Program-made: the position numbers and the translations under genes
The notes under the pieces: generated by a model
Databases searched by the model: none
What the model saw: only the letters and a program-made list of their open reading frames with translations
Told to the model about the DNA's origin: nothing
From: Candidatus Obscuribacterium magneticum
GTDB taxonomy: Bacteria; Elusimicrobiota; Elusimicrobia; F11
Direction: 5' to 3'
Assembly (NCBI GenBank): GCA_020523905.1
Contig: JAJAPZ010000006.1
Location: 18,189 to 82,188 of the forward strand
DNA: 64,000 bases
In this document: piece by piece, positions 1 to 64,000 of the stretch
Layout: the number at the start of each line of letters is the position of its first letter
Numbering within the stretch: the first letter of the stretch is position 1

Positions 1-735
1 CGGGAGGGTCTTTACATCGGCGGCGGCGTTAAACGGGTGTCGGAAGATTTGGGAGGCGTGTCCGCTTCGGCGGTCGCCTGTGATTTGGGGCTCCAATATC
101 GGCCCGGTAGCTGGTGGGCCCGCTCCGTCGGCGAAGGAATGCGGCGGACTTCCTTTGGAGGAAGCCTCCTCCATATCGGAAAAGGTCCCAAATTTGATCA
201 GGAAGAGACGCCCTTCCCCCAAGTTTCACGCGTGGGTTTGGGATACACCCACTTTTTATGGGGGGACGCGATCAACCTCGGTCTTGATTATGAGAAACCG
301 AAGGACGATGACGGACACCTGTTGAGCGGAGCGGAATTCTGGGTCAAAGACACGGTCGCTTTTCGAGTGGGCTATAAAGAAGGGCAGGACGTGGGGCAGG
401 GCCTGCGCGCTGGGGCGGGCTTCAAGTTTCAATCGATTCAGTTGGATTACGCCTGGGCCGGGTTTGGCGAGACGTTTGGAGATACGCACCGCTTTACCTT
501 GAATCTCCGGTTTGGAGGACGGGGGTCCGCCCCTTCGGGAGGACTCAAGTCCGATCTTGTCCGGTATCATCTTTCACGGTCGCAGGAAGCGCTCTCCCTT
601 GGCCTCGCCCACGAAGCCATTTTGGAAGCCAACCATGTTCTGGAGGTCGACCCCCGAAATCCAGCCGCCTTGCAGCTGTTGACGGAAGCGGGTGAAAAAA
701 TAAAGCCGGAAAAGTCTCTGCCCGAAGTGCCATGA
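1..735 (+). CDS. PorV/PorQ-like outer-membrane beta-barrel protein, 5'-truncated by the window edge
   Basis: The frame is open from base 1, so the true start lies upstream. An internal GTG at 37 is the first visible start codon but is unlikely to be the real one. The visible 244 residues have alternating polar/aromatic beta strands with the PorV/PorQ pattern: a DLGLQYRPGSWW strand, a regular LGYTHF strand, an LRAGAGFKFQSIQLDYAW strand pair and a closing THRFTLNLRFGG strand. The last 60 residues are alpha-helical and TPR-like (LAHEAILEANHVLEVDPRNPAAL). Members of this family are outer-membrane proteins, some linked to protein secretion; this one's role is unknown. It overlaps the histidine kinase by ATGA at 732, so it is probably the upstream member of the same operon. 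Confidence 0.7.
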   Translation, partial: REGLYIGGGVKRVSEDLGGVSASAVACDLGLQYRPGSWWARSVGEGMRRTSFGGSLLHIGKGPKFDQEETPFPQVSRVGLGYTHFLWGDAINLGLDYEKPKDDDGHLLSGAEFWVKDTVAFRVGYKEGQDVGQGLRAGAGFKFQSIQLDYAWAGFGETFGDTHRFTLNLRFGGRGSAPSGGLKSDLVRYHLSRSQEALSLGLAHEAILEANHVLEVDPRNPAALQLLTEAGEKIKPEKSLPEVP

Positions 736-2303
736 GGAAATTGCTGTCGGACTCCAAAAAATTGATGCGGATCTTCCTTTTGTTGACGCTCTCTCCCTTG
801 ATCCTGGTGGGGGCGGGGCTTGTCCTTTTTTCCTTTTATAGTGTGAGACAAGAATTCAGCCTCCGCCGCCAGATGGAAGCGGACCGGATTGAAGGCGACG
901 TCCGAGATCACGTTCGGGCGTGGAAAGATGTCTTGCGGGTGGCCGGCACGGCGTTGGGTTTAGTCGCTGATGATACGGGAAAGCGACGGGCGTTTATGGC
1001 GCGGTTGCTTTATCACTATCCGGACATTCAATCGGTTCGCCTTTTTTCCGATGCCGGATGGGAGACAGACGCCGTCTTTCGGCCCGGAACCATTCGCTCC
1101 CCTGAAGTCTCAATTGAAAAAGCGTCCCTTCGCTCCTTGATTGACCAAAAGGAAATCTATCAGGGTCCCGTGCGTTTCCCGGAGGCGGGTTTTCCGTGCC
1201 TTCCCTTGGCGACTTCGGTTTTATTGCCGACGGGCGAGCGGATGGGCATTCTTTTCATGACCTTCAGTTTGGAATCCTTGTCGGACCGCTTGCGGGCGGT
1301 TCAAAGGGGAAACCGGCATGAAGACATCCAACTTCGCGAGGGTCACAACACTCTCGCCGCTTCAGAGCCCCTGCTTCTTTTTAAAGGCGCGCTCTCTTCT
1401 CGCCGTTTCTCCCCGCTTTATGAAAGGGGAATCCCCGAGCTGGGCTGGGTGTTGGAGATCCGGGAGTCGTGGTTTCAAACATACCGTGCGACCCTCCTAT
1501 TATTAGGACAGATCCTCTTAGCCCTCTTTCTCGTTGGATTATTAACGATGATCCTGGGACTCCTTTGGTCTCGCCGGGCGCATAGAAGAATTGCCCAGGA
1601 GGAGCGACTGGTGGCCATTGGGCAGATGATCAATGTCTTCGGGCACGAGATCCGGACCGCCCTGGCCGTGATCCGGAATTCCATGAGCTTTTTGAAGGAA
1701 CATCTGGGATCTCTGGATGTCAAAACGCAGCGGCATATGGATATCATTGAAGATCAGGTGGTCGCCACCAATAAGATTTTTGCCGAACTCTCAGGATTTG
1801 CTCGATCTAAGACCCTCTGCCGGAAGCCTTTGGCGGTCAGCGCTGTTCTCGACGATGTTCTGAAGACGTTGCCGATGCCGCACTCCATTCGGGTGGAACG
1901 GCGGTTTTTGGACCGGGATGTGGTTGTTTCCTTGGATGAGGATGAATTTCGGAAAGCCATGACCAACGTGATTTTGAATTCGATTCAGGCTATGGAGAAG
2001 GGAGGAACCTTGATCGTTGGGACGTTTCGCCGCGGGAGTCAGGTCATCATTTCCGTGACCGACACCGGTTCAGGAATCGCCCCTTTCATCCGGCCTAAGA
2101 TTTTCGACCCGTTCGTCACGACGAAAAGCCAGGGGACCGGCTTGGGGTTGGCGATCGTGAAGAAGTTTGTCGATGAACACGGGGGGCAGATTCAGGTGGA
2201 GAGTCGTGTCGGTTATGGCACGACCGTGCAGATGTTTTTCCAGGCCGAAATACTCCCGTCGCAGGCGCCGGCGGTTTCAACAAAGAAGGCGGTCACCGCA
2301 TGA
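732..2303 (+). CDS. Membrane sensor histidine kinase
   Basis: This 523-residue protein has a TM helix at about residues 12-35, an extracytoplasmic sensor region of about 215 residues that I do not recognise, and a second TM at about 253-278. The HisKA helix follows with the H-box FGHEIRTALAVI, the phospho-acceptor being His305. The HATPase_c domain shows an N-box (NVILNSIQAM), G1 (DTGSGIAP), F-box (FDPFVTTK) and G2 (GTGLGLAIV), so all catalytic elements are present. The start overlaps the stop of the barrel gene (ATGA) and its own stop overlaps the response regulator (ATGA at 2300), so translation is probably coupled. Its cognate regulator is the next gene, and the pair likely controls the export operon downstream. 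That target is inferred only from position. Confidence 0.93.
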   Translation: MRKLLSDSKKLMRIFLLLTLSPLILVGAGLVLFSFYSVRQEFSLRRQMEADRIEGDVRDHVRAWKDVLRVAGTALGLVADDTGKRRAFMARLLYHYPDIQSVRLFSDAGWETDAVFRPGTIRSPEVSIEKASLRSLIDQKEIYQGPVRFPEAGFPCLPLATSVLLPTGERMGILFMTFSLESLSDRLRAVQRGNRHEDIQLREGHNTLAASEPLLLFKGALSSRRFSPLYERGIPELGWVLEIRESWFQTYRATLLLLGQILLALFLVGLLTMILGLLWSRRAHRRIAQEERLVAIGQMINVFGHEIRTALAVIRNSMSFLKEHLGSLDVKTQRHMDIIEDQVVATNKIFAELSGFARSKTLCRKPLAVSAVLDDVLKTLPMPHSIRVERRFLDRDVVVSLDEDEFRKAMTNVILNSIQAMEKGGTLIVGTFRRGSQVIISVTDTGSGIAPFIRPKIFDPFVTTKSQGTGLGLAIVKKFVDEHGGQIQVESRVGYGTTVQMFFQAEILPSQAPAVSTKKAVTA

Positions 2304-2953
2304 AGCGCACCCTTCGGCTGGCCATTGTGGACGATCACGCTCTTTTTCGGGAGGGCTTGAAGGATCTGCTTCTCCAGCAGCCCGATTTTTCGGTGGTGGC
2401 GGAAGGGGCGGACGGGGCGGACGCGTTGCGGATTGTCGCCGATTATAAGCCGGATGTGCTGCTCCTTGATTTGCGCTTGCCGAAGCTGGGGGGAATCTCC
2501 GCCATCCGGCGCCTGCGGGAGTCGCACAAGGACGTGAAGATCGTCGTTATTTCCATGTATGAAGACGAGGACTTCAAGCGCGAAGCGGTCCTGGCCGGCG
2601 CCGACGCGTATCATTCCAAGATGGATGAGGCGCCCGCCGTCATACAAACCATCCGCAAACTCATCCAAGGCAAAAGAGTGATCCCGGAGGACCAGTTGAG
2701 AATCTACCGGCAATATCAGGAGAAACATGGGATCGAGGAGGAATCGGTCCCCCGCCTCACCGAAATGGAGTTCCGCATACTGGATCACTTAAGCCGTGGT
2801 TTCACCAACAGTGATCTGGCGCGCATCCATGGGACGAGCGAGCGAACGCTTAAGAACCACTTGAGTTCGATATTCAAAAAACTCGGCGTCAAAACCCGCC
2901 TCGAAGCGGTCCATTACGGCTTTGAGAAGAAGTTGATTTCCCTCGTGCTATGA
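2300..2953 (+). CDS. NarL/FixJ-type response regulator (REC + LuxR HTH)
   Basis: This 217-residue two-domain regulator has an N-terminal receiver domain with the acidic pair Asp11/Asp12 and phospho-acceptor Asp57 in LLLDLRLP. The switch/Lys region is partly atypical: YHSKMDEAP lies where a KP motif is common. The C-terminal helix-turn-helix (about residues 150-210, LTEMEFRILDHLSRG...SERTLKNHLSSIFKKLGV) is LuxR/GerE-like. It is a DNA-binding output protein, presumably phosphorylated by the preceding kinase. It overlaps that gene and the following small membrane protein by ATGA. I could not identify its operator in the window; a binding site may lie upstream of base 1. Confidence 0.93.
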   Translation: MKRTLRLAIVDDHALFREGLKDLLLQQPDFSVVAEGADGADALRIVADYKPDVLLLDLRLPKLGGISAIRRLRESHKDVKIVVISMYEDEDFKREAVLAGADAYHSKMDEAPAVIQTIRKLIQGKRVIPEDQLRIYRQYQEKHGIEEESVPRLTEMEFRILDHLSRGFTNSDLARIHGTSERTLKNHLSSIFKKLGVKTRLEAVHYGFEKKLISLVL

Positions 2954-3270
2954 CCAAAAAGATTTATCGCCTTGTCGGAATTGTTTTGCTTGCCGCGGGG
3001 GTGGGAGGAGCCTTTATTATGGTGAAAGCCTTTTGGGGAGGGAAAAGTGCCGTCGGGAAACGGGATGTGTGGGCGATGGGTCTTCGGGGGACAGCCAAGG
3101 TGTCCCAGCGGCTCTCCGACCTGCAACGGGGTCGGCTTGAGCGACATTTTCTCCATACGCCGCCCCGTGCCCATTCCCTCGCGGGACATTCTGTCGACGC
3201 GACAGCCGGAGCCGTGGGTGAGGTGCAGCAGATCAACGAATTCAATCGAAGGCAAGGGGAACACAGATGA
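2950..3270 (+). CDS. Small single-pass membrane protein, unknown function
   Basis: This 106-residue protein has a basic N-terminus (MTKKIYR), one hydrophobic segment at about residues 8-26 and a hydrophilic remainder. I recognise no domain. The coding call rests on the ATGA overlap with the response regulator at its start and the tight packing of the operon. The C-terminal third is low in recognisable structure, and the frame ends just before a cluster of palindromic repeats. It could be a small accessory subunit of the export system, or a degraded remnant of the 5' part of a longer gene. Confidence 0.5.
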   Translation: MTKKIYRLVGIVLLAAGVGGAFIMVKAFWGGKSAVGKRDVWAMGLRGTAKVSQRLSDLQRGRLERHFLHTPPRAHSLAGHSVDATAGAVGEVQQINEFNRRQGEHR

Positions 3271-3289
3271 AAGCAGCAACGGCCCATGC

Positions 3290-3426
3290 CGTCATTCCGG
3301 CGAAAGCCGTCACCCCGGCCTTCGTCATTCCGGCGAAAGCCGGAATCCATCCCGATGTTCACGTCCTGGATTCCGGCTTTCGCCGGAATGACGGGTTCTG
3401 CCGGAATGACGAAGGTCGGGGTGACG
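3290..3426. repeat. REP/BIME-like palindromic repeat cluster
   Basis: Four copies or part copies of the CGTCATTCCGGCGAAAGCC family lie here: 3290-3310, 3322-3349, inverted 3365-3393, and a short inverted piece at 3398-3412. The 3322 and 3365 units form a large hairpin. The cluster separates the small membrane gene from tolC and is open in the tolC frame. Confidence 0.9.
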
Positions 3427-3431
3427 GAATT

Positions 3432-4859
3432 ATGCGACGGTCCCTTTTTGCCGTGTTTCTTCTGGGTTCTCTATCTTGGGGGGCTGCTGAGGAATCTCCG
3501 GTTGCGGCGTCCTCCGCACCAGCCCCAAAAAGCTCCGTTATGGATTTAACGGGTTGTATGCGGATCGGCCTAGAGCACTATGAGCCCCTCAAGTTGGCTG
3601 ATGAAGAAGTGGAGTTGGCGCGGTTAAAGCGCCAAGAAGCTTATCGGGCCTTTTATCCAGCGCTTTCCATGAAGGCCGAGCGGACGGAGGGGGAAACGGC
3701 CGATCCCACACGGGCGCCCAACTTCATAGAGAAGATGTATGGCGCTTCTCTCTCGCAGAGTCTGTTTGAGGGCGGGAAAATTGCCGGCACCTATCAGCAG
3801 TCTTTGGCTGCTCATGTGGCGGCGGAAAAGAACCGGGAAAAGGTCTATCACGATTTTGTCTATAACGTCGCCGAATCCTATTGGAAACTCGTTTCAACAC
3901 AGAATAATTTGAACGAAAGGGAATCGGTTAAAAGCACGATAAAAAACGATCTCAAGATCATGACGGAGCAGTATGTGTTGGATTTGGCGGTCAAGCAGCA
4001 GTTTTTGGCGGTCAAGGCCCAGTATTTAAACGCCAATAACCAGGCCAATGGGGCAAGGATCGCTTATTCCAAGGCGCGCTGGAATCTGGCCAAGGCGCTG
4101 GGGCTGCCTCGGCCGCCGGATTTCGACGTCGCGGCCCCCATTCCCTATAAAAAGATAGACGTGCAATTGGAGCCGTGTCTGCTCTTGGCGGCGGGACATC
4201 GGCCGGATCTCTCCATGCAAAAATATTTGATGGAGGTCGCCCGGCGGGGGCGGCAGGTCGCCTCCTCGGCCCGGTTCCCAAAATTTGTCGTGAGCGGTTT
4301 TTACGGCAAATCGGCGGCGGCGTATGAAACGGATCCTCTCGAATTCCGTGAGGATTGGCAGCTCAGCGCGCGCGTGTCTCAGGCCTTTCTGGGGAATTCG
4401 ATCGGCTTGACAGGGTCGGATATCAAGACCAGTCCCAAAATCGGCCAATCCACGCGAACCCGGACCAAAACGGAAGGGGTCAGTCTCAACCTCCTGGATG
4501 GGCTAAAGGATCGAACGGAGATGAAGCAATCGGACCTGGCTTTTCGGCAGGCCGATTTGAAGCTGCGGGATTTGGAAAAAGAAGTGGCTATGGACGTCGA
4601 AGAGGCCTTTTATGATTTGAACCAGGCGATCCTGCAGGTTGAATTTACGGATGAAGATTTAAAATTGGCGGAGGAAGAGCTTCACGTGGCGGAATCGAAG
4701 GGAAAATACGGTCTCTCCAGCCTCTTGGAGTTGGCTCAAGCCCGAAACCGCCTCGCGGGCAGCCGCGTGGCGCGCATGGACGCTCTGGCCGCTACCCAAA
4801 TCGCCGTCGCCGCCCTCAACCGAGCCGTTGGTATTGTCGATCGGTTTAAAGTGGAATGA
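3432..4859 (+). CDS. TolC-like outer-membrane efflux protein
   Basis: This 475-residue protein has a signal peptide (MRRSLFAVFLLGSLSWGAAEES) followed by two OEP repeats rich in long amphipathic helices. Typical features are AQARNRLAGSRVARMDALAATQIAVAALNRAVG near the C-terminus and the SQSLFEGGK beta-strand region of the first repeat. It would trimerise to form the outer-membrane channel and periplasmic tunnel for the RND pumps encoded next. I chose ATG 3432 because it begins the signal peptide. An in-frame ATG at 3267, overlapping the upstream stop by ATGA, would add 55 residues read almost entirely from the palindromic repeats. The ribosome-binding site before 3432 is weak, so initiation may depend on coupling or have been disturbed by repeat insertion. 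Confidence 0.9.
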   Translation: MRRSLFAVFLLGSLSWGAAEESPVAASSAPAPKSSVMDLTGCMRIGLEHYEPLKLADEEVELARLKRQEAYRAFYPALSMKAERTEGETADPTRAPNFIEKMYGASLSQSLFEGGKIAGTYQQSLAAHVAAEKNREKVYHDFVYNVAESYWKLVSTQNNLNERESVKSTIKNDLKIMTEQYVLDLAVKQQFLAVKAQYLNANNQANGARIAYSKARWNLAKALGLPRPPDFDVAAPIPYKKIDVQLEPCLLLAAGHRPDLSMQKYLMEVARRGRQVASSARFPKFVVSGFYGKSAAAYETDPLEFREDWQLSARVSQAFLGNSIGLTGSDIKTSPKIGQSTRTRTKTEGVSLNLLDGLKDRTEMKQSDLAFRQADLKLRDLEKEVAMDVEEAFYDLNQAILQVEFTDEDLKLAEEELHVAESKGKYGLSSLLELAQARNRLAGSRVARMDALAATQIAVAALNRAVGIVDRFKVE

Positions 4860-4866
4860 CGTTATC

Positions 4867-4939
4867 GTCGTCATTCCGGCGGAAGCCGGAATCCAGGTCA
4901 GCGATAAAAGTCTGGATCCCGACTTCCGTCGGGATGACG
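4867..4939. repeat. REP/BIME-like inverted pair
   Basis: Two units face each other: 4868-4896 (TCATTCCGGCGGAAGCC core) and 4912-4939 (inverted, GACTTCCGTCGGGATGACG). They fill the 95-base gap between tolC and the membrane-fusion gene. Confidence 0.9.
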
Positions 4940-4954
4940 GTAAAAGGAACCTAA

Positions 4955-6034
4955 ATGCATCCCCTCATACTGAAACATAAAAAAGTTGTTGTCGTTGGCG
5001 GCATCGCGCTGGTGTGTCTTCTGTTGGGCGCGTTTCGTTTGGTGATGACGTATGGCCGCTCCGGCCGTTACGGAAGCCGGGGAGCCGTTGAAAAACCTTC
5101 CGGAGAAACTCTCAGCCGGCCCGCCGTGCAGGCCTTTGTCTGTAAAAAGACAACGTTCGTGGACAATTTGGTTCTGACCGGCACTCTTCAAGGCGGTGCC
5201 CGGGTTGAGTTGCGTTTTAATCGGGAGGGGCGGATCTCAAAAATAAATTACCGCATTGGGGGCAAAGTCCTCCGGGGAGCCGTCATCGCCGAGTTGGACA
5301 CGGGAGAAGCCAATATTCGGCTGCAGCAGGCGGAATCCGAACTGTCGCAGGCGGTCGAGCTCTATCGGGCCGGGGCGATCGCGAAGCCGCGCCTTACGCA
5401 GGCGCAGCTGGCCGCCAACTTGGCCCGAGAAGAGTTCGGCCGGTCCTTTATTAAAGCGCCGCGGGAAGGTTCGATCGGTGAGTTGAACGCGGAGGTGGGG
5501 GAGTATGTCAACACCCAGATGACGGTGGCCTCCCTCGTGTCCATTGGGACGGTTTTTGTGGAGGTCGGGGTGATTGAGAAGGATCTCGGAAAAATCCGCA
5601 ACGGACAGGGCGTCGATGTGGAAGTCGAAACCTACCCCGGTGTGGTTTTTAAGGGGAAGGTCGCTCATATTGCGCCCTTGGTGGAGGGGACAAGCCGGAC
5701 CCGCACCGTTCGCGCGGAGATCCCCAATGAAAAAGGAGTGCTTCTGCCGGGCATGTTTGCCCGCGTGAAGGTCTTTATCATGGAGAAACCGGATGTCCTT
5801 GTCGTTCCCTGGACCGCCTTGCGGGAGGGGAAGGCGGGGAAGGAGGTCTTTCGCTTGGATGGTGACAATGTTCATGCTCAGTCCGTTCAAATCGGATACG
5901 AAAGTTCGGATTATGTCGAAATCCTGTCTGGTTTGAAAGAAGGCGACAAAATCGTGGCCCAGGTCACCGACCGTCTTCAAGATGGGGGGCATGTCGAGGT
6001 CATCGAAGAAACAGCCTATGGAGAGAAAAATTGA
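4955..6034 (+). CDS. RND periplasmic adaptor (membrane-fusion protein, HlyD/AcrA family)
   Basis: This 359-residue protein is anchored by an N-terminal TM (about residues 10-30). It has a lipoyl/biotinyl-like half motif (GKVLRGAVIAELDTGEANIRLQQAESEL), a short alpha hairpin, the second lipoyl half (FIKAPREGSIGELNAEVGEYVNTQMTVASLV), a beta-barrel region and a C-terminal membrane-proximal domain (LREGKAGKEVFRLDGDNV...LSGLKEGDKIV). It bridges TolC and the RND permease in the periplasm. A good ribosome-binding site (AAAGGA) precedes ATG 4955. The stop codon overlaps the TTG start of the permease, so the two are coupled. A single adaptor serves two permease genes here. Confidence 0.93.
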   Translation: MHPLILKHKKVVVVGGIALVCLLLGAFRLVMTYGRSGRYGSRGAVEKPSGETLSRPAVQAFVCKKTTFVDNLVLTGTLQGGARVELRFNREGRISKINYRIGGKVLRGAVIAELDTGEANIRLQQAESELSQAVELYRAGAIAKPRLTQAQLAANLAREEFGRSFIKAPREGSIGELNAEVGEYVNTQMTVASLVSIGTVFVEVGVIEKDLGKIRNGQGVDVEVETYPGVVFKGKVAHIAPLVEGTSRTRTVRAEIPNEKGVLLPGMFARVKVFIMEKPDVLVVPWTALREGKAGKEVFRLDGDNVHAQSVQIGYESSDYVEILSGLKEGDKIVAQVTDRLQDGGHVEVIEETAYGEKN

Positions 6035-9000
6035 GTTTGATTGAATTGGCGGTGAGACGGCCGGTGGCCACCGGCGTCATCTATGTTTTTCTGGGGGCGG
6101 CGGGTGTGTTGTCCTGGAGCCGGCTTCCCCAAGAAGTCATGCCCAACCTGAATTTCCCTCAGTTGACGATTGTCACTTCCTACGCGCAGGCGGCCCCGCA
6201 GGAAATCGAAAATCTCGTGACCAAGCCCATCGAAGAGGCGGTCGGCACCGTAAAAAATGTCCGGCGTCTGCGGTCCCTTTCAAAGGAAGGGACGTCCCTG
6301 GTCACCGTGGAATTTTTTTGGGGAACCAACATGGATTTTGCCTCCCTGAATGTCCGGGAGAAATTGGATCTGGTCAAAAGCCGCCTGCCGTCGGAGGTCC
6401 GCGAGCCGACCGTCATCAAATACAACCCGTTTGATGTGCCGGTCATCATCTTGTCATTAAGTTCGGAAGAGGCCGGCCAAGCCGAATTTTTATCCCATGT
6501 GGCGAAACAGACGATCGCCAACCGATTGCAAAAAGTGGAGGGGGTGGCGGCGGTTTCCTCGTCCGGCCTCGCTGAGAAAGAGATTCATGTGGATTTGGAT
6601 CAGAGCCGTCTGGCGGCTCATCGCGTGTCCCTCCTCCAATTCAATCAGGGCTTGGCGCAAGCCAATTACCGCGGGGCGGCGGGAACCGCGCGCGAAGGGA
6701 GTTACGACTATGCCGTCCGCGTCGTTTCGCCGTTTGATTCGGTGCCGGACATCGAGAAGGCGGTCATAGCCGTCGACAATCCCCTGGCGCGGACGGGAAG
6801 CGTTCCTTCAGAGCGGATCACCTCTCTCGATCGGCTCAAGCAGCGGGCTTTGCATGGAGATCAGCGGTTGATCGCGGTCTCTCAATTGGGATCGGTCAAA
6901 GAAGGATTGAAAGAAAGGGGAAGTGTTTCACGCTACGATGGGAAAGACACGATCACGATCACCCTCCAAAAACAGGCGGCCGCCTCGACCATCGGGACGG
7001 TCAGGCGAATCCAGGAGGCCGTGACCGAATTAAAGGCGCTCCTCCCGAAAGAGGTGTCTCTCGATGTCATATATGATCAGGCGGTCATCATCAAGAAAGG
7101 GATCGGGGATGTCCTTTCCGCCATTTTTGGCGGCGGCCTTTTGGCGTTTCTTGTTTTGTATCTCTTTTTGAAGAGTTGGCGGGACGCCCTGATCGTGAGC
7201 GTCGTGATTCCGGCCTCGGCGGCCATCACCGTTATTGTCATGGATATGATGGGACTTTCTCTCAACATCATCTCCATGGGCGGCTTGGCTCTCGGGTTGG
7301 GGATGCTGGTGGACGCCTCCATCTGCGTGACGGAAAATGTCTACCGGCATCGGGACGAATTGGGAAAAAAACCGGTGGAAGCGGCCATTCAAGGGACGAA
7401 AGAGGTGGCGGGGGCGGTGACCTCCTCGAATTTAACCTCCATCGCGGTGTTCCTGCCGCTTCTTTTTGTGTTGGGCCTTTTGGGGCAGTTGTTCCGGGAT
7501 TTGTCCATTACCGTCACGGTGTCTCAAGTGGTGTCGATCATCGTTTCTCTGACCCTGGTTCCCATGTTGGCCGTGGTCATGGGGCGAAGCCCCGGTCAGA
7601 GAAGCTCTCCGGAAAAGGAGCCGGCCGAATCGAAAGGGACTGTCTTTTTGAACCTGCGGAACTGGTACGTGCGTCAACTCAATTTTGCCTTTGACCGTCC
7701 CAAAAAAGTGTGGGGGGCGATCCTTGTCGCCTTTTTAATATCTCTCGTTGTTCTCGGCCTTCTGCCAACGGAATTCATGCCCCGCGTGGATGCGGCTCAG
7801 CTGGTGGGCCAGTTGGCGCTGCCAAACGGGACCCGGCTGGAGAGGACGGACGAGGTGGCCCGACGAATCGAGGGGGAAATCCGGTCCCTCCCCGAAATTC
7901 AGCATGTGGCCACCACGGTGGGATCAAGCTCCGATTCGCCGCTCGTTCTTCTCGGGAAAAACGAGGCCCGGTTCTTGATCGACCTCAAGAAAAAAAGGCG
8001 GCGGTCCGCTGATGCCATCATCGAGGATTTGCGGGAAAAGATGGCGAAATTCCCCCGGAGCGGGGGATCGGTCAAATTAACGATCGCCGGGGGCCCCATG
8101 TCTTTTGCGCAAGGGGCCAATTCCCTATTGATGGTTTATTTGAAGGGAACGGACATGGAGAAGCTGAAAAGGGCTTCCGAATCCCTGATGGAGGAGCTCA
8201 GCCGCGTGAAAGGATGGGTTCAGGTGAGGAGTTCGCTGGCCTTGCCGGCGCCGGAGGTGCGGTTGCAGGTCGACAAAGAGCGGGCGGCGCGCTCCAATTT
8301 GAACGTGTCGGAGATTGGGCAGACGGTCATGGCCGCTTATCATGGGAAAAATGTGACTCAAGTCTACCGCGAGGGCCAGGAGATTCCCGTTCGCGTCCGG
8401 CTTGAAGAGGGGGACCGGCAGAATATCCAACAGCTTCGAACCCTTCTGTTGCCGGCGGCTCAAGGGGGGACGATTCCCCTCCAAGATGTGGCGCGACTCG
8501 ATATCGGCGAGGGGCCTTCCCAGATCGAGCGGTTGGATCAGGAACGATGCGTTCTTCTTCAGGCGGATCCCTCCGCGGATTATGGCCGCTTCTCGCGCCG
8601 GGCCGTGGAAAAGATCATCAAGGGATTTTCCCGTCCGGACGTTCGTCTCGAAGAGGCGGGAGAGAAGCAGGCTCAACGGGAGTCTTTTTTAAGTCTTTTT
8701 TTCACGATCCTGGTTTCGATCCTCCTCGTTTTTATGGTGATGGCCATTCAGTTTGAGTCGCTGAAGCAGCCGTTTCTCATCTTGTTCACCATTCCCTTGT
8801 CGGTGATCGGGATGGCGGCGGGGCTCTTTATTACGGGGAAAACATTGAATGCCGTCGCGGGGATGGGGCTTCTCCTTCTGGCGGGCATTGTGGTGAATAA
8901 CGGCATCGTCCTGATTGATTTCGTGAACACGGAACGAGGCCCGACAGCCTCGTCGATGCGGGAGGTCTTAAAACGGGCGTGTCAGACGCGGCTTCGGCCG

Positions 9001-9189
9001 ATAATGCTCACCGCGACATCGACCATTGTCGGGTTGGCTCCCCTCGCCTTTGGCATTGGGGAGGGGGCACAACTTCAAGCCCCGATGGCGATCACGGTGA
9101 TCTTTGGCCTTGCCTTTTCAACGGTTCTGACCTTGATCGCCCTGCCGACCCTTTTCCTTTATGTGGAGAAGCGCTTGGGGAATATGTGA
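6031..9189 (+). CDS. RND multidrug-type efflux permease
   Basis: This 1052-residue AcrB-like inner-membrane pump has an N-terminal TM, a first periplasmic porter domain (VTKPIEEAVGTVKNVRRLRSLS), TM2-6, a central loop, and the second half repeating the layout (LERTDEVARRIEGEI; MVMAIQFESLKQPFLILFTIPLSVIG). The TM4 motif is GMLVDASICVTEN: Asp428 is present, but Ala429 replaces the second Asp found in AcrB. The length is standard for the HAE family. The start is TTG at 6031 inside a TTGA overlap, with GGAGAG just upstream. It probably exports a hydrophobic or amphipathic compound with the adjacent adaptor and TolC; the substrate cannot be read from sequence. Confidence 0.95.
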   Translation: MSLIELAVRRPVATGVIYVFLGAAGVLSWSRLPQEVMPNLNFPQLTIVTSYAQAAPQEIENLVTKPIEEAVGTVKNVRRLRSLSKEGTSLVTVEFFWGTNMDFASLNVREKLDLVKSRLPSEVREPTVIKYNPFDVPVIILSLSSEEAGQAEFLSHVAKQTIANRLQKVEGVAAVSSSGLAEKEIHVDLDQSRLAAHRVSLLQFNQGLAQANYRGAAGTAREGSYDYAVRVVSPFDSVPDIEKAVIAVDNPLARTGSVPSERITSLDRLKQRALHGDQRLIAVSQLGSVKEGLKERGSVSRYDGKDTITITLQKQAAASTIGTVRRIQEAVTELKALLPKEVSLDVIYDQAVIIKKGIGDVLSAIFGGGLLAFLVLYLFLKSWRDALIVSVVIPASAAITVIVMDMMGLSLNIISMGGLALGLGMLVDASICVTENVYRHRDELGKKPVEAAIQGTKEVAGAVTSSNLTSIAVFLPLLFVLGLLGQLFRDLSITVTVSQVVSIIVSLTLVPMLAVVMGRSPGQRSSPEKEPAESKGTVFLNLRNWYVRQLNFAFDRPKKVWGAILVAFLISLVVLGLLPTEFMPRVDAAQLVGQLALPNGTRLERTDEVARRIEGEIRSLPEIQHVATTVGSSSDSPLVLLGKNEARFLIDLKKKRRRSADAIIEDLREKMAKFPRSGGSVKLTIAGGPMSFAQGANSLLMVYLKGTDMEKLKRASESLMEELSRVKGWVQVRSSLALPAPEVRLQVDKERAARSNLNVSEIGQTVMAAYHGKNVTQVYREGQEIPVRVRLEEGDRQNIQQLRTLLLPAAQGGTIPLQDVARLDIGEGPSQIERLDQERCVLLQADPSADYGRFSRRAVEKIIKGFSRPDVRLEEAGEKQAQRESFLSLFFTILVSILLVFMVMAIQFESLKQPFLILFTIPLSVIGMAAGLFITGKTLNAVAGMGLLLLAGIVVNNGIVLIDFVNTERGPTASSMREVLKRACQTRLRPIMLTATSTIVGLAPLAFGIGEGAQLQAPMAITVIFGLAFSTVLTLIALPTLFLYVEKRLGNM

Positions 9190-9232
9190 ATGACATGACT
9201 TGTACAAACGCACTTAATGAAGACACGAAACC

Positions 9233-9322
9233 CGTCATTCCGGCGAAAGCCGGAATCCGGGTCGTAAACTTTTATTTGACGAATGGTTTAAAACCTGGAT
9301 CCCGACTTTCGTCGGGATGACG
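9233..9322. repeat. REP/BIME-like inverted pair
   Basis: Units at 9233-9260 and 9294-9322 (inverted) flank an AT-richer 33-base centre. They fill most of the gap between the two RND genes. The ATG at 9317 that may start the second permease lies inside the right unit. Confidence 0.9.
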
Positions 9323-12300
9323 ACAAAAATGAATTACACGCAACTCATCGTCCTTGTTGTTTTTGCCGGGCTTATCCTGACCTTCGCCCGGCGGCTGCCC
9401 GCTTTTTCTCTGGAGCGGCCGATTAGTCTCCTCATGAGTTTGGTGGGGCTTTCCCTGGGCGGCCTTTTGGCCTTCTGGGTTCTTCCGGTCGAGCTCATGC
9501 CCAATGCAAGTTTCGGCGTCATCACCATCACCACACCCGTTCGGGGCGGGATGTCCCCCACGGAAATTGAGCGGCAGGTGACGAAACCCGTCGAGGAAGC
9601 GGTTTCAACGGTTTCCCATGTGCGGAACTTGGTCTCCCATTCCGCCAACGGCAAGTCCGTCGTTTCCATTGAGTTCGAGCCGGGATCCGACATGGATTTT
9701 GCCGCCCTGGATGTCCGGGAAAAGTTTTCGCGGGTGAAAGCACAGCTGCCGAAGGAAATCGAACCGCCCATCATCGCCCATTACCGGGAATCGGACGTGC
9801 CGGTTTATATCACGGCCCTGACGAGCCAGAAAAAGTCGGCGGAGGAGCTGCGCTTCCTGGTCGACCGGGATTTGAAGGAGAAGCTCCTTCGCGTGCGGGG
9901 GATGGCCAATGTCGATGTGGCCGGCGGCCGGGAGAGGAAAATCATCATCGATGTGGATCACGACCGGCTGTCCGCGCATGGCCTGGACATCCGGCAGGTG
10001 GTGGATGCGGTTGAAAAAGCCAACGTCAACCTACGAGGCGGAGATCTTTTGACGGGCTCACGTCAGGCCGCCCTCCGGACGTTGGGTCAATATTCCAGCG
10101 TGGATGAGATCGGCCGGACGATTCTTGGAATATCTCCGCAAGGGACCTCCTTGCACGTGCGGGATGTGGCCGACGTCCGGGATGATTATCTCGAACCGGA
10201 GAGTTTGGCGCGTCTTAATTCCCATTCGGCCGTCACCGTTTATCTCCAGAAGGAATCCGGGGCCAACACCGTCCAGGTGGTCAAGCGGGCGCGCCGGGTC
10301 ATGGCGGATTTTAAAAAGACGCTGCCGGAAGGGGTCTCTCTCATCGAGATTTCCGATCAAGCCGAGGCGATCCTGGACGCCGTCGGGGCCGTTCGAGAGA
10401 CCCTCTTTGTCGGCATTCTATTGATCGTGATCATCCTGAGCCTTTTCCTCGGACTTCAATCGGCGATGGTTGTGGCCGTCAGCATTCCGCTCGCCGTATT
10501 GATCACGGGAGCGATCATGTATTTCGAAGGGCTCTCCGTCAATATTATGACGCTCTCCGGCTTGGCTGTAGGGATCGGCCTCCTCGTCGACAATTCGATC
10601 GTGGTGGTTGAAATCATTCAGCAAAAGGCCACCGGCGATTTAAACCGCCGGCGGTCAAAGATCTTAACGGCCGCAGCACAGGTGACACCGGCCATTGTGG
10701 GGGGAACGCTCACCGCCATCGTGGTTTTTGCCCCCTTCTTTCTCTTGTCGAAGCAGCTGCAAATTCTTTATTCCGGCATGGCCACCACCATCATCGTGGC
10801 TTTGTTGTCTTCCTTGTATATCGCCTTGACGACCGTTCCTTCCTTGAGTTTCGTCCTCCCTGCCCGCCTATCAGGGTGGCGGGCTTTCGCCGGAATGACG
10901 ACATTACGTCACCACCTCGAAAAGGGGAATGAGGTTGTTGAAAAGTGGAAAAGGCTCTACGCCCGGCTTCTGCCGCGGTTCATTGAGTATCGGCGCTTAG
11001 GCTTGGGCCTCATCGCTCTGACGTTTCTTTTGGCCCTCACCGTTTTTCAGTTTCACATCGAGAAAAATTTTTCAGCTGGAAGCGAAGCGAATGAATTCAT
11101 CGTTTTTGTGGAGTTGCCCTCAGGAAAGGCTTTGGATGTTTCCGATCGGATTGTCGGCGAGGTCGAAAAGGCCATACAATCGGACAAAAAATTGGCCGGG
11201 AACGTCCAAACCTTGACGACCCGGGTGGAGGGGTGGTCGTCGAAGATTTATGTGACATTGACCTCGCCCCGTAAAAGGACCCTGTCGGTTCAGGCCATGA
11301 TCGACCGTTTGCGGCCGCTTTTGGCCAATGTCGGCCGGGCGCATGAGGCCTTCATTTATTATTCATCGGCCAAGGTCGGGCAGGAGCTGACGGTGAATGT
11401 TTACGGCGAAGAGGAAAAGACCGTGGCGGAGCACGCCATGCAGTTGGCGGGCCTTTTCGATCAAACCCCGGGGTTGACCGACACAAAGATCCGCTATCGG
11501 CCCGGACGGCCGGAAGTGAACATTCAGGTGGATCCCCAGCGGGCGGCGCTCTTTGGCTTCAATCCCACCGAGGTCGGAAACATCCTGCACGCACAGACAA
11601 GGGGGCTCCGAGCGACCTATTTCCGGCAGAACGGGGAGGAGATTGAAACGATTGTCCGAATAAAAGCATGGGAGCGCGATTCGATCGTCGCTGTCAAACG
11701 GCTCCTCCTGGCGGCTCCCTCGGGCCGGCTGATCCCGCTTGAGAGCCTCGCGGATTTTGATTACGCGTTAGCGCCGTCGGAAATTTGGCGGAACAACAAG
11801 CAGCGCATGATCCAGGTGAGTGCCAACGTGAAGGGGTTGTCTTTGGAGCGCGCAGCGGAAAAGGCGAAAGCGCTCATCAATCAGATTCCCTTCAACACCG
11901 ATTATTGGGCGGAGGTGGGCGGCGATTACGCCGATCGGCTTCAGGCGCTAAGGGATTTTCGAAAAGCGATCCTTTTGACCTTCATTCTTATTTTTGTTGT
12001 TTTGGCGTGTTTGTTTGAATCCCTCCTTCAGCCGTTTCTTTTGTTTGTGAGTGTGCCCTTGTCTTTTATCGGCGTTGTGGCGGCACTTTTAATCACCCGT
12101 ACACCCGTCACGATGGGGGTGATGGTGGGGATTTTGATGACCGGCGGAATCGTGGTCAATAACGCCATCCTTTATGTCGATCATTTCAACGCTCACCGGT
12201 CGGGCCCGCTTCTCGGGAACCTCATCGAAGCAGGGAGTGCCCGTTTGCGCCCGATCTTGCTGACGAAGCTGACGGCGGTTTTGGGACTTCTCCCCATGGC

Positions 12301-13747
12301 CTTGGATCACCGCAGCGGCGCCGAACTGTGGCGGCCGATGGCGATCGCCACCATCGGCGGCATTTTAAGTTCCCTGGTGTTGACACTTTTTGTCTTGCCC
12401 GCTCTCCTTTATATTGTCGAGACACAATGTCGGCAACCCTTGTCGTGGAGCTGGTTGCGGAAAAAGAAAGGCGCTGTGGAGAAGCGGCCTCTGCGCGTCG
12501 CGGTTCCCCTGTCGGCTGTCCTTCTTTTATTGGGCGTGGTGGTGCCGCCTGTATTTTCGATAGAGAGTTTGCCGCCTTGGGTGAATGAAGTGGTGAACCG
12601 GCGCGTCAGGGATCTCTTGGCCCAGGCCCGGGCCTTGGAGCGAAATAAGGATTTTGATACGGCGATTGGCCTGGATATGGAAGCGGTACGCCTGGCTCCC
12701 GAACGATGGGAGGCAAGGCGGTGCTTGCTTCGCGTGAATGCAAAGGCTCTTCAGTTAAAAAGAAAGGAATTTGAACGGAAGCGGGGGCGATGGGTCGCCG
12801 TCGCGTCGGAAAAAGACCGGGCGGAAAAGGCCTGGCACAACGCCTTGAACGGTCAAGTGGCGGAGGCCGAGCATTTGATGCGGAGGGGCCGCTTGATTGA
12901 GTCGTGTGATCATTATTATCAGATTCTTAGCGAGGCGCCTTCTTATGAAACAGCCCTTCAGGGCTTGGAAAACGTCCAAGCTTCCTTGTCGCAGCAATTG
13001 GATAAAGGGGGGCATTTTGTATCGGAAGAAAGCCGTCAGATCGCCGAGGGATTTTGGTTTTATAACCAAAAGAAGTGGCTCGAGGCCGCCCAAAAATGGA
13101 AGCTTCTATTGGAAGATCCCTCGGGTGCCAAAAAGTGGGGGTCCGTTCATTTGGGGGAGTATCACTCAAGCGCGCTTCGTCAATATGAGCGATCGGAGCA
13201 ACGAAAGAAGATTGAGGGAGCGCTCGCGCAAGGCCTCGAGCAGTTTCGGCGGGGGGATTTAAAGGAGGCGGAGGTCGCTTTTAAGAACGTTTTGGCGTTG
13301 GATCCGGAGAACCTTCAAGCCAAGGAGTACGCCCGGCTGATTCCCGGATTAAAGGAGCGTGTGCGGGCGGATGTGTTGGTGGAAGTGAAGGAGCAGCAGA
13401 TGGCCAACACCCTCTCCGACGCGCTGGAATTTTACTTGAAGGGTTATTATGACGATGCCGAAAAAAAAGTCGATCTGGTCTTGAAAGAAGTGCCGGATCA
13501 TCCGCAGGCCTTGGCGTTGGCCAAAGACATTCGTAACGCCCGCGGCCTCCCCGAGGCTGTGCCGTTGGAGGAACAAATGTCTGAAGAACAGATGAAAATG
13601 GAGGCGCTCTATTCGGAGGGGATCGTGGCTTTTGCGGAAGGGCGCTGGGACGAGGCGCGCTCGGCCTGGGAGTCTCTTCTAAAAAAAGACCCCGCTCACG
13701 CCCGGGCCCAGCAGGCGCTTCGGAAATTAAGCGAGGAGGGAAATTGA
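9317..13747 (+). CDS. RND permease fused to an extra TM and a C-terminal TPR domain
   Basis: This 1476-residue protein has three parts. Residues about 25-1040 form a complete RND permease (KPVEEAVSTVSHVRNLVS; TM4 motif GLLVDNSIVVVE with Asp425; second half VVLACLFESLLQPFLLFVSVPLSF). A further hydrophobic segment lies at about 1060-1080. The final ~400 residues are helical TPR-like repeats (RGRLIESCDHYYQILSEAP; FRRGDLKEAEVAFKNVLALDP; AEGRWDEARSAWESLLKKDP). An unusual hydrophobic segment (TQLIVLVVFAGLILTFA) precedes the normal first TM. The start is uncertain: ATG 9317 lies in a repeat and ATG 9329 (MNYTQL) is four codons later. A palindromic-repeat remnant is read in frame at 10882-10900. The tail probably recruits partner proteins, in the periplasm if the extra TM spans the membrane. 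Confidence 0.9.
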   Translation: MTTKMNYTQLIVLVVFAGLILTFARRLPAFSLERPISLLMSLVGLSLGGLLAFWVLPVELMPNASFGVITITTPVRGGMSPTEIERQVTKPVEEAVSTVSHVRNLVSHSANGKSVVSIEFEPGSDMDFAALDVREKFSRVKAQLPKEIEPPIIAHYRESDVPVYITALTSQKKSAEELRFLVDRDLKEKLLRVRGMANVDVAGGRERKIIIDVDHDRLSAHGLDIRQVVDAVEKANVNLRGGDLLTGSRQAALRTLGQYSSVDEIGRTILGISPQGTSLHVRDVADVRDDYLEPESLARLNSHSAVTVYLQKESGANTVQVVKRARRVMADFKKTLPEGVSLIEISDQAEAILDAVGAVRETLFVGILLIVIILSLFLGLQSAMVVAVSIPLAVLITGAIMYFEGLSVNIMTLSGLAVGIGLLVDNSIVVVEIIQQKATGDLNRRRSKILTAAAQVTPAIVGGTLTAIVVFAPFFLLSKQLQILYSGMATTIIVALLSSLYIALTTVPSLSFVLPARLSGWRAFAGMTTLRHHLEKGNEVVEKWKRLYARLLPRFIEYRRLGLGLIALTFLLALTVFQFHIEKNFSAGSEANEFIVFVELPSGKALDVSDRIVGEVEKAIQSDKKLAGNVQTLTTRVEGWSSKIYVTLTSPRKRTLSVQAMIDRLRPLLANVGRAHEAFIYYSSAKVGQELTVNVYGEEEKTVAEHAMQLAGLFDQTPGLTDTKIRYRPGRPEVNIQVDPQRAALFGFNPTEVGNILHAQTRGLRATYFRQNGEEIETIVRIKAWERDSIVAVKRLLLAAPSGRLIPLESLADFDYALAPSEIWRNNKQRMIQVSANVKGLSLERAAEKAKALINQIPFNTDYWAEVGGDYADRLQALRDFRKAILLTFILIFVVLACLFESLLQPFLLFVSVPLSFIGVVAALLITRTPVTMGVMVGILMTGGIVVNNAILYVDHFNAHRSGPLLGNLIEAGSARLRPILLTKLTAVLGLLPMALDHRSGAELWRPMAIATIGGILSSLVLTLFVLPALLYIVETQCRQPLSWSWLRKKKGAVEKRPLRVAVPLSAVLLLLGVVVPPVFSIESLPPWVNEVVNRRVRDLLAQARALERNKDFDTAIGLDMEAVRLAPERWEARRCLLRVNAKALQLKRKEFERKRGRWVAVASEKDRAEKAWHNALNGQVAEAEHLMRRGRLIESCDHYYQILSEAPSYETALQGLENVQASLSQQLDKGGHFVSEESRQIAEGFWFYNQKKWLEAAQKWKLLLEDPSGAKKWGSVHLGEYHSSALRQYERSEQRKKIEGALAQGLEQFRRGDLKEAEVAFKNVLALDPENLQAKEYARLIPGLKERVRADVLVEVKEQQMANTLSDALEFYLKGYYDDAEKKVDLVLKEVPDHPQALALAKDIRNARGLPEAVPLEEQMSEEQMKMEALYSEGIVAFAEGRWDEARSAWESLLKKDPAHARAQQALRKLSEEGN
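10882..10900. repeat. REP half-unit inside the second RND gene
   Basis: The 19 bases GGCTTTCGCCGGAATGACG are identical to the inverted arm of the intergenic repeats and read in frame as part of ...WRAFAGMTT.... It lies in the loop joining the two halves of the pump. Confidence 0.85.
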
Positions 13748-14808
13748 GAACCAAATTTTATTTTCTGGCAGCGTTGACTCTCATCGTGTTCAACATCTGG
13801 CACAGCCTTAACCGGGGCGTGTGGAACGGATCCATTCGGGATTCATTGACGATGGGGCCGAATGTCATTGAGCTGGCCCAAAAGACGGATCCCCGGATTC
13901 GCATTCGCAAACAATACGACGGCCAGTTCTTTTATGCGATGACCTTTGACCCACTCCTTCTCACGCGGGAAACTCTTTCCTATGTGGATACGCCTGTTTA
14001 TCGTTATCGGCGGATGCTTTATCCCTTGTTGGGCTACGTTTTCGCTCTCGGGCAGCGGGCATGGTTCCCCTACAGCCTGTTTTTCGTCAATGTAACGGCC
14101 TGGTTTTTAATCGGATTTTTCCTTTGGAAAGTGGGCCGGTTGGAGGGTCTTCCGGCGATGACGATGGCTGTGGGGGGCATGGCCGTCTCGGGCCTTGTCT
14201 TTGCCACGTTTCGTTCCTTGTGCGATACCCTGGCGGCCTGTCTCGTGATAGGGGGGTGTTATTTTTGGAGGAAAAAAGATTTTTGGGGTTCGGCCCTTTT
14301 GTTGGCCTTGGCAGGCTTGGCCCGCGAAGTCAGTGTTGTTGTCCCCGTTTCCATTTTCATTTATTCAATTTTTAAGAAAGACGGGTCATTGAAGAAGCAG
14401 ATCGGATTTATATCCATCGCCATCTTGCCGGCCCTTTTGTGGATGCTTTATTTACGGATGAAATTACCCCACGTTCCGGATCCGGCCGGACAGCTGATCA
14501 CGTTTCCGTTTTGGGGGCTCCTTCAGGAAACATGGATAAGCTGGCACAGGGAGATGACCACCACCGAACGGATCCGGTCGATTTCGATCAACGTGGAAAC
14601 GGCTCTCTTGATGGGCTTTGTGCTCGTCCGTTTTTGGAAATTCCCGACTTTTTGGGGAGCTTTATGTTTGGGACAAGTTGTATTTTTATCTTTGTTGAGA
14701 GGCGATATTTGGATTTACCACGCTTCTTCGGCCCGGGTGGTGGCGCTCTTGACTCTGTTTTGTTTGATTTGGTTTTTGGAATTAGATCGCCGGAGGAGGG
14801 TGTCATGA
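13744..14808 (+). CDS. Polytopic membrane protein, GT-C glycosyltransferase-like
   Basis: This 354-residue protein has about nine hydrophobic segments. A YDGQFFYAMTFDP motif follows the first TM. This D-x-Q/Y-x-Y pattern in the first extracytoplasmic loop is seen in GT-C-like proteins of bacterial envelopes that use polyprenyl-linked sugars. The rest (TFRSLCDTLAACLVIGGCYFW, ALAGLAREVSVVVPVSIF) also fits a GT-C fold. Start is TTG 13744 in a TTGA overlap with the RND-TPR gene; the stop overlaps the next gene by ATGA. The acceptor is unknown. The secreted collar-domain protein encoded next is one candidate, from adjacency alone. It could also be a transport-like protein of unknown function. Confidence 0.65.
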   Translation: MRTKFYFLAALTLIVFNIWHSLNRGVWNGSIRDSLTMGPNVIELAQKTDPRIRIRKQYDGQFFYAMTFDPLLLTRETLSYVDTPVYRYRRMLYPLLGYVFALGQRAWFPYSLFFVNVTAWFLIGFFLWKVGRLEGLPAMTMAVGGMAVSGLVFATFRSLCDTLAACLVIGGCYFWRKKDFWGSALLLALAGLAREVSVVVPVSIFIYSIFKKDGSLKKQIGFISIAILPALLWMLYLRMKLPHVPDPAGQLITFPFWGLLQETWISWHREMTTTERIRSISINVETALLMGFVLVRFWKFPTFWGALCLGQVVFLSLLRGDIWIYHASSARVVALLTLFCLIWFLELDRRRRVS

Positions 14809-16121
14809 AGATAATCATTAAGCAGACGTTATTTGTGTTTGGATTTCTTGTAACTTTTTTGAATCTTTCGCAGGCTGTCCCGAACAACTTCCGGTTTCAA
14901 GGGCGGTTGACGGACAGCCGGGGAAACCCCGTGGTGGGACCCGATGTGCGGGTTCATTTTGCTCTTTTCTCGACGCCGACAGGAGCCTCCTTGGTATGGA
15001 ACGGACCGGCGGAGCAATCGGTGGCGACCAATGAGGCGGGGCTTTTTTCGGTAGAGGTCGGGCCGGTGAACGCAGAGGAACTGGCGCGCTATGGAAGTTT
15101 GTATTTGGAAGTGTCGGTTTATGAAGGCGGCCAGATGAAGGTGCTTTCGCCGCGGCAGCTTTTATCCAGCGTGCCGTATGCTCTCCAATCCGAGTATGCC
15201 TTAAGGGCGTCGACGGCAGGAAGCGTGGAGGATGGGGCGATAACCGCCTCGAAGATTAGAGATGGGAATGTGACCGAACCGAAGCTGGCTCCCAATTCCG
15301 TTGGCTCCGAAGCGATTATTGATGGGAGCCTTCAGGCGGTGGATTTGGCGCCGGATTCGGTCAACTCGGGCACGATTAAAGACCGATCCATCCAGGATGT
15401 TGATTTGGCGACGTCCGCCGTGACCTCCAATAATATCCGGGACGGTTCAATCATGTCGGTGGACTTGGCGTCCGGTTCCGTTGAATCGGCCCACATCCAG
15501 GATCGATCCATCACCGCGACCGATATCGCAGACGGAACCGTTTCAACAATGGAAATTCGTGATGGGACAATCTCCACGGATGATTTAGGAAATGGTGTGG
15601 TTCAAACGGGTAAAATCGCTGACCAGGCTGTTAATTCCGCCAAGATTGCCGATCAATCTGTTTCGGTTGTGGATTTAAGCCCGGCGGTGGCAGGAGCCCT
15701 TCTACCGTCGGGTTTAATTGCCATGTTCGCTCAAAGTTGTCCGGCCGGTTGGAGTCGTTTTGGGCTTCTGGATAACCGTTTTCCCTTGGGGGTCTCGTCA
15801 TATACAGGGAGCACCGGCGGAAACAATCAAATTGCCGGTTTAACAACAGGATCAACGGGAGACCATAATCATAGCATCCTTTCGCACACTCATACGGCGG
15901 GGACAATGTATGCAGATGTCACCAATAAGTTCTATGTTGGGGGAGATGGGGGGGGTAATGTTTGGGTTTGGGGTGGTGATCTGAATGGATTCCCAGTCAT
16001 GGGCCAAACTGGAGGAACCGCTTTGAACACAAATCAAAGCGGAACACATACCCATACCGTCGTATCCGACGGGACTTGGTTGCCGCCTTATTTAGGCGTT
16101 GTTTTCTGTCGAAAAGATTAA
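14805..16121 (+). CDS. Secreted repeat protein with C-terminal phage tail-collar domain
   Basis: This 438-residue protein begins with a signal peptide (MKIIIKQTLFVFGFLVTFLNLSQA). Residues 25-135 resemble an extracellular beta domain common in such proteins (NFRFQGRLTDSRGNPV...GLFSVEVG). Residues about 140-295 are degenerate 16-20-residue repeats of the type DGSI-x-x-x-DLA-x-x-SV-x-S-x-x-I, typical of beta-helical or fibre shafts. The C-terminal ~140 residues match the tail-collar fold (CPAGWSRFG, GDHNHSILSHTHTAG, GTHTHTVVSDGTWLPPYLGVVFC). ATG 14805 follows an exact GGAGGAGG site. No other phage genes are nearby, so this is probably a cell-surface or released fibre, possibly an adhesin, rather than prophage debris. 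Confidence 0.8.
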   Translation: MKIIIKQTLFVFGFLVTFLNLSQAVPNNFRFQGRLTDSRGNPVVGPDVRVHFALFSTPTGASLVWNGPAEQSVATNEAGLFSVEVGPVNAEELARYGSLYLEVSVYEGGQMKVLSPRQLLSSVPYALQSEYALRASTAGSVEDGAITASKIRDGNVTEPKLAPNSVGSEAIIDGSLQAVDLAPDSVNSGTIKDRSIQDVDLATSAVTSNNIRDGSIMSVDLASGSVESAHIQDRSITATDIADGTVSTMEIRDGTISTDDLGNGVVQTGKIADQAVNSAKIADQSVSVVDLSPAVAGALLPSGLIAMFAQSCPAGWSRFGLLDNRFPLGVSSYTGSTGGNNQIAGLTTGSTGDHNHSILSHTHTAGTMYADVTNKFYVGGDGGGNVWVWGGDLNGFPVMGQTGGTALNTNQSGTHTHTVVSDGTWLPPYLGVVFCRKD

Positions 16122-16128
16122 GGAGAAC

Positions 16129-17256
16129 ATGAAGAACCGTTTTTTTCTTTTTCAGGCCCTTTCCGTTTTTTTATTGGCAATCGTTTTTATTTTATTGGAT
16201 GTCATTAGTGGTTATTTCATTCCTTACGACCGTCCTCCTGTCCCCAGGAATAAAGATACCTTTGTCCTTGAATCTCCGGTGAGAGGCCATCAACTGCTTC
16301 CCTCCACGACCTTTCGGATGGACGGGGTGATGTACGCCACCAATTCCATGGGATTTCGGGACCGGGAGTATCCGATAAAGAAGCCGTCGGGCACCTTTCG
16401 TGTCGCTGTGTTGGGGGATTCTTTTATCGAAGGGATGGGGGAGAAACAGGAAAACACGCTCCCCAACGTGTTGGAACGGCGGTTGAGTGAGAAGTGGAAA
16501 AGAAAAGTGGAGGTGATGAACTGCGGCATTCGAGGGGGATCGCCGGCCCTCTACCAATATTGGGTTGAGGATTTGGCGCCTTATGAAGTCGATGCCTATG
16601 TGATCTGTTCCTTTGACAACGACATGGACGACGATGCCTCGCAGATGGTGAAAAACGGGTTTGCGAGGGCCACCGCGTGGCACGCCATGCCGGTGTGGCT
16701 GAAGCGGTCAAATTTAATAACGCACGCCGTGGTTTATGTGGCCTACCTCCGCTCGAAGTTGGAGAGAAAAAGGATTTGCCGCGAGATCTTTGGCCAGGAT
16801 CGATTCACCCGGGAAATCGGGCGTTTGGATAAAGATCCCCATGCGGTGGGAAGCGATGCCTTCGGATATGCCGTGGAACCGGACAAGTGGCGGCCTCATT
16901 GGGAACGGACTCGGGCGTTTTTGGATCGAACTTTTCAAAATATCCGGCGGCAGGGGGCCCAAGGGATTCTCGTCCACATTCCCGGAAACCGCTGTTTTCC
17001 CCAGGGCCCCAAGGCCGTTTCAGACCGGGATTTATTTTTGCCGGGGTCGGGCTTTGTTGAGGACACCATGGCCGCATGGGTTCAGGGTTTTGCCGGGGAA
17101 AAGAAGATTCCTTTCGTCAACGTTTATGAGAAGGTCCGGCGATGGTATCAGGATCCGAAAAATCCGCCCCTTTATCAGGGAACTTATTATCACTTCAATT
17201 CGTTGGGATTGGTAAAGTCGGCCGAATGGGTGGAGCCGTCCCTCACGGTTCGTTGA
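16129..17256 (+). CDS. SGNH/GDSL hydrolase-like envelope protein
   Basis: This 375-residue protein has an N-terminal TM or uncleaved signal (FFLFQALSVFLLAIVFILLDVISGYF). The SGNH block I follows (VAVLGDSFIEGMG, Ser98 as the likely nucleophile). Further blocks are less clear: CGIRGGSPALYQYW supplies a block II-like Gly and FDNDMDDD a block III-like Asn. A C-terminal HFNSLGL could supply the His but is not a classical D-x-x-H. Such proteins often act as O-acetyl esterases or transferases on glycans or secreted polymers. ATG 16129 follows AAGGAG, which favours it over the in-frame ATG at 16099 inside the collar gene. It sits 7 bases after that gene and ends the first operon. Confidence 0.75.
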   Translation: MKNRFFLFQALSVFLLAIVFILLDVISGYFIPYDRPPVPRNKDTFVLESPVRGHQLLPSTTFRMDGVMYATNSMGFRDREYPIKKPSGTFRVAVLGDSFIEGMGEKQENTLPNVLERRLSEKWKRKVEVMNCGIRGGSPALYQYWVEDLAPYEVDAYVICSFDNDMDDDASQMVKNGFARATAWHAMPVWLKRSNLITHAVVYVAYLRSKLERKRICREIFGQDRFTREIGRLDKDPHAVGSDAFGYAVEPDKWRPHWERTRAFLDRTFQNIRRQGAQGILVHIPGNRCFPQGPKAVSDRDLFLPGSGFVEDTMAAWVQGFAGEKKIPFVNVYEKVRRWYQDPKNPPLYQGTYYHFNSLGLVKSAEWVEPSLTVR

Positions 17257-17311
17257 CACTCCTTCGAGGAATTTCATAGGATGGCTGAAACTTGATTATG
17301 TTTCTCTTTGA

Positions 17312-17770
17312 ATGAAAATCCTGGACATTCTTGATCCCAGTTGTGTCACCCTCGATGTGAAGGGTCCCGCGAAAAAAGAAGCCATCCAAGAGCTTTGCGA
17401 ACTCCTCTTTGCCAAGGCCAAAATCAAAGACGTTCAAATCGTGAAGAAAGCTCTTTTGGAACGGGAAGCGCTGGGCTCGACGGGCATCGGCCAGGGCATC
17501 GCCATTCCCCATGGGAAGTCCGACGGGACGGAGACGTTGGTGGCGGCCCTGGGGGTTTCAAAAAAGGGCATCGATTTTGAATCGCTGGATGGCGAGCCGG
17601 TCCATTTGATTTTTCTTCTGGCGGGGCCCCCCGATTCCGCCGGTCCCCACCTCAAAGCGTTGGCCCGCATCTCCCGCCTCCTCAAGGATAAATTTTTCCG
17701 CCAGCAGTTGAGAGACGCCAAATCCGTCGATGAAGTCCTTCACGTCATCAAAAGTGAAGATGAGGAGTAA
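17312..17770 (+). CDS. ptsN: PTS EIIA component, PtsN (EIIA-Ntr)/fructose type
   Basis: This 152-residue stand-alone EIIA domain has the phospho-acceptor His67 in GIAIPHGKS, preceded by the family signature STGIGQG. The hydrophobic core LIFLLAGPPDSAGPHLKALARISRLL is typical of PtsN. It would accept phosphate from HPr encoded downstream and act as a regulatory output. No EIIB or EIIC permease lies in the window, so sugar uptake by this set is not supported. Start ATG 17312 has no clear Shine-Dalgarno. It leads a run of abutting genes (hprK starts 6 bases after its stop). Confidence 0.9.
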   Translation: MKILDILDPSCVTLDVKGPAKKEAIQELCELLFAKAKIKDVQIVKKALLEREALGSTGIGQGIAIPHGKSDGTETLVAALGVSKKGIDFESLDGEPVHLIFLLAGPPDSAGPHLKALARISRLLKDKFFRQQLRDAKSVDEVLHVIKSEDEE

Positions 17771-17776
17771 ACCATT

Positions 17777-18733
17777 ATGCCGGAACTCACGATAAAGGAA
17801 GTGTTTGAAGCCTGCGCGAGGGAGCTGAAACTGGAGTGGGCGGCGGCCCCCAACGGCGGGGGTAAGGTCATCCGGGTCAGTGAAATCAATCGCCCGGGGC
17901 TTTCGTTGGCGGGTTACTTTGAGTACTTTCGTCCGGAGCGAATCCAGATCTTCGGCCTGGGGGAGTGTTCCTATTTGCAGACGTTGGACAGCGCCCGCCG
18001 GATGGACATGATCGGGCGGGTGTTCGGGACCCCTGAGCTTCCCGGGGCCATTGTCACGCATGGCCGGGAGGTCATGCCGGAGATGATGGAACAGGCCACC
18101 CGGAACAACGTGCCCATTTTCCGCTCCGGTCTCACCACCGCGCACGTGATCCGGGAGCTTTCGGCCTACCTGGAAAAACGCCTGGCCCCCACCGTCCGCA
18201 TGCACGGGGTGTTGACCGTCGTTTATGGGTTGGGCGTCTTGATTGTGGGGGAATCCGGCATTGGGAAGTCGGAGTGCGGCCTGGAGCTGGTCAAGCGCGG
18301 CCACATTCTCGTCTGCGATGACGCCGTCGAGATCCGTCGCCTGCCCGGGGACATCCTCATCGGCGCCTCCAGCCCCGTGGTGGAGCACTACATGGAAGTC
18401 CGGGGCCTAGGCATTATCGACGTGAAGCAGGTCTTCGGCGTGAGTTCCGTCAAGGATTCCGCCCGCATTGAATTGGTGGTGCGGTTGGAGCCGGAAACGG
18501 GGATCGATGACTATGATCGCGTCGGCCTGGAAGGGCACAACACCGAAATTTTGGGCGTCCAATTGCCGGAAGTCCGGCTCCCTTTGAGACCGGGTCGAAA
18601 CGTGGCCGTTTTGCTGGAGGTCGCGGCGCTGAATGAACGATTGAAGCAGGAAGGCGTCTTCTCCGCCCGCGAACTGAATCAGAAGCTGATCGAAAAGATG
18701 AAGCAATCGGCGGCCAAGAAGGCGGCCCCCTGA
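17777..18733 (+). CDS. hprK: HPr kinase/phosphorylase
   Basis: This 318-residue enzyme phosphorylates and dephosphorylates the regulatory serine of HPr. The N-terminal domain spans about residues 1-130. The catalytic domain has His143 (RMHG), a Walker A loop GESGIGKS at 158-165, CDDAVEI around 180, and the family signature EVRGLGIIDVKQVFG at about 207-221. All are intact and the length is normal. Its substrate is probably the HPr at 20066, which has a candidate Ser46. It is flanked by ptsN and rapZ, an order common in bacteria with a regulatory PTS. Confidence 0.96.
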   Translation: MPELTIKEVFEACARELKLEWAAAPNGGGKVIRVSEINRPGLSLAGYFEYFRPERIQIFGLGECSYLQTLDSARRMDMIGRVFGTPELPGAIVTHGREVMPEMMEQATRNNVPIFRSGLTTAHVIRELSAYLEKRLAPTVRMHGVLTVVYGLGVLIVGESGIGKSECGLELVKRGHILVCDDAVEIRRLPGDILIGASSPVVEHYMEVRGLGIIDVKQVFGVSSVKDSARIELVVRLEPETGIDDYDRVGLEGHNTEILGVQLPEVRLPLRPGRNVAVLLEVAALNERLKQEGVFSARELNQKLIEKMKQSAAKKAAP

Positions 18734-18749
18734 TGCCGGCCGAGACCCG

Positions 18750-19607
18750 TTGAAACCGCCCTTCCACTGCATCATCATCACCGGCATGTCCGGTGCCGGC
18801 AAGAGCGTGGCTCTCCACGCCCTTGAAGATCTGGGCCTTCTTTGTGTCGACAACCTGCCGCTGCAACTGCTTCCCAAACTCGTGGATCTCTATTATGAGA
18901 GCGGCTCGCCCCTCAAACAGATTGCCGTCGGAGTGGATGTCCGGATCGGCGTCCTCTTGGACGAAGTGATCCGCTCCCTCCAGGACCTCTCCCGGCGGGG
19001 GATCACCTATCAGGTCCTTTTTTTGGAGGCGAGCGACGGCGTCTTGACCCGGCGTTTTTCGGAAACCCGTCGGCGCCATCCCTTGGGGCGCACGGTGGGA
19101 GGAGGCATCCGGGAAGAGAGGCGACGGACAAAAGTCCTCAGGGAGATCGCCGATCGAATCATCGACACCTCCCATTTGAACCCCAATGACTTGAAGAATA
19201 TCTTGATCCGGGCCATCCGGCTTCAGCGGACGCGCAGCATGGCGGTGACGGTCACCTCCTTTGGGTACAAATACGGCGTTCCCATCGACGCCGACATGGT
19301 CTTTGATGTCCGGTTTTTACCCAATCCCAACTACGTGCCCAGCTTGAAGAAGCTCACCGGCTTCCACCGCCGCGTCATCCGGTTTGTCTTATCTCAGCGC
19401 CTGACGAAAAAGTATATGGAGGTCGTCAAGACCATGCTGGATTTGACGGTTCCCCAGTTTCAGCGGGAGGGCAAGAGCTATCTGACCCTCGCCGTCGGCT
19501 GCACCGGGGGGCGGCACCGCAGCGTCGTCGTCGCGGATGTCCTTAAGAATTACCTGTCGAGCCAGAAATTTCCCACCCGCGTGATCCATCGGGACATGAA
19601 TTTATAA
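18750..19607 (+). CDS. rapZ: RapZ/YvcJ-family nucleotide-binding protein
   Basis: This 285-residue protein has the Walker A GMSGAGKS near the N-terminus. The conserved C-terminal domain shows VTSFGYKYGVP, FDVRFLPNP and the signature CTGGRHRSVVVA. In enterobacteria RapZ is an RNA-binding adaptor tying glucosamine-6-phosphate synthesis to small RNAs; elsewhere the role is less clear. I start it at TTG 18750. An ATG at 18733 runs into a stop after six codons in its own frame. No strong ribosome-binding site is visible. It lies 16 bases after hprK. Confidence 0.93.
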   Translation: MKPPFHCIIITGMSGAGKSVALHALEDLGLLCVDNLPLQLLPKLVDLYYESGSPLKQIAVGVDVRIGVLLDEVIRSLQDLSRRGITYQVLFLEASDGVLTRRFSETRRRHPLGRTVGGGIREERRRTKVLREIADRIIDTSHLNPNDLKNILIRAIRLQRTRSMAVTVTSFGYKYGVPIDADMVFDVRFLPNPNYVPSLKKLTGFHRRVIRFVLSQRLTKKYMEVVKTMLDLTVPQFQREGKSYLTLAVGCTGGRHRSVVVADVLKNYLSSQKFPTRVIHRDMNL

Positions 19608-19617
19608 AGGAGTGCGG

Positions 19618-20019
19618 ATGAACGGAATTCTTGTGTTGACACACGGGCCTTTTGGGGAGCATCTCCTCCGGTCGGCCTGCGCCATTATGAACGAACCGGA
19701 GAAGGCCGCCGCCCTGAATATTTCGCGGCGTTTGGATTTTACGATCCTGCGCAACCAGATCGTGGACAAGATCAAGGAGCTTGACGCCGAGGCGGGGGTG
19801 CTGGTCCTCATTGACGCGTACGGGGGAACGGCGTACAACACGGCGCTTCCCTTGATAAAAACCCATCCCATTCATATCGTCACGGGGGTCAATTTGCCGA
19901 TGGTCCTTTCCGCTCTGACGAACCGGCATCGGATGCCGCTGGAGGCATTGGCCCGGAAAGTGGCGGAGGACGCCAGAAAGACGATATCGGTCCTGGCCGA
20001 TTCATTCGTCGGGAAGTGA
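19618..20019 (+). CDS. PTS EIIA component, mannose (ManX) family
   Basis: This 133-residue domain has the active-site His9 in VLTHGPFGEHLL. The rest of the fold is typical: LIDAYGGTAYNTAL and VTGVNLPMVLSAL. AGGAG at 19608-19612 is correctly spaced for ATG 19618, so I prefer that to a GTG at 19612. Together with ptsN it gives two stand-alone EIIA outputs fed by a single HPr/EI pair and no permease, suggesting a regulatory rather than transport role. Confidence 0.92.
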   Translation: MNGILVLTHGPFGEHLLRSACAIMNEPEKAAALNISRRLDFTILRNQIVDKIKELDAEAGVLVLIDAYGGTAYNTALPLIKTHPIHIVTGVNLPMVLSALTNRHRMPLEALARKVAEDARKTISVLADSFVGK

Positions 20020-20065
20020 TCATTGGAACATTCCCAAAGGGTCAAGGCGGCAAGAAGGCAGGACC

Positions 20066-20341
20066 ATGATTGAGAAGGATTACACCATCACCAATCGCCT
20101 GGGGATGCATGCGCGTCCGGCGTCTCTTTTTGTCAAGACCACAGGACGCTTTCAATCCCATGTGAAGGTCATCAAGGACGACCAGGTGATCGACGGCAAA
20201 AGCATCATGGGCCTTTTGATGCTCGCGGCGGGACAGGGGACGCCGCTGAAAATTGTGGTGGAAGGCCCGGACGAAAACGATCTCATCAAAGCGCTCGACG
20301 ATCTTTTCGCGCGGCGCTTTGACGATGAAACGGAGGGTTAG
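20066..20341 (+). CDS. ptsH: Phosphocarrier protein HPr
   Basis: This 91-residue protein has the phosphohistidine site His15 (LGMHARPAS) and the regulatory Ser46 (DGKSIMGLLML). The second site matches the presence of HprK upstream. It carries phosphate from EI to the EIIA proteins. It lies 46 bases after the ManX-type EIIA and 2 bases before ptsI. Its length and motifs are canonical. Confidence 0.97.
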   Translation: MIEKDYTITNRLGMHARPASLFVKTTGRFQSHVKVIKDDQVIDGKSIMGLLMLAAGQGTPLKIVVEGPDENDLIKALDDLFARRFDDETEG

Positions 20342-20343
20342 GA

Positions 20344-22116
20344 ATGCCCGCGAGTAAAGAGGTGCTCCTCCGCGGCGTGCCGGCGGCGGAGGGGATCGTC
20401 ATCGGCCCGGCGTTTGTCCTCGAAGATGAGGAGGTCGCCATCCCCCGCTGGGAAGTTCCCCGCGAGCGCGTCCGCAACGAAGTCTCCCGCTTCCGCTACG
20501 CTCTCTCCCGGACCAAAGAGGATATGGTGAGCACCCACGACAAGGCCATCAAGGTCTTTGGCCGTTCTCACGCCAAGCTCATGGATGCGTACCTCTTGAT
20601 CATGAACGACCCCTTCCTGAATCAGGATGTGATCAAGATCATCGAGACGGATCGCGTGAACGCGGAGTACGCCCTCACGCAGGTGATCGACAAGACCATC
20701 AAGGTCATGGAAAATTTTGAGGACGAGTATTTCCGCGACCGCAAGTACGACATCATGGACGTCGGCCACAAGATTCTCCGGCATCTGTTGGGCCATGAAA
20801 AAAAGACCCTCCAAAACATCGTCGAGCCGTCGATTGTGATCGCCCACAATTTAACGCCCACCGACACCCTGAATCTGAGGGAACATGTCGCCTTGGGGTT
20901 CGCCACCAACATCGGCGGCAAAACCTCCCACGCGGCGCTTCTGGCCCAGTCGATGATGATTCCGGCGGTCGTCGGCATGCGGGATGTGACGAGCCGGGTC
21001 CGGACCGGCGACATGATCATCATCGACGGCAAAGAGGGCTTTGTGATCGTCAACCCGGAGCCCGGCACCCTCGCCACCTACAAGCGAGAGCAGACGCAGC
21101 GAATCGAGGTGCTCAAGCAGCTGGAGAAGTTGCGGGATTTGCCCGCCCAAACAACCGATGGCCGGAAAATCGTTTTGGCCGCCAACATCGACAGCCCTGA
21201 CGATGTGAAGTTCGCGCTGGCGCAGGGGGCCGAAGGGATCGGCCTTTACCGGACGGAGTTTCTCTTCTTGAACCGGAAAACCGCTCCGACGGAAGAGGAG
21301 CATTACGAAAACTACAAACGGGCCGTGCGGGCGTCCTTCCCGCATCCGGCCATTATTCGCACCGTCGACATCGGGGGCGACAAATTGACGGCGCTCGGCC
21401 TCGAAGGCATTTCTCCGGAGAACAACCCCTTTTTAGGGCTTCGCGGCATCCGCCTAAGCCTTAAGTACCCTGACTTGTTTAAAGTCCAACTCCGGGCGAT
21501 TCTCCGGGCCTCCAGCGAAGGCAAAGTGAAGATCATGTATCCCATGGTGTCGGGGGTGGAGGAGCTCCGGGCCGCCAACGCCCTCCTTCAGGAAGTCAAG
21601 GCCGAATTCCGGGACCGGCGTCAGCCGTTCGATGAAGCCATGGAAGTGGGCATGATGGTGGAGGTGCCCTCGGCGGCGTTGATGGTGGATGTCATGGCGC
21701 GGGAGGTCGATTTCTTTTCTCTGGGGACGAATGACTTAATTCAGTACACGTTGGCGGTGGACCGGATCAATGAAAACGTGGCCAATCTCTATCAACCCCT
21801 TCATCTGGCGGTGCTCCGTTTGGTGGATCTAACCGTCAAGGCGGGGCACCGAATCGGGGGGAAGTGGGTCGGCCTGTGCGGGGGGATGGCGTCCGAGCCG
21901 GATCTGGTTCCGGTCCTCATCGGGCTGGAAGTGGATGAATTGTCGGTGACCCCCAGCGTGGTGCCGAAAGTAAAAGAGGTGATCCGGGCCGTCAGCTTTG
22001 AGGAGTGCGTCCGGTTAAAAGATGAAGTGATGAACGCCTGCGGCCTCGAGGCGGCACAGCGGATCTTGAAGCTTTACGCCAGCCGGCGGGCCGCCACCGT
22101 CCTCTCCAGCTCCTAA
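20344..22116 (+). CDS. ptsI: PTS enzyme I (phosphoenolpyruvate-protein phosphotransferase)
   Basis: This 590-residue enzyme phosphorylates HPr from phosphoenolpyruvate. The N-terminal HPr-binding and phosphohistidine domain carries His196 in GGKTSHAALLAQS. The C-terminal PEP-binding TIM barrel has EGIGLYRTEFLF, FFSLGTNDLIQYTLAVDR and the active-site Cys in GLCGGMASEPD. The enzyme is complete and of normal length. Its start lies 2 bases after ptsH and its stop 12 bases before lepA. Confidence 0.97.
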   Translation: MPASKEVLLRGVPAAEGIVIGPAFVLEDEEVAIPRWEVPRERVRNEVSRFRYALSRTKEDMVSTHDKAIKVFGRSHAKLMDAYLLIMNDPFLNQDVIKIIETDRVNAEYALTQVIDKTIKVMENFEDEYFRDRKYDIMDVGHKILRHLLGHEKKTLQNIVEPSIVIAHNLTPTDTLNLREHVALGFATNIGGKTSHAALLAQSMMIPAVVGMRDVTSRVRTGDMIIIDGKEGFVIVNPEPGTLATYKREQTQRIEVLKQLEKLRDLPAQTTDGRKIVLAANIDSPDDVKFALAQGAEGIGLYRTEFLFLNRKTAPTEEEHYENYKRAVRASFPHPAIIRTVDIGGDKLTALGLEGISPENNPFLGLRGIRLSLKYPDLFKVQLRAILRASSEGKVKIMYPMVSGVEELRAANALLQEVKAEFRDRRQPFDEAMEVGMMVEVPSAALMVDVMAREVDFFSLGTNDLIQYTLAVDRINENVANLYQPLHLAVLRLVDLTVKAGHRIGGKWVGLCGGMASEPDLVPVLIGLEVDELSVTPSVVPKVKEVIRAVSFEECVRLKDEVMNACGLEAAQRILKLYASRRAATVLSSS

Positions 22117-22128
22117 CTTGGCCTCATC

Positions 22129-23910
22129 ATGAGCCTTCCCATCCGCAATTTCTGCATCATCGCTCACATCGATCACGGAAAATCCACCCTGGCCGACCGG
22201 CTCTTGGAGATGACGGGAACCGTGTCGGCCCGCGAGATGCGCGGCCAGATATTGGACGGCATGGAGCTCGAGCGGGAGCGGGGGATCACGATCAAGGCCA
22301 AGGCCGTCCGGATGTCTTATGAGGGGCTGACCCTCAATCTCATCGACACGCCGGGCCATGTTGATTTTACCTACGAAGTGTCCCGGGCCCTGAACGCCTG
22401 CGAAGGGGCCCTCTTGGTGGTGGATGCGTCGCAAGGGGTTGAGGCACAAACCCTGGCCAACACGCAACTCGCCCTGGAAGCGGGGCTTAAAGTAATTCCG
22501 GTTATTAACAAAATTGACCTCCCCCAAGCGGACTCCGACCGCGTTCATGAGGAAATCCTCGAGATTCTGGGGCTGGAGGAGGACCCGCTTCTGGTCAGCG
22601 CCAAGACGGGCCAGGGGGTTGAGGCTGTTTTAAAGGCCATTGTCGAGAAAATTCCGCCGCCTCAAGGATCCGCCGAAGGGGCGGTCGCCGCCCTCCTCTT
22701 TGACTCGTTTTACGATACCTTTCGGGGCGTCATCATCTTCGTGCGGATGGTGAACGGGCGTCTAAAGGCGGGCGAGAAGGTGCGGTTTCTCTCCACCGGA
22801 GACACGTTTGTTGTTGAAGAGCTGGGATACAAAAAGATGAAACTGGAGCCCGCGGCGGAATTGACGGCGGGGGAAGTGGGCTATCTTATTTTGGGGATTC
22901 GGGATCCTAGCCAAGTGCACACCGGAGACACCGTCACCGCGGTCGACCGCCCGACGACCAAGCACTTAAAAGGCTACCGGGAGCTGAAGCCGTATGTCTT
23001 TTGCGGGATGTTCCCCATCAATTCCAGCGATTATGAACTTCTCAAGGCGGCGTTGGAGAAGTTGCACTTGCAGGATTCCTCCTTTCAATACGAGCCCGAG
23101 ACTTCGGTCGCCCTCGGTTTCGGGTATCGCTGCGGCTTTCTCGGGCTCCTGCATATGGACATCGTCAAGCAGCGTTTGGAGAGGGAGTTTGATTTGGATT
23201 TGATCATCACGGCCCCCAACGTCATTTATCACGTGAGGGACATCAAGGGGGTTGTGACCGAAATTGATAACCCCTCCCGGTTTCCGGAAAACAAGCAAGG
23301 TCAGACGATCGAAGAACCCTATGTGAAAGCGATCCTCCTGGCGCCGGCGGAGTACATGGGCGCCTTGATCCAGTTGTGTCAGAACCGCCGGGGCGTTCAG
23401 CTGGACATGAAGTACCTGACGCCCACCCGCATCATGCTTCATTATGAACTTCCCTTGGCGGAAATCGTCGTTAATTTTTATGATCAGCTCAAGTCCCTCT
23501 CCAAGGGGTACGCTTCCTTTGATTACGAGCCGGTGGGTTTTCGGCCGGGGGAGTTGGTGAAGCTGGAAATTCTCGTGGCCGGGGAGCCTCTCGATGCCTT
23601 GTCCTATGTCGTTCACAAGGATCAGGCCTACGGGTGGGGCCGGAAAATCACGGAGAAAATGAGGGATTTGATCCCGCGCCAGATGTTCGAGGTGCCGCTG
23701 CAGGCGCAGGTGGAAGGCCGTGTCATCGCGCGGGAAACCATCCGGGCGATACGCAAAGACGTGTTGGCCAAATGCTACGGCGGGGACGTCTCCCGGAAGC
23801 GGAAACTTTTGGAGAAGCAAAAGGAAGGGAAAAAGAGGATGAAACAGTTTGGATCGGTGGAAATCCCTCAGTCGGCCTTCCTGGCGGTTTTGAAATTGAC
23901 GGAGGAATAA
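22129..23910 (+). CDS. lepA: Elongation factor 4 (LepA) GTPase
   Basis: This 593-residue translational GTPase has G1 AHIDHGKST at residues 12-20, DTPGHVDF (G3) and NKIDLPQAD (G4). It also has the LepA-specific C-terminal domain ([34 protein letters not shown]). It back-translocates or rescues stalled ribosomes. It is complete and normal in length. It lies directly upstream of lepB, a very common bacterial pairing. Confidence 0.97.
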
Positions 23911-23918
23911 TAAGAGAA

Positions 23919-24878
23919 ATGGAAGCCCGATTGTTTTTCATATCACTCTGGTGCGGTGTTTACGGTCAGTTGCTGCGCCTTTTGGTTCGCCACAAAAAAG
24001 ACGAAAAGATTTGGGTGACGATGATCCTGGATGCCCTCTTTTGGGGGACGGGGTTTGGCCTGTTGGGGATGCTCTTTGCGAGCTACTCGGAAAAGATCGA
24101 CCGGATGGATTTCTACTCCCTTCTTTTTGTCGGGTTCGGACTTCTCATCGGCGCGGGCTTGGGGATGTGGAACGGACGGAGCCGGTCAAAACGGGATGAG
24201 ATGCTGGAGGACAATCTGGAATGGGCTGACACCGGCTTCTCCGCGATTCTGCTGGCCTCGGTGGTCATGTTTTTTGTCATCCAGGCCTTTAAAATTCCCT
24301 CCGGATCCATGCGGATGACCTTCATCGAAGGGGATCACCTGTTCGTCAACAAGTTCATTTATGGAATACGGATTCCCTTGACCGACAAAAAGATCCTGCC
24401 CCTTCGGAAGATCACGCCGGGCGATGTGGTCATCTTCCGTTTTCCTTCCACGGACCGCAAAAGCCCGCACTATGGAAAAGATTTCATCAAGCGGGTCATC
24501 GCCCTGGAGGGGCAGAAGGTTCAGGTGGTGGACAAAGTCATTACCATAGACGGGAAGCGGCTCATGGAACCCTACACGCAGCACGACGATGGGATGATCT
24601 TCGGCCGATATGCCGTTATGAGTCCGGAGGAGTTCCAACGCCGTTGGGAAAACAGGGAGCTTGCCGTCTCCGGCGGCAACGAAATTCGGGATAATTTCGG
24701 GCCGGTGGTGGTCCCCAAGGGCTCTGCGTTTGTGATGGGGGACAACCGGGACCGGTCGTTTGATTCACGGTACTGGGGCCCCCTGCCGAAAAAAGATATC
24801 AAGGGAAAAGCATGGATTCTGTATTGGCCGCCCAAGCGGATTCGGTGGATCTGGAACACCACCTTACAGACCCCCTAG
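23919..24878 (+). CDS. lepB: Signal peptidase I
   Basis: This 319-residue inner-membrane protease removes signal peptides. It starts at ATG 23919, 8 bases after lepA. Three hydrophobic segments precede the catalytic domain. The catalytic Ser130 lies in IPSGSM and the general-base Lys191 in FIKRVIAL. Box E is GDNRDRSFDSRYWGPL. The N-terminal membrane region is longer than in minimal LepB proteins. The C-terminus overlaps the start of hemW by about 67 bases. Confidence 0.95.
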   Translation: MEARLFFISLWCGVYGQLLRLLVRHKKDEKIWVTMILDALFWGTGFGLLGMLFASYSEKIDRMDFYSLLFVGFGLLIGAGLGMWNGRSRSKRDEMLEDNLEWADTGFSAILLASVVMFFVIQAFKIPSGSMRMTFIEGDHLFVNKFIYGIRIPLTDKKILPLRKITPGDVVIFRFPSTDRKSPHYGKDFIKRVIALEGQKVQVVDKVITIDGKRLMEPYTQHDDGMIFGRYAVMSPEEFQRRWENRELAVSGGNEIRDNFGPVVVPKGSAFVMGDNRDRSFDSRYWGPLPKKDIKGKAWILYWPPKRIRWIWNTTLQTP

Positions 24879-25960
24879 ATCCTCCCCTCGGCGTTTACCT
24901 TCATCTTCCTTTTTGCCGGGCCAAGTGCGGCTACTGCGACTTTGCCAGCGTGGCCGGACGAGACAACCAAATTGATTCCACCCTCGATGCACTCGATTGT
25001 GAAATGTCTTCTTACGAAAGTCTGTCCGTGCAAACCCTCTACATCGGCGGCGGAACGCCATCGGTTTTAATTCCCGATCAGATACGACGGCTTTTTCAAA
25101 TTCTCTCCAGGCACTTCGACTTGACGGCCTTGACGGAAGCCACCGTGGAAGCCAATCCGGAAAGCCTTGAGGCGGACCGGCTCAGGGCTTTTAAAGAGGG
25201 GGGAATAAACCGGCTCAGCGTGGGGTTGCAAAGCTCTCACAACAGGCTCCTTGAGGTCTTAGGACGCCTTCATACGGCTGAGGTTTTCCGGGACCGGTTT
25301 CAAATGGCGCGAGACCTTGGGCTCGACAACATCAACATTGATCTTATCTATGGAATTCCGGGGCAGACACAGGCCGATTGGCGAGCGTCATTGGAGGAGG
25401 TCGTTCGCCTCCAGCCGGAACATATCTCTGCCTATGCGTTGAAAATTGAAGAGGGCACTCCCTTCAAAGATCGCGGGCTGACCCTAGATGAGGATGACCA
25501 GGCGGATATGTATCTGTGGGCGTCTGAGTTTCTCTCCCGTGAAGGGTATATTCACTACGAGATTTCGAATTTTGCGAAGCCTGGCCGCGAGGGCCGGCAC
25601 AATCTCCTTTATTGGCGAAATCAGAACACCCTGGGATTTGGCGTTTCGGCGGCGAGCCACGTGTCGAACCAACGGTGGAAAAACACGGAGTCCCTGGATG
25701 ATTATCTTCGAGCGATTCAAAACAAAAATTCTGTTGTTGTTGAATACGAATCATTAGATAATGAGACCCATGATCGTGAAACGATGATGCTGGCCTTAAG
25801 GCTTCGCAAAGGCGTGTCTCTTTCTGACATAAAGCGCTTAAAGATTCCCAGAGTCGAAACGTTTTTAAAAGAAGGGCTGGCGTTCTCGGAAGAAGATCGA
25901 TTTTGTCTGACGGCACGCGGCTGGCTCATGTCCAATCAGCTCTTTCAATACTTCGTCTAA
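24812..25960 (+). CDS. hemW: HemW-like radical SAM protein (heme chaperone / CPO-III-like)
   Basis: This 382-residue radical SAM protein has the cluster-binding Cys35-x3-Cys39-x2-Cys42 in PFCRAKCGYCDF, a spacing diagnostic of HemW/HemN. Conserved YIGGGTPSVL, GINRLSVGLQS and the HemW C-terminal domain follow. HemW proteins are now regarded as heme chaperones; annotation as coproporphyrinogen oxidase is often wrong. The start is uncertain because ATG 24812 overlaps lepB. An in-frame GTG at 24845 is possible. The stop (TAATG) overlaps the methyltransferase start. Confidence 0.88.
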   Translation: MDSVLAAQADSVDLEHHLTDPLDPPLGVYLHLPFCRAKCGYCDFASVAGRDNQIDSTLDALDCEMSSYESLSVQTLYIGGGTPSVLIPDQIRRLFQILSRHFDLTALTEATVEANPESLEADRLRAFKEGGINRLSVGLQSSHNRLLEVLGRLHTAEVFRDRFQMARDLGLDNINIDLIYGIPGQTQADWRASLEEVVRLQPEHISAYALKIEEGTPFKDRGLTLDEDDQADMYLWASEFLSREGYIHYEISNFAKPGREGRHNLLYWRNQNTLGFGVSAASHVSNQRWKNTESLDDYLRAIQNKNSVVVEYESLDNETHDRETMMLALRLRKGVSLSDIKRLKIPRVETFLKEGLAFSEEDRFCLTARGWLMSNQLFQYFV

Positions 25961-26559
25961 TGACGGATTCAATCTACAAGCAGCACATCGGGCTTCTCTC
26001 GCCGTGGGTGGATGGGATGCGGACAAAAAAGGTGGCCGCTCATATCCCGGCGGGGAGCCGCGTTCTGGATGTGGGATGCGGGTCGGGTTTGCTGATCAAG
26101 GCCCTGCCAGCGGGATGTTCTTACGTGGGGGTCGATCGGGACCCGTCCATTATATTGGTCAACCGGGAACGGTTTCCAGCGTGCGAATTTCACTGCTTTG
26201 ACGCCAGCCGGGAGGCCTTCCCTTTTCAAAACCAGGGGTTTGATGTAGTGGCCTTGGCCGCTTTGATTGAGCATGTCGATCAAACGGATCAGATGTTTCG
26301 GGAGATCGGGCGGGTCCTTAAAAAGGGGGGGCACGCCGTGCTGACCACACCCTCCCGGGGGGGAGGTTGGGTTCATCATCTGCTTTCCAGCCTCGGATTG
26401 TTAAGCTGTCACGCGGCCGAGGAACACCGCGGGTATTGGGATGAGGCTCGCTCGAGGGTGGCGGCGGCCGCGACGGGCCTGCGGTTGGCGCGGTTTGAAA
26501 AATTTCAATTGGGTTTAAACCAATTAATTATTTATAAACAAGGGGATCCCCATGAGTGA
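25960..26559 (+). CDS. Class I SAM-dependent methyltransferase
   Basis: This 199-residue protein has motif I VLDVGCGSG at residues 35-43, a motif II-like SYVGVDRDPS and a post-motif FDVVALAALIEHVDQ. This is typical of Methyltransf_11/UbiE-like enzymes. The substrate is unknown. I chose ATG 25960 (TAATG overlap with hemW) rather than an upstream in-frame ATG at 25903 inside hemW. It overlaps the GT2 gene by 8 bases. The neighbouring glycosyltransferases suggest a lipid- or glycan-related substrate, which is inference from position only. Confidence 0.85.
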   Translation: MTDSIYKQHIGLLSPWVDGMRTKKVAAHIPAGSRVLDVGCGSGLLIKALPAGCSYVGVDRDPSIILVNRERFPACEFHCFDASREAFPFQNQGFDVVALAALIEHVDQTDQMFREIGRVLKKGGHAVLTTPSRGGGWVHHLLSSLGLLSCHAAEEHRGYWDEARSRVAAAATGLRLARFEKFQLGLNQLIIYKQGDPHE

Positions 26560-27445
26560 TTTCATTAGCGTCGTTTTACCAGCTTATAACGAGGCCGATT
26601 GCGTTCTTTCCACGATTGATGACGTCGAAAAGGCCATGAAAGCCGCCCAGCTGCCCTTCGAAATCATCGTCGTGGATGATGGCTCGACCGATCGAACAGC
26701 AGAGCTCGCTGCAGAGCGGAACGTTCGACTCATCCGGCACAAGAGAAATCTCGGCGTGGGCGCCGCCCGAAAGAAAGGCATCCTTGAGGCCAAGGGGAAT
26801 ATCGTGGTGACCACGGATGTCGATGGCACCTATCCCATCGATCAGATACCGAGCCTTTACCGGGAATTCGTCAACAACAACTGCGACATGGTGGTGGGGG
26901 CCCGCACCGGCCGAAAAGTCGCCTTCGAGTGGCCGCATCGTTCGATCCCGAAGCTTTTTATCCGCTGGCTGGCGTCCTATTTAAGCCGTCATAAGATCCC
27001 CGATCTCAACTCCGGCTTGAGATTGTTCCGGCGGGAGATTGCTCTTCGATATTTTTACCTTCTTCCGGATTCACACTCCTGGGAGAGCACGATCACCCTG
27101 GCCTTCCTGTGCAATCATCACGACGTGCTTTTCTTTCCCATCAATTACTTCAAACGGAAGGGAGGGGCGTCCACCTTTGCTCCCTTCCGGGATACCTATA
27201 ATTATATTTCCCTGGTCATACGGACCATCGTTTACTTCTCGCCCCTTCGGGTTTTTATCCCCTTAAGCCTGATGATTATTTTGGGGGGCGGCGTTAAAAT
27301 TGTCTATGACTGGGTCGTCTACCAGAGAATCGGCAGTTTGGACGTCATTATCTTTTTGGGCGGGATTCTCGTCATCCTGGTGGGATTGTTGGCGGATTTG
27401 ATTGTGGTCGTCGGTCGCCGCCAGGAATACGCTCATTTGAAATAG
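26552..27445 (+). CDS. GT2 glycosyltransferase, polyprenyl-phosphate sugar synthase type
   Basis: This 297-residue protein has an N-terminal GT-A domain: SVVLPAYNEAD, VDDGSTDRT and the metal-binding D-x-D in TTDVDGTYP. The acceptor region is LNSGLRLFRRE. Two C-terminal TM helices lie at about 228-250 and 265-288. This layout matches dolichol/undecaprenyl-phosphate mannose or glucose synthases, which make the lipid-linked sugar used by GT-C enzymes. A GT39-like membrane protein follows 10 bases later, so the two could act in sequence. Confidence 0.9.
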   Translation: MSDFISVVLPAYNEADCVLSTIDDVEKAMKAAQLPFEIIVVDDGSTDRTAELAAERNVRLIRHKRNLGVGAARKKGILEAKGNIVVTTDVDGTYPIDQIPSLYREFVNNNCDMVVGARTGRKVAFEWPHRSIPKLFIRWLASYLSRHKIPDLNSGLRLFRREIALRYFYLLPDSHSWESTITLAFLCNHHDVLFFPINYFKRKGGASTFAPFRDTYNYISLVIRTIVYFSPLRVFIPLSLMIILGGGVKIVYDWVVYQRIGSLDVIIFLGGILVILVGLLADLIVVVGRRQEYAHLK

Positions 27446-27455
27446 GACGTCTTTT

Positions 27456-29786
27456 TTGAGCCACAAACAGAAGAAACCCTTTCCTCCCTCCGCAAAACCG
27501 GACATGCCCCCGGTGCCGGAAAGCCCGTGGGTGTGGGGGATCTGGACGTTGGGCTGCCTCTGGGCCCTATTTGTCTGCTATCACTTCTATCAGATTTCTC
27601 CGTTTCCCCACCTGGTTATTTTGGACCGCCTCTTGCCCGACAACTTTTCCCTCCTTCCGACCCTCAACGCTTCCCTTGATTATCTTTTGGGCTTGGGATT
27701 GGCCGTGGTCATGGTGACCGCGGCCGCCTTTGTGGGGCGGATTCTTCTCTTAAAATTTTTAAAAGACAGCGCTTCATCGCTGGAATTTTTTGTGGTGTCG
27801 ACGGCCTTAGGGATCGGGGTCTTGGCTTATCTAACGCTGGGTCTCGGGGTCGCTCGGCTTCTGTATCCCCCGGCCCTCTTAATCGGACTGATTTTGGTTT
27901 TTATCGGCGCCCTTCTATGGTTTTCGCGGCCGGAGGAAAAAAGTTACTTAAAAGGCGTGTGGAGGGATTTTTCTTCCTGCCTCTTTACGGGGGGCCTGGG
28001 TTCTTTATTGGGATTTCTTTTCCTCTTCATTCTGCTGACCGATTTTGTCATGGCGTTTGTGCCGGAGCTTTTTTACGATGCTCTCGTCTATCACCTGGGG
28101 GCGCCGAATTTTTACCTGAAAGAACACGGGATCGTTCCGCTTGATTTGCTGCCCGCCAAATTCCCCTTTACACTCCAGATGATCAACCTGCTGGGGCTCG
28201 CCCTGAAAGATGAGATGGTGACCAAGCTGAACCATTTCTTTATGATGGTGCTTCTCTCCGGCGGGATGATGGCGCTGGGCTTACGGCTTAAAAAGCCTCT
28301 TCTTGGGTTGGTGGCGGCCCTGGCTTTTTGCTCGACGCCTACGGTGCAGCTCAATGTGTGGACGAGCGGCGTCGATGTGGGGGTGAGTCTGTTCGGATTT
28401 TTGGCGGCCGTCACCTTTTTTGTTTCTCTGGAAACCCCGTCGGTCATAAGCCCCTGGTTTCTTTTGTCGTCTCTCTTCGCCGGCCTGGCCGTCGCTTCAA
28501 AATACACGGTGGTTTATGTGCCTATTGTTTTGGGATTGATGGGCGTCGGACTTTTCGTGGCCAAGCAGCGGTCTTTCAAAGCGACGGCCCTGCGGCTTCT
28601 CGTCTTCTCCGCCCTTGTATTTCTACTGCTTCTGCCGTGGCTCCTAAAAAATTGGTTCGAGACGGGAAATCCCGTCTATCCCTTTCTTTCCAAAATCTTT
28701 GGCGGCCTGACGATGGAGCCGTATCGCTACCAGCATTTGCGCGGGGAGAACACGGGGTTAACACCTCAGAACATCTTTGGATGGGCGCGTCTGTTATGGG
28801 ATCTGTCGATTCAAGAGAGATCCTCCCTTTCGTTTCAGGGGCCGATGGCCCTGGCCTGCGCTCCCTTTCTCATCCTCGGATTTTTAAGGGAGCGCTCCCG
28901 CTGGCTGAAGCTCATCTCTGTGTACTCGCTTCTATTTCTGGTGATCGGTTTATTCATGACCCGTTTGACGCGGTATCTATTGCCGGGGGGGGCCGTCGCG
29001 GCATGTCTACTGGCCTTTGGATTGGAGGCGGTTTTTCGGGATTCTTCCTGGATTCGGAGGTGGGGGGGGCTTTTTATATTTTCCCTTTGTTATCTGTACC
29101 AGATGTCATGGGCCTATATCCTCATCGGGAGTTCCATCCAGCCGCAGAACGTTCTTTTGGGGCGTGAGAGCCGGTTCGATTTTTCCAATCGTTACCACTC
29201 CGGGATGAATCCCAACCCCTCGACCCAAATGTATCAATATATCGAAAAGAACTTTTCCAAAGGCCAGAAGGTGCTTTTGGTGGGGGAGGAAAAAGGCTAT
29301 CCGATCAACGTGAGGCACACCTACTCAGGCGTTTACGACCGCGGGCCGCTCGTCTGGATAGGCGAAACCAGCCGGAACCCTGAAGAAGTGGCGGCGAAAC
29401 TGACGGCCGAAGGATTGACACACCTCATGGTCAATTATCAGGAGGTCCGGCGCTTGGGAGGGTATGGGATTTTTAATTGGACGCCTCAAGCCTTCGGGAT
29501 CTTCTGTGCCTTTTGGGAACGGTATCTTCTGCCGGTTCATATCGAATACGTGGACTTAGGCGGCGGAGCGAAAAATCCGATTGTCCTGTTGGAGATTCTT
29601 TCACAGGGAAGAGGCCCCGAACGCCCCTTTCAGAATATCATGGCTCCCAGTTATGAAGAGTTCGAGTTCCCGCGGCAAGGGATTTCAAGTGACAAAGACC
29701 GGCTGCGCTTTTACGAAGAGCGCTTGAAAGAATGGCCCGATGTCGTTACCTTCCAAAATCGGGTGCGAGAATTAAGAGCCAATTGA
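27456..29786 (+). CDS. Large polytopic membrane protein, GT39/PMT-like glycosyltransferase
   Basis: This 776-residue protein has about 12 TM helices followed by a soluble C-terminal domain of about 190 residues. The first large extracytoplasmic loop carries VPELFYDALVYHLGAPNFYL, with the Asp and YHL pattern of PMT-like GT-C enzymes. The later ASKYTVVYVPIVLGL and TRYLLPGG regions are also typical. It would transfer a sugar from a polyprenyl phosphate, probably made by the preceding GT2 protein, to an unknown envelope acceptor. Start TTG 27456 follows AGGA with correct spacing. It ends the long + strand run that began at ptsN. Confidence 0.78.
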   Translation: MSHKQKKPFPPSAKPDMPPVPESPWVWGIWTLGCLWALFVCYHFYQISPFPHLVILDRLLPDNFSLLPTLNASLDYLLGLGLAVVMVTAAAFVGRILLLKFLKDSASSLEFFVVSTALGIGVLAYLTLGLGVARLLYPPALLIGLILVFIGALLWFSRPEEKSYLKGVWRDFSSCLFTGGLGSLLGFLFLFILLTDFVMAFVPELFYDALVYHLGAPNFYLKEHGIVPLDLLPAKFPFTLQMINLLGLALKDEMVTKLNHFFMMVLLSGGMMALGLRLKKPLLGLVAALAFCSTPTVQLNVWTSGVDVGVSLFGFLAAVTFFVSLETPSVISPWFLLSSLFAGLAVASKYTVVYVPIVLGLMGVGLFVAKQRSFKATALRLLVFSALVFLLLLPWLLKNWFETGNPVYPFLSKIFGGLTMEPYRYQHLRGENTGLTPQNIFGWARLLWDLSIQERSSLSFQGPMALACAPFLILGFLRERSRWLKLISVYSLLFLVIGLFMTRLTRYLLPGGAVAACLLAFGLEAVFRDSSWIRRWGGLFIFSLCYLYQMSWAYILIGSSIQPQNVLLGRESRFDFSNRYHSGMNPNPSTQMYQYIEKNFSKGQKVLLVGEEKGYPINVRHTYSGVYDRGPLVWIGETSRNPEEVAAKLTAEGLTHLMVNYQEVRRLGGYGIFNWTPQAFGIFCAFWERYLLPVHIEYVDLGGGAKNPIVLLEILSQGRGPERPFQNIMAPSYEEFEFPRQGISSDKDRLRFYEERLKEWPDVVTFQNRVRELRAN

Positions 29787-29840
29787 AGTCCTTGAAGGAT
29801 TTTTACGAGTGCCCCCAAAAGTGGCAATCACCCCCCTAGC

Positions 29841-29869
29841 TTGACAACAATAACGGCCCCTGATATACT
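29841..29869 (+). promoter_or_regulatory. Sigma70-type promoter of the hrcA-dnaJ operon
   Basis: TTGACA (29841-29846) and TATACT (29864-29869) are separated by exactly 17 bases. The -35 box is perfect and the -10 box is 5/6. The CIRCE operator begins 2 bases downstream of the -10. Confidence 0.85.
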
Positions 29870-29870
29870 C

Positions 29871-29897
29871 CTGGCACTCATATAATTTGAGTGCTAG
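29871..29897. promoter_or_regulatory. CIRCE element (HrcA operator)
   Basis: The inverted repeat is CTGGCACTC (29871-29879), nine bases (29880-29888) and GAGTGCTAG (29889-29897). It matches the CIRCE consensus TTAGCACTC-N9-GAGTGCTAA at 15 of 18 arm positions with the exact spacer length. It covers the expected transcription start, so HrcA bound here should block the promoter of its own operon. Confidence 0.93.
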
Positions 29898-29924
29898 TTC
29901 TAACCAAGGAATGGTTGCAACCTC

Positions 29925-31016
29925 ATGCGCATACTCCCGGAAGAAGAACATCACGAACGGAAAGAAAAGATCCTGCAGGCCGTTGTCCATCTCTATATTA
30001 AGACGGGCACGCCTGTCGGGTCCTCCACGATTGTCGAAAAATACGACTTGAATTTGTCGCCCGCCAGCATTCGGAATGTCCTGGCGGAACTGGAGCGGGA
30101 CGACTTTTTGACCCACCCCCACACCTCGGCGGGGCGGATGCCCACAGACAAGGGGTATCGGTTCTACGTCAATTCCATCGCCAACCTGCAGAATTTGGCG
30201 GTCGAGGAGGAACGGCACATCCAGGACGAGTACAATCGACGCATGCGCGAGATCGAGGATTTTATGCTCTCCACCACACGCGTCCTCTCTGAACTCTCTC
30301 GTTGCACGGGCTTTGCTCTCACCTCCACCATGGAAACGGAAAAGATCCGGCGGATTGAGCTCATCCCTGTCAGCCAAACCCAGATTTTATGCGTGTTGGT
30401 CTCGGAGTCGGGTCTGGTGCGCAATCACATGATCATGGTGAGCCGTGTTCCCGACGAGGAGGCGTTGCGCCTGGCCAACCGTTTCTTAAACGAGCGGCTG
30501 TCGGGCTTAAGCTTTCCCGAAGCGCAGTCGCGCCTTGTCTCTGAAAACGAGCGGTTCAATGCCCAGCATCTGGTCAACCGCGAATTCCTCGAACTTCTTG
30601 CACAGCACCTCTTTGACCGGGCTACCAAGACGGATCTTTATGTGGACGGCACCAGCAACATCTTGAAGTTCCCTGAGTTTCATGACTATCACATCATGCG
30701 GAACTTTGCAGAGCTGGTGGATGAACGGGAAGCTCTGGGGAAACTGTTGACGCGGGAGCTCAGCCAGCCGGGGATCCAGGTCAAAATCGGGGCGGAAGCC
30801 TCGCCGGAACTCAAGGATTTCAGCGTTGTGTCTTCGGGCTACACCATCCACGGCCGGCCGGTGGGCATCCTCGGGATTTTGGGCCCCAAGCGGATGGAAT
30901 ACGGCCGCATGATGGCCATCGTCAATGCGGTGGCGAGTTTGGTGAACAAGTATATCGAAAAGAACGCTCTCCCCCTTTTGGAGGAATCTTCCACGTATGA
31001 ACAACGGCGTGACTGA
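29925..31016 (+). CDS. hrcA: Heat-inducible transcription repressor HrcA
   Basis: This 363-residue protein has an N-terminal winged-helix domain (AVVHLYIKTGTPVGSSTIVEKYDLNLSPASIRNVLAELERDDFL), the conserved HTSAGRMPTDKGYRFYV, and a C-terminal GAF-like domain (SVVSSGYTIHGRPVGILGILGPKRMEYGRMM). It represses the chaperone operon by binding CIRCE upstream. ATG 29925 is the only ATG near the start in this frame. The nearest AGGA is 14 bases away, so translation may be weak. Its 3' end overlaps grpE by 20 bases. Confidence 0.96.
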   Translation: MRILPEEEHHERKEKILQAVVHLYIKTGTPVGSSTIVEKYDLNLSPASIRNVLAELERDDFLTHPHTSAGRMPTDKGYRFYVNSIANLQNLAVEEERHIQDEYNRRMREIEDFMLSTTRVLSELSRCTGFALTSTMETEKIRRIELIPVSQTQILCVLVSESGLVRNHMIMVSRVPDEEALRLANRFLNERLSGLSFPEAQSRLVSENERFNAQHLVNREFLELLAQHLFDRATKTDLYVDGTSNILKFPEFHDYHIMRNFAELVDEREALGKLLTRELSQPGIQVKIGAEASPELKDFSVVSSGYTIHGRPVGILGILGPKRMEYGRMMAIVNAVASLVNKYIEKNALPLLEESSTYEQRRD

Positions 31017-31542
31017 ACGTCCCGAACTCGAACAGAAGCTCTCGGAGCTCGAGATTTTGCGGCAGTCTCTCGACGAGGCGAAGTTAAAAGAGAAGCAGAT
31101 GTATGACCAGCTCCTGCGGTTGGGGGCCGAGTTCGAAAATTTCCGGAAACGGAGCGAGGCTCGGATCGCAGACGCCCGGAATGCCGGCCGCGAAGATGTT
31201 TTGATTCAGGTGGTTGGTCTCTTCGATGCCCTGCTTCACGCCGAGGCGTCGTGCGAAAAAGCCAAAGAGGTGGGGCCATTAAAGAAGGGTTTGCATCTTC
31301 TGCGGCAGCAGTTTGAAAAGTTTTTAAAGGATCAGGGAGTGGTTCCGATCGACACGAAGGGGGAAAAAATGAACCCCCATGTCCACGAAGCGGTGGCGCA
31401 GGTGGTCAATGGCGAAGTCGAGGAGGGAACCATTCTGGAAGAAGTCCAGCGCGGATATAAGATTTTCGATCGTGTTTTGCGCCCGTCCCGGGTGAGTGTG
31501 GCCACCAAACCCCCGGACGGGGCGTCAAAACAGACGTCATAG
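30997..31542 (+). CDS. grpE: Nucleotide exchange factor GrpE
   Basis: This 181-residue protein has an N-terminal coiled coil (about residues 10-70, ending [19 protein letters not shown]). The C-terminal beta domain carries the GrpE signature ([29 protein letters not shown]...[17 protein letters not shown]). It promotes ADP release from DnaK, which is encoded 11 bases downstream. The start overlaps hrcA, so it is probably translationally coupled to the repressor gene. Confidence 0.96.
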
Positions 31543-31553
31543 GAGGAACGACC

Positions 31554-33449
31554 ATGTCCAAAATTATCGGTATTGATCTCGGCACATCCAATTCAGCGGC
31601 GGCTGTCATGGAAGGCGGAAAAGCCACCATCATTCCCTCCGCCGAAGGAACGACCCTGGGCGGGAAAGCCTTTCCGTCTTATGTCGCTTTCACCAAAGGC
31701 GGGGATTCGCAGCTGTTGGTCGGAGAGCCCGCCCGCCGGCAGGCCGTCTCCAATCCCGACGGCACGGTCACCGCGTTCAAGCGGAAGATGGGGACGGACT
31801 TCAAGTACAAAATCGTCGGGAAGGAGTTCACACCCCAGCAATTGTCAGCTTTCGTCCTGCAAAAGGTGAAAAGGGACGCCGAGTCCTATCTGGGATCAAA
31901 AGTGGAAAAGGCGGTCATCACCGTGCCGGCTTATTTTAACGATAACCAAAGGCAGGCGACCAAAGATGCCGGGACCATTGCCGGTCTAGAAGTCGTCCGG
32001 ATCATCAACGAGCCCACAGCCGCGTGCCTGGCCTATGGGATCGATAAAAAAGGAAAAGATGAGAAGATCATGGTTTTTGACTTGGGCGGCGGCACGCTTG
32101 ACGTCACGATCATGGATTTCGGGGGCGGCGTTTTCCAGGTGATCTCCACCTCGGGAGACACCCAACTCGGCGGGACCGACATGGACAAGATCCTCATCGA
32201 TTACATTGCTGAGGAATTCAAGCGGGAGTCCAGCGTTGACGTGCGGAACGATTCCATGGCGGTTCAGCGTCTTCGGGATGGAGCCGAAAAGGCGAAGATC
32301 GAACTTTCCACAACGCTGGAGACAGACATCAATCTGCCTTTTATCACGGCGGATGCCTCCGGACCCAAGCACCTCACGATGAAGCTCTCGCGGGCGAAGC
32401 TCGAACAGCTCATTAAACCCATCGTCGATCGCTGCCGGGGCCCCATTCAACAGGCCTTATCGGACGCCAAGTTGGAACCCAGCCAGGTGACAAAGATCAT
32501 TCTTGTGGGAGGCCCCACCCGAATGCCCGTCATCCATAAATTTGTGGAGGACACCGTGGCCCGGAAGGTCGAGCGAGGGATCGATCCCATGGAATGCGTT
32601 GCCATGGGGGCCGCCATTCAAGGGGCTGTCCTCACCGGCGAAGTGAAAGACGTCCTTTTGTTGGATGTGACGCCCCTCTCTCTCGGAATTGAAACGCTGG
32701 GGGGAATCTGCACGAAGCTCATCGAACGGAACACCACCATTCCGGTGAGAAAATCCCAGATTTTCTCCACCGCCTCTGACAACCAGCCGGCCGTGACCAT
32801 CCATATTCTGCAGGGAGAAAGACCCCTCGCCAAAGACAACGTGTCGTTGGGGAACTTCGATCTCATCGGCATTCCTCCGGCTCCCCGGGGTATTCCTCAA
32901 ATAGAGGTCTCCTTTGACATCGACGCGAACGGCATCCTGAACGTGAGCGCCAAAGACCTCGCGACGGGAAAATCCCAGAACATCACTGTGACGGCGTCCA
33001 CGAAGATGAAAAAAGACGACGTCGACAAAGCCGTCAGGGAAGCCGAGAATTATGCCGAAGAAGATCGGAAAACCCGGGAGCGGATCGAAGCCCGCAACGA
33101 AGCCGACAGCCTCGTTTATAGTGTTGAGAACATGTTGAAAGAATCCGGCGATAAAGTGGCCAAGGACGATAAGGAGAATATCGAGAAAGCCGCCGCCGCG
33201 GTCAAAGAGGCCATCAAAAGTGACGACTTGGAAAAGATCAAGTCTACGAAAGACGAGCTCCTCAAAGCCTCCCACAAACTGGCGGAGCAGATGTACCGGG
33301 CTGCCGCCGAGAAGCAGGCGAAAGAAAAAGCCGGATCCTCTGGACCGGGCCCGGACGCCGGTCAGGGAGGCGGCGGCAACGGAAAAGACACGGGTCCCGG
33401 CGGCGACAAGGTGGTGGATGCGGAAATTGTGGATGAGGACAAAAAATAA
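31554..33449 (+). CDS. dnaK: Chaperone DnaK (Hsp70)
   Basis: This 631-residue protein has the ATPase signatures [22 protein letters not shown] and [12 protein letters not shown], then a substrate-binding domain ([16 protein letters not shown]) and a Gly-rich C-terminal tail ending [13 protein letters not shown] strong AGGAGG precedes ATG 31554. The N-terminal stretch reads [17 protein letters not shown] where many bacterial DnaKs have AEG-x-RTTPS-x-V-x-F. From memory this variant resembles some archaeal and deep-branching homologues. It works with the DnaJ and GrpE encoded on either side. Confidence 0.97.
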
Positions 33450-33458
33450 GAGCCTTTC

Positions 33459-34592
33459 ATGGCCAAACGCGATTACTACGAGGTCCTCGGCGTCCTGCGG
33501 AATGCCAGTCTCGACCAGCTCAAATCCGCCTACCGGAATCTGGCGTTAAAATTCCATCCCGATAAAAATCAGGGCAATAAAGAAGCCGAGGAAAAATTCA
33601 AAGAGGTCAACGAGGCCTTTTCCGTCCTGAGCGACCCGGAAAAACGGAAGGCCTATGATGAATACGGCCACGCCGGCGTGTCCGGTTTCGCCGGAGCCGG
33701 TGCCGGAGGATACGGCGGTTTCGAAGGCTTCGGTGGGGGGTTTGATTTCAGCCATCTCGGCGATGTCTTCGAAGATATTTTTGGATCGGCTTTTGGCGGG
33801 GGACGCGGCCGCCGGGCGGGCGCCCGGCCCGGACGTGATTTGCGGGTTGACCACGAGATTTCACTGAAAGAAGTCCTGACCGGGGCCGACATTTCCTTGG
33901 ACGTTCCCAACCTGGTCACCTGCGAGGTGTGCCAGGGGTCCGGCGGAGCGCAAGGATCCAGTTTGAAGAAATGTCCCGATTGCCGCGGGACGGGGCAGCT
34001 TCGCATCTCCCACGGGTTCTTTACCATGGCTCAGACCTGCGGCCGTTGCCGCGGGGAGGGCCAGGTCATCGACCGGCCCTGCACTGAATGCCGGGGGATG
34101 GGCCGCGTTCAACGAAATCGCCATGTGCGAGTCCGGATTCCTCCGGGTGTTGAGAATGGAACGACCCTTCGCGTCGCGGGCGCCGGCGAGGCGGGGGAGC
34201 GGGGCGCCTCCACGGGCGACTTGTACGTGGTCGTGCGGGTAGGGGGGGAGAAGGGATTCGAACGGGACGGCGCGAATCTTCTGACCAATGTCACCCTTAC
34301 ATTTCCCCTCGCGGCCATAGGGGGCGAGATCGATGTGCCTTCACTCGAAGGGTCGGTCCGCCTGAAGATTCCCGCTGGAACGCAACCGGGCGTGCATTTT
34401 CGTGTGGCCGGCCACGGTTTGCCTCACCTGAAGTCCCGGCATCGGGGCGACCTTTTCGTCCGGGTGCAGGTTGAAATCCCCAAGAAGCTCAGCCGCGAGG
34501 AGCGGAAAGTCATACAGGATCTGGCGGCCAAATGGGGCGAACACCGCATCAACAAGGACGACGGGGTCTTCAAAAAGGTGTTCGGTAGCTAA
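33459..34592 (+). CDS. dnaJ: Chaperone DnaJ (Hsp40)
   Basis: This 377-residue protein has a J domain (residues 1-70) with the HPD motif (KFHPDKNQG) and a Gly/Phe-rich linker ([18 protein letters not shown]). Four C-x-x-C-x-G-x-G zinc motifs follow ([32 protein letters not shown]), then the C-terminal substrate domain. It stimulates DnaK ATPase and delivers clients. It begins 9 bases after dnaK and is complete. Confidence 0.97.
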
Positions 34593-34604
34593 CCCCTCCT
34601 GACG

Positions 34605-35345
34605 ATGTCTCAATTTTTGGTCCAACCTAGGGATGTGGTCGACCAACGCTTTACCCTCCATGGATCGGAAGCCCGCCATGCCCTTCTTGTGCTTCGCATG
34701 AAACCCTCCGATGAGATTCTTCTCTTTGATGGGAACCGCCGGCGGTACCGGGGGCGGATTCAAACCGTCATGCCGGAGGGACCTCAACTTTCAGGAGAGA
34801 TCACGGACGTCCTTCCCCCCGTGTCAAAGACCGTCAGCCTCCATTTGTATCAAGGCCTGCCGCGGGGCGCGAAATTCGATTATGTCATTGAAAAAGCCAC
34901 CGAACTGGGGGTGGACGTCCTCCTCCCTTTTTTGAGCCAGAAAAATCTCATCAAGCTGACCTCCGCTCAAGCCCTGGCCAAACTGCCTCGATGGAGAAAT
35001 TTGATGAAATCCGCCGCCAAGCAGTGTGAGCGCGGCGACCTGCCGGTCATCGAAACCGCCCGTCCCTTGGGTGACCTTGGAGCACGACTAGAAATGGGCC
35101 GGACCCTTGTTCTATCGCCGGCGGCGGAGCAAGTTTCCCTGAAACGTTTGTTTTCGAAGGAGAAAATAACCGCCTCCACGATCAACATTGTGGTCGGGCC
35201 GGAATCCGGGTTTGGGGATGAGGAAGTGCGCTGGCTGAAAGAGCGCGGCGGTCAATTTGTCTCTTTGGGCTCGCGGGTGCTGCGGTCGGAGACAGCGGGC
35301 CTCGCGGCATTGGCCATCCTCAATTACGAGCTTAATTTATTTTAG
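34605..35345 (+). CDS. rsmE: 16S rRNA (uracil1498-N3)-methyltransferase RsmE
   Basis: This 246-residue SPOUT methyltransferase has an N-terminal PUA-like part (FTLHGSEARHALLVLRMKPSDEILLFDG) and a knotted C-terminal domain with the SAM-binding GPESGFGDEE and LGSRVLRSETAGLAAL. It modifies the ribosomal decoding region. It lies 12 bases after dnaJ, a frequent arrangement, and is probably the last gene of the heat-shock operon. Confidence 0.95.
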   Translation: MSQFLVQPRDVVDQRFTLHGSEARHALLVLRMKPSDEILLFDGNRRRYRGRIQTVMPEGPQLSGEITDVLPPVSKTVSLHLYQGLPRGAKFDYVIEKATELGVDVLLPFLSQKNLIKLTSAQALAKLPRWRNLMKSAAKQCERGDLPVIETARPLGDLGARLEMGRTLVLSPAAEQVSLKRLFSKEKITASTINIVVGPESGFGDEEVRWLKERGGQFVSLGSRVLRSETAGLAALAILNYELNLF

Positions 35346-35384
35346 CCCCATTTCTTGTAATTACTCAGGTTCCCAAGGGAGACT

Positions 35385-35491
35385 TGTCATTGCGAAGGAG
35401 CGTAGCGACTGAAGCAATCTGTCTTTGCCAAAGATGATGGACGGTAACTTTCTTCTGAACGACAGATTGCTTCGCTACGCTCGCAATGACA
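35385..35491. repeat. Facing pair of GCAATCTGTC-type palindromic repeats
   Basis: The left unit 35385-35423 (TGTCATTGCGAAGGAGCG... ending GCAATCTGTC) and the right unit 35461-35491 (inverted, ending TCGCAATGACA) are largely complementary and could fold into a long hairpin. The pair occupies the gap between rsmE and mtaB and could end transcription from the rsmE side. It is a different family from the CGTCATTCCGGC repeats. Confidence 0.85.
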
Positions 35492-35570
35492 GATGACCAT
35501 TTTTTACGATTTGTTTACAAAATCTTAAAGCGAACTTAATCCGATGGAAGGTACATGAAAAGGTGATGGA

Positions 35571-36791
35571 ATGAAGTTGTGGTCTTTTACATTCGGCTGT
35601 AAGGTCAACCAGTACGAAACAGAGTGGCTGAGACAGAGCCTTCGGGCTCAGGGCAGTGAGTTGACCGACCGCCCCGAAGAGGCGGACCTCTGCTTGATCA
35701 ATTCGTGTTCCGTGACGGCTTTTGCCGATAAGGAATGCCGGCAGATGATCCGCAAGGTGTTGAGGGTCAATCCCCAAGCGCGTTTGGTCGTGACGGGGTG
35801 TTATGCCACGCGGGTCCCTCAGGAGGTGAGGGGGATCAATGATCGGGTCGAAGTTTATTCGAACCGTGAAAAGGAGGGTTTGCCCACCTGCTTGGGGTTC
35901 GAGCTTGCTGAAAAACCGCTTGGGATACAGCAGTTTTCGGGGCGAGCGCGGGCTTTTTTGAAAGTCCAGGATGGCTGTCGGGCGCCGTGCAACTACTGCA
36001 TCATTCCGGTGGTCCGCCCGTTCATGTGGAGTAAGCCCGTCGATCGGGTGATCGGCGAAGTCGAGGCCCTCGTGGGGAATGGCTATCAGGAGATTGTCCT
36101 CACCGGGATTCGCCTGGGTCTTTACCGAGGCGAACGAAATAGGGGGGGAACCGTCGACCTTTTGGGTCTGTTGAAACTCTTGGCGGCCATTCCCCTGACG
36201 TTTCGGATACGGCTGTCCTCCCTGGAAGTGACCGAGGTGTCGGATGCGTTGGTCGCTTTTGTGAAGGAAACACCGAAGATCTGTCGTCACTTCCATATCC
36301 CTCTCCAATCGGGTGACGATGGGGTGTTGAAAGACATGGCCCGTTGGTACGACACAACCCTTTACCGGGAGCGAGTTGACAAAATCCGGGCGTTTCTGCC
36401 GGACTGCGGATTGACGACGGATGTCATGGCGGGGTATCCAACGGAGACGGATGATGGCTTCGAGCGCTCGTTTCAGTTTGTGGCGGAGATGGGCTTTTCC
36501 GGGCTCCATGTATTTCGTTTTTCCGCTAGGGGAGGAACGCCGTCGGCCGCCTTAAAACCCCTCTCGCCGCGGGTGGTTGAACAACGGGCGAAAGCCTTTG
36601 CTGAGCTCGATAAGAAATTTCGGGAGCGTTTTTATCAGGTGTTTAAAGGGACTCGGCGGGAGGTTTTGCCGGAACCCTCCGGTGAGGGATGGACGGACAA
36701 CTACATTCGAGTCCAGCTTCCTCCGGGACGGCTGGCCGCGGGTCTTTCACAAGAGCGGGTCTTTCATCAAGGGGTCGAGAATAAACTATAA
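35571..36791 (+). CDS. mtaB: tRNA t6A37 methylthiotransferase MtaB-like
   Basis: This 406-residue radical SAM methylthiotransferase has N-terminal cluster cysteines at 10, 46 and 77 (FGCKVNQ, NSCSVT, TGCYA). The radical SAM motif is C136-x3-C140-x2-C143 (GCRAPCNYC). HIPLQSGDDGVLKDMAR and a C-terminal TRAM-like region follow. The FGCKVNQYE start is typical of MtaB rather than MiaB or RimO. It adds methylthio to t6A at tRNA position 37. The stop overlaps the HIT gene start (TAATG). Confidence 0.92.
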   Translation: MKLWSFTFGCKVNQYETEWLRQSLRAQGSELTDRPEEADLCLINSCSVTAFADKECRQMIRKVLRVNPQARLVVTGCYATRVPQEVRGINDRVEVYSNREKEGLPTCLGFELAEKPLGIQQFSGRARAFLKVQDGCRAPCNYCIIPVVRPFMWSKPVDRVIGEVEALVGNGYQEIVLTGIRLGLYRGERNRGGTVDLLGLLKLLAAIPLTFRIRLSSLEVTEVSDALVAFVKETPKICRHFHIPLQSGDDGVLKDMARWYDTTLYRERVDKIRAFLPDCGLTTDVMAGYPTETDDGFERSFQFVAEMGFSGLHVFRFSARGGTPSAALKPLSPRVVEQRAKAFAELDKKFRERFYQVFKGTRREVLPEPSGEGWTDNYIRVQLPPGRLAAGLSQERVFHQGVENKL

Positions 36792-37147
36792 TGGGGAGCC
36801 CCATGGATGACTGCATATTTTGTAAGATCGCCGCCGGTCAAATTAAATCGACGATAGTCTACCAAAGCGAGACCGTTGTGGCGTTTCGGGATGTCAATCC
36901 CCAAGCCCCTGTCCACGTTCTCGTTATTCCCCGAAAACACATTGAGAAAGTCGTGCGCCTTGAGGAAAAGGATGTTCCTTTGCTGGGGGAACTTTTTAAG
37001 GCGATCAAAAGCGTGGCCGAGTCCGAAAAAATAACGGAGAAGGGTTTTCGCGTGGTCGTCAATAATGGGCGCGAAGCCGGGCAAACCGTGGACCACGTGC
37101 ATTTTCATGTCCTTGGCGGACGCCCGATGGAGTGGCCGCCCGGCTGA
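36791..37147 (+). CDS. HIT-family nucleotide hydrolase (HinT-like)
   Basis: This 118-residue protein has a zinc-type CIFC near the N-terminus and the histidine triad HVHFHVLGG near the C-terminus, preceded by RVVVNNGREAGQTVDH. The family hydrolyses nucleoside phosphoramidates. Either ATG 36791, overlapping the mtaB stop, or ATG 36803 (MDDCIFCK) after GGGAG could be the start. The rpsU gene follows after 43 bases. Confidence 0.93.
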   Translation: MGSPMDDCIFCKIAAGQIKSTIVYQSETVVAFRDVNPQAPVHVLVIPRKHIEKVVRLEEKDVPLLGELFKAIKSVAESEKITEKGFRVVVNNGREAGQTVDHVHFHVLGGRPMEWPPG

Positions 37148-37190
37148 GACATTTTACGTATAAGTTATAAATAGAAGGTGGTGTTCGCGT

Positions 37191-37391
37191 TTGGTATTGG
37201 TCAAACTCAAAGAAAACGAATCCATTGAAGAGGCTCTGCGGCGGTTCAAGCGGGAGTGCGAGAGAAGCGGCATCCTGCAGGAGATCAAGCGGCGGGAGTT
37301 CTATGAATCCCCCTCGGTCCGGCGCAAGCGGAAAATGGCGGAATCCCGGCGGAAGTTGAAGCGCCGCATGAGCCGCCAGAGACGGCATTAA
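37191..37391 (+). CDS. rpsU: Ribosomal protein bS21
   Basis: This 66-residue basic protein has the S21 signature [32 protein letters not shown] and an Arg/Lys-rich tail. It starts at TTG 37191, with AAGGTGG about 10 bases upstream. It begins the rpsU-dnaG-rpoD macromolecular-synthesis arrangement. Confidence 0.95.
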
Positions 37392-37472
37392 GATTCATCC
37401 CACACACGTCCCCGATCAACTTCGAAGTCGAGAAAAATGCTTTGAATGATTCCTCCCTCTCAAGGGTGACTC

Positions 37473-39278
37473 ATGTATAGTCGAGAACAGTTGGACCAGG
37501 TGCGTTCGGCCATCGATTTGGTGGCCTTGGTGCGGGAGTACGTGCCGTCGTTGAAAGTGGCCGGCCGCTCCATCCGGGGCCTGTGCCCCTTTCACAACGA
37601 ACGGACGCCGTCCTTCTTTGTTCATCCGGAAAAAGGCCTCTTTAAATGCTTCGGTTGCGGCGAAGGCGGGGATGTGTTCGCCTTTTTGTCGAAGATGGAA
37701 AACGTCGGTTTTTCGGAAGCGGTCGAACGGCTGGCCGAACAAGCCGGGATTCCCTTGCGGCGTCTCAACACACCGGAGGTCAAAAAGGAAGAGGGACTTC
37801 GGGATCAACTGTTTCGGGTCCTGGAGGCGGCGGCCCGGTTTTACGAAGATCAGTTGTGGGGGGAGCGGTCGGGGGAAGCCGTCCGGGCTTATTTGACGGA
37901 GCGCGCGGTGAGTGATTCCACCGCCCGGACATTTCGCCTTGGGGCAGCCCCCGTTCAGGGCGGGGGCGTGTTTGAGACCCTCGTTAAGAAAGGATTCCCC
38001 ATCGATTTATGTCAGAAGGCCGGGTTGGTTTCGAAAACCCGGGAGGGCCGTTATTACGACCCTCTTTTTGGCCGGTTGGTCTTTCCCATTTTCGACAGTT
38101 TTGGCCACATCGTCGGCTTCGGCGGAAGGGATCTGCCCCACTCGAAGAAGCGGGTTCTCGGGCTGGACGAAGAGGCTCCCGGGGACCAGGGACCCAAATA
38201 TTTGAATTCACCGGAAACGCCGGTTTTTTCGAAGGGAAAACTTCTCTATGGATTGACCCAGGGGAAGAGTCAGATTCTGTCGCGGCGGCAGGTTCTCGTG
38301 TTGGAAGGCTACATGGATGTGGTCGCGGCCCATCAAAGCGGGTTTTCCTTTGGGGTGGCCACCCTCGGCACGGCCCTGACGCGCGATCATGCGCGCCTCA
38401 TCAAGCGTTATGCCGACGAGGTCATTGCGTTCTTTGATCCCGATGAGGCGGGCCGAAAGGCGGCCTTGCGGGGACTTGAGCCGATTTTGGAAGAGGAGCT
38501 TTTTCCTCGCGTGGTGTTGACGGAAGGGGATCTGGATCCGGACGAATACCTGCTTGAGAAGGGGGGGGAGGCCTTTTCCGCTCTCATCGACCGGGCGCCG
38601 GATTTTGTCGATTACATTTTGAAAATTGGGGCAACCGCGTCTCTGAGTCTGAAGCAGAAATCGGACATGGCCGGGCAATTGGTTTCTTTAATTGCCCATT
38701 CGCCCAATGAGATTTTGCAGTCGGAGTGGGTCAAGCGCGTGGCGTTTGCCCTGGGGCTTCATGTGGTCGCCCTGGAGCGGGAGTTGAAAAAAGCGAGAAC
38801 CAAGTTGATCGCGTATCCCACGACAGGGGAAGATTTTAAACGGAGAGGAAACACCGCTCTTCCAACGAACGAAGAGGAACTGCTTCAGCTTTTGATCGCG
38901 ATGCCGGGCCTGCTGTCGGATTCAGGATTGACCTCCGGCGACTTTCGGGATGAAAGGGCGCGCCGTGTGTTTTTACTTTTGCAGAAACATCTGGCGGCGT
39001 CGCACCCAACGTCGGTGGCGGGACTCCTGGATGAGGTTCCTGAAGCCGACAAGGAGTGGCTCATGAATCTGGCCCTGGATCCCCGTGAGTTCCCTGATCC
39101 CTCGGAGCGTTTGGCACAGCTTTTGCGGGGCCTTCACCGGAAACAAGAGAAGGAGCAGTTGACGGTTTTAAGCCGGCGTGTGGCGACGGGGGAGGCGGAT
39201 GAGGCGGCCATCCGGGAGTATCAGGAGATGCTGCGCCGGGTGAAAGGATCGGTGCCGGTCGGGCCGTCGTCAACGTGA
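37473..39278 (+). CDS. dnaG: DNA primase DnaG
   Basis: This 601-residue protein has an N-terminal CHC2 zinc-binding domain with Cys38, His41, Cys59 and Cys62 (LCPFHNERTPSFFV...FKCFGCGEGG). The RNA-polymerase domain includes the Toprim motifs LVLEGYMDVVAAHQ and AFFDPDEAGRKAALRG. The C-terminal helicase-binding region is less conserved. It makes primers for replication. It sits between rpsU and rpoD. Confidence 0.96.
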   Translation: MYSREQLDQVRSAIDLVALVREYVPSLKVAGRSIRGLCPFHNERTPSFFVHPEKGLFKCFGCGEGGDVFAFLSKMENVGFSEAVERLAEQAGIPLRRLNTPEVKKEEGLRDQLFRVLEAAARFYEDQLWGERSGEAVRAYLTERAVSDSTARTFRLGAAPVQGGGVFETLVKKGFPIDLCQKAGLVSKTREGRYYDPLFGRLVFPIFDSFGHIVGFGGRDLPHSKKRVLGLDEEAPGDQGPKYLNSPETPVFSKGKLLYGLTQGKSQILSRRQVLVLEGYMDVVAAHQSGFSFGVATLGTALTRDHARLIKRYADEVIAFFDPDEAGRKAALRGLEPILEEELFPRVVLTEGDLDPDEYLLEKGGEAFSALIDRAPDFVDYILKIGATASLSLKQKSDMAGQLVSLIAHSPNEILQSEWVKRVAFALGLHVVALERELKKARTKLIAYPTTGEDFKRRGNTALPTNEEELLQLLIAMPGLLSDSGLTSGDFRDERARRVFLLLQKHLAASHPTSVAGLLDEVPEADKEWLMNLALDPREFPDPSERLAQLLRGLHRKQEKEQLTVLSRRVATGEADEAAIREYQEMLRRVKGSVPVGPSST

Positions 39279-39306
39279 AAAATCTAACAAAGAGGAATAA
39301 AGGGAC

Positions 39307-41040
39307 ATGATTCAGGAACACAGCAAGTCGCTTTTGGACAACAACACCCTGCTTCAGGGGCTCATCAATCAAGGAAAGGAAGCCGGTTATCTCACCTACG
39401 AAGAGATCATGCGGCGCCTGCCGGAAAACACCACCCCGGAGGATTTGGACAACTTCTTCGGGACCCTGGAGGACATGGGCATTCAGGTCCTGGAGTCCGA
39501 GGATTCGGTGCGCCTCAAATCAGAGCCTTCGGAAGGATCCCCCGTCCCCGAAATCGAACTCGACACCCAGAATTCCATCCGCATGTATCTGTCGGAGATG
39601 GGTCGTGTGCCTCTTCTAACGCGGGAGGAGGAAGTCACCCTTTCCCGAAACATCAAAGAGCATGAGAAGGAGCTTAGGCTTCTGGTGCTCCAGTCGCCGA
39701 TCACCTTGCGGGAAATCACCAACTGGGAGACTCTGCTCGAACAGCAGGAGATGACGCCGAAAGAGCTCATGCCCCGCGGACGGAAAACCACGGTGGAACT
39801 CAACCGCATGCGAAAAAAGGTGAAAGAGGTGGCGCGCGCCATCCGTCAAAGCGAGAAAGTGATAAAGGCGCTGGAAGAGAAACTGAGGAGCCCCCGGTTG
39901 CCCTTGAGAAAAAAGGCCCGGGTCCAGATGAAGATTGAGAGCGAGCGGAAGGAGATGGTTTCCCGCATTGTGAGCCTCAATCTCAATCAGGACAAGATCA
40001 AGCGGCTCACCAATAAAATCAAAACGATCGCCTTCAAAATCAGGGAATGTGAAGAGGAGCTCCAGCGCTACGAGAAGCGCCTCAATATGCCCTATGCCGA
40101 GATCTTGAATATCTATAACAAGGTCCTGGCGAAGAAGGTGACACCCTCGGCCTTTAAGAAGCTCACCGGCTACACCATGACCGGCATCGAGGCGACCATG
40201 GTCAATATCCAGAACGTCGAGAGCCGACGCGCTCGGCTTCTGCAGGTTTTGCCCCTCGACCGCGATAGTTTTATGGATCTGGACATCAAAATCCGGCGGC
40301 TGGAAGAGGCGATCTTAAAAGACAAGCTCAAGCTCATCCGCGCCAATTTGCGGCTGGTGGTCTCCATCGCCAAAAAGCATGTCGGGGCCTCGAACCTGGA
40401 ACTTCCCGATCTCATCCAGGAGGGGGGACTGGGATTGATCAAGGCCGTCGAGAAATTCGAGTGGCGCCGCGGCTTCAAATTTTCCACGTATGCAACCTGG
40501 TGGATCCGGCAGTCCATTAACCGTGCTATTGCCGACCAGGCGCGGACGATCCGCATCCCCGTCCACATGAAAGAAATCATCTCCAAGCTGACCAAGGTGG
40601 CCCGCCGCTCACGGCAGGAATTGGGGCGGGACCCCACGATTGAGGAATACGGAAAGGCCCTGCGGCTTTCTGTGGAGAAAGTCCGGGGGATTTTGAGAAT
40701 CATGCAGGATCCCGTGTCTTTGGCGACGCCGGTCGGGGAGGACGAAGATTCTTTTCTGGAAGATTTTATCGAAGACCGGATGGGCCCCGAGCCCGTATCG
40801 GGGGCGCAGGATTTTCTGCGCCGCCGGGAGGTGGAGCGGGCGCTTTCCACCTTGAGCGAGCGGGAAGCCCAGATCATCCGGCTCCGCTTTGGGATCGGTA
40901 CGGGCTATCCGCGCACCCTGGAGGAGTTGGGGCGCATCTTCAACGTCACCCGGGAACGCGTCCGGCAGATTGAGGCCAAGGCCATCCGCAAACTCCGTCA
41001 TCCTTCTCGAAGCCGGGTTCTGAAAGAGTATATTGAGTAA
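39307..41040 (+). CDS. rpoD: RNA polymerase primary sigma factor RpoD
   Basis: This 577-residue sigma70 has region 1.1 (residues about 1-70, [20 protein letters not shown]), region 1.2 ([25 protein letters not shown]) and a charged non-conserved insert. Region 2 carries [37 protein letters not shown], then region 3, and region 4.2 has [28 protein letters not shown]. It recognises promoters such as those before hrcA and mraZ. AGAGGAA and AAAGGGA lie upstream of ATG 39307. Confidence 0.97.
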
Positions 41041-41050
41041 CCTATGTTTT

Positions 41051-41124
41051 GGGCCCTTAGCTCAGGTGGTCAGAGCGCTCCGCTCATAACGGAATGGTCG
41101 TAGGTTCAAGTCCTACAGGGCCCA
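41051..41124 (+). tRNA. tRNA-Ile2 (anticodon CAT, lysidine-modified)
   Basis: The 74-base cloverleaf has a GGGCCC acceptor stem closed by GGGCCC at 41118-41123, discriminator A, D-loop TAGCTCAGGTGGTCAGAG, and T-arm GTAGGTTCAAGTCCTAC. Loop positions 41085-41087 read CAT. CAT is shared by initiator Met, elongator Met and Ile2. From memory the overall sequence is closer to the minor isoleucine tRNA, whose C34 is converted to lysidine. No CCA is encoded. Confidence 0.85.
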
Positions 41125-41130
41125 GAATTT

Positions 41131-41202
41131 GGGCAGTTAGCTCAGCGGGAGAGCGTCCGCCTCACACGCGGAAGGTCATAGGTTCAATCCCTATACTGCC
41201 CA
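41131..41202 (+). tRNA. tRNA-Val (anticodon CAC)
   Basis: The 72-base cloverleaf has acceptor GGGCAGT pairing with ACTGCCC and an anticodon stem TCCGC/GCGGA around the loop CTCACAC (anticodon CAC at 41163-41165). The T-arm is ATAGGTTCAATCCCTAT. It lies 6 bases after the Ile2 gene, so the pair is probably co-transcribed. No CCA is encoded. A palindromic repeat begins at its 3' end. Confidence 0.93.
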
Positions 41203-41308
41203 TGGTTCGACTCGCCCGCCGCGGCGGGCTCGCTCACCACAAGGAATTATTGGCGAGGCGAACCATGGCCCTGAGCTTGGTCGCCGAAGGCGACCGAGTC
41301 GAAGGGCA
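41200..41308. repeat. Two nested palindromes at the tRNA-Val 3' end
   Basis: The first is an inverted repeat with arms 41200-41216 and 41252-41268 (16 of 17 positions match) around a GC-rich inner hairpin (GCCCGCCGCGGCGGGC). The second, 41269-41308, runs from GCCCTGAG to GTCGAAGGGC with an inner GGTCGCC/GGCGACC stem. The first arm overlaps the last three bases of the tRNA. Together they fill the space up to the zinc-ribbon gene. Confidence 0.75.
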
Positions 41309-41329
41309 TAAATTTAATTGGACATATTA

Positions 41330-42106
41330 ATGCAAAACGATCTTCAACTCTTGCTTCAGCTTCAAACGCACGATTCGGCGCTGGATGAATTAACCGAGAA
41401 AGCGGACGCGCTTTCGGCGGCGATCCAAGCCCTGAATCAATCCTTGGAATCCATGAAAAGTGCCCTGAAAAGCGCCAAGGAAGCCTTGTCGTCCCACCAG
41501 GTCAAGAAAAAGCAGCTCGAGATGGACGCCGACGCCAAGGATCAGCTCGTCAAGAAGCATCATGCGGAGCTGAACGCCTTGAAGAGCAACGAGGCCTACC
41601 GGGCCATGCTGGGGGAAATCAACACGGCCAAGGAGGCCTTGCGGAAAATTGAAGATGAACTGCTGTCCGTGATGGAGCAGATCGAGAACGAGGAAAAAGA
41701 ATTCAAGGCCAAGGAACAGCTGGCCAAAAGTGAAGACGGTAAAGGAAAGGCCGAGATTCAGACCCTGGAGTCAGAGAAAGCAGCGCTTCTGGCTGAGATC
41801 AAAACCAAACAGGAAGCACGCGACCAGTTTGCGGCCACGATTTCGGATGCCTTGAAAGCGCCCTACGAAAATGTCCGCAAAAAGCGGGGGGGACTCGCCG
41901 TCGTTCCCATGGTCAATTCCTCGTGCGGCGGCTGCCAGATGAATCTCACCCCCAATAAAATGAATGAAGTGAAAAAGGGCCGGCTTCTTATTCTTTGCGA
42001 TGTTTGCTCCCGTTTTGTTTATCTTCCTTCGGCGATGGCCTCGGCCGCTTCCGAAAAGCCCGCCCCCGTCACTCCCACCGAAACGCCGCCTCTTCCCACG
42101 CCCTAA
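41330..42106 (+). CDS. Coiled-coil protein with C4-type zinc ribbon
   Basis: This 258-residue protein has a long coiled coil (about residues 5-190) followed by a C4 zinc ribbon (SSCGGCQMN and LILCDVCSRFVYL) and a Pro/Thr-rich tail. It matches a widespread bacterial family (DUF164-like) of unsettled function, possibly nucleic-acid binding. ATG 41330 is preferred to the in-frame TTG at 41318. The following gap holds a short hairpin and a repeat unit. Confidence 0.85.
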   Translation: MQNDLQLLLQLQTHDSALDELTEKADALSAAIQALNQSLESMKSALKSAKEALSSHQVKKKQLEMDADAKDQLVKKHHAELNALKSNEAYRAMLGEINTAKEALRKIEDELLSVMEQIENEEKEFKAKEQLAKSEDGKGKAEIQTLESEKAALLAEIKTKQEARDQFAATISDALKAPYENVRKKRGGLAVVPMVNSSCGGCQMNLTPNKMNEVKKGRLLILCDVCSRFVYLPSAMASAASEKPAPVTPTETPPLPTP

Positions 42107-42147
42107 GACTGTCGCGAAAGTCGTCATTTTTTACGACTTGCTTAAGG

Positions 42148-42176
42148 CCTGGATTCCGGCTTCCGCCGGAATGACG
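42148..42176. repeat. Single REP unit, inverted orientation
   Basis: The CTGGATTCCGGCTTCCGCC core, ending GGAATGACG, matches the other CGTCATTCCGGC-family arms. A separate 7-base hairpin (AAGTCGT/ACGACTT, 42118-42139) precedes it. Both lie between the zinc-ribbon gene and the mraZ promoter. Confidence 0.85.
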
Positions 42177-42199
42177 ACCCGGAAAAATCCAATTATTTG

Positions 42200-42228
42200 T
42201 TGACAGCCGATAGGTCGGGTACTAAACT
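42200..42228 (+). promoter_or_regulatory. Sigma70-type promoter of the dcw cluster
   Basis: TTGACA (42200-42205) and TAAACT (42223-42228) are separated by 17 bases. The -35 box is perfect and the -10 box is 4/6. It lies about 55 bases upstream of mraZ and just before the repeated TGGGT-like boxes. Confidence 0.75.
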
Positions 42229-42240
42229 TGTGGCGCTTGG

Positions 42241-42265
42241 TGGGTAAAAGTGGTTAATCGTGTGT
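42241..42265 (+). promoter_or_regulatory. Candidate MraZ operator (three 10-base-spaced repeats)
   Basis: TGGGT (42241), TGGTT (42251) and TGTGT (42261) follow each other with a 10-base period. MraZ is known to bind direct TGGGN repeats with 5-base spacers upstream of its own gene. Only the first box is an exact match; the others are degenerate. The position between promoter and mraZ fits autorepression. Confidence 0.6.
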
Positions 42266-42282
42266 AAATGGGGAGACCGGCT

Positions 42283-42720
42283 ATGTTCTTGGGAACCTAC
42301 GCTCATTCCATCGATGACAAGGGGCGTTTGTTTATTCCGGCCAAGCTCCGCGAGCAATCCCTTTCCAAAGAGAGCAAATTTATTTTGACGCAAGGATTGG
42401 AATCTTGCCTTTACTTGTTCGATCCCGACACCTTCCATCAGCAGCTGGCGTCCAAGCTCGATGTGCTGCCGGTAAAAAATCAAAAGGACGGACGTGCCTT
42501 CAAGCGGCTTTTGTTGGCCGGGGCACAGGAAGCGCCCCTGGATGAGATGGGACGGATTTTGGTGTCGAAGGCCATGATGGAGTACGCTGGCCTAAAAAAA
42601 GAGGTGTCGATTTTGGGGGTGGGGCAGCGGATTGAGCTCTGGTCCACCCCGCAATGGCAGAAGTACAACCGGCAGGCCTTGGCCACCTTTCGGCGGCTGG
42701 GGCGCCATTTGGAAATATAG
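42283..42720 (+). CDS. mraZ: Transcriptional regulator MraZ
   Basis: This 145-residue protein has two SpoVT/AbrB-like halves (MFLGTYAHSIDDKGRLFIPAKLRE and QEAPLDEMGRILVSKAMMEYAGL). It regulates the division and cell-wall cluster it heads. ATG 42283 has GGGGAG at proper distance. An in-frame ATG at 42268 would overlap that site. It is followed at once by rsmH. Confidence 0.95.
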   Translation: MFLGTYAHSIDDKGRLFIPAKLREQSLSKESKFILTQGLESCLYLFDPDTFHQQLASKLDVLPVKNQKDGRAFKRLLLAGAQEAPLDEMGRILVSKAMMEYAGLKKEVSILGVGQRIELWSTPQWQKYNRQALATFRRLGRHLEI

Positions 42721-42724
42721 TGTT

Positions 42725-43624
42725 GTGGCCCAAGCGATTCATCAGCCGGTTTTACTGAGCGAGGTTCTTGCTCTTTTAAAGATTCGCCCGGAGGGGCGCT
42801 ACGTGGATGGGACATTGGGGGAGGGGGGACACGCCCTCGCCATCGTCGAGCGCTTAGGTGCGGGCGGGCGATTGTTGGGGTTGGACGTGGACCCCGACAG
42901 CTTTTCGCGGGCGAAGGACCGCTTGCAACCCTTTGAAGATCGGACGATCACTCGGCGTACCAATTTTCGGGGGTTGCAAGGGGTTCTTCGCGAGCTGGGG
43001 TGGACGGAGATCGATGGATGCCTGGTGGACCTCGGGATTTCCAGCCGCCAGCTCGACGATGCGGCCCGCGGCTTTTCGCTTCAAAAGGAGGGTCCCCTCG
43101 ATATGAGGTTTGATCCGGGGGGGAGGGAAACAGTGCTCTCTCTCCTCCGGAAGGTCGACGAGCAAGAGCTGGGGGACCTCCTGTTCCAATTTGGGGAACG
43201 GCGCAGCGCCAAACGGTTGAGCCGGTTCATCTTACAGGGAATCGATCGGGGGCTGATTCAAACGACGACAGATTTGGCCCGCACCTGCGCCCGCGTGGCA
43301 GGCCGGTGGGGGAGGATCCATCCGGCCACCCGTGTATTTTTAGCCCTCCGATCCACTCTCAACGATGAAACCGGCGCCCTGAGCGAATTGCTGGACACAG
43401 TCCCCCTCTTTTTAGCCCGGGCCGGTCGAATGGCGGTCATCTCCTTTCATTCGCTGGAAGACGGGCTGGTGAAAAGGAAGTTTTTGGCGTGGGAGCAAGG
43501 GGAACACGAAGGGAAAACTTTTCGACGGGTGAATCGAAAACCGATCGAGGCGTCGGCTCAGGAAGTTAGGGAAAATCCCCGGGCGCGGAGCGCGAAACTA
43601 AGGGTTTTAGAGAGAGTCGCATGA
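42725..43624 (+). CDS. rsmH: 16S rRNA m4C1402 methyltransferase RsmH
   Basis: This 299-residue protein (MraW family) begins HQPVLLSEVLALL and has SAM motif DGTLGEGGHALAIVERL, the signature LVDLGISSRQLDDAARGFS, and C-terminal VISFHSLEDGLVKRKF. I chose GTG 42725, 4 bases after mraZ. The frame stays open further upstream, but that part is mraZ read out of frame. It methylates the ribosomal P site. Confidence 0.94.
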   Translation: MAQAIHQPVLLSEVLALLKIRPEGRYVDGTLGEGGHALAIVERLGAGGRLLGLDVDPDSFSRAKDRLQPFEDRTITRRTNFRGLQGVLRELGWTEIDGCLVDLGISSRQLDDAARGFSLQKEGPLDMRFDPGGRETVLSLLRKVDEQELGDLLFQFGERRSAKRLSRFILQGIDRGLIQTTTDLARTCARVAGRWGRIHPATRVFLALRSTLNDETGALSELLDTVPLFLARAGRMAVISFHSLEDGLVKRKFLAWEQGEHEGKTFRRVNRKPIEASAQEVRENPRARSAKLRVLERVA

Positions 43625-43643
43625 TGGGGAACGGAGGTGCGGG

Positions 43644-43940
43644 TTGGGGTGCAAGGGTTCTGGCCGGACGGCCCTAGGCGGATTGTTGAATTGGGGCGGG
43701 CTCATTATTTTGGCGGGGGCCGTTCTCTTTTTTTATGTCTGGTGGCCCATTCAGGCCGAGCGGGCGCGGGTGAGGTTGAACCAATTGGAAGAACAATTGT
43801 CCCAGAAGAAGTCGGAGCTTCAAGAGATCAACCAGCGGTTGGCGTCACTCACATCGTTGTCCCATCTTGATGCATGGGCCCGCGAGAACGGGCCCTGGAA
43901 GGTTCCCGGGCCGGGCGAGGTGCTTTCCCTTGAGTACTAG
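43644..43940 (+). CDS. ftsL: FtsL-like cell-division protein
   Basis: This 98-residue protein has a short cytoplasmic N-terminus, one TM (about residues 16-34, LNWGGLIILAGAVLFFYVWW) and a periplasmic coiled coil (RARVRLNQLEEQLSQKKSELQEINQRL). FtsL is poorly conserved; the call rests on this topology and its place between rsmH and ftsI. Start TTG 43644 has GGAGG six bases upstream. FtsL scaffolds the FtsQLB complex that activates FtsWI. Confidence 0.8.
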   Translation: MGCKGSGRTALGGLLNWGGLIILAGAVLFFYVWWPIQAERARVRLNQLEEQLSQKKSELQEINQRLASLTSLSHLDAWARENGPWKVPGPGEVLSLEY

Positions 43941-45582
43941 CTTTTCTCCGGCGGGGTCGACGGCCGTCCGTCTCCATGTGGTTCGTTCCTTCAGTTTTGC
44001 CTTGTTTGCGCTTTTGGCGGCGCGGTTAATTTACATTCAAGGGGTCCAGAAATTTCGGCTTCAGGAAAGAGCCGAGCGGCAGCTTCCCACAGAACAAAGA
44101 AACCCCGTCACACGGCATGCCATCTGCGACCGGCGCTTTCACCCTCTGGCGGAGACAGTGCGTGTTGAATCCTGTTATGTTGACCCCCGAATGCTGGAAA
44201 ATCCCGCCCAAACCCTACGGGAATTGACGCGCCTGCTGGACGTCGATGAAAAGGAGTTGACTCTCCGATTTCAAAAGGCCAAGGGATCCTTCCTCTGGGT
44301 GAAAAGAGATGTGAACGGCTCCCTTGCGGAGGAGATAAAAGCGAAGAAGTGGCGGGGTGTTGGGTTGAAGATGGAGGAGAGGCGCCACTATCCCTTGGGG
44401 CCCTTGGCATCGCACGTCCTGGGATTGGTGGGTTATGAGGGGAAGGGATTGTCCGGCGTGGAATTGGGGTGGGAGGATGTTCTCGCTTCGAAGGGAGGCA
44501 CCAGCGCATCGGATCGCGCTTTAAAACCCGCCGGCACGGTGCTGCTCGCCATCGACAGTCAAGTCCAACAAATTGTCGAGAACGAATTGAATTGGGGTGT
44601 TCATAAGACAGGCGCCAAAAGAGGTCTGGCTCTTGTTCAAGATCCCGGAACGGGAGAAATCCTGGCCATCGCGGCGACCCCCTCGTTGTCCTTGGATCCG
44701 GATGAACCGCCCGCGGCTGAAGAGATGAGGTTGCCCCCTTTGGCCGACGTCTTTGAGCCCGGCTCGACCTTTAAATTGGTGACGGCGGCGGGGGCTTTGG
44801 AAGAGAAACTGGTGTCCCCCGGAGAAATTTTTAGCGGTGAGAAAGGAGCGTTAAAGATCGCCGACATCACGATCCACGACCATGAGCCGCGGGAGCATAT
44901 GACCTTTGACGAGATTTGGATCCATTCCTCCAACATCGGGGCATCGAAAGTGGCTGACCGATTGGGAACCGAAAAGCTTTACCAGTACGCGCGCCTCTTT
45001 GGATTTGGCGTCTTCCCCGGCTCGGGCTTTCCCGGCGAAGCCAAGGGCGTCCTCCGCCCCCCCTCCCGCTGGAGCGGCATTTCCAAGAATGTGGTCTCTT
45101 TTGGCCAGGAGGTGGGGGTGACGGCGCTGCAATTGGTGGGGGCTTATTCCGCGGTGGCCAACGGCGGCCGGCTGATGGAACCCATTTTTGTGAAAGCTGT
45201 TGTGGACGGTGACAGGAACGTCGTCTGGCAAGCCTCGCCCGCTGTTGTTCGCCGCATCATTTCAAAAAATACGGCGGATGAGCTGACCCGAATCCTCGTC
45301 CGTGCCGTGGAAGAAGGGACGGGGCAAAACGCACGGCTCCGCTGGGGCCGGATCAAAGTGGCCGGCAAAACCGGGACGGCCCAGAAATTTGATTTTAAGG
45401 AAGGAGCTTACCACAAGGATCTTTCTCTTGTTTCATTTTGCGGCTTTTTCCCGGCCGAGAAGCCGCGATACACGGTTTTGGTCATCCTGGATGAGTTGCG
45501 CGGGCAGAGATGGGGAGGGACGGACGCCGCGCCGGTTTTTCAGAGAATTGCTGAACAATTATTGTTGACTCGAGGAGGTTAA
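43930..45582 (+). CDS. ftsI: Peptidoglycan transpeptidase FtsI (PBP3)
   Basis: This 550-residue class B penicillin-binding protein has an N-terminal TM (about residues 18-36), a dimerisation domain (RHAICDRRFHPLAETVRVESCYVDP) and a transpeptidase domain. The SxxK motif is EPGSTFKLVTA with nucleophile Ser279, the SxN motif is SSN (HSSNIGAS) and the KTG motif is AGKTGTAQK. Start TTG 43930 lies inside the ftsL end, with GAGGTG 8 bases upstream. Upstream in-frame codons are ftsL sequence read out of frame. It cross-links septal peptidoglycan. Confidence 0.95.
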   Translation: MSTSFSPAGSTAVRLHVVRSFSFALFALLAARLIYIQGVQKFRLQERAERQLPTEQRNPVTRHAICDRRFHPLAETVRVESCYVDPRMLENPAQTLRELTRLLDVDEKELTLRFQKAKGSFLWVKRDVNGSLAEEIKAKKWRGVGLKMEERRHYPLGPLASHVLGLVGYEGKGLSGVELGWEDVLASKGGTSASDRALKPAGTVLLAIDSQVQQIVENELNWGVHKTGAKRGLALVQDPGTGEILAIAATPSLSLDPDEPPAAEEMRLPPLADVFEPGSTFKLVTAAGALEEKLVSPGEIFSGEKGALKIADITIHDHEPREHMTFDEIWIHSSNIGASKVADRLGTEKLYQYARLFGFGVFPGSGFPGEAKGVLRPPSRWSGISKNVVSFGQEVGVTALQLVGAYSAVANGGRLMEPIFVKAVVDGDRNVVWQASPAVVRRIISKNTADELTRILVRAVEEGTGQNARLRWGRIKVAGKTGTAQKFDFKEGAYHKDLSLVSFCGFFPAEKPRYTVLVILDELRGQRWGGTDAAPVFQRIAEQLLLTRGG

Positions 45583-45611
45583 ACTTTCGTTTGGTAGCGC
45601 CCCCATGTGAG

Positions 45612-45639
45612 CCGCGCGCCCGCTACGGCGGGCGCGCGG
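45612..45639. repeat. GC-rich perfect hairpin between ftsI and murE
   Basis: A 12-base arm (CCGCGCGCCCGC) and its exact complement flank a TACG loop. No T-run follows, so it is not a typical intrinsic terminator. It resembles the inner palindrome after the tRNA genes and may be a short mobile repeat. Confidence 0.8.
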
Positions 45640-45676
45640 ACGATTTCCATGGTGGGCCTAAAATTCAGGTGCTCTC

Positions 45677-47131
45677 ATGACATCGATCTCTCTTCAACAT
45701 CTTCTTCAACCGTGCGGTCTCTGGCGTCCCGAAGCGGAAAAAATAATGATCCGAGGGTTGTCCTACGATTCCCGTCTGACAAAAAAGGGGGATCTCTTTT
45801 TCGCCATCCCGGGACAGCATGCGGACGGCCACGCTTATCTACCGGAGGCGGCCAAACGGGGGGCCGTGGCCGCCTTGGTGGAGCGCTCACTCCAGGCGCC
45901 TTTGCCGACGTTCGTTGTGCCCTCGGTCGTGGCGGCGATGTCGAAAATATCGAACCGCTTTTTTGAGGAGCCCTCGCGCCGTATGCCCGTCATCGGCGTC
46001 ACCGGCACCAATGGGAAGACGACCGTCACCTATTTGATCGAAGATTTGCTGCGAAAGGCGGGAAAAAGCTGCGGGGTGATCGGGACGGTGAATTACCGCT
46101 TTGGCTCCGACATCCGCCCCGCCCCCAACACCACGCCGATGTCCCTGGATGTCCAGGCCTTTCTGGCGGAGGTGTTGGAGAAAAAAGGGGCCACGGTCAT
46201 CATGGAAGTGTCCTCACACGCCCTGGAGCTCAATCGGGTGGACGACGTGCACTTTGCCGTCGGCCTTTTCACCAACCTGACCCAGGATCATCTGGATTTT
46301 CACAAGGACATGGAAAGCTATTTTGCCGCCAAGGCGAAGCTCTTTCGGAACAAAAAGAGCGACCGCGTGGTCCTCAATCTGGACGACAGTTATGGCGAAC
46401 GGCTGGTCAGGGAGTTTCCTCAAGCGATCGGCTTTGGATTTCATGAAAAGGCAGAGGTCCGTGCCTCCAACCATCATCTTGGTTTGGGGGGCGTTCAGTT
46501 TGAACTCCGCCTGCCTTCAAAAAAAACGGTCCCCATTCGGAACAATCTCATTGGACTTCATAATATCTACAACTGCCTGGCTGGGGCGGCAGCCATGGTC
46601 GCCTTTGGAATGGCGGAATCGGACATCGTTGCCGGCCTCAACCAGAATCATGCCGTGCCGGGACGTCTGGAGCGGGTGGACGCCGGCCAACCCTTCGTGG
46701 TTTTGGTGGATTACGCGCACACCCACGATGCCCTGGAGAAGGCCTTGGTGGCCCTCCGGGAAACGGGCCCGAAAAGGATTCTCTGTTTGTTCGGCGCCGG
46801 GGGCGACAGGGACCGGACCAAGCGTCCTCGCATGGGGCGGGTGGCCGCCACGCTCGCCGATCAGGTTTATCTGACCTCGGACAACCCGCGGTCTGAAGAT
46901 CCCCAGCAGATTATTCGCGAGATCGAAGCGGGGATCAAAGAGATCGGGAAAACGAATTATGCGATTGAGGTGGACCGGGCCCAGGCGATTCATCGGGCTC
47001 TTCGGGAGGCCCGGGCGGGTGACGTCGTCTTATTGGCCGGGAAAGGGCACGAGACGGTTCAGATTTTTAAAAATGAACGGATCCATTTTTCCGACCAGGA
47101 AACGGCTCGGGAAGCGTTGAAATCGTTATGA
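45677..47131 (+). CDS. murE: UDP-MurNAc-tripeptide synthetase MurE
   Basis: This 484-residue Mur ligase has the ATP-binding GVTGTNGKTTVTYLIEDLL, the central NLTQDHLDFHKDMESYFAAKAKLF, and the C-terminal DNPRSEDPQQII. The DNPR motif is associated with meso-diaminopimelate as the third amino acid, so the peptidoglycan is predicted to be DAP-type. AGGTG precedes ATG 45677. It overlaps murF by ATGA. Confidence 0.96.
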   Translation: MTSISLQHLLQPCGLWRPEAEKIMIRGLSYDSRLTKKGDLFFAIPGQHADGHAYLPEAAKRGAVAALVERSLQAPLPTFVVPSVVAAMSKISNRFFEEPSRRMPVIGVTGTNGKTTVTYLIEDLLRKAGKSCGVIGTVNYRFGSDIRPAPNTTPMSLDVQAFLAEVLEKKGATVIMEVSSHALELNRVDDVHFAVGLFTNLTQDHLDFHKDMESYFAAKAKLFRNKKSDRVVLNLDDSYGERLVREFPQAIGFGFHEKAEVRASNHHLGLGGVQFELRLPSKKTVPIRNNLIGLHNIYNCLAGAAAMVAFGMAESDIVAGLNQNHAVPGRLERVDAGQPFVVLVDYAHTHDALEKALVALRETGPKRILCLFGAGGDRDRTKRPRMGRVAATLADQVYLTSDNPRSEDPQQIIREIEAGIKEIGKTNYAIEVDRAQAIHRALREARAGDVVLLAGKGHETVQIFKNERIHFSDQETAREALKSL

Positions 47132-48507
47132 ACATGACCCTCCGCGAAATCGTGCGCGTCCTCAACGGCCAGCTCATCTTAGGGGACCCGAAGATGAAGG
47201 CCACCCATGCTTCGGTGGATTCCAGAACTGTCGAAATAGGGGATTTGTTTTTCGCTCTGAAAGGGGCCCGGGGGAACGGTCATGATTATGCCATCACCGC
47301 CTGCCGCCAAGGGGCCGCCGGCGTCGTTGTCTCCCGTTTGGACTGGCTTCCCTCGCTTCAAAATTTTCCGGCGGCGGTGGTCCAGGTAGAAGACCCGTTG
47401 AAAGCGCTCCAATCATTGGGCCAATATTTGAGAACTGGTTTTAAAGGACCCGTGGTGGGGGTCACGGGGTCCAATGGAAAGACCACGACCAAGCAGATGA
47501 TCGCGAGTGTCTTAAAGACATTGGGGCCGGGCCTTTTTACAAAGGGAAACTTTAACAGTCAGATCGGCCTCCCCGTCGTCCTCAGCGAGTCATCGCCGGA
47601 CCACCGGTGGATGGTGCTGGAGATGGGCGCCTCCGAGCCGGGAAACGTTCACGCGCTGACGGAAATCGCCCATCCCACCATCGGCGTGATTACGAGCATT
47701 GGACCGGCCCATTTGGAGACCTTTGGGACGTTGGCCAAAATCGCCCGCACCAAGTGGGAGCTCATGGACGCCCTCCCGTCGGACGGGGTCGCGATTGTAC
47801 CCTGGGGGGAGCCGGCACTGGAACCTCACATACGCTCCTTTACGAAACGTCTTGTTTTTTTTGGAGAGGATTCGTCCTGCCCGGTGCGGGCGAGCGCGGT
47901 GGAAATCAAAGAGACGCTCAATTTCATGCTTCATATCGGAGCGGTCAGCACGCGTGTGTTTTTGCCCGTCCGCGGCCGGTTTAATGTCCGTAACGCCTTG
48001 GCGAGCGCCGCCGTGGGCTGGGTTTTGAATGTTCCCGTGGAGGCGATTGCGGAGGGGCTCGGCCACTTTGAGCCCCCGCCCATGCGCATGGAGATCCTCC
48101 GGCATCCCTCGGGAGCGATATTCCTCAACGATGCCTACAACGCGAACCCTGCGTCCATGGTGAATGCGGTGTCCACCTTGATGGAATCCTACTTCGATCG
48201 CCGGCGGATTGTGGTCCTGGGTTCCATGAAAGAGTTGGGGGAGGCGTCGGAGAAGTTGCATTTCCATTTGGGAGCGGAGGTGGGAAAGTGCGCCCTCGAC
48301 GCGATCTATTTGTTCGGTCCGGAGGCCGAAGCCACGCGGGATGGTGCCGTGGCGGCGGGATTTAAGCCCGACCACGTTTTTCACACCAACAAGATTGACG
48401 AATTGATAAAAGAAGTGAAGCGCCAGGTTCGTCCCGATGTGGTCATTCTCTTTAAGGCGTCGCGCGCCATGCAGCTGGAGCGGGTGGTGGAGGCTTTAAA
48501 AAACTAA
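47128..48507 (+). CDS. murF: UDP-MurNAc-tripeptide D-Ala-D-Ala ligase MurF
   Basis: This 459-residue Mur ligase has an N-terminal domain (HASVDSRTVEIGDLFFALKGARGNGHDY), the ATP loop GVTGSNGKTTTKQMIASVL, and C-terminal NDAYNANPASMVNAVSTL. It completes the pentapeptide precursor. Its start overlaps the murE stop (ATGA) and mraY follows after 16 bases. Confidence 0.96.
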   Translation: MNMTLREIVRVLNGQLILGDPKMKATHASVDSRTVEIGDLFFALKGARGNGHDYAITACRQGAAGVVVSRLDWLPSLQNFPAAVVQVEDPLKALQSLGQYLRTGFKGPVVGVTGSNGKTTTKQMIASVLKTLGPGLFTKGNFNSQIGLPVVLSESSPDHRWMVLEMGASEPGNVHALTEIAHPTIGVITSIGPAHLETFGTLAKIARTKWELMDALPSDGVAIVPWGEPALEPHIRSFTKRLVFFGEDSSCPVRASAVEIKETLNFMLHIGAVSTRVFLPVRGRFNVRNALASAAVGWVLNVPVEAIAEGLGHFEPPPMRMEILRHPSGAIFLNDAYNANPASMVNAVSTLMESYFDRRRIVVLGSMKELGEASEKLHFHLGAEVGKCALDAIYLFGPEAEATRDGAVAAGFKPDHVFHTNKIDELIKEVKRQVRPDVVILFKASRAMQLERVVEALKN

Positions 48508-48523
48508 TCAAGGAGTGACATGA

Positions 48524-49609
48524 ATGCTTTATTTACTGACTTCCCTTAAGGATTTGTGGTCCCCTCTCAATGTCTTTACCTACATTACCTTTCGAACCGG
48601 CGGGGCCTTTTTGACGGCCTTGATGATCGTCCTGCTCTTTGGGGGATGGTTTTTGCGGCTGGTGAAAAGCCACGAGATCACGCAGACAGTTCGGCTGGAA
48701 GGCCCGCAGTCGCATCTGCCGAAATCCGGTACGCCGACAATGGGGGGCTTATTGATCCTGGCGGCCCTGGTGATATCGACTGTTTTATGGGCCAAGCTTT
48801 CGAACCGGTTTATCTTGCTGACGCTCGGCTCCGCCGTTTTTTTGGGAATATTGGGTCTTTTTGACGACTATCGAAAGCTCGTCCTTCATCAGTCCTCGAA
48901 AGGCATGTCGCAGGCGGCCAAGTTAACTTTTCAATTGATTTGGGGTTTGGCGGTCATCGGTTATTTGTATATAGATCCGCCCAATCCCCAATACCGGAGT
49001 TTTGTTCAAATCCCCTATCTGAAAGAGGTGTTTCTCGATCTCCGGGGATTGATCATCTTGTTCGGCATTATCGTGGTGATCGGGGCCTCCAACGCCGTGA
49101 ATCTCACCGATGGCCTGGATGGCCTGGCCTGCGGAACGTTGCTCATTAGCGCGTTGACCTATGGCATTTTTGCTTACCTCGCCGGCCATGCGAGATTGTC
49201 CTCGTACCTGAGGTTGGTGCAGGTGCCGGGCGCAGGGGAGTTGACGATTTATTTGGGAGCCATGGCGGGGGCGTGTCTCGGTTTTCTCTGGTACAACGGC
49301 TATCCCGCCTCGATTTTCATGGGTGACACCGGCTCCCTGTTTCTTGGAGGGACCATCGGTCTCATCGCGGTTTGTCTCCGGCAGGAACTCATCATGGTCG
49401 TGGTCGGTGGGATCTTTGTGGCGGAGGCGGGGTCGGTCCTCCTTCAAGTGGCGTCCTTCCGGTTTTTCAAACGGCGGATTTTCCGCATGTCGCCGCTCCA
49501 TCATCACTTCGAACTGTTGGGCTGGCCGGAAACAAAAGTGACGCTCCGGTTTTGGATCATCGCCGTGGTTCTGGCCTTGGTGGCGATGACCTCCCTAAAA
49601 CTCAGATGA
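48524..49609 (+). CDS. mraY: Phospho-MurNAc-pentapeptide transferase MraY
   Basis: This 361-residue protein with about ten TM helices carries the conserved GTPTMGGLLI, LFDDYRKLV, NAVNLTDGLDGLACG and MSPLHHHFELLGWPE. It makes lipid I from undecaprenyl phosphate. AGGAG at 48511 is well spaced for ATG 48524. A nearby ATG at 48520 is out of frame. Its stop overlaps murD (ATGA). Confidence 0.97.
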   Translation: MLYLLTSLKDLWSPLNVFTYITFRTGGAFLTALMIVLLFGGWFLRLVKSHEITQTVRLEGPQSHLPKSGTPTMGGLLILAALVISTVLWAKLSNRFILLTLGSAVFLGILGLFDDYRKLVLHQSSKGMSQAAKLTFQLIWGLAVIGYLYIDPPNPQYRSFVQIPYLKEVFLDLRGLIILFGIIVVIGASNAVNLTDGLDGLACGTLLISALTYGIFAYLAGHARLSSYLRLVQVPGAGELTIYLGAMAGACLGFLWYNGYPASIFMGDTGSLFLGGTIGLIAVCLRQELIMVVVGGIFVAEAGSVLLQVASFRFFKRRIFRMSPLHHHFELLGWPETKVTLRFWIIAVVLALVAMTSLKLR

Positions 49610-50889
49610 ACCTGGAAGGAAAAAATGTTCTTGTTGTCGGGCTCGGGATTTCGGGAGCCGCGGCAGCCCGGCTTCTTCTGAAAAAGAAAGCGCACGTCTT
49701 CATCACCGATCAAAAGTCCAGAAAAGAGCTCGGTGAGCACCTCCGGAAAATCCCCTCTCGTGCACACATCGAAACCGGCTCTCACACGTTATTAAAAAAG
49801 AAATTTGATTTGATCGTGGTCAGCCCGGGGGTGCCTTGGAGGAGTCCCTTCTTGGAGAAAGCGCGGGGCCGGGGGATTCCGGTGTGGCCGGAGTTGGAGC
49901 TCGCGTGGCGGATGGTGAAACCGCGTCGAACCGTGGCGATCACCGGCACCAATGGAAAAACGACGACCACGGCGTTGATCGGGGAAATCCTGAAAAAAGC
50001 GGGGCGGCTCGTGGTCGTCGGAGGCAATATCGGAACGCCGTTGTCCGCCCTCGTTTCCAAGGTCACCGCCAAAACCGATTTGGTCCTCGAGGTCTCCAGT
50101 TATCAGTTGGAGGGCCACCAGAGCTTTCATCCGGAGGTGGGGGCGGTGTTGAACGTGACCCCCGATCACCTGGCCCGTCACCGGACCATGGCCGGCTACG
50201 CCGCCGCCAAGAGGAGGCTCTTTCTTCATGCCACGCGATCGGACGTCGCCATTCTTAATAGAAACGACAAATGGTGCCGGTGGATTGGAAGGAAGAGTAA
50301 AGCGAGAAAGATCTGGTTCCCGACTCCCTCTTTGCTACGGGTGGCGGCTTCTATCCGATTGCCGGGGCGGCACAATCTGGAAAACGCGATGGCGGCCGTC
50401 GCCGCCGTTAAAGCGTTGGGATTGAAAGAGTCCGACATCAAGAAGGGATTGGCATCCTTTAAAGGGGTCAAGCACCGGATTCAGTTCATTGCTAAGAAAA
50501 AAGGCGTCTCTTATTACAACGATTCCAAAGGGACGAACGTGGATTCCACGCTGGTCGCTCTCAAGGCGCTGCCGAAACCCATCCTTTTGATTTTGGGGGG
50601 AGAGCATAAGGGGTCTCCCTACACGCCGTTGATCCCTCTCATCAAAGAAAAGGTCCGGGTCCTGTTGACAATAGGGGAGGCCGCTCCCATTATCGCCCGC
50701 GATTTAAGGAACGCCGTCCCCCTCATCTCTTGCCGGACGCTCGATCGGGCGGTTAAGACCGCCGGGTCAGGTGCGCAAGCGGGTGACGTTGTTCTTCTGT
50801 CGCCGGCCTGCGCTTCTTTTGATCAGTACCGCAACTATGAGGAACGGGGAGATCACTTCATTTCCTTGGTTCGGAGGTTAAAGATTTGA
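49606..50889 (+). CDS. murD: UDP-MurNAc-L-Ala-D-Glu ligase MurD
   Basis: This 427-residue Mur ligase has an N-terminal Rossmann motif (VLVVGLGISGAAAARLL), ATP loop AITGTNGKTTTTALIGEIL, EVSSYQLEG and the C-terminal NDSKGTNVDSTLVAL. ATG 49606 overlaps the mraY stop. The frame is open further upstream, but that part is mraY sequence read out of frame. The stop overlaps the ftsW TTG. Confidence 0.96.
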   Translation: MNLEGKNVLVVGLGISGAAAARLLLKKKAHVFITDQKSRKELGEHLRKIPSRAHIETGSHTLLKKKFDLIVVSPGVPWRSPFLEKARGRGIPVWPELELAWRMVKPRRTVAITGTNGKTTTTALIGEILKKAGRLVVVGGNIGTPLSALVSKVTAKTDLVLEVSSYQLEGHQSFHPEVGAVLNVTPDHLARHRTMAGYAAAKRRLFLHATRSDVAILNRNDKWCRWIGRKSKARKIWFPTPSLLRVAASIRLPGRHNLENAMAAVAAVKALGLKESDIKKGLASFKGVKHRIQFIAKKKGVSYYNDSKGTNVDSTLVALKALPKPILLILGGEHKGSPYTPLIPLIKEKVRVLLTIGEAAPIIARDLRNAVPLISCRTLDRAVKTAGSGAQAGDVVLLSPACASFDQYRNYEERGDHFISLVRRLKI

Positions 50890-52082
50890 AGACCCGGTTT
50901 GTGGCCGCTTCTGCCCAACGACGGCCCTCCTTTTTTTCCCTGTTTAATTTGAATCCCTTGATGAAAGCGTCCGCGTCGGATGGGGCGCTTCTTTTTTGCG
51001 TGTTCAGTCTATTGGTTTTTGGATGGGTCATGATTTATTCCTCCAGCGCCCTTATCGCCGAAAGCCGCTATCACGATCAGTTTTTCTTTTTGAAGCGCCA
51101 GATTTTGTGGTCCGTGGTCGGGATTTTGGCTTTTCTTTTGGCCGCCAATATCCCCTTGCGGGTGTGGCAGGAAAAGACCCGCGCTCTTTATGTGGTAACG
51201 ATAATGGCGCTTCTCCTTGTCTTTTTTGTGGGACCTGAGATTGCGGGGGCCCGGCGGTGGATTCGGCTCGGTGGATTCAGTTTCCAGCCCTCGGAGCTGG
51301 CCAAAATCGCCATGGTTTTTATGGTGGCGGATTACATGGACCGCCGACAGAGCCGGCTGAGGTCCTTTAACAAAGGGCTTCTCCCCCTTTTATTTTTGAT
51401 TGGGATCTTGTTTTTCCTCATTTTGATTGAGCCGGATTTGGGAACACCGGTCTTGATGGGGGCCGTGTTTTTGGCGCTTCTGGTCATGGGCGGGGCCCGC
51501 TGGCGGCATTTGCTTTTGATGGGCTTGGGTCTCTCCCCGCTGTTGATTCTGGCCATTGTGAAGGTCCATTACCGCTTGGCGCGGGTGTTTGCCTACCTGG
51601 ATCCGTGGTCGGATGCGCAAGGGTCGGGGTATCAGCTGGTGCAATCTTTGTTGGCGATGGGGTCGGGCGGCCTTTTTGGACGCGGTTTGGGGGGATCGCG
51701 CATCAAGATCTCCAACCTTCCTGACGCCCATACCGATTTCATTTTTTCGGTGATTGGCGAAGAATTGGGTCTTGTGGGGACATTGACGTGTGTCGGGTTG
51801 TTTCTCTTTCTTTGTCTGTGGGGGCTGAAAGTAGCCCGGCAATCACCGACCTGTTTCATGCGCTTGGTGGCGGCGGGCTTAAGCCTCACCGTCGGCTTTC
51901 AAGCCCTGATCAATATGGGCGTGGCGTGCGGGCTTCTTCCAACGAAAGGAATGCCTCTTCCTTTTCTTTCCTTCGGCGGATCGTCTCTCGTCATTATTTT
52001 TATATCCATGGGGCTTCTCTCCAATATCGCCCGTCAGGCCAAGGCCTCGCCCCCGAAATCTTTCTCCGCGAGAGGCCGGTGA
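50886..52082 (+). CDS. ftsW: Septal peptidoglycan glycosyltransferase FtsW (SEDS family)
   Basis: This 398-residue protein has about ten TM helices and the SEDS motifs GARRWIRLGGFSFQPSELAK, QGSGYQLVQSLLAMGSGGLFGRGLGGS, DFIFSVIGEELGLVG and GLLPTKGMPLPFLSFGGSS. With FtsI it polymerises septal glycan. Start TTG 50886 overlaps the murD stop (TTGA). Its stop overlaps the murG GTG (GTGA). Confidence 0.96.
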   Translation: MKTRFVAASAQRRPSFFSLFNLNPLMKASASDGALLFCVFSLLVFGWVMIYSSSALIAESRYHDQFFFLKRQILWSVVGILAFLLAANIPLRVWQEKTRALYVVTIMALLLVFFVGPEIAGARRWIRLGGFSFQPSELAKIAMVFMVADYMDRRQSRLRSFNKGLLPLLFLIGILFFLILIEPDLGTPVLMGAVFLALLVMGGARWRHLLLMGLGLSPLLILAIVKVHYRLARVFAYLDPWSDAQGSGYQLVQSLLAMGSGGLFGRGLGGSRIKISNLPDAHTDFIFSVIGEELGLVGTLTCVGLFLFLCLWGLKVARQSPTCFMRLVAAGLSLTVGFQALINMGVACGLLPTKGMPLPFLSFGGSSLVIIFISMGLLSNIARQAKASPPKSFSARGR

Positions 52083-53164
52083 AGGTTCTCATTGCCGCCG
52101 GGGGAACCGGCGGGCATTTTTATCCGGGACTTTCGGCGGGCAAATCATTGAGGGATCGGGGGGCCGAGATCCTTTTCGTGGTGAGAAAAAAGGATTTTGT
52201 GATCCCGCTTCTTCAAAAGGAAAAAATTCCCTTCGCCACCATTTCAGCCGGGGGTTTTGTCCGGCGTTTCCGATGTGGAAACATGTTTTCCCTGGCGAAG
52301 CTGGCATGGGGGTGGGGGGAGTCCCTCGTCCTCCTCGCTCGATATAAACCCGATTGGGTGCTGGCGATGGGCGGCTACTTGTCCGTGCCCCCGGCCCTGG
52401 CCGCCCGGCTTTTCCGAATCCCCGTCCTTCTCCATGAACAGAACATCACCCCGGGCCTGGCCAATCGCCTGCTGGACCGTTTGGCGACCAAGGTCGCCTT
52501 GAGTTTTGAAGAAAGCAGAAAATACTTTCGCTCCCCCGTTTCGGTCACGGGCAATCCCGTGCGGCCGGAATTCAAGGCTCTGCCGGATCGGGGGGCCGTG
52601 TGTTCCCAGTGGGGCCTCGATCCTCAGAAAATGACGATGCTCGTCTTTGGCGGCAGTCTCGGCGCTCATCGGCTGAATGAGCTCATCGTCGAGGCGGTGA
52701 CGAGCTTAAAGGACCGGAAGGGATCTTTTCAGGTGGTTCACTTCACGGGAACGAAGGATGCCCACAGCGTTCGAGAGGCCTATGAGAAGAACGGGATTTC
52801 GTCGAAAGTGGATGCCTATTGTCACGACATGCCCGCCGCCTACAGCGTGGCCGATTTTGTCGTGTGCCGGTCGGGGGCGAGCACCGTGGCCGAGCTCATC
52901 GTCGTTCAAAAACCCGCGGTTCTCGTCCCTTACCCCTTAGCCACGGAGGCGCACCAGCTCACCAATGCAAAACTCCTGTCGGAAGCGGGGGCGGCCGAGG
53001 TGGTTGAGGAGAAGGGCCTCGATGGGGCAAGGCTGGCTTCTTATCTACGGCGTTTTCTCGATGACAAGAACGGGCTTTTGAAGAGGCGTCAACAGTATGG
53101 ACGTTTTCAGATCGATCCCCTCGCCGCTGGCGACAAAATTGCCGATCTGTTAATGCCGAGGTGA
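52079..53164 (+). CDS. murG: UDP-GlcNAc transferase MurG
   Basis: This 361-residue GT28 enzyme has the N-terminal loop AAGGTGGHFYPGLS, GGYLSVPPALAARL, LHEQNITPGLANRL, the second-domain GGSLGAHRLNE and VCRSGASTVAEL. It makes lipid II. Start GTG 52079 overlaps the ftsW stop. The frame is open upstream but only as out-of-frame ftsW. It is the last + strand gene of the cluster; murC, murB, ftsQ, ftsA and ftsZ do not follow. Confidence 0.96.
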   Translation: MKVLIAAGGTGGHFYPGLSAGKSLRDRGAEILFVVRKKDFVIPLLQKEKIPFATISAGGFVRRFRCGNMFSLAKLAWGWGESLVLLARYKPDWVLAMGGYLSVPPALAARLFRIPVLLHEQNITPGLANRLLDRLATKVALSFEESRKYFRSPVSVTGNPVRPEFKALPDRGAVCSQWGLDPQKMTMLVFGGSLGAHRLNELIVEAVTSLKDRKGSFQVVHFTGTKDAHSVREAYEKNGISSKVDAYCHDMPAAYSVADFVVCRSGASTVAELIVVQKPAVLVPYPLATEAHQLTNAKLLSEAGAAEVVEEKGLDGARLASYLRRFLDDKNGLLKRRQQYGRFQIDPLAAGDKIADLLMPR

Positions 53165-53179
53165 AAAATAGAGCGATGT

Positions 53180-53273
53180 CGTCATGCCCGGAATCCAGCT
53201 GTCGTCATCCCGACGTAAGTCGGGATCCAGTTTGTCAACAATATTCTGGATTCCGGCTTCCGCCGGAATGACG
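53180..53273. repeat. REP/BIME-like cluster between murG and the amidase
   Basis: Three units lie here: a truncated one at 53180-53198, CGTCATCCCGACGTAAGTC at 53203-53230, and an inverted unit 53246-53273. They sit between convergent genes and could act as a bidirectional terminator or mRNA end. Confidence 0.9.
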
Positions 53274-53292
53274 TGCTTAACCGGGTCAGCAT

Positions 53293-54063
53293 TTAATGGT
53301 GAGTTGAGGCCACCTGCGTTGCGGCGAAATATCTCTTCAGACCTTCCGTGAGAGCGGCGGCCATTTTCTTTTGATAGGCGGGATCCGCCAGCCTTTTCGA
53401 CTCGCTTCGATGGCTTAGGAAACCCGTTTCAATCAGGACGCCCGGCCCCTCGGCCGACTCCAAAACCGTAAACGAATCAAACCCGGCTTGGCGATCATGC
53501 GCGTTGAGCGTCTTCACCAAGCTGCGCTGGAGGATGGCTCCCAGCCGGCGTGAATTTTTCTTGTTGTAATAGGTGGCCACCCCCCTGACCCACCGCCGGG
53601 TGTCCCAGTCGCAATGGAGGGAGAGGAAGGCCTCCGCCCCGACGAGATTGGAAAAAATCGCCCGCTCTTTGTTGTCCTCCACTGCATTATAGGCCTGCCG
53701 CCAGTAATTGGAAGGCGTCCGCGTCATAAATACTTTCGCTCCCTCTTTTTCCAGGAGGTCTTTAAGCCGAGCGGCTATTTCCAGCGTCAGTTTATGCTCG
53801 GGAGGAAGCCCCTTGACGACCCGGCCCTCATTAATTTTTATACCGTCAAAATTCATGGTGCCGTGACCGGCGTCGATGACGATGCAATGTCCGAATAAGG
53901 GAGATTGGCCGAAAAGGGCCGGCGGCCGAAATAAAAGGATCGTCATTCCGGCGAAAGCCGGAATCCAGAATAATGTTAAAGACCTGGACCCCGGCTTGCG
54001 CCGGGGTGACGGCTGCCGTTGGAGTCGCATCATCATGGCAGGGGCGATTCTTTCGGTGTCCAT
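53293..54063 (-). CDS. N-acetylmuramoyl-L-alanine amidase (Amidase_3)
   Basis: This zinc amidase, up to 256 residues long, has the catalytic set in place: IVIDAGHGT (His), a Glu in the PEHKLTLEIA helix, LSLHCD (His) and VLIETGFLSH (Glu). It cleaves the bond between MurNAc and the stem peptide. The N-terminus is odd. From the longest start (54063) it is read through a REP pair, giving the hydrophobic stretch SLTLFWIPAFAGMTILLF. A later ATG at 53946 lies inside the repeat and leaves a very short leader. Export is expected, but which start serves it is unclear. It lies just downstream of the LOG-family gene. Confidence 0.85.
   Translation of the reverse strand: MDTERIAPAMMMRLQRQPSPRRKPGSRSLTLFWIPAFAGMTILLFRPPALFGQSPLFGHCIVIDAGHGTMNFDGIKINEGRVVKGLPPEHKLTLEIAARLKDLLEKEGAKVFMTRTPSNYWRQAYNAVEDNKERAIFSNLVGAEAFLSLHCDWDTRRWVRGVATYYNKKNSRRLGAILQRSLVKTLNAHDRQAGFDSFTVLESAEGPGVLIETGFLSHRSESKRLADPAYQKKMAAALTEGLKRYFAATQVASTHH
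53941..54011. repeat. REP/BIME-like inverted pair at the amidase 5' end
   Basis: Units 53941-53968 and 53984-54011 (inverted) face each other. They lie between the LOG-family stop and the amidase catalytic region and are open in the amidase frame. Confidence 0.9.
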
Positions 54064-55199
54064 ACCAGTTTGTTGAGCTCATCAATCAACTGCCGCAGGC
54101 GTCCGTTGTTGATGCGATTGAATTTGAACACAAGCCGCGGCAGATGCTGAAGTTCCGGCTGGTTGTCCTCTTCTGAAAGAGGCCCGCTTTTTTCAAATTG
54201 GCCGGAGGCCAGGAGGTCTTTAAAATGCTGGTTCAGATATTTAATTTGGGCATCGTCCAAGCTCGATTGCAGGCGGACCACCAGGGCCTCCCCGACATAG
54301 CGGAGGGAGTGGTAGTTCGCATAGAAGTGGGAGATTTCATCCCAAGCCTCGTCGGCGGAATGGACGATCTTGAAAATGTGCATGTCTTCCGGGGAGATGC
54401 GCTTCTGCCCGTGGAGCTTGGATTGGACGTAGCGCTTAAGGCCCTGCCAGTAGGTCCCGCCCGGTTTTTCAATGAAGAGAACCGGCATGGGATCGCACTT
54501 GCCGGTCTGGACAAGAGTCAGGATTTCAAACGTTTCATCCAGAGTCCCGTAGCCGCCGGGAAAGAAGGCGGCGGCGCTGGCTTCCTTGACGAAGATGAGT
54601 TTTCGGGTGAAGAAGTAGCGGCAGTCGATGTACGTGGGCTGTTTGGCGATGAATTCGTTGGGCATCTGTTCGTAGGGGAGGCGGATGTTGACGCCGAAAC
54701 TGCCGCCCGGCCCCGCCCCTTCGTTGCCGGCCATCATGATGCCGGGGCCGGCGCCCGTGATGACCATGTAGCCGTTCTGGGCCAGTTTTTGGGCGAATTG
54801 TTTGGCGATCTTGTAGTTGGGGTCGGCGGGCGTGGAGCGGGCGGAGCCGAAGATGGTCACCTTCCGGATGCCCCGGTAATCCTTGAAGATTTTGAAGGCA
54901 TAGCGCAATTCGCGAAGGGCCCGGCTTAAGAGTTTGAGGTCGCCGCGGCCCAGCTGCGCCTGCACGGCCTTCAAGGCCGTTATGATGATTTCCGTGACGA
55001 CATCCGCGTGTTCAAAGTGGTGTTCCGGGGCGATCTTTTCGATGAGGCGGGTGATGTCTTCCTTGATTTCGGGGCTCCACACGCCCATCAATGGCTCGGT
55101 CGAGTGGCTGTCCTGGAGCATGGAGTAATGGGGGCTGGCGTCAGCGGGAGTTTTGCGGCCGTTCCCGTTTATTTTTTTCTTCGGTGGTTCTTGCGACAT
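54033..55199 (-). CDS. LOG-family Rossmann protein (TIGR00730-like), long form
   Basis: This 388-residue protein has a central Rossmann core: KVTIFGSARSTPAD, GYMVITGAGPGIMMAGNEGA, and the LOG signature PGGYGTLDETFEILTLVQ. The family includes phosphoribohydrolases that act on nucleoside monophosphates and is often misnamed lysine decarboxylase. About 100 N-terminal and 120 C-terminal residues extend beyond the minimal LOG domain. AAGGAG lies just upstream of ATG 55199. The 77-base gap to uvrB must hold the two divergent promoters; I could not assign them with confidence. Confidence 0.88.
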   Translation of the reverse strand: MSQEPPKKKINGNGRKTPADASPHYSMLQDSHSTEPLMGVWSPEIKEDITRLIEKIAPEHHFEHADVVTEIIITALKAVQAQLGRGDLKLLSRALRELRYAFKIFKDYRGIRKVTIFGSARSTPADPNYKIAKQFAQKLAQNGYMVITGAGPGIMMAGNEGAGPGGSFGVNIRLPYEQMPNEFIAKQPTYIDCRYFFTRKLIFVKEASAAAFFPGGYGTLDETFEILTLVQTGKCDPMPVLFIEKPGGTYWQGLKRYVQSKLHGQKRISPEDMHIFKIVHSADEAWDEISHFYANYHSLRYVGEALVVRLQSSLDDAQIKYLNQHFKDLLASGQFEKSGPLSEEDNQPELQHLPRLVFKFNRINNGRLRQLIDELNKLVWTPKESPLP

Positions 55200-55276
55200 A
55201 TCTCTCCTTTCTTAAAAGGGATAGTATTTGAGATGTGATTATTTGAAGTTTATTCCCTTGTTATTATTGATTGTCT

Positions 55277-57283
55277 ATGAGCAAATTTCAAATTGTTTCT
55301 TCTTTTAAACCGGCCGGTGACCAGATTGATGCCATTACGGAATTGACCGACGGGATCCTTTCGGGGAAGCCTCATCAGGTGTTGCTCGGGGTGACGGGCT
55401 CAGGGAAAACCTTCACCCTGGCCAACGTCATCGCCCGTGTGGGGCGGCCCACCCTTGTCATTTCCCACAACAAGATCCTGGCGGCCCAGCTCTATGCCGA
55501 GTTTAAATCCTTCTTCCCCAAGAACGCCGTCGAGTATTTCATTTCCTATTACGATTATTACCAGCCCGAGGCCTACGTCCCCCAATCCGACACCTATATT
55601 GAGAAAGATGCCAGCATCAACGAACACATCGACCGGTTGCGCCTGAAGGCCACCTCCAGTTTGATGGAGCGGGAGGATGTCATCATCGTTGCCAGCGTCT
55701 CCTGCATCTATGGCTTAGGGTCGCCCTCGGAATATAAAGAGCTCTGCGTGGCCTTGGAGGTCGGTGAGATGCGGCCGTCGAAAGACATCCTTCGGGATTT
55801 GGTGGCGACCCATTACAAACGCAACGAGGTGGAATTCTCCCCCGGCACGTTTCGGGTGCGGGGGGATTCCATTGAGATCTTCCCGGCTTATCTGGACACC
55901 GCCCTTCGTGTCGAGCTTTTCGGTGATGAGATTGAAAAGATACGGGAAGTTCACCCCTTGACCGGGGATGTTCTATCGGAGAAAGAGCGCGTTTACATTT
56001 ATCCCGCCCGGCATTTCGTCACCACGCGCCCCACCATCGAAAAAGCGTTGGGCACCATCGAACAAGAGCTTAATGAACGCCTGGCCTATTTCCGCCAGAA
56101 AGGAAAGCTGCTGGAGGCGCAGCGCCTGGAGCAAAGGACCCGTTACGATATGGAGATGCTTCGAGAAATGGGCTTCTGCCATGGGATTGAAAACTACTCC
56201 CGGCCTCTTTCGGGCCGAAATCCGGGAGAGCGGCCCGCCTGCCTCATCGATTATTTCCCCAAGGATTTTTTGACCATTGTCGACGAATCGCACGTCACCC
56301 TTCCTCAGGTGCGGGGGATGTACGAAGGCGACAGGGCCCGCAAACAGACGCTCGTGGATTTTGGGTTTCGGCTGCCCTCGGCCCTGGACAATCGACCTTT
56401 GAAATTCCATGAGTTTGAAAACCTCGTCCCTCAATTGATCTACGCCTCAGCCACTCCGGCGCCTTATGAATTACAAAAGGCCAAGGGCATTTTTGTCGAG
56501 CAGGTGATCCGGCCCACCGGGCTCATCGATCCGGACGTGCTGATCCGGCCGAACGCGGGTCAAATAGAGGATTTAATGATGCGGATTAAGGAGCGGGTTC
56601 AAAAGAAAGAGCGGGTTCTGGTGACGACCCTGACGAAACGGATGTCCGAGGATCTGACCGATTTCTTGAATGAAAAGAAATTCCGCGTTCGCTACATGCA
56701 TTCCGATATCGATGCGCTGGAACGTATCGAGATCATACAGGGCCTTCGTAAGGGCGACTTTGACGTTCTGGTTGGAATCAATCTCCTCCGGGAGGGGCTG
56801 GATCTTCCCGAAGTATCGTTGGTGGCGGTCTTGGACGCCGATAAAGAGGGTTTTTTAAGATCGGAAACCACCTTGATTCAGGTGTGCGGGCGGGCGGCGC
56901 GGAACGTGGGGGGAGGCGTGGTTCTTTACGCGGACAAAATGACGGGATCGATGGCGCGTGCGTTGGACGAAATGGGGCGCCGCCGCATAAAACAGTTGGT
57001 GTACAACAAGAAGCACCATATCACGCCCCGCACCATCGTCAAAGCGGTTCAGGAGCTGGAGGAATTTCAGTCCCGTTCCAAAGAGGAAGGGTTGCTTAAG
57101 ATGGTGGGGGATATCGCCATGCCTTTTGGCGAGGCGAAGAACTTGCCTCAATTCATCCGCGAACTGGAAACCCAGATGAATGCGGCCGCCGATGCCCTCG
57201 ACTTTGAATTGGCCGCCGCCCTCCGTGATAAGATAAAAGAGCTTCGCCAAATGAGAGTTATTACGAAGAGGGGCGAGACCTAA
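55277..57283 (+). CDS. uvrB: Excinuclease ABC subunit B
   Basis: This 668-residue repair helicase has Walker A GVTGSGKT at 38-45 and the DNA-clamping beta-hairpin region [12 protein letters not shown] at about 94-105. The helicase motifs [48 protein letters not shown] and QVCGRAARN are intact, and a C-terminal UVR motif ([17 protein letters not shown]) follows. ATG 55277 ([10 protein letters not shown]) is preferred to an in-frame TTG at 55271. It verifies damage in nucleotide excision repair. Confidence 0.97.
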
Positions 57284-57289
57284 GTGACG

Positions 57290-57340
57290 TGTCATTGCGA
57301 GGGACGGTGTCATTGCGAGCGAAGCGAAGCAATCTGTCGT
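57290..57340. repeat. GCAATCTGTC-family repeats after uvrB
   Basis: A truncated unit (57290-57302, GTCATTGCGAGGG) is followed by a fuller unit at 57309-57339 (GTCATTGCGAGCGAAGCG, ending in GCAATCTGTC). This is the same family as at 35385-35491. It lies between convergent uvrB and the defence locus. Confidence 0.85.
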
Positions 57341-57373
57341 TCAGAAAAGAGTGTTCGTCATCATTCTTGTAAA

Positions 57374-57426
57374 AGGTGCCGTAGAATAAAGGGAATGGAA
57401 CTTGCAATCTTGCAACTACGGCACCT
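57374..57426. repeat. Perfect 11-base inverted repeat at the edge of the defence locus
   Basis: AGGTGCCGTAG (57374-57384) and CTACGGCACCT (57416-57426) flank 31 bases that contain the direct repeat TTGCAA-TC-TTGCAA. It lies 17 bases beyond the stop of the rloC-like gene. It may end transcription or mark an integration boundary. Confidence 0.75.
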
Positions 57427-57442
57427 GTTCCCACGTCTTGTC

Positions 57443-59740
57443 TTAGACTTTATAAACAAGGTTAAGGGCTTCACGAATCAAAGGGATAAGTTCATCCCTA
57501 CTGAGCTTCTTCGGTGTCGTGTCGATTATCTCGCCGTGATGGGCGCTGTCTGCCACTGAACACAGGTCAAATAAACGCGGTTTCATGGCGGCATTAAGAA
57601 GTCCGGCATTGAAGAGAGTGGTCAAGAGGGTCGCGAAGCCATGCTTGGACTTGATGTCCACGGCAAGAGCGCGGTAATATTTGGTCTTGAGAACGACCTC
57701 AAAGATCTTTCGGAGATTGCCCTGCATGGTGTCGGCGGTTGGACCGAAATCCTCCCCAACATAGCGCTCCATATCCTCAACCAGACGGACATGCTCACTC
57801 TTCCGCGCCTCTTCCACGTTTAACATTTCGAGCCGACTGCCATTCTTCTTATCCGAGCGGATTTGCAGAACTTTGTTCTCCGGCATCTTATCGCAAAGCA
57901 TGTACAGAAAATCCTGCTTGTGGGTAAATACGTTGAGTTGCTTTACGGCAGGTGACAGTGCCAGGAGCAAGCGGGCCGTTGCTTCGCGCCGGGTCTCGTC
58001 GAGACTGGAAAGCGGGTCGTCGAAAAGAACGATTTGCTTGTCGAGTTCCGGGATCTTCTCCAGCGCTGCGATAAAGAAAGCAAAGGCGAGAGTGCTCTTG
58101 TCGCCTTCGCTAAGCGTGTTTTTGAAACAAGGTTCATCATCCTGGCGAGCCGACAGTGGGACTATTTGTTCAAGAATGAGGAAACCAAAATCGCTGTAAC
58201 TTTCATTTGCCCGTTCATCTGCCTTCCCGGTCAAACCTGTGATGGTAAAGTCGGTTCCTAATGTTGAGAGTAATTCGTTGATCCGCTTTTGGTCAGTATC
58301 GAAAATGGTCTTGCTGTAAATCTCGAGCTCTTTCTGTTTCGCATTCTTCTGGTTGATGAGATTGTCGGCCTCCTTCTTTGCCGCTGAATAATTGATAGCC
58401 CATCTTTTCCATTCAGGCTCAAACCGCCTTTTTATTTCTTTCTCTTTAACCAAAGCGATTTGAAGTGCAGCAACATCCGACTTCGGGAGATTGGCAATGT
58501 ACTGTTTGGCTTTCTCGACAAAAGAGGAACCCGCGGCGTTGTATCCTCCGACTGCAGTCTTCAACCCGGCAAGTTCCGCGGTAAGTGCGTCTAATTGGGA
58601 CAGGTCGGCGTCAGCATTTGGGTCTTTCTGCTTCTTCTCCAGTTCGGATTGAACCTTGCCTTTTAACGCAGCTAATCTGGATCGGCATGAGTCAACTGTT
58701 GCGACGACATCCGGTAACACAATTGTACCGAGGTAAGGTGCCCACTGGCTCAACGTCGAAAGGTTTGAATTGTGCGCAGAAACCAATGTGGTGAGGTCGT
58801 TGTCAATATTCCATCCGCTCAGCGCGGCGAGCTGTTGGGCAACACTCTGCTGGTACGTCCGGAATGCGTCGTCGAAAAACTCTTGGTATGCCTTCAACAG
58901 GCCAGTAGCGTTTTTGAGGTCTTGCCCGCAAAAAGGGCAATTCGCCTGTGTCTGGTCAATGCCCAGGCGAATAAACTCCTTTGCGTGCGTCTTGTCTTTG
59001 AAATTCCAGTTAATATGCTCAAGCACACGCTTTTCGGCGGCTTCATGCGCGGCTGTCAACTTTAGGGCGACAATCTCCTTCACGCCGGATGAATCGAACG
59101 CTGGAGCCGCGATTGTACGAGGAAAGCCAAGTCCTTGAACGATCCCTTCGGATTGTTTCGATTTGATGTCTTGTTCCAGTTGCTGAATGCGCGGGCCAAC
59201 GGCTACTTCCTCGTCTGGATAAAGCACAAGGAATGCACCGAGCGATAAGTTGATGAACCCTCCCCGATTGAACTCGTTGGCAAGATTTACAACTTCCTGA
59301 CTCTTCGCCTTTTCCTTCGCTTTCAGGTTTGAAAGCTCATCGGCCAGTTTGACCCCTTCCGCGCCTATGATGATCTTATGAATGTTCTTCTTGTGCTCAT
59401 GGCCGATTTCGTGCGCAAGGATGTTGGCTTGAATGAAAGGCACATCAAAAATCTGGATCGCTGGATATTGCCGCTCCCACCTTATTCCATCGAAAAGGTA
59501 GTTCGCGCTGTCAATCACAATCAAAGCTTCAGGTTCGGTGGCCGCGCCCAAGGTCTTTCGGGCACGCATCAACTTCGGGTCATTATCGCGAAGTGAGAGG
59601 AGAACATTGACAAGGGTTGTTTTGCCATAGGCGTTCGGGGCAAAAACAAATGTGTTCTTATGCCAGTCGAGGACGTTTTCCTTAGCGGCGAAGTTATAAA
59701 ACTTCCCGATGTTTTTTAATCGTTTGACTTTTGTGATCAT
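57443..59740 (-). CDS. rloC: RloC-like anticodon nuclease: zinc-hook ABC/SMC ATPase with C-terminal RNase domain
   Basis: This 765-residue protein has a split ABC-type ATPase: a Walker A-like loop APNAYGKT at 34-41, an LSEGDKST signature near 543, Walker B IVLFDDPLSSLDE near 568 and an H-loop VFTHKQDF. Between the halves lies a long coiled coil with a Rad50-like zinc hook, CPFC (Cys268, Cys271). The C-terminus holds Arg677-x3-Glu681 and, 53 residues later, His734/His735 (SAHHGE), matching the R-x3-E...H triad of PrrC/RloC tRNases. RloC proteins cleave tRNA at the anticodon when restriction fails. The start ATG 59740 overlaps the hsdMS stop (ATGA) and follows GGGGGAG. The first Walker A Gly is replaced by Ala. 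Confidence 0.8.
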   Translation of the reverse strand: MITKVKRLKNIGKFYNFAAKENVLDWHKNTFVFAPNAYGKTTLVNVLLSLRDNDPKLMRARKTLGAATEPEALIVIDSANYLFDGIRWERQYPAIQIFDVPFIQANILAHEIGHEHKKNIHKIIIGAEGVKLADELSNLKAKEKAKSQEVVNLANEFNRGGFINLSLGAFLVLYPDEEVAVGPRIQQLEQDIKSKQSEGIVQGLGFPRTIAAPAFDSSGVKEIVALKLTAAHEAAEKRVLEHINWNFKDKTHAKEFIRLGIDQTQANCPFCGQDLKNATGLLKAYQEFFDDAFRTYQQSVAQQLAALSGWNIDNDLTTLVSAHNSNLSTLSQWAPYLGTIVLPDVVATVDSCRSRLAALKGKVQSELEKKQKDPNADADLSQLDALTAELAGLKTAVGGYNAAGSSFVEKAKQYIANLPKSDVAALQIALVKEKEIKRRFEPEWKRWAINYSAAKKEADNLINQKNAKQKELEIYSKTIFDTDQKRINELLSTLGTDFTITGLTGKADERANESYSDFGFLILEQIVPLSARQDDEPCFKNTLSEGDKSTLAFAFFIAALEKIPELDKQIVLFDDPLSSLDETRREATARLLLALSPAVKQLNVFTHKQDFLYMLCDKMPENKVLQIRSDKKNGSRLEMLNVEEARKSEHVRLVEDMERYVGEDFGPTADTMQGNLRKIFEVVLKTKYYRALAVDIKSKHGFATLLTTLFNAGLLNAAMKPRLFDLCSVADSAHHGEIIDTTPKKLSRDELIPLIREALNLVYKV

Positions 59741-62277
59741 GACTCCCCCCAAACGCGGGCGAGAGTGGCCCGGATCTTCTTCTCAAAGCGAGCGATCAGT
59801 TCGTGGTTGGCGGCGACCAGCGCTTGCTCGGCTTCGATTTCGGCGACGATGGCTTGCTGCGTGGCGAGGGGTGGGAGTGGCAGCTTAAAGTTTAGAACAT
59901 CGGTTTTCGTGATGTTCGGGTCTTTACGGGTGCTGTTTGCGACCGTCTTCCAATAATCCTTCGACGCCACAAGAATGGCATTCAGAAAGTAGGGACTAAC
60001 TCTCGGCGTTGGAAGCAGCGCCGTCATCGCTTGGTTGTGCGTTGCTTCGATCTCAAGAACTCCAGTTCGTCCAATTTGATTGAAACCTCCATACATCGCA
60101 ATGAGGACGGTTCCCACAGGCAAGATACTGAGGTGGGTATCGTCCAATGCTTGAGGCGTTATCTTCTCGTCGGTCGATCTGATAGGGCCGTCTCTGAGGT
60201 CAAGTGTCTTTACCCACGGGATTGTCCCGTCCTTGAAATAATCAGTGCGACTGCGCGACGGCGTAGTCCCCGATTTTGTCGCAAAGAGAGCTGCAAGTGG
60301 TTCAACCGGCCAGTCGGGGTGGATGGGGATGTGGGGGCGGTAGTTGTCGAGGACGGCGCGGGCGCCGTTGATGACTTTCTGGTAGCCCTCGATCTCCGCC
60401 ACGATCTCTTTCTGCACCTCCAGCGGCGGCAGGGGGATTTGGAATCGGTAGAGAAGCGCCCCGCTGAGATTGTTGATATTTGCCCCGGCAATCTGCTCTC
60501 GCAAGAAGTCGTTGAAATGGCCGGTCGTTAGTTGCTTCAGCAAGTAGCTCGCATGAAGTCGCCCCGGCTTGACGCGGATTGCTCCCATGAATCCGCCAAA
60601 GTAGAAATCAGTGTCCTCCTTGATGAACGCGACTTTGCCGATGTGATCTTTGCTGCCGCTCGCGAGGCAAATGAAAATGTCGCCCTGCCTCAGCTTCTTC
60701 TCGTCGGCGAAATCAAGCTTCGGCGACACTTGTTTGATGTCGTCCAAGTTAAGCTCGTAGCGATCCTTGTTGATGTTGTTGGCTCGAAGAACTTTGACGC
60801 CGCCCTCTGAAACTTCGTCCTCTTTTGCGAACACAACGCCGCGCACAAGTTCGCAAATCTCGCCAAGTTCAACCGAAGGGAAAGTTGACGTGCTGATGCT
60901 TCCCTCACGATACCGTTCCCCGCTGAGATTGTAGTCACCATTCGCGGCGATCTTTTCTTTCGGCACGATCAACCCCAGCGTGGGCTGGAAGTCGGCTATC
61001 GATTCTCTAGCCCGCAGGCGGCGCAGGTATTCGCTGATTTCGGCGTGAGCTTGCGGCAAGTCGTTCTTGTCAATCTCGCGGCGCTGGGCGCCGAGGCCGA
61101 AGCCGTCGTTCTCGACCTTGAAGAAGGCGATGGTGTTGGTCTTCTTGGCCAGCGACTTGTCGAGGATAAGGATTGAGGTCTTGACGCCGGAATAGGGATT
61201 GAACACCCCCGCGGGTAGCGAGACCACGGCGACGAGGGCGTTTTCGACGAGCATCTTCCGCAGGTCTTTGTAGGCGGTCTGGCTCTGGAAGATGATCCCC
61301 TCTGGCACAATAATGCCGGCACGGCCGGTGGGTGTGAGGTGCTCGGCCATGTAGTCCACGAACAACACTTCACTGCGCTTGGATTGTACCGAGAAGCGAT
61401 TATGCGGCTTGATGCCGCCCTTTGGCGACATGAAGGGCGGATTGGCGAGGATGACGTCGGCGTATTCGTTCCATTTGTCCTGGCTGGTGAGGGTGTCGTA
61501 CTCGGCGATGTGCGGGTCGGCGAAGCCGTGCAGGTACAGGTTCACTAAGGACAGGCGCACCATGTCGGGCGAGATGTCGTAGCCCTTGATGTTCTGCGCG
61601 AGGCGGCCCTTCTCATCCGGAGTGAGCAAGTCGCCATCCCTCACCCCTGCCCCTCTCCCAGAGGGAGAGGGAGTCGATGTGTTGGCTTTGAGGATGTGCT
61701 TGTAGGACGAGATCAGGAACCCCGCCGTGCCGCAGGCCGGGTCAAGCACGGTCTCGGTCTTCTTCGGATCGACGATTTCAACCATGAAATCGATAATGTG
61801 GCGCGGGGTGCGGAACTGTCCGGCATCGCCCTGGGAGCCGAGCACGGAGAGCAGATACTCGAAGGCGTCGCCCAAGCGTTCCGAGTGGTCGTAGTTGAAC
61901 TCATCTATGACCTTGAGGAAGGCGCGGAGCGTCTCCGGGTCGCGGTAGGGCAGATAGGCGTTCTTGAAGATGTCGCGGAAAAGAAGCGGAATGCCGGGGT
62001 TCTCCGGCATCTTGGCGATGGCCTCGCCGTAGAGGTTCAGGGTTTCGTGGCCGCCGAGGCCTGAGCGCATCAGCTTGGCCCAGCCGTAGCGGGCAAACTC
62101 CTTGGCGAAAAATTTGCGCTTCCCGCCGAACTCCTCGCTCTCGGCGTCCATGTCGTCCATGAACTTGTAGATGAGGGCGATGGTGATCTGCTCAACCTGA
62201 CTTTTCGGGTCGGGCACTTTGCCCACGAGGATGTCGCGGGCGGTGTCGATGCGGCGTTTGGTGTCGGTGTCGAGCAT
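59737..62277 (-). CDS. Type I restriction-modification fused methyltransferase-specificity protein (HsdM-HsdS)
   Basis: This 846-residue fusion has an HsdM part (about 1-470) with an N-terminal helical domain, SAM motif DPACGTAGF at 179-187 and the catalytic NPPF at 279-282 (N6-adenine class). The HsdS part (about 480-846) has two target-recognition regions, each ending in a conserved helix start (IPLPPLEVQKEIVAEIEGYQ and LPLPPLATQQAIVAEIEAEQ). HsdM and HsdS are usually separate; the fusion fixes subunit ratio and specificity. Residues about 200-214 are read from a palindromic repeat. ATG 62277 follows AGGA and leaves 10 bases after the nuclease stop. A 15-codon upstream extension overlaps that gene. 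Confidence 0.93.
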   Translation of the reverse strand: MLDTDTKRRIDTARDILVGKVPDPKSQVEQITIALIYKFMDDMDAESEEFGGKRKFFAKEFARYGWAKLMRSGLGGHETLNLYGEAIAKMPENPGIPLLFRDIFKNAYLPYRDPETLRAFLKVIDEFNYDHSERLGDAFEYLLSVLGSQGDAGQFRTPRHIIDFMVEIVDPKKTETVLDPACGTAGFLISSYKHILKANTSTPSPSGRGAGVRDGDLLTPDEKGRLAQNIKGYDISPDMVRLSLVNLYLHGFADPHIAEYDTLTSQDKWNEYADVILANPPFMSPKGGIKPHNRFSVQSKRSEVLFVDYMAEHLTPTGRAGIIVPEGIIFQSQTAYKDLRKMLVENALVAVVSLPAGVFNPYSGVKTSILILDKSLAKKTNTIAFFKVENDGFGLGAQRREIDKNDLPQAHAEISEYLRRLRARESIADFQPTLGLIVPKEKIAANGDYNLSGERYREGSISTSTFPSVELGEICELVRGVVFAKEDEVSEGGVKVLRANNINKDRYELNLDDIKQVSPKLDFADEKKLRQGDIFICLASGSKDHIGKVAFIKEDTDFYFGGFMGAIRVKPGRLHASYLLKQLTTGHFNDFLREQIAGANINNLSGALLYRFQIPLPPLEVQKEIVAEIEGYQKVINGARAVLDNYRPHIPIHPDWPVEPLAALFATKSGTTPSRSRTDYFKDGTIPWVKTLDLRDGPIRSTDEKITPQALDDTHLSILPVGTVLIAMYGGFNQIGRTGVLEIEATHNQAMTALLPTPRVSPYFLNAILVASKDYWKTVANSTRKDPNITKTDVLNFKLPLPPLATQQAIVAEIEAEQALVAANHELIARFEKKIRATLARVWGES
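61637..61672. repeat. CTCTCCC/GGGAGAG palindrome inside hsdM
   Basis: The palindrome CCCTCTCCCAGAGGGAGAGG and its flanking ACCCCTGC form a short REP-like element read in frame as a Ser/Pro/Gly-rich insert (TPSPSGRGAGVR) after SAM motif I. It differs from the two other repeat families in the window. Confidence 0.75.
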
Positions 62278-62287
62278 TATTTTATCC

Positions 62288-63505
62288 TTATCTTCCGGTT
62301 GGCAGAATGGGGCGGATGACATCCCTCAGTTGCCGGGCGGTCGGCAGTTTGCCTTTGAGTTCAGGCGGGAGTTTGGATTGAAGATGGTATTCGGCCACGC
62401 CAATGGGGTTGGTCTTGCTCTTCAGGGAGAATTCGACTTCCAGATTGTCCTTCTCCGCGCAAAGGATGATACCGATCGAGGGGTGATCATCGGGTGCGCG
62501 TTCCTTTTCATTTAATAAGTTGAGATAGAAATCCATCTTGCCGGCATACTCGGGTTCAAAGGGGCCTACCTTGAGTTCAAACGCCACGAGGGCTTTAATA
62601 AACCGGTGGTAGAAGAGCAGGTCAATGAAATACTCCTTCTGCCCCAACACCAAGCGGTGTTGGCGGCCCACAAAGCAAAAACCATAACCGAGTTCGAGAA
62701 TGAATTCGCGCAATCGCTCAAGGAGCCGGTCTTCCAGTTGCCGCTCCTTGATTGCGCGGCGGATGCCGAGAAATTCGAGGTTGTAACGGCTCTTGAGCGC
62801 CTCTTCGGCCTGCTCGGCAAGGAATTCCGGCAAGGCGAGTGGAAAGTTGTGCGTCTTCTTTTCTGTCACCGCTCGCTCATACGCGCCGGCTTTGATCTGG
62901 TTTAACAGGACATTACGGGCCCAGCCAAAGCGCGCGGTGGCCCGGAGGTAGTAAAGCAACTCTGGAGCAGATTTGGTTTTACCCAGAAGAAGGACGTGAT
63001 GCCCCCAAGGAACAGCCGCCGCCAATTCTCGCACAGCTTGTGCGAGAATTGGACTCCCCTCAGTTGCCACCGGAACAGTTTTTCTTTCTGGAACAACTTG
63101 CTCCAGAAATGAGGGCACCCCCTGTCGAGGAGAACGGTTTTCAAGTTCTCGCGCAGCCTGTGCGAGAATTGCCTCACTGGAGTATACCGTGTGGAGTTGG
63201 CGCATCCGCCAGACGTTTGCCGGGGAGAAGCCCGCCATGGCAGGGAACTCCCTCTGCAAGTCTTTCGCCACCATTTCAACCACCGAATCGCCCCAGTTCA
63301 ATAACGCCTGTTTTTCCACGATGGCCCGGCCGATATCCCAGTAGAGCAGGATCAGGTCGCGATTGACCGCGCGTGCGGCGGAAAGACGGGCGGCCTGAAT
63401 GCGAATTTTGAGGGCAGACAGGAACTGATCGTAATCGGCACCCGCAATAACGGCGCTTTTCATGCCGGTGTGTTTCTCACGTTCAGATGGCTTGCGTTTG
63501 TTCAT
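62288..63505 (-). CDS. DUF1016/YhcG-type PD-(D/E)XK nuclease protein
   Basis: This protein of about 405 residues has an N-terminal DUF1016 domain (VNRDLILLYWDIGRAIVEKQ; FSPANVWRMRQLHTVY; VPWGHHVLLLGK). The C-terminal PD-(D/E)XK-like core shows FIDLLFYHRFIKALVAFELKVG, giving the Asp and E-x-K. Such proteins are often found in type I restriction loci; their role is unproven. The start is uncertain: ATG 63505, TTG 63520 (overlapping the hsdR stop) or ATG 63463. Two near-identical palindromes encode the similar stretches ILAQAVREL and ILAQAAREL. It is the gene between hsdR and hsdMS. Confidence 0.85.
   Translation of the reverse strand: MNKRKPSEREKHTGMKSAVIAGADYDQFLSALKIRIQAARLSAARAVNRDLILLYWDIGRAIVEKQALLNWGDSVVEMVAKDLQREFPAMAGFSPANVWRMRQLHTVYSSEAILAQAARELENRSPRQGVPSFLEQVVPERKTVPVATEGSPILAQAVRELAAAVPWGHHVLLLGKTKSAPELLYYLRATARFGWARNVLLNQIKAGAYERAVTEKKTHNFPLALPEFLAEQAEEALKSRYNLEFLGIRRAIKERQLEDRLLERLREFILELGYGFCFVGRQHRLVLGQKEYFIDLLFYHRFIKALVAFELKVGPFEPEYAGKMDFYLNLLNEKERAPDDHPSIGIILCAEKDNLEVEFSLKSKTNPIGVAEYHLQSKLPPELKGKLPTARQLRDVIRPILPTGR
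63024..63055. repeat. Perfect 14-base palindrome inside the DUF1016 gene
   Basis: CCAATTCTCGCACA and its exact complement flank a GCT loop, reading as ILAQAVREL on the minus strand. A related, imperfect copy lies at about 63146-63174 and reads as ILAQAAREL. The pair brackets a 35-40-residue stretch of the protein. Confidence 0.8.
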
Positions 63506-63509
63506 ATTC

Positions 63510-63950
63510 TCATGCGGCAAATTGGTTTAAGGTGACGTAATCCTTGATGTATTCAGGGATGCGCGTGCGGTACTTCTGCGGCACGGCGCGGAAGTCGCGG
63601 GTGGAGAAGGCCGGGTTGGTGGCCAGATCGGTGAAGTGGCGGCTTTCGATGATGTGGCGAACATGATCACTGGTGACGTAGGCCTTGAAGTAGGTCTTAA
63701 TCGCCGGGATGGCCTCGGCCTCTTCGGGCTTGGTATCGGAGACGAACTTGGCGAACTCCTCTTCCAGCAGTTCGTTCTTGGACTTGAAGCGCGGGATGAG
63801 GCCGAAGATCTTTTCGAGGATTTCGCGCAGGGTCAGGCGGCGATCCACGGCGGCGGCTTTACGCAACTTGTCGAGAGTGTAATACTCCTCCGGCTTGTTG
63901 AAGACCTCGCGGTTCACGTAGTCAATGACGCGGTCCCATTGTCCTGCCTC
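63510..63950 (-). pseudogene. hsdR: Type I restriction endonuclease HsdR, C-terminal part only
   Basis: About 146 residues are read from roughly 63950 to the TGA at 63510-63512. They match the C-terminal helical domain of EcoEI-type HsdR: EAGQWDRVIDYVNREVFNKPEEYYTLDK, LTLREILEKIFGLIPRFKSK, and TRIPEYIKDYVTLNQFA. The motor and nuclease domains are absent on this strand. Upstream of about 63950 the minus-strand frame stays open to the window end but loses resemblance (GRGVVEPLQVVPGRGG). A GTG at 63917 is the only start-like codon visible and is not a true start. HsdR supplies translocation and cleavage in type I systems. If the break is real, restriction is lost or phase-switched. It may instead be an assembly junction. 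Confidence 0.8.
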
Positions 63951-64000
63951 ACCGCCACGCCCCGGGACTACCTGAAGCGGTTCGACAACGCCGCGCCCAA
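63948..64000 (+). pseudogene. hsdR: HsdR motor-domain fragment on the opposite strand
   Basis: The plus strand reads LTATPRDYLKRFDNAAP from 63948 to the window end. LTATP is helicase motif III of the HsdR motor domain, and the residues after it fit the same family from memory. It faces the HsdR C-terminus encoded on the minus strand, and the two fragments meet at 63948-63951. The piece is short, so the call is tentative; it presumably continues beyond base 64000. Confidence 0.5.

Follow-up and report, generated by a model that had tools for sequence, protein, structure and literature searches.

The end of the window, by which we mean the whole 64,000-nucleotide stretch of DNA analysed, carries four genes, all on the minus strand: the tail of hsdR, a DUF1016/YhcG gene, an hsdM-hsdS fusion (hsdMS) and a gene for an RloC-type ATPase. 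All four are present on the same strand and in the order that an earlier note on this DNA had given. Gene starts were corrected from the sequence and from protein lengths given in database copies of the window itself, and the features are as follows.

57443-59740, minus strand: RloC-type ABC ATPase of 765 aa, predicted anticodon nuclease (PF13166, E 2.1e-24; PADLOC PDC-S06; motifs)
57536-57712, minus strand: predicted nuclease triad, R677, E681 and H734 or H735 (invariance in alignments A2 and A3)
58928-58939, minus strand: CPFC zinc-hook motif, residues 268-271 (invariant residues; flanking helices in the model)
59737-59740, minus strand: ATGA in which the hsdMS stop codon overlaps the rloC start codon (junction sequence)
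59737-62277, minus strand: HsdM-HsdS fusion of 846 aa with two specificity domains (PF02384, E 2.5e-49; PF01420 twice, E 1e-28)
62288-63505, minus strand: DUF1016/YhcG family protein of 405 aa, predicted PD-(D/E)XK nuclease, an accessory gene between hsdR and hsdMS (PF17761, E 1.8e-34; PF06250, E 8.2e-58; PADLOC PDC-S02)
63510-63945, minus strand: C-terminal end of hsdR, the gene being broken by the end of contig C104 (match to the HsdR of locus L004)
63946-64000, no strand assigned: 55-base contig-end piece, matching an internal part of hsdR in inverted orientation (100% identity to positions 431-377 of L128 on contig C137)

The type I restriction-modification (R-M) operon with an M-S fusion that the earlier note described is borne out by an N6 methylase, a two-TRD specificity part and HsdR motifs. 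Methylase and specificity functions lie in one fused chain, 846 aa long in the database copy, which carries DPACGTAG, NPPF and two Methylase_S stretches. The operon shares its parts with the type I systems EcoKI and EcoR124 and their PDB relatives (HsdR with helicase and HSDR_N, an N6 methylase, a two-TRD specificity part) but differs from them in having M and S in a single chain. Four nucleotides separate the hsdR stop from the DUF1016 start and 10 the DUF1016 stop from the hsdMS start, and the ATGA junction claimed for the last two genes is found as an overlap, with GGGGGGAG preceding the ATGA shared by the hsdMS stop and the rloC start at 59737-59740. A MADS system was considered and rejected, given that MAD2 reached 105 of 720 bits and MAD5 36 of 400 bits, both under the cut-off. 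Near HsdM residue 218 (in an 861-aa frame) lies an in-frame palindrome, CCCTCTCCCTCTGGGAGAGGG, coding for PSPSGRG in the methylase; this exact pattern occurs once in the genome.

The window ends with contig C104, inside hsdR, and the tail within it has no Pfam match by itself; residues 17-162 of its frame are 90% identical to residues 700-845 of the L004 HsdR. HsdR residues 1-478 lie at the end of contig C137 and are 91% identical to the same L004 protein. This part carries ResIII (E 1.7e-38), HSDR_N (E 6.7e-07) and a D...E-A-K stretch; helicase and nuclease motif are both present in a gene that is in two pieces, and about 220 residues between the C137 and C104 pieces are missing from the assembly. 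Because both pieces match one HsdR at approximately 90%, we take the two contigs to belong together, in a draft genome (completeness 71%, contamination 13%). The final 55 bases of C104 (63946-64000) are an exact inverted copy of an internal hsdR piece on C137, the true HsdR tail running from about 63945, and are most simply an assembly artefact. The nearest ORF preceding hsdR on C137, on the same strand and about 260 nt off, reads like a PilT-type ATPase.

The RloC-like protein of the earlier note bears the ABC motifs, the CXXC hook and the R-X3-E...H triad, and the assignment survives the profile searches, though no library model is named RloC: the PADLOC matches are to PDC-S06 (E 5.2e-68) and, in the ATPase part, to PrrC (E 2.8e-9). 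Walker A, signature, Walker B and linchpin His are kept in at least 97% of the 120 homologues listed, and the first Walker A glycine is an alanine in the window's RloC clade. C268, P269 and C271 of the CPFC hook are invariant among 24 aligned sequences, and in the predicted structure long helices flank the motif on both sides, as a coiled-coil insert. R677, E681 and H735 are invariant in alignment A2 and R677, E681 and H734 in A3, giving a triad spacing of X52 (H734) or X53 (H735) in which the aligned histidine varies with the alignment. The alignment of 24 family members, seven as distant as 22-27% identity, keeps these hallmarks, and on this basis the protein is predicted to be a tRNA anticodon nuclease. 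Its sequence alone gave no PDB sequence match. The profile reaches Rad50 at E 0.0027, and fold comparison returned a weak to middling match to a Rad50-like head in a search that covered mainly residues 1-649. The structure model of the C-terminal domain is of low to middling confidence; a HEPN-type fold is named as a feature of the RloC C-terminal domain in passages of PMC3710099.

Published RloC, as described in the passages of Davidov and Kaufmann 2008 (PMC2610378) cited here, shares with it the ABC motifs, a coiled-coil insert bearing the CXXC hook, and the R-X3-E...H triad. The 765 aa of the window's protein fall inside the published 658-897, its triad spacing of 52 or 53 is at the limit of the published 36-52 or one over, and its linkage to a type I R-M locus is of a kind called rare there (8 of 72). 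With PrrC of EcoprrI, as portrayed in parts of PMC2610378 and PMC3710099, it has in common a predicted anticodon nuclease and an ABC ATPase in a type I operon. We nevertheless reject PrrC identity: the protein is twice the size, at 765 aa with a CXXC insert against 341-416 aa without a hook insert, and hhalign of the clade's C-terminal part against nine PrrC proteins (ten loci were taken, one without a protein; L119 is short) gave no match, at a probability of 0.3%.

The earlier note had allowed for a gene order that was an artefact of one contig. We reject this for the order, since hsdMS-rloC recurs in other genomes, and accept it for the last 55 bases of C104. Scanning species genomes for RloC with alignment A1 and two peptide patterns gave nine loci, six of which have the same RloC clade beside hsdMS. 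The rloC gene directly adjoins the M-S fusion in L003 (Nitrospinota), L004 (Smithellaceae), L005 (Rhodoferax), L006 (Verrucomicrobia) and L010 (Bacteroidetes), and one gene separates the two in L009 (Lentisphaerae); L005 and L010 are cut inside hsdMS, and the L010 rloC and the L003 hsdR each read as two frames. In L007, L008 and L011, the last cut by a contig end, no hsdMS adjoins rloC. When the window's genome was searched together with 59 relatives (60 genomes in all), the protein was found in the former only, one other genome having a weak 79-residue match. The gene is rare and patchy.

Database scoring gave at least 7,999 relatives of the fusion. M-S fusions were sought in five phyla with the best candidates per genome scored, and the counts are hence lower bounds: at least 8 of 340 genomes at E 1e-100 and, at E 1e-120, at least 4 of 398, 12 of 395, 15 of 247 and 12 of 288. 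Neighbourhoods were taken for these matches except in three genomes with fragments (G917, G1030 and G1503), and two plasmid loci picked from 2421 matching records were added; the survey comprises 52 loci, including the window and the six RloC-selected loci. We call the interval between hsdR and hsdMS place A and the next ORF after hsdMS place B. Place A is filled by a same-strand ORF of at least 80 aa in 15 of the 46 loci with HsdR and, annotated via representatives of similarity groups, holds 23S_rRNA_IVP-like, KilA-N, ORF6N, PDDEXK_3, RhuM or Y1 transposase genes, and DUF1016 in the window only. The gene at place B follows hsdMS on the same strand at a distance of up to 30 nt in 34 of 49 loci, of up to 120 nt in 40 and at any distance in 45; with the seven RloC loci left out, the 30-nt count is 27 of 42. 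On the other side of the operon, before hsdR, the same-strand neighbour is within 30 nt in 6 of 39 loci, within 120 nt in 15 of 39 and at any distance in 27 of 39. Three loci cut by contig ends were dropped from the place-B count, L091 and L092 are identical, and ORFs were taken at full length, which shortens the gaps equally on both sides.

Besides the window's RloC clade and a second RloC lineage (L102; AAA_13, E 1.7e-186), place B holds Schlafen AlbA_2 (L055), DUF6602 (L091), AbiP2 (L025; E 8.1e-206), Ppl (L023, an E. coli plasmid locus; E 7.6e-137), DUF3644 (L087), a HamA-like PDC-M23A gene with a helicase (L096), DUF4917/PDC-S21 (L097), FRG (L101), AAA_21 followed by DUF3226 (L103), ABC-3C CTD10 (L106), Bro-N followed by DUF1016_N (L050), MerR (L026), a GMT-like wHTH (L099) and a 245-aa family (L022, L048, L058, L093 and L094). 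PADLOC matches among them include AbiP2, Ppl, PDC-S21 and PDC-M23A, and many of these unrelated genes are likely defensive. Part of the place-B genes were searched, that of L054 being left out, and those of L009, L015, L024, L027, L051, L088, L089, L104 and L108 have no match of any kind. At L023 (plasmid pL37-4, 5427-12975), a conjugative plasmid carries HsdR, a 677-aa HsdM and Ppl one after another, Ppl being a named defence gene that fills the final position of the chassis.

The 245-aa family occurs in eight loci, after hsdMS in the five just given and after rloC in L004, L005 and L102. Its R-N-(D/N)-x-A-H stretch is invariant in all six aligned members and looks HEPN-like when set beside the RX4H motif given in passages of PMC3710099, and the family is possibly an unnamed HEPN-type RNase. 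The L022 representative has no Pfam or PADLOC match, its structure model is poor (pLDDT 51), and the family has no Fic motif; a Fic-type motif, HLFVDGNGR, lies in a short downstream gene of L004.

The place-B gene varies even among chassis with HsdR and HsdM 87-98% identical. In a close group of five (L087, L089, L093, L094 and L095; HsdM 92-98% and HsdR 87-94% identical), it is variously a DUF3644 gene, a gene for roughly 410 aa with no match, or a member of the 245-aa family; the fusions of L089 and L095 read as only about 645 aa, and an internal stop is counted in some matches of this group. The window and L054 are 91% identical in HsdM and 84% in the available HsdR tail, but neither place A nor place B agrees between them. 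In a tree built from 50 HsdM rows, without L005 and L010, placing the five RloC rows takes five changes against a shuffled mean of 4.8, with 500 of 500 shuffles as low, and at least three of these changes are forced by well-supported branches; the RloC rows are not clustered on the tree, and five rows show no more than that. Most listed pairs share less than 50% identity in the two halves of the specificity part, though some reach as much as 94%; the last 45 residues of that part are mostly well conserved.

With roughly evenly balanced confidence, we read the locus as a type I R-M operon with an overlapping RloC-type backup whose trigger is self-contained. HsdR-HsdMS would cut unmodified DNA, the ATGA overlap would keep RloC production in step with HsdMS, and the Rad50-like ATPase and zinc hook of RloC would keep it in check. 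RloC would be activated by DNA ends or damage and not by coming free of a physical contact with the R-M complex, and by cutting tRNA anticodons it would act as a backup that halts translation when restriction fails against a phage. The earlier note took triggering of the PrrC kind for granted. Since place B is occupied by many unrelated genes, some of them presumably from systems that work alone, a shared guard contact is disfavoured and triggering by RloC itself is the simpler reading. The A. baylyi RloC reacts to an inducer of DNA breaks, as reported in passages of PMC3874168 and PMC12707154. Counter to a self-contained backup in this operon, the same RloC clade stands away from hsdMS in three of nine loci, a same-strand neighbour is frequent before hsdR too (27 of 39, within 120 nt in 15 of 39), several place-B genes match no defence family, HsdR is known in this genome in two pieces only, and the RloC C-terminal domain, with no profile match to the nine PrrC proteins, lies outside the reach of the fold search.

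A guard in the style of PrrC, in which RloC would be silenced by binding HsdR-HsdMS and freed when a phage anti-restriction factor disables the complex, is rather unlikely. PrrC is guarded in this way by EcoprrI (parts of PMC2610378 and PMC3506569), rloC overlaps hsdMS, and the two recur side by side in six of nine loci; however, many unrelated genes at the same place on similar chassis make a shared contact less simple, three of the nine clade loci have no adjoining hsdMS, and the protein has the hook and the size of RloC, not of PrrC. We hold it unlikely that the arrangement is co-location only, with defence genes gathering behind hsdMS and travelling along while RloC and R-M remain uncoupled. 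The scatter of RloC rows on the HsdM tree, the three clade loci that stand alone and the general clustering of defence genes in islands (passages of PMC12707154) would fit this, but the same-strand neighbour no more than 30 nt away, seen behind hsdMS in 34 of 49 loci and ahead of hsdR in 6 of 39, and the ATGA or longer overlaps with rloC, argue for more than shared location. It is decidedly doubtful that HsdR-HsdMS is a general chassis with a docking slot, licensing any effector after hsdMS (anticodon nuclease, reverse transcriptase, Ppl, HEPN RNase and others); if true, one shared signal would turn restriction failure into many kinds of abortive response.

The layered defence suggested in the earlier note is supported as an idea, and such layering of R-M and RloC was already proposed in 2013 by Anantharaman and co-workers, for R-M neighbourhoods in which Doc or RhuM genes accompany RloC-like ones (PMC3710099). 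R-M, RloC-like and further accessory genes are common to both; relative to the passages of that paper cited here, the window adds an M-S fusion, DUF1016 upstream and a surveyed variable place after hsdMS. Makarova and co-workers proposed immunity-dormancy coupling in 2012, with PrrC as the model (parts of PMC3506569), and backup effectors around BREX were described in 2026; in the cited parts of that report (PMC12839542), varied auxiliary nucleases likewise stand beside a methylation-based defence core, which is another system, whereas the window's core is a type I R-M chassis. Full-text searches of open-licence PMC listed no title on a type I family with fused M and S and an interchangeable gene behind hsdMS, and the new part here is this M-S-fusion chassis with its exchangeable slot. 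The gene directly after hsdMS in the M-S-fusion family is a defined place to seek second-line phage defences, and unannotated genes there become defence candidates. Because similar chassis occur with and without RloC, coupling of RloC to restriction, as in PrrC, is now testable.

The DUF1016 protein carries both the DUF1016_N and the YhcG_C PD-(D/E)XK domain (119 and 195 bits against cut-offs of 32.8 and 32.5), with the D...E-X-K stretch intact, and is best seen as an exchangeable accessory, one of several before hsdMS. The earlier note's idea of a third effector or alternative cleavage subunit is very improbable: same strand, short spacing, the intact D...E-X-K stretch, the listing of the family by PADLOC as a defence candidate and the DUF1016_N piece after hsdMS in L050 favour it, but the gene is absent from all four sibling cassettes with the same RloC and a readable place (L003, L004, L006 and L009; L005 and L010, cut by contig ends, were left out) and from 14 of the 15 occupied hsdR-hsdMS intervals in the 46 loci with HsdR, the exception being the window, and HsdR has its own nuclease motif, an HSDR_N with a D...E-A-K stretch. 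Because it is absent from the four readable siblings, DUF1016 is no fixed cleavage subunit, and we reject that role for a gene swapped or missing in relatives.

Within the DUF1016 gene, positions 63026-63171 hold three palindromic copies, each about 26 nt long and spaced 60 nt from the next, that code for (I/F)L-x-Q-x-V-x-E; with up to three mismatches allowed, the palindrome of the two closest copies occurs nowhere else in the genome. Similar peptide repeats, compared as protein, occur in the linker between the two domains in most of the 40 relatives listed. Elsewhere in the window, at 53293-54063 and 57284-57445, ORF stretches read PSPRRKPGSRSLTLFWIPAFAGMT and CHCERSEAI, which we take to resemble dispersed palindromic elements of other genomes.
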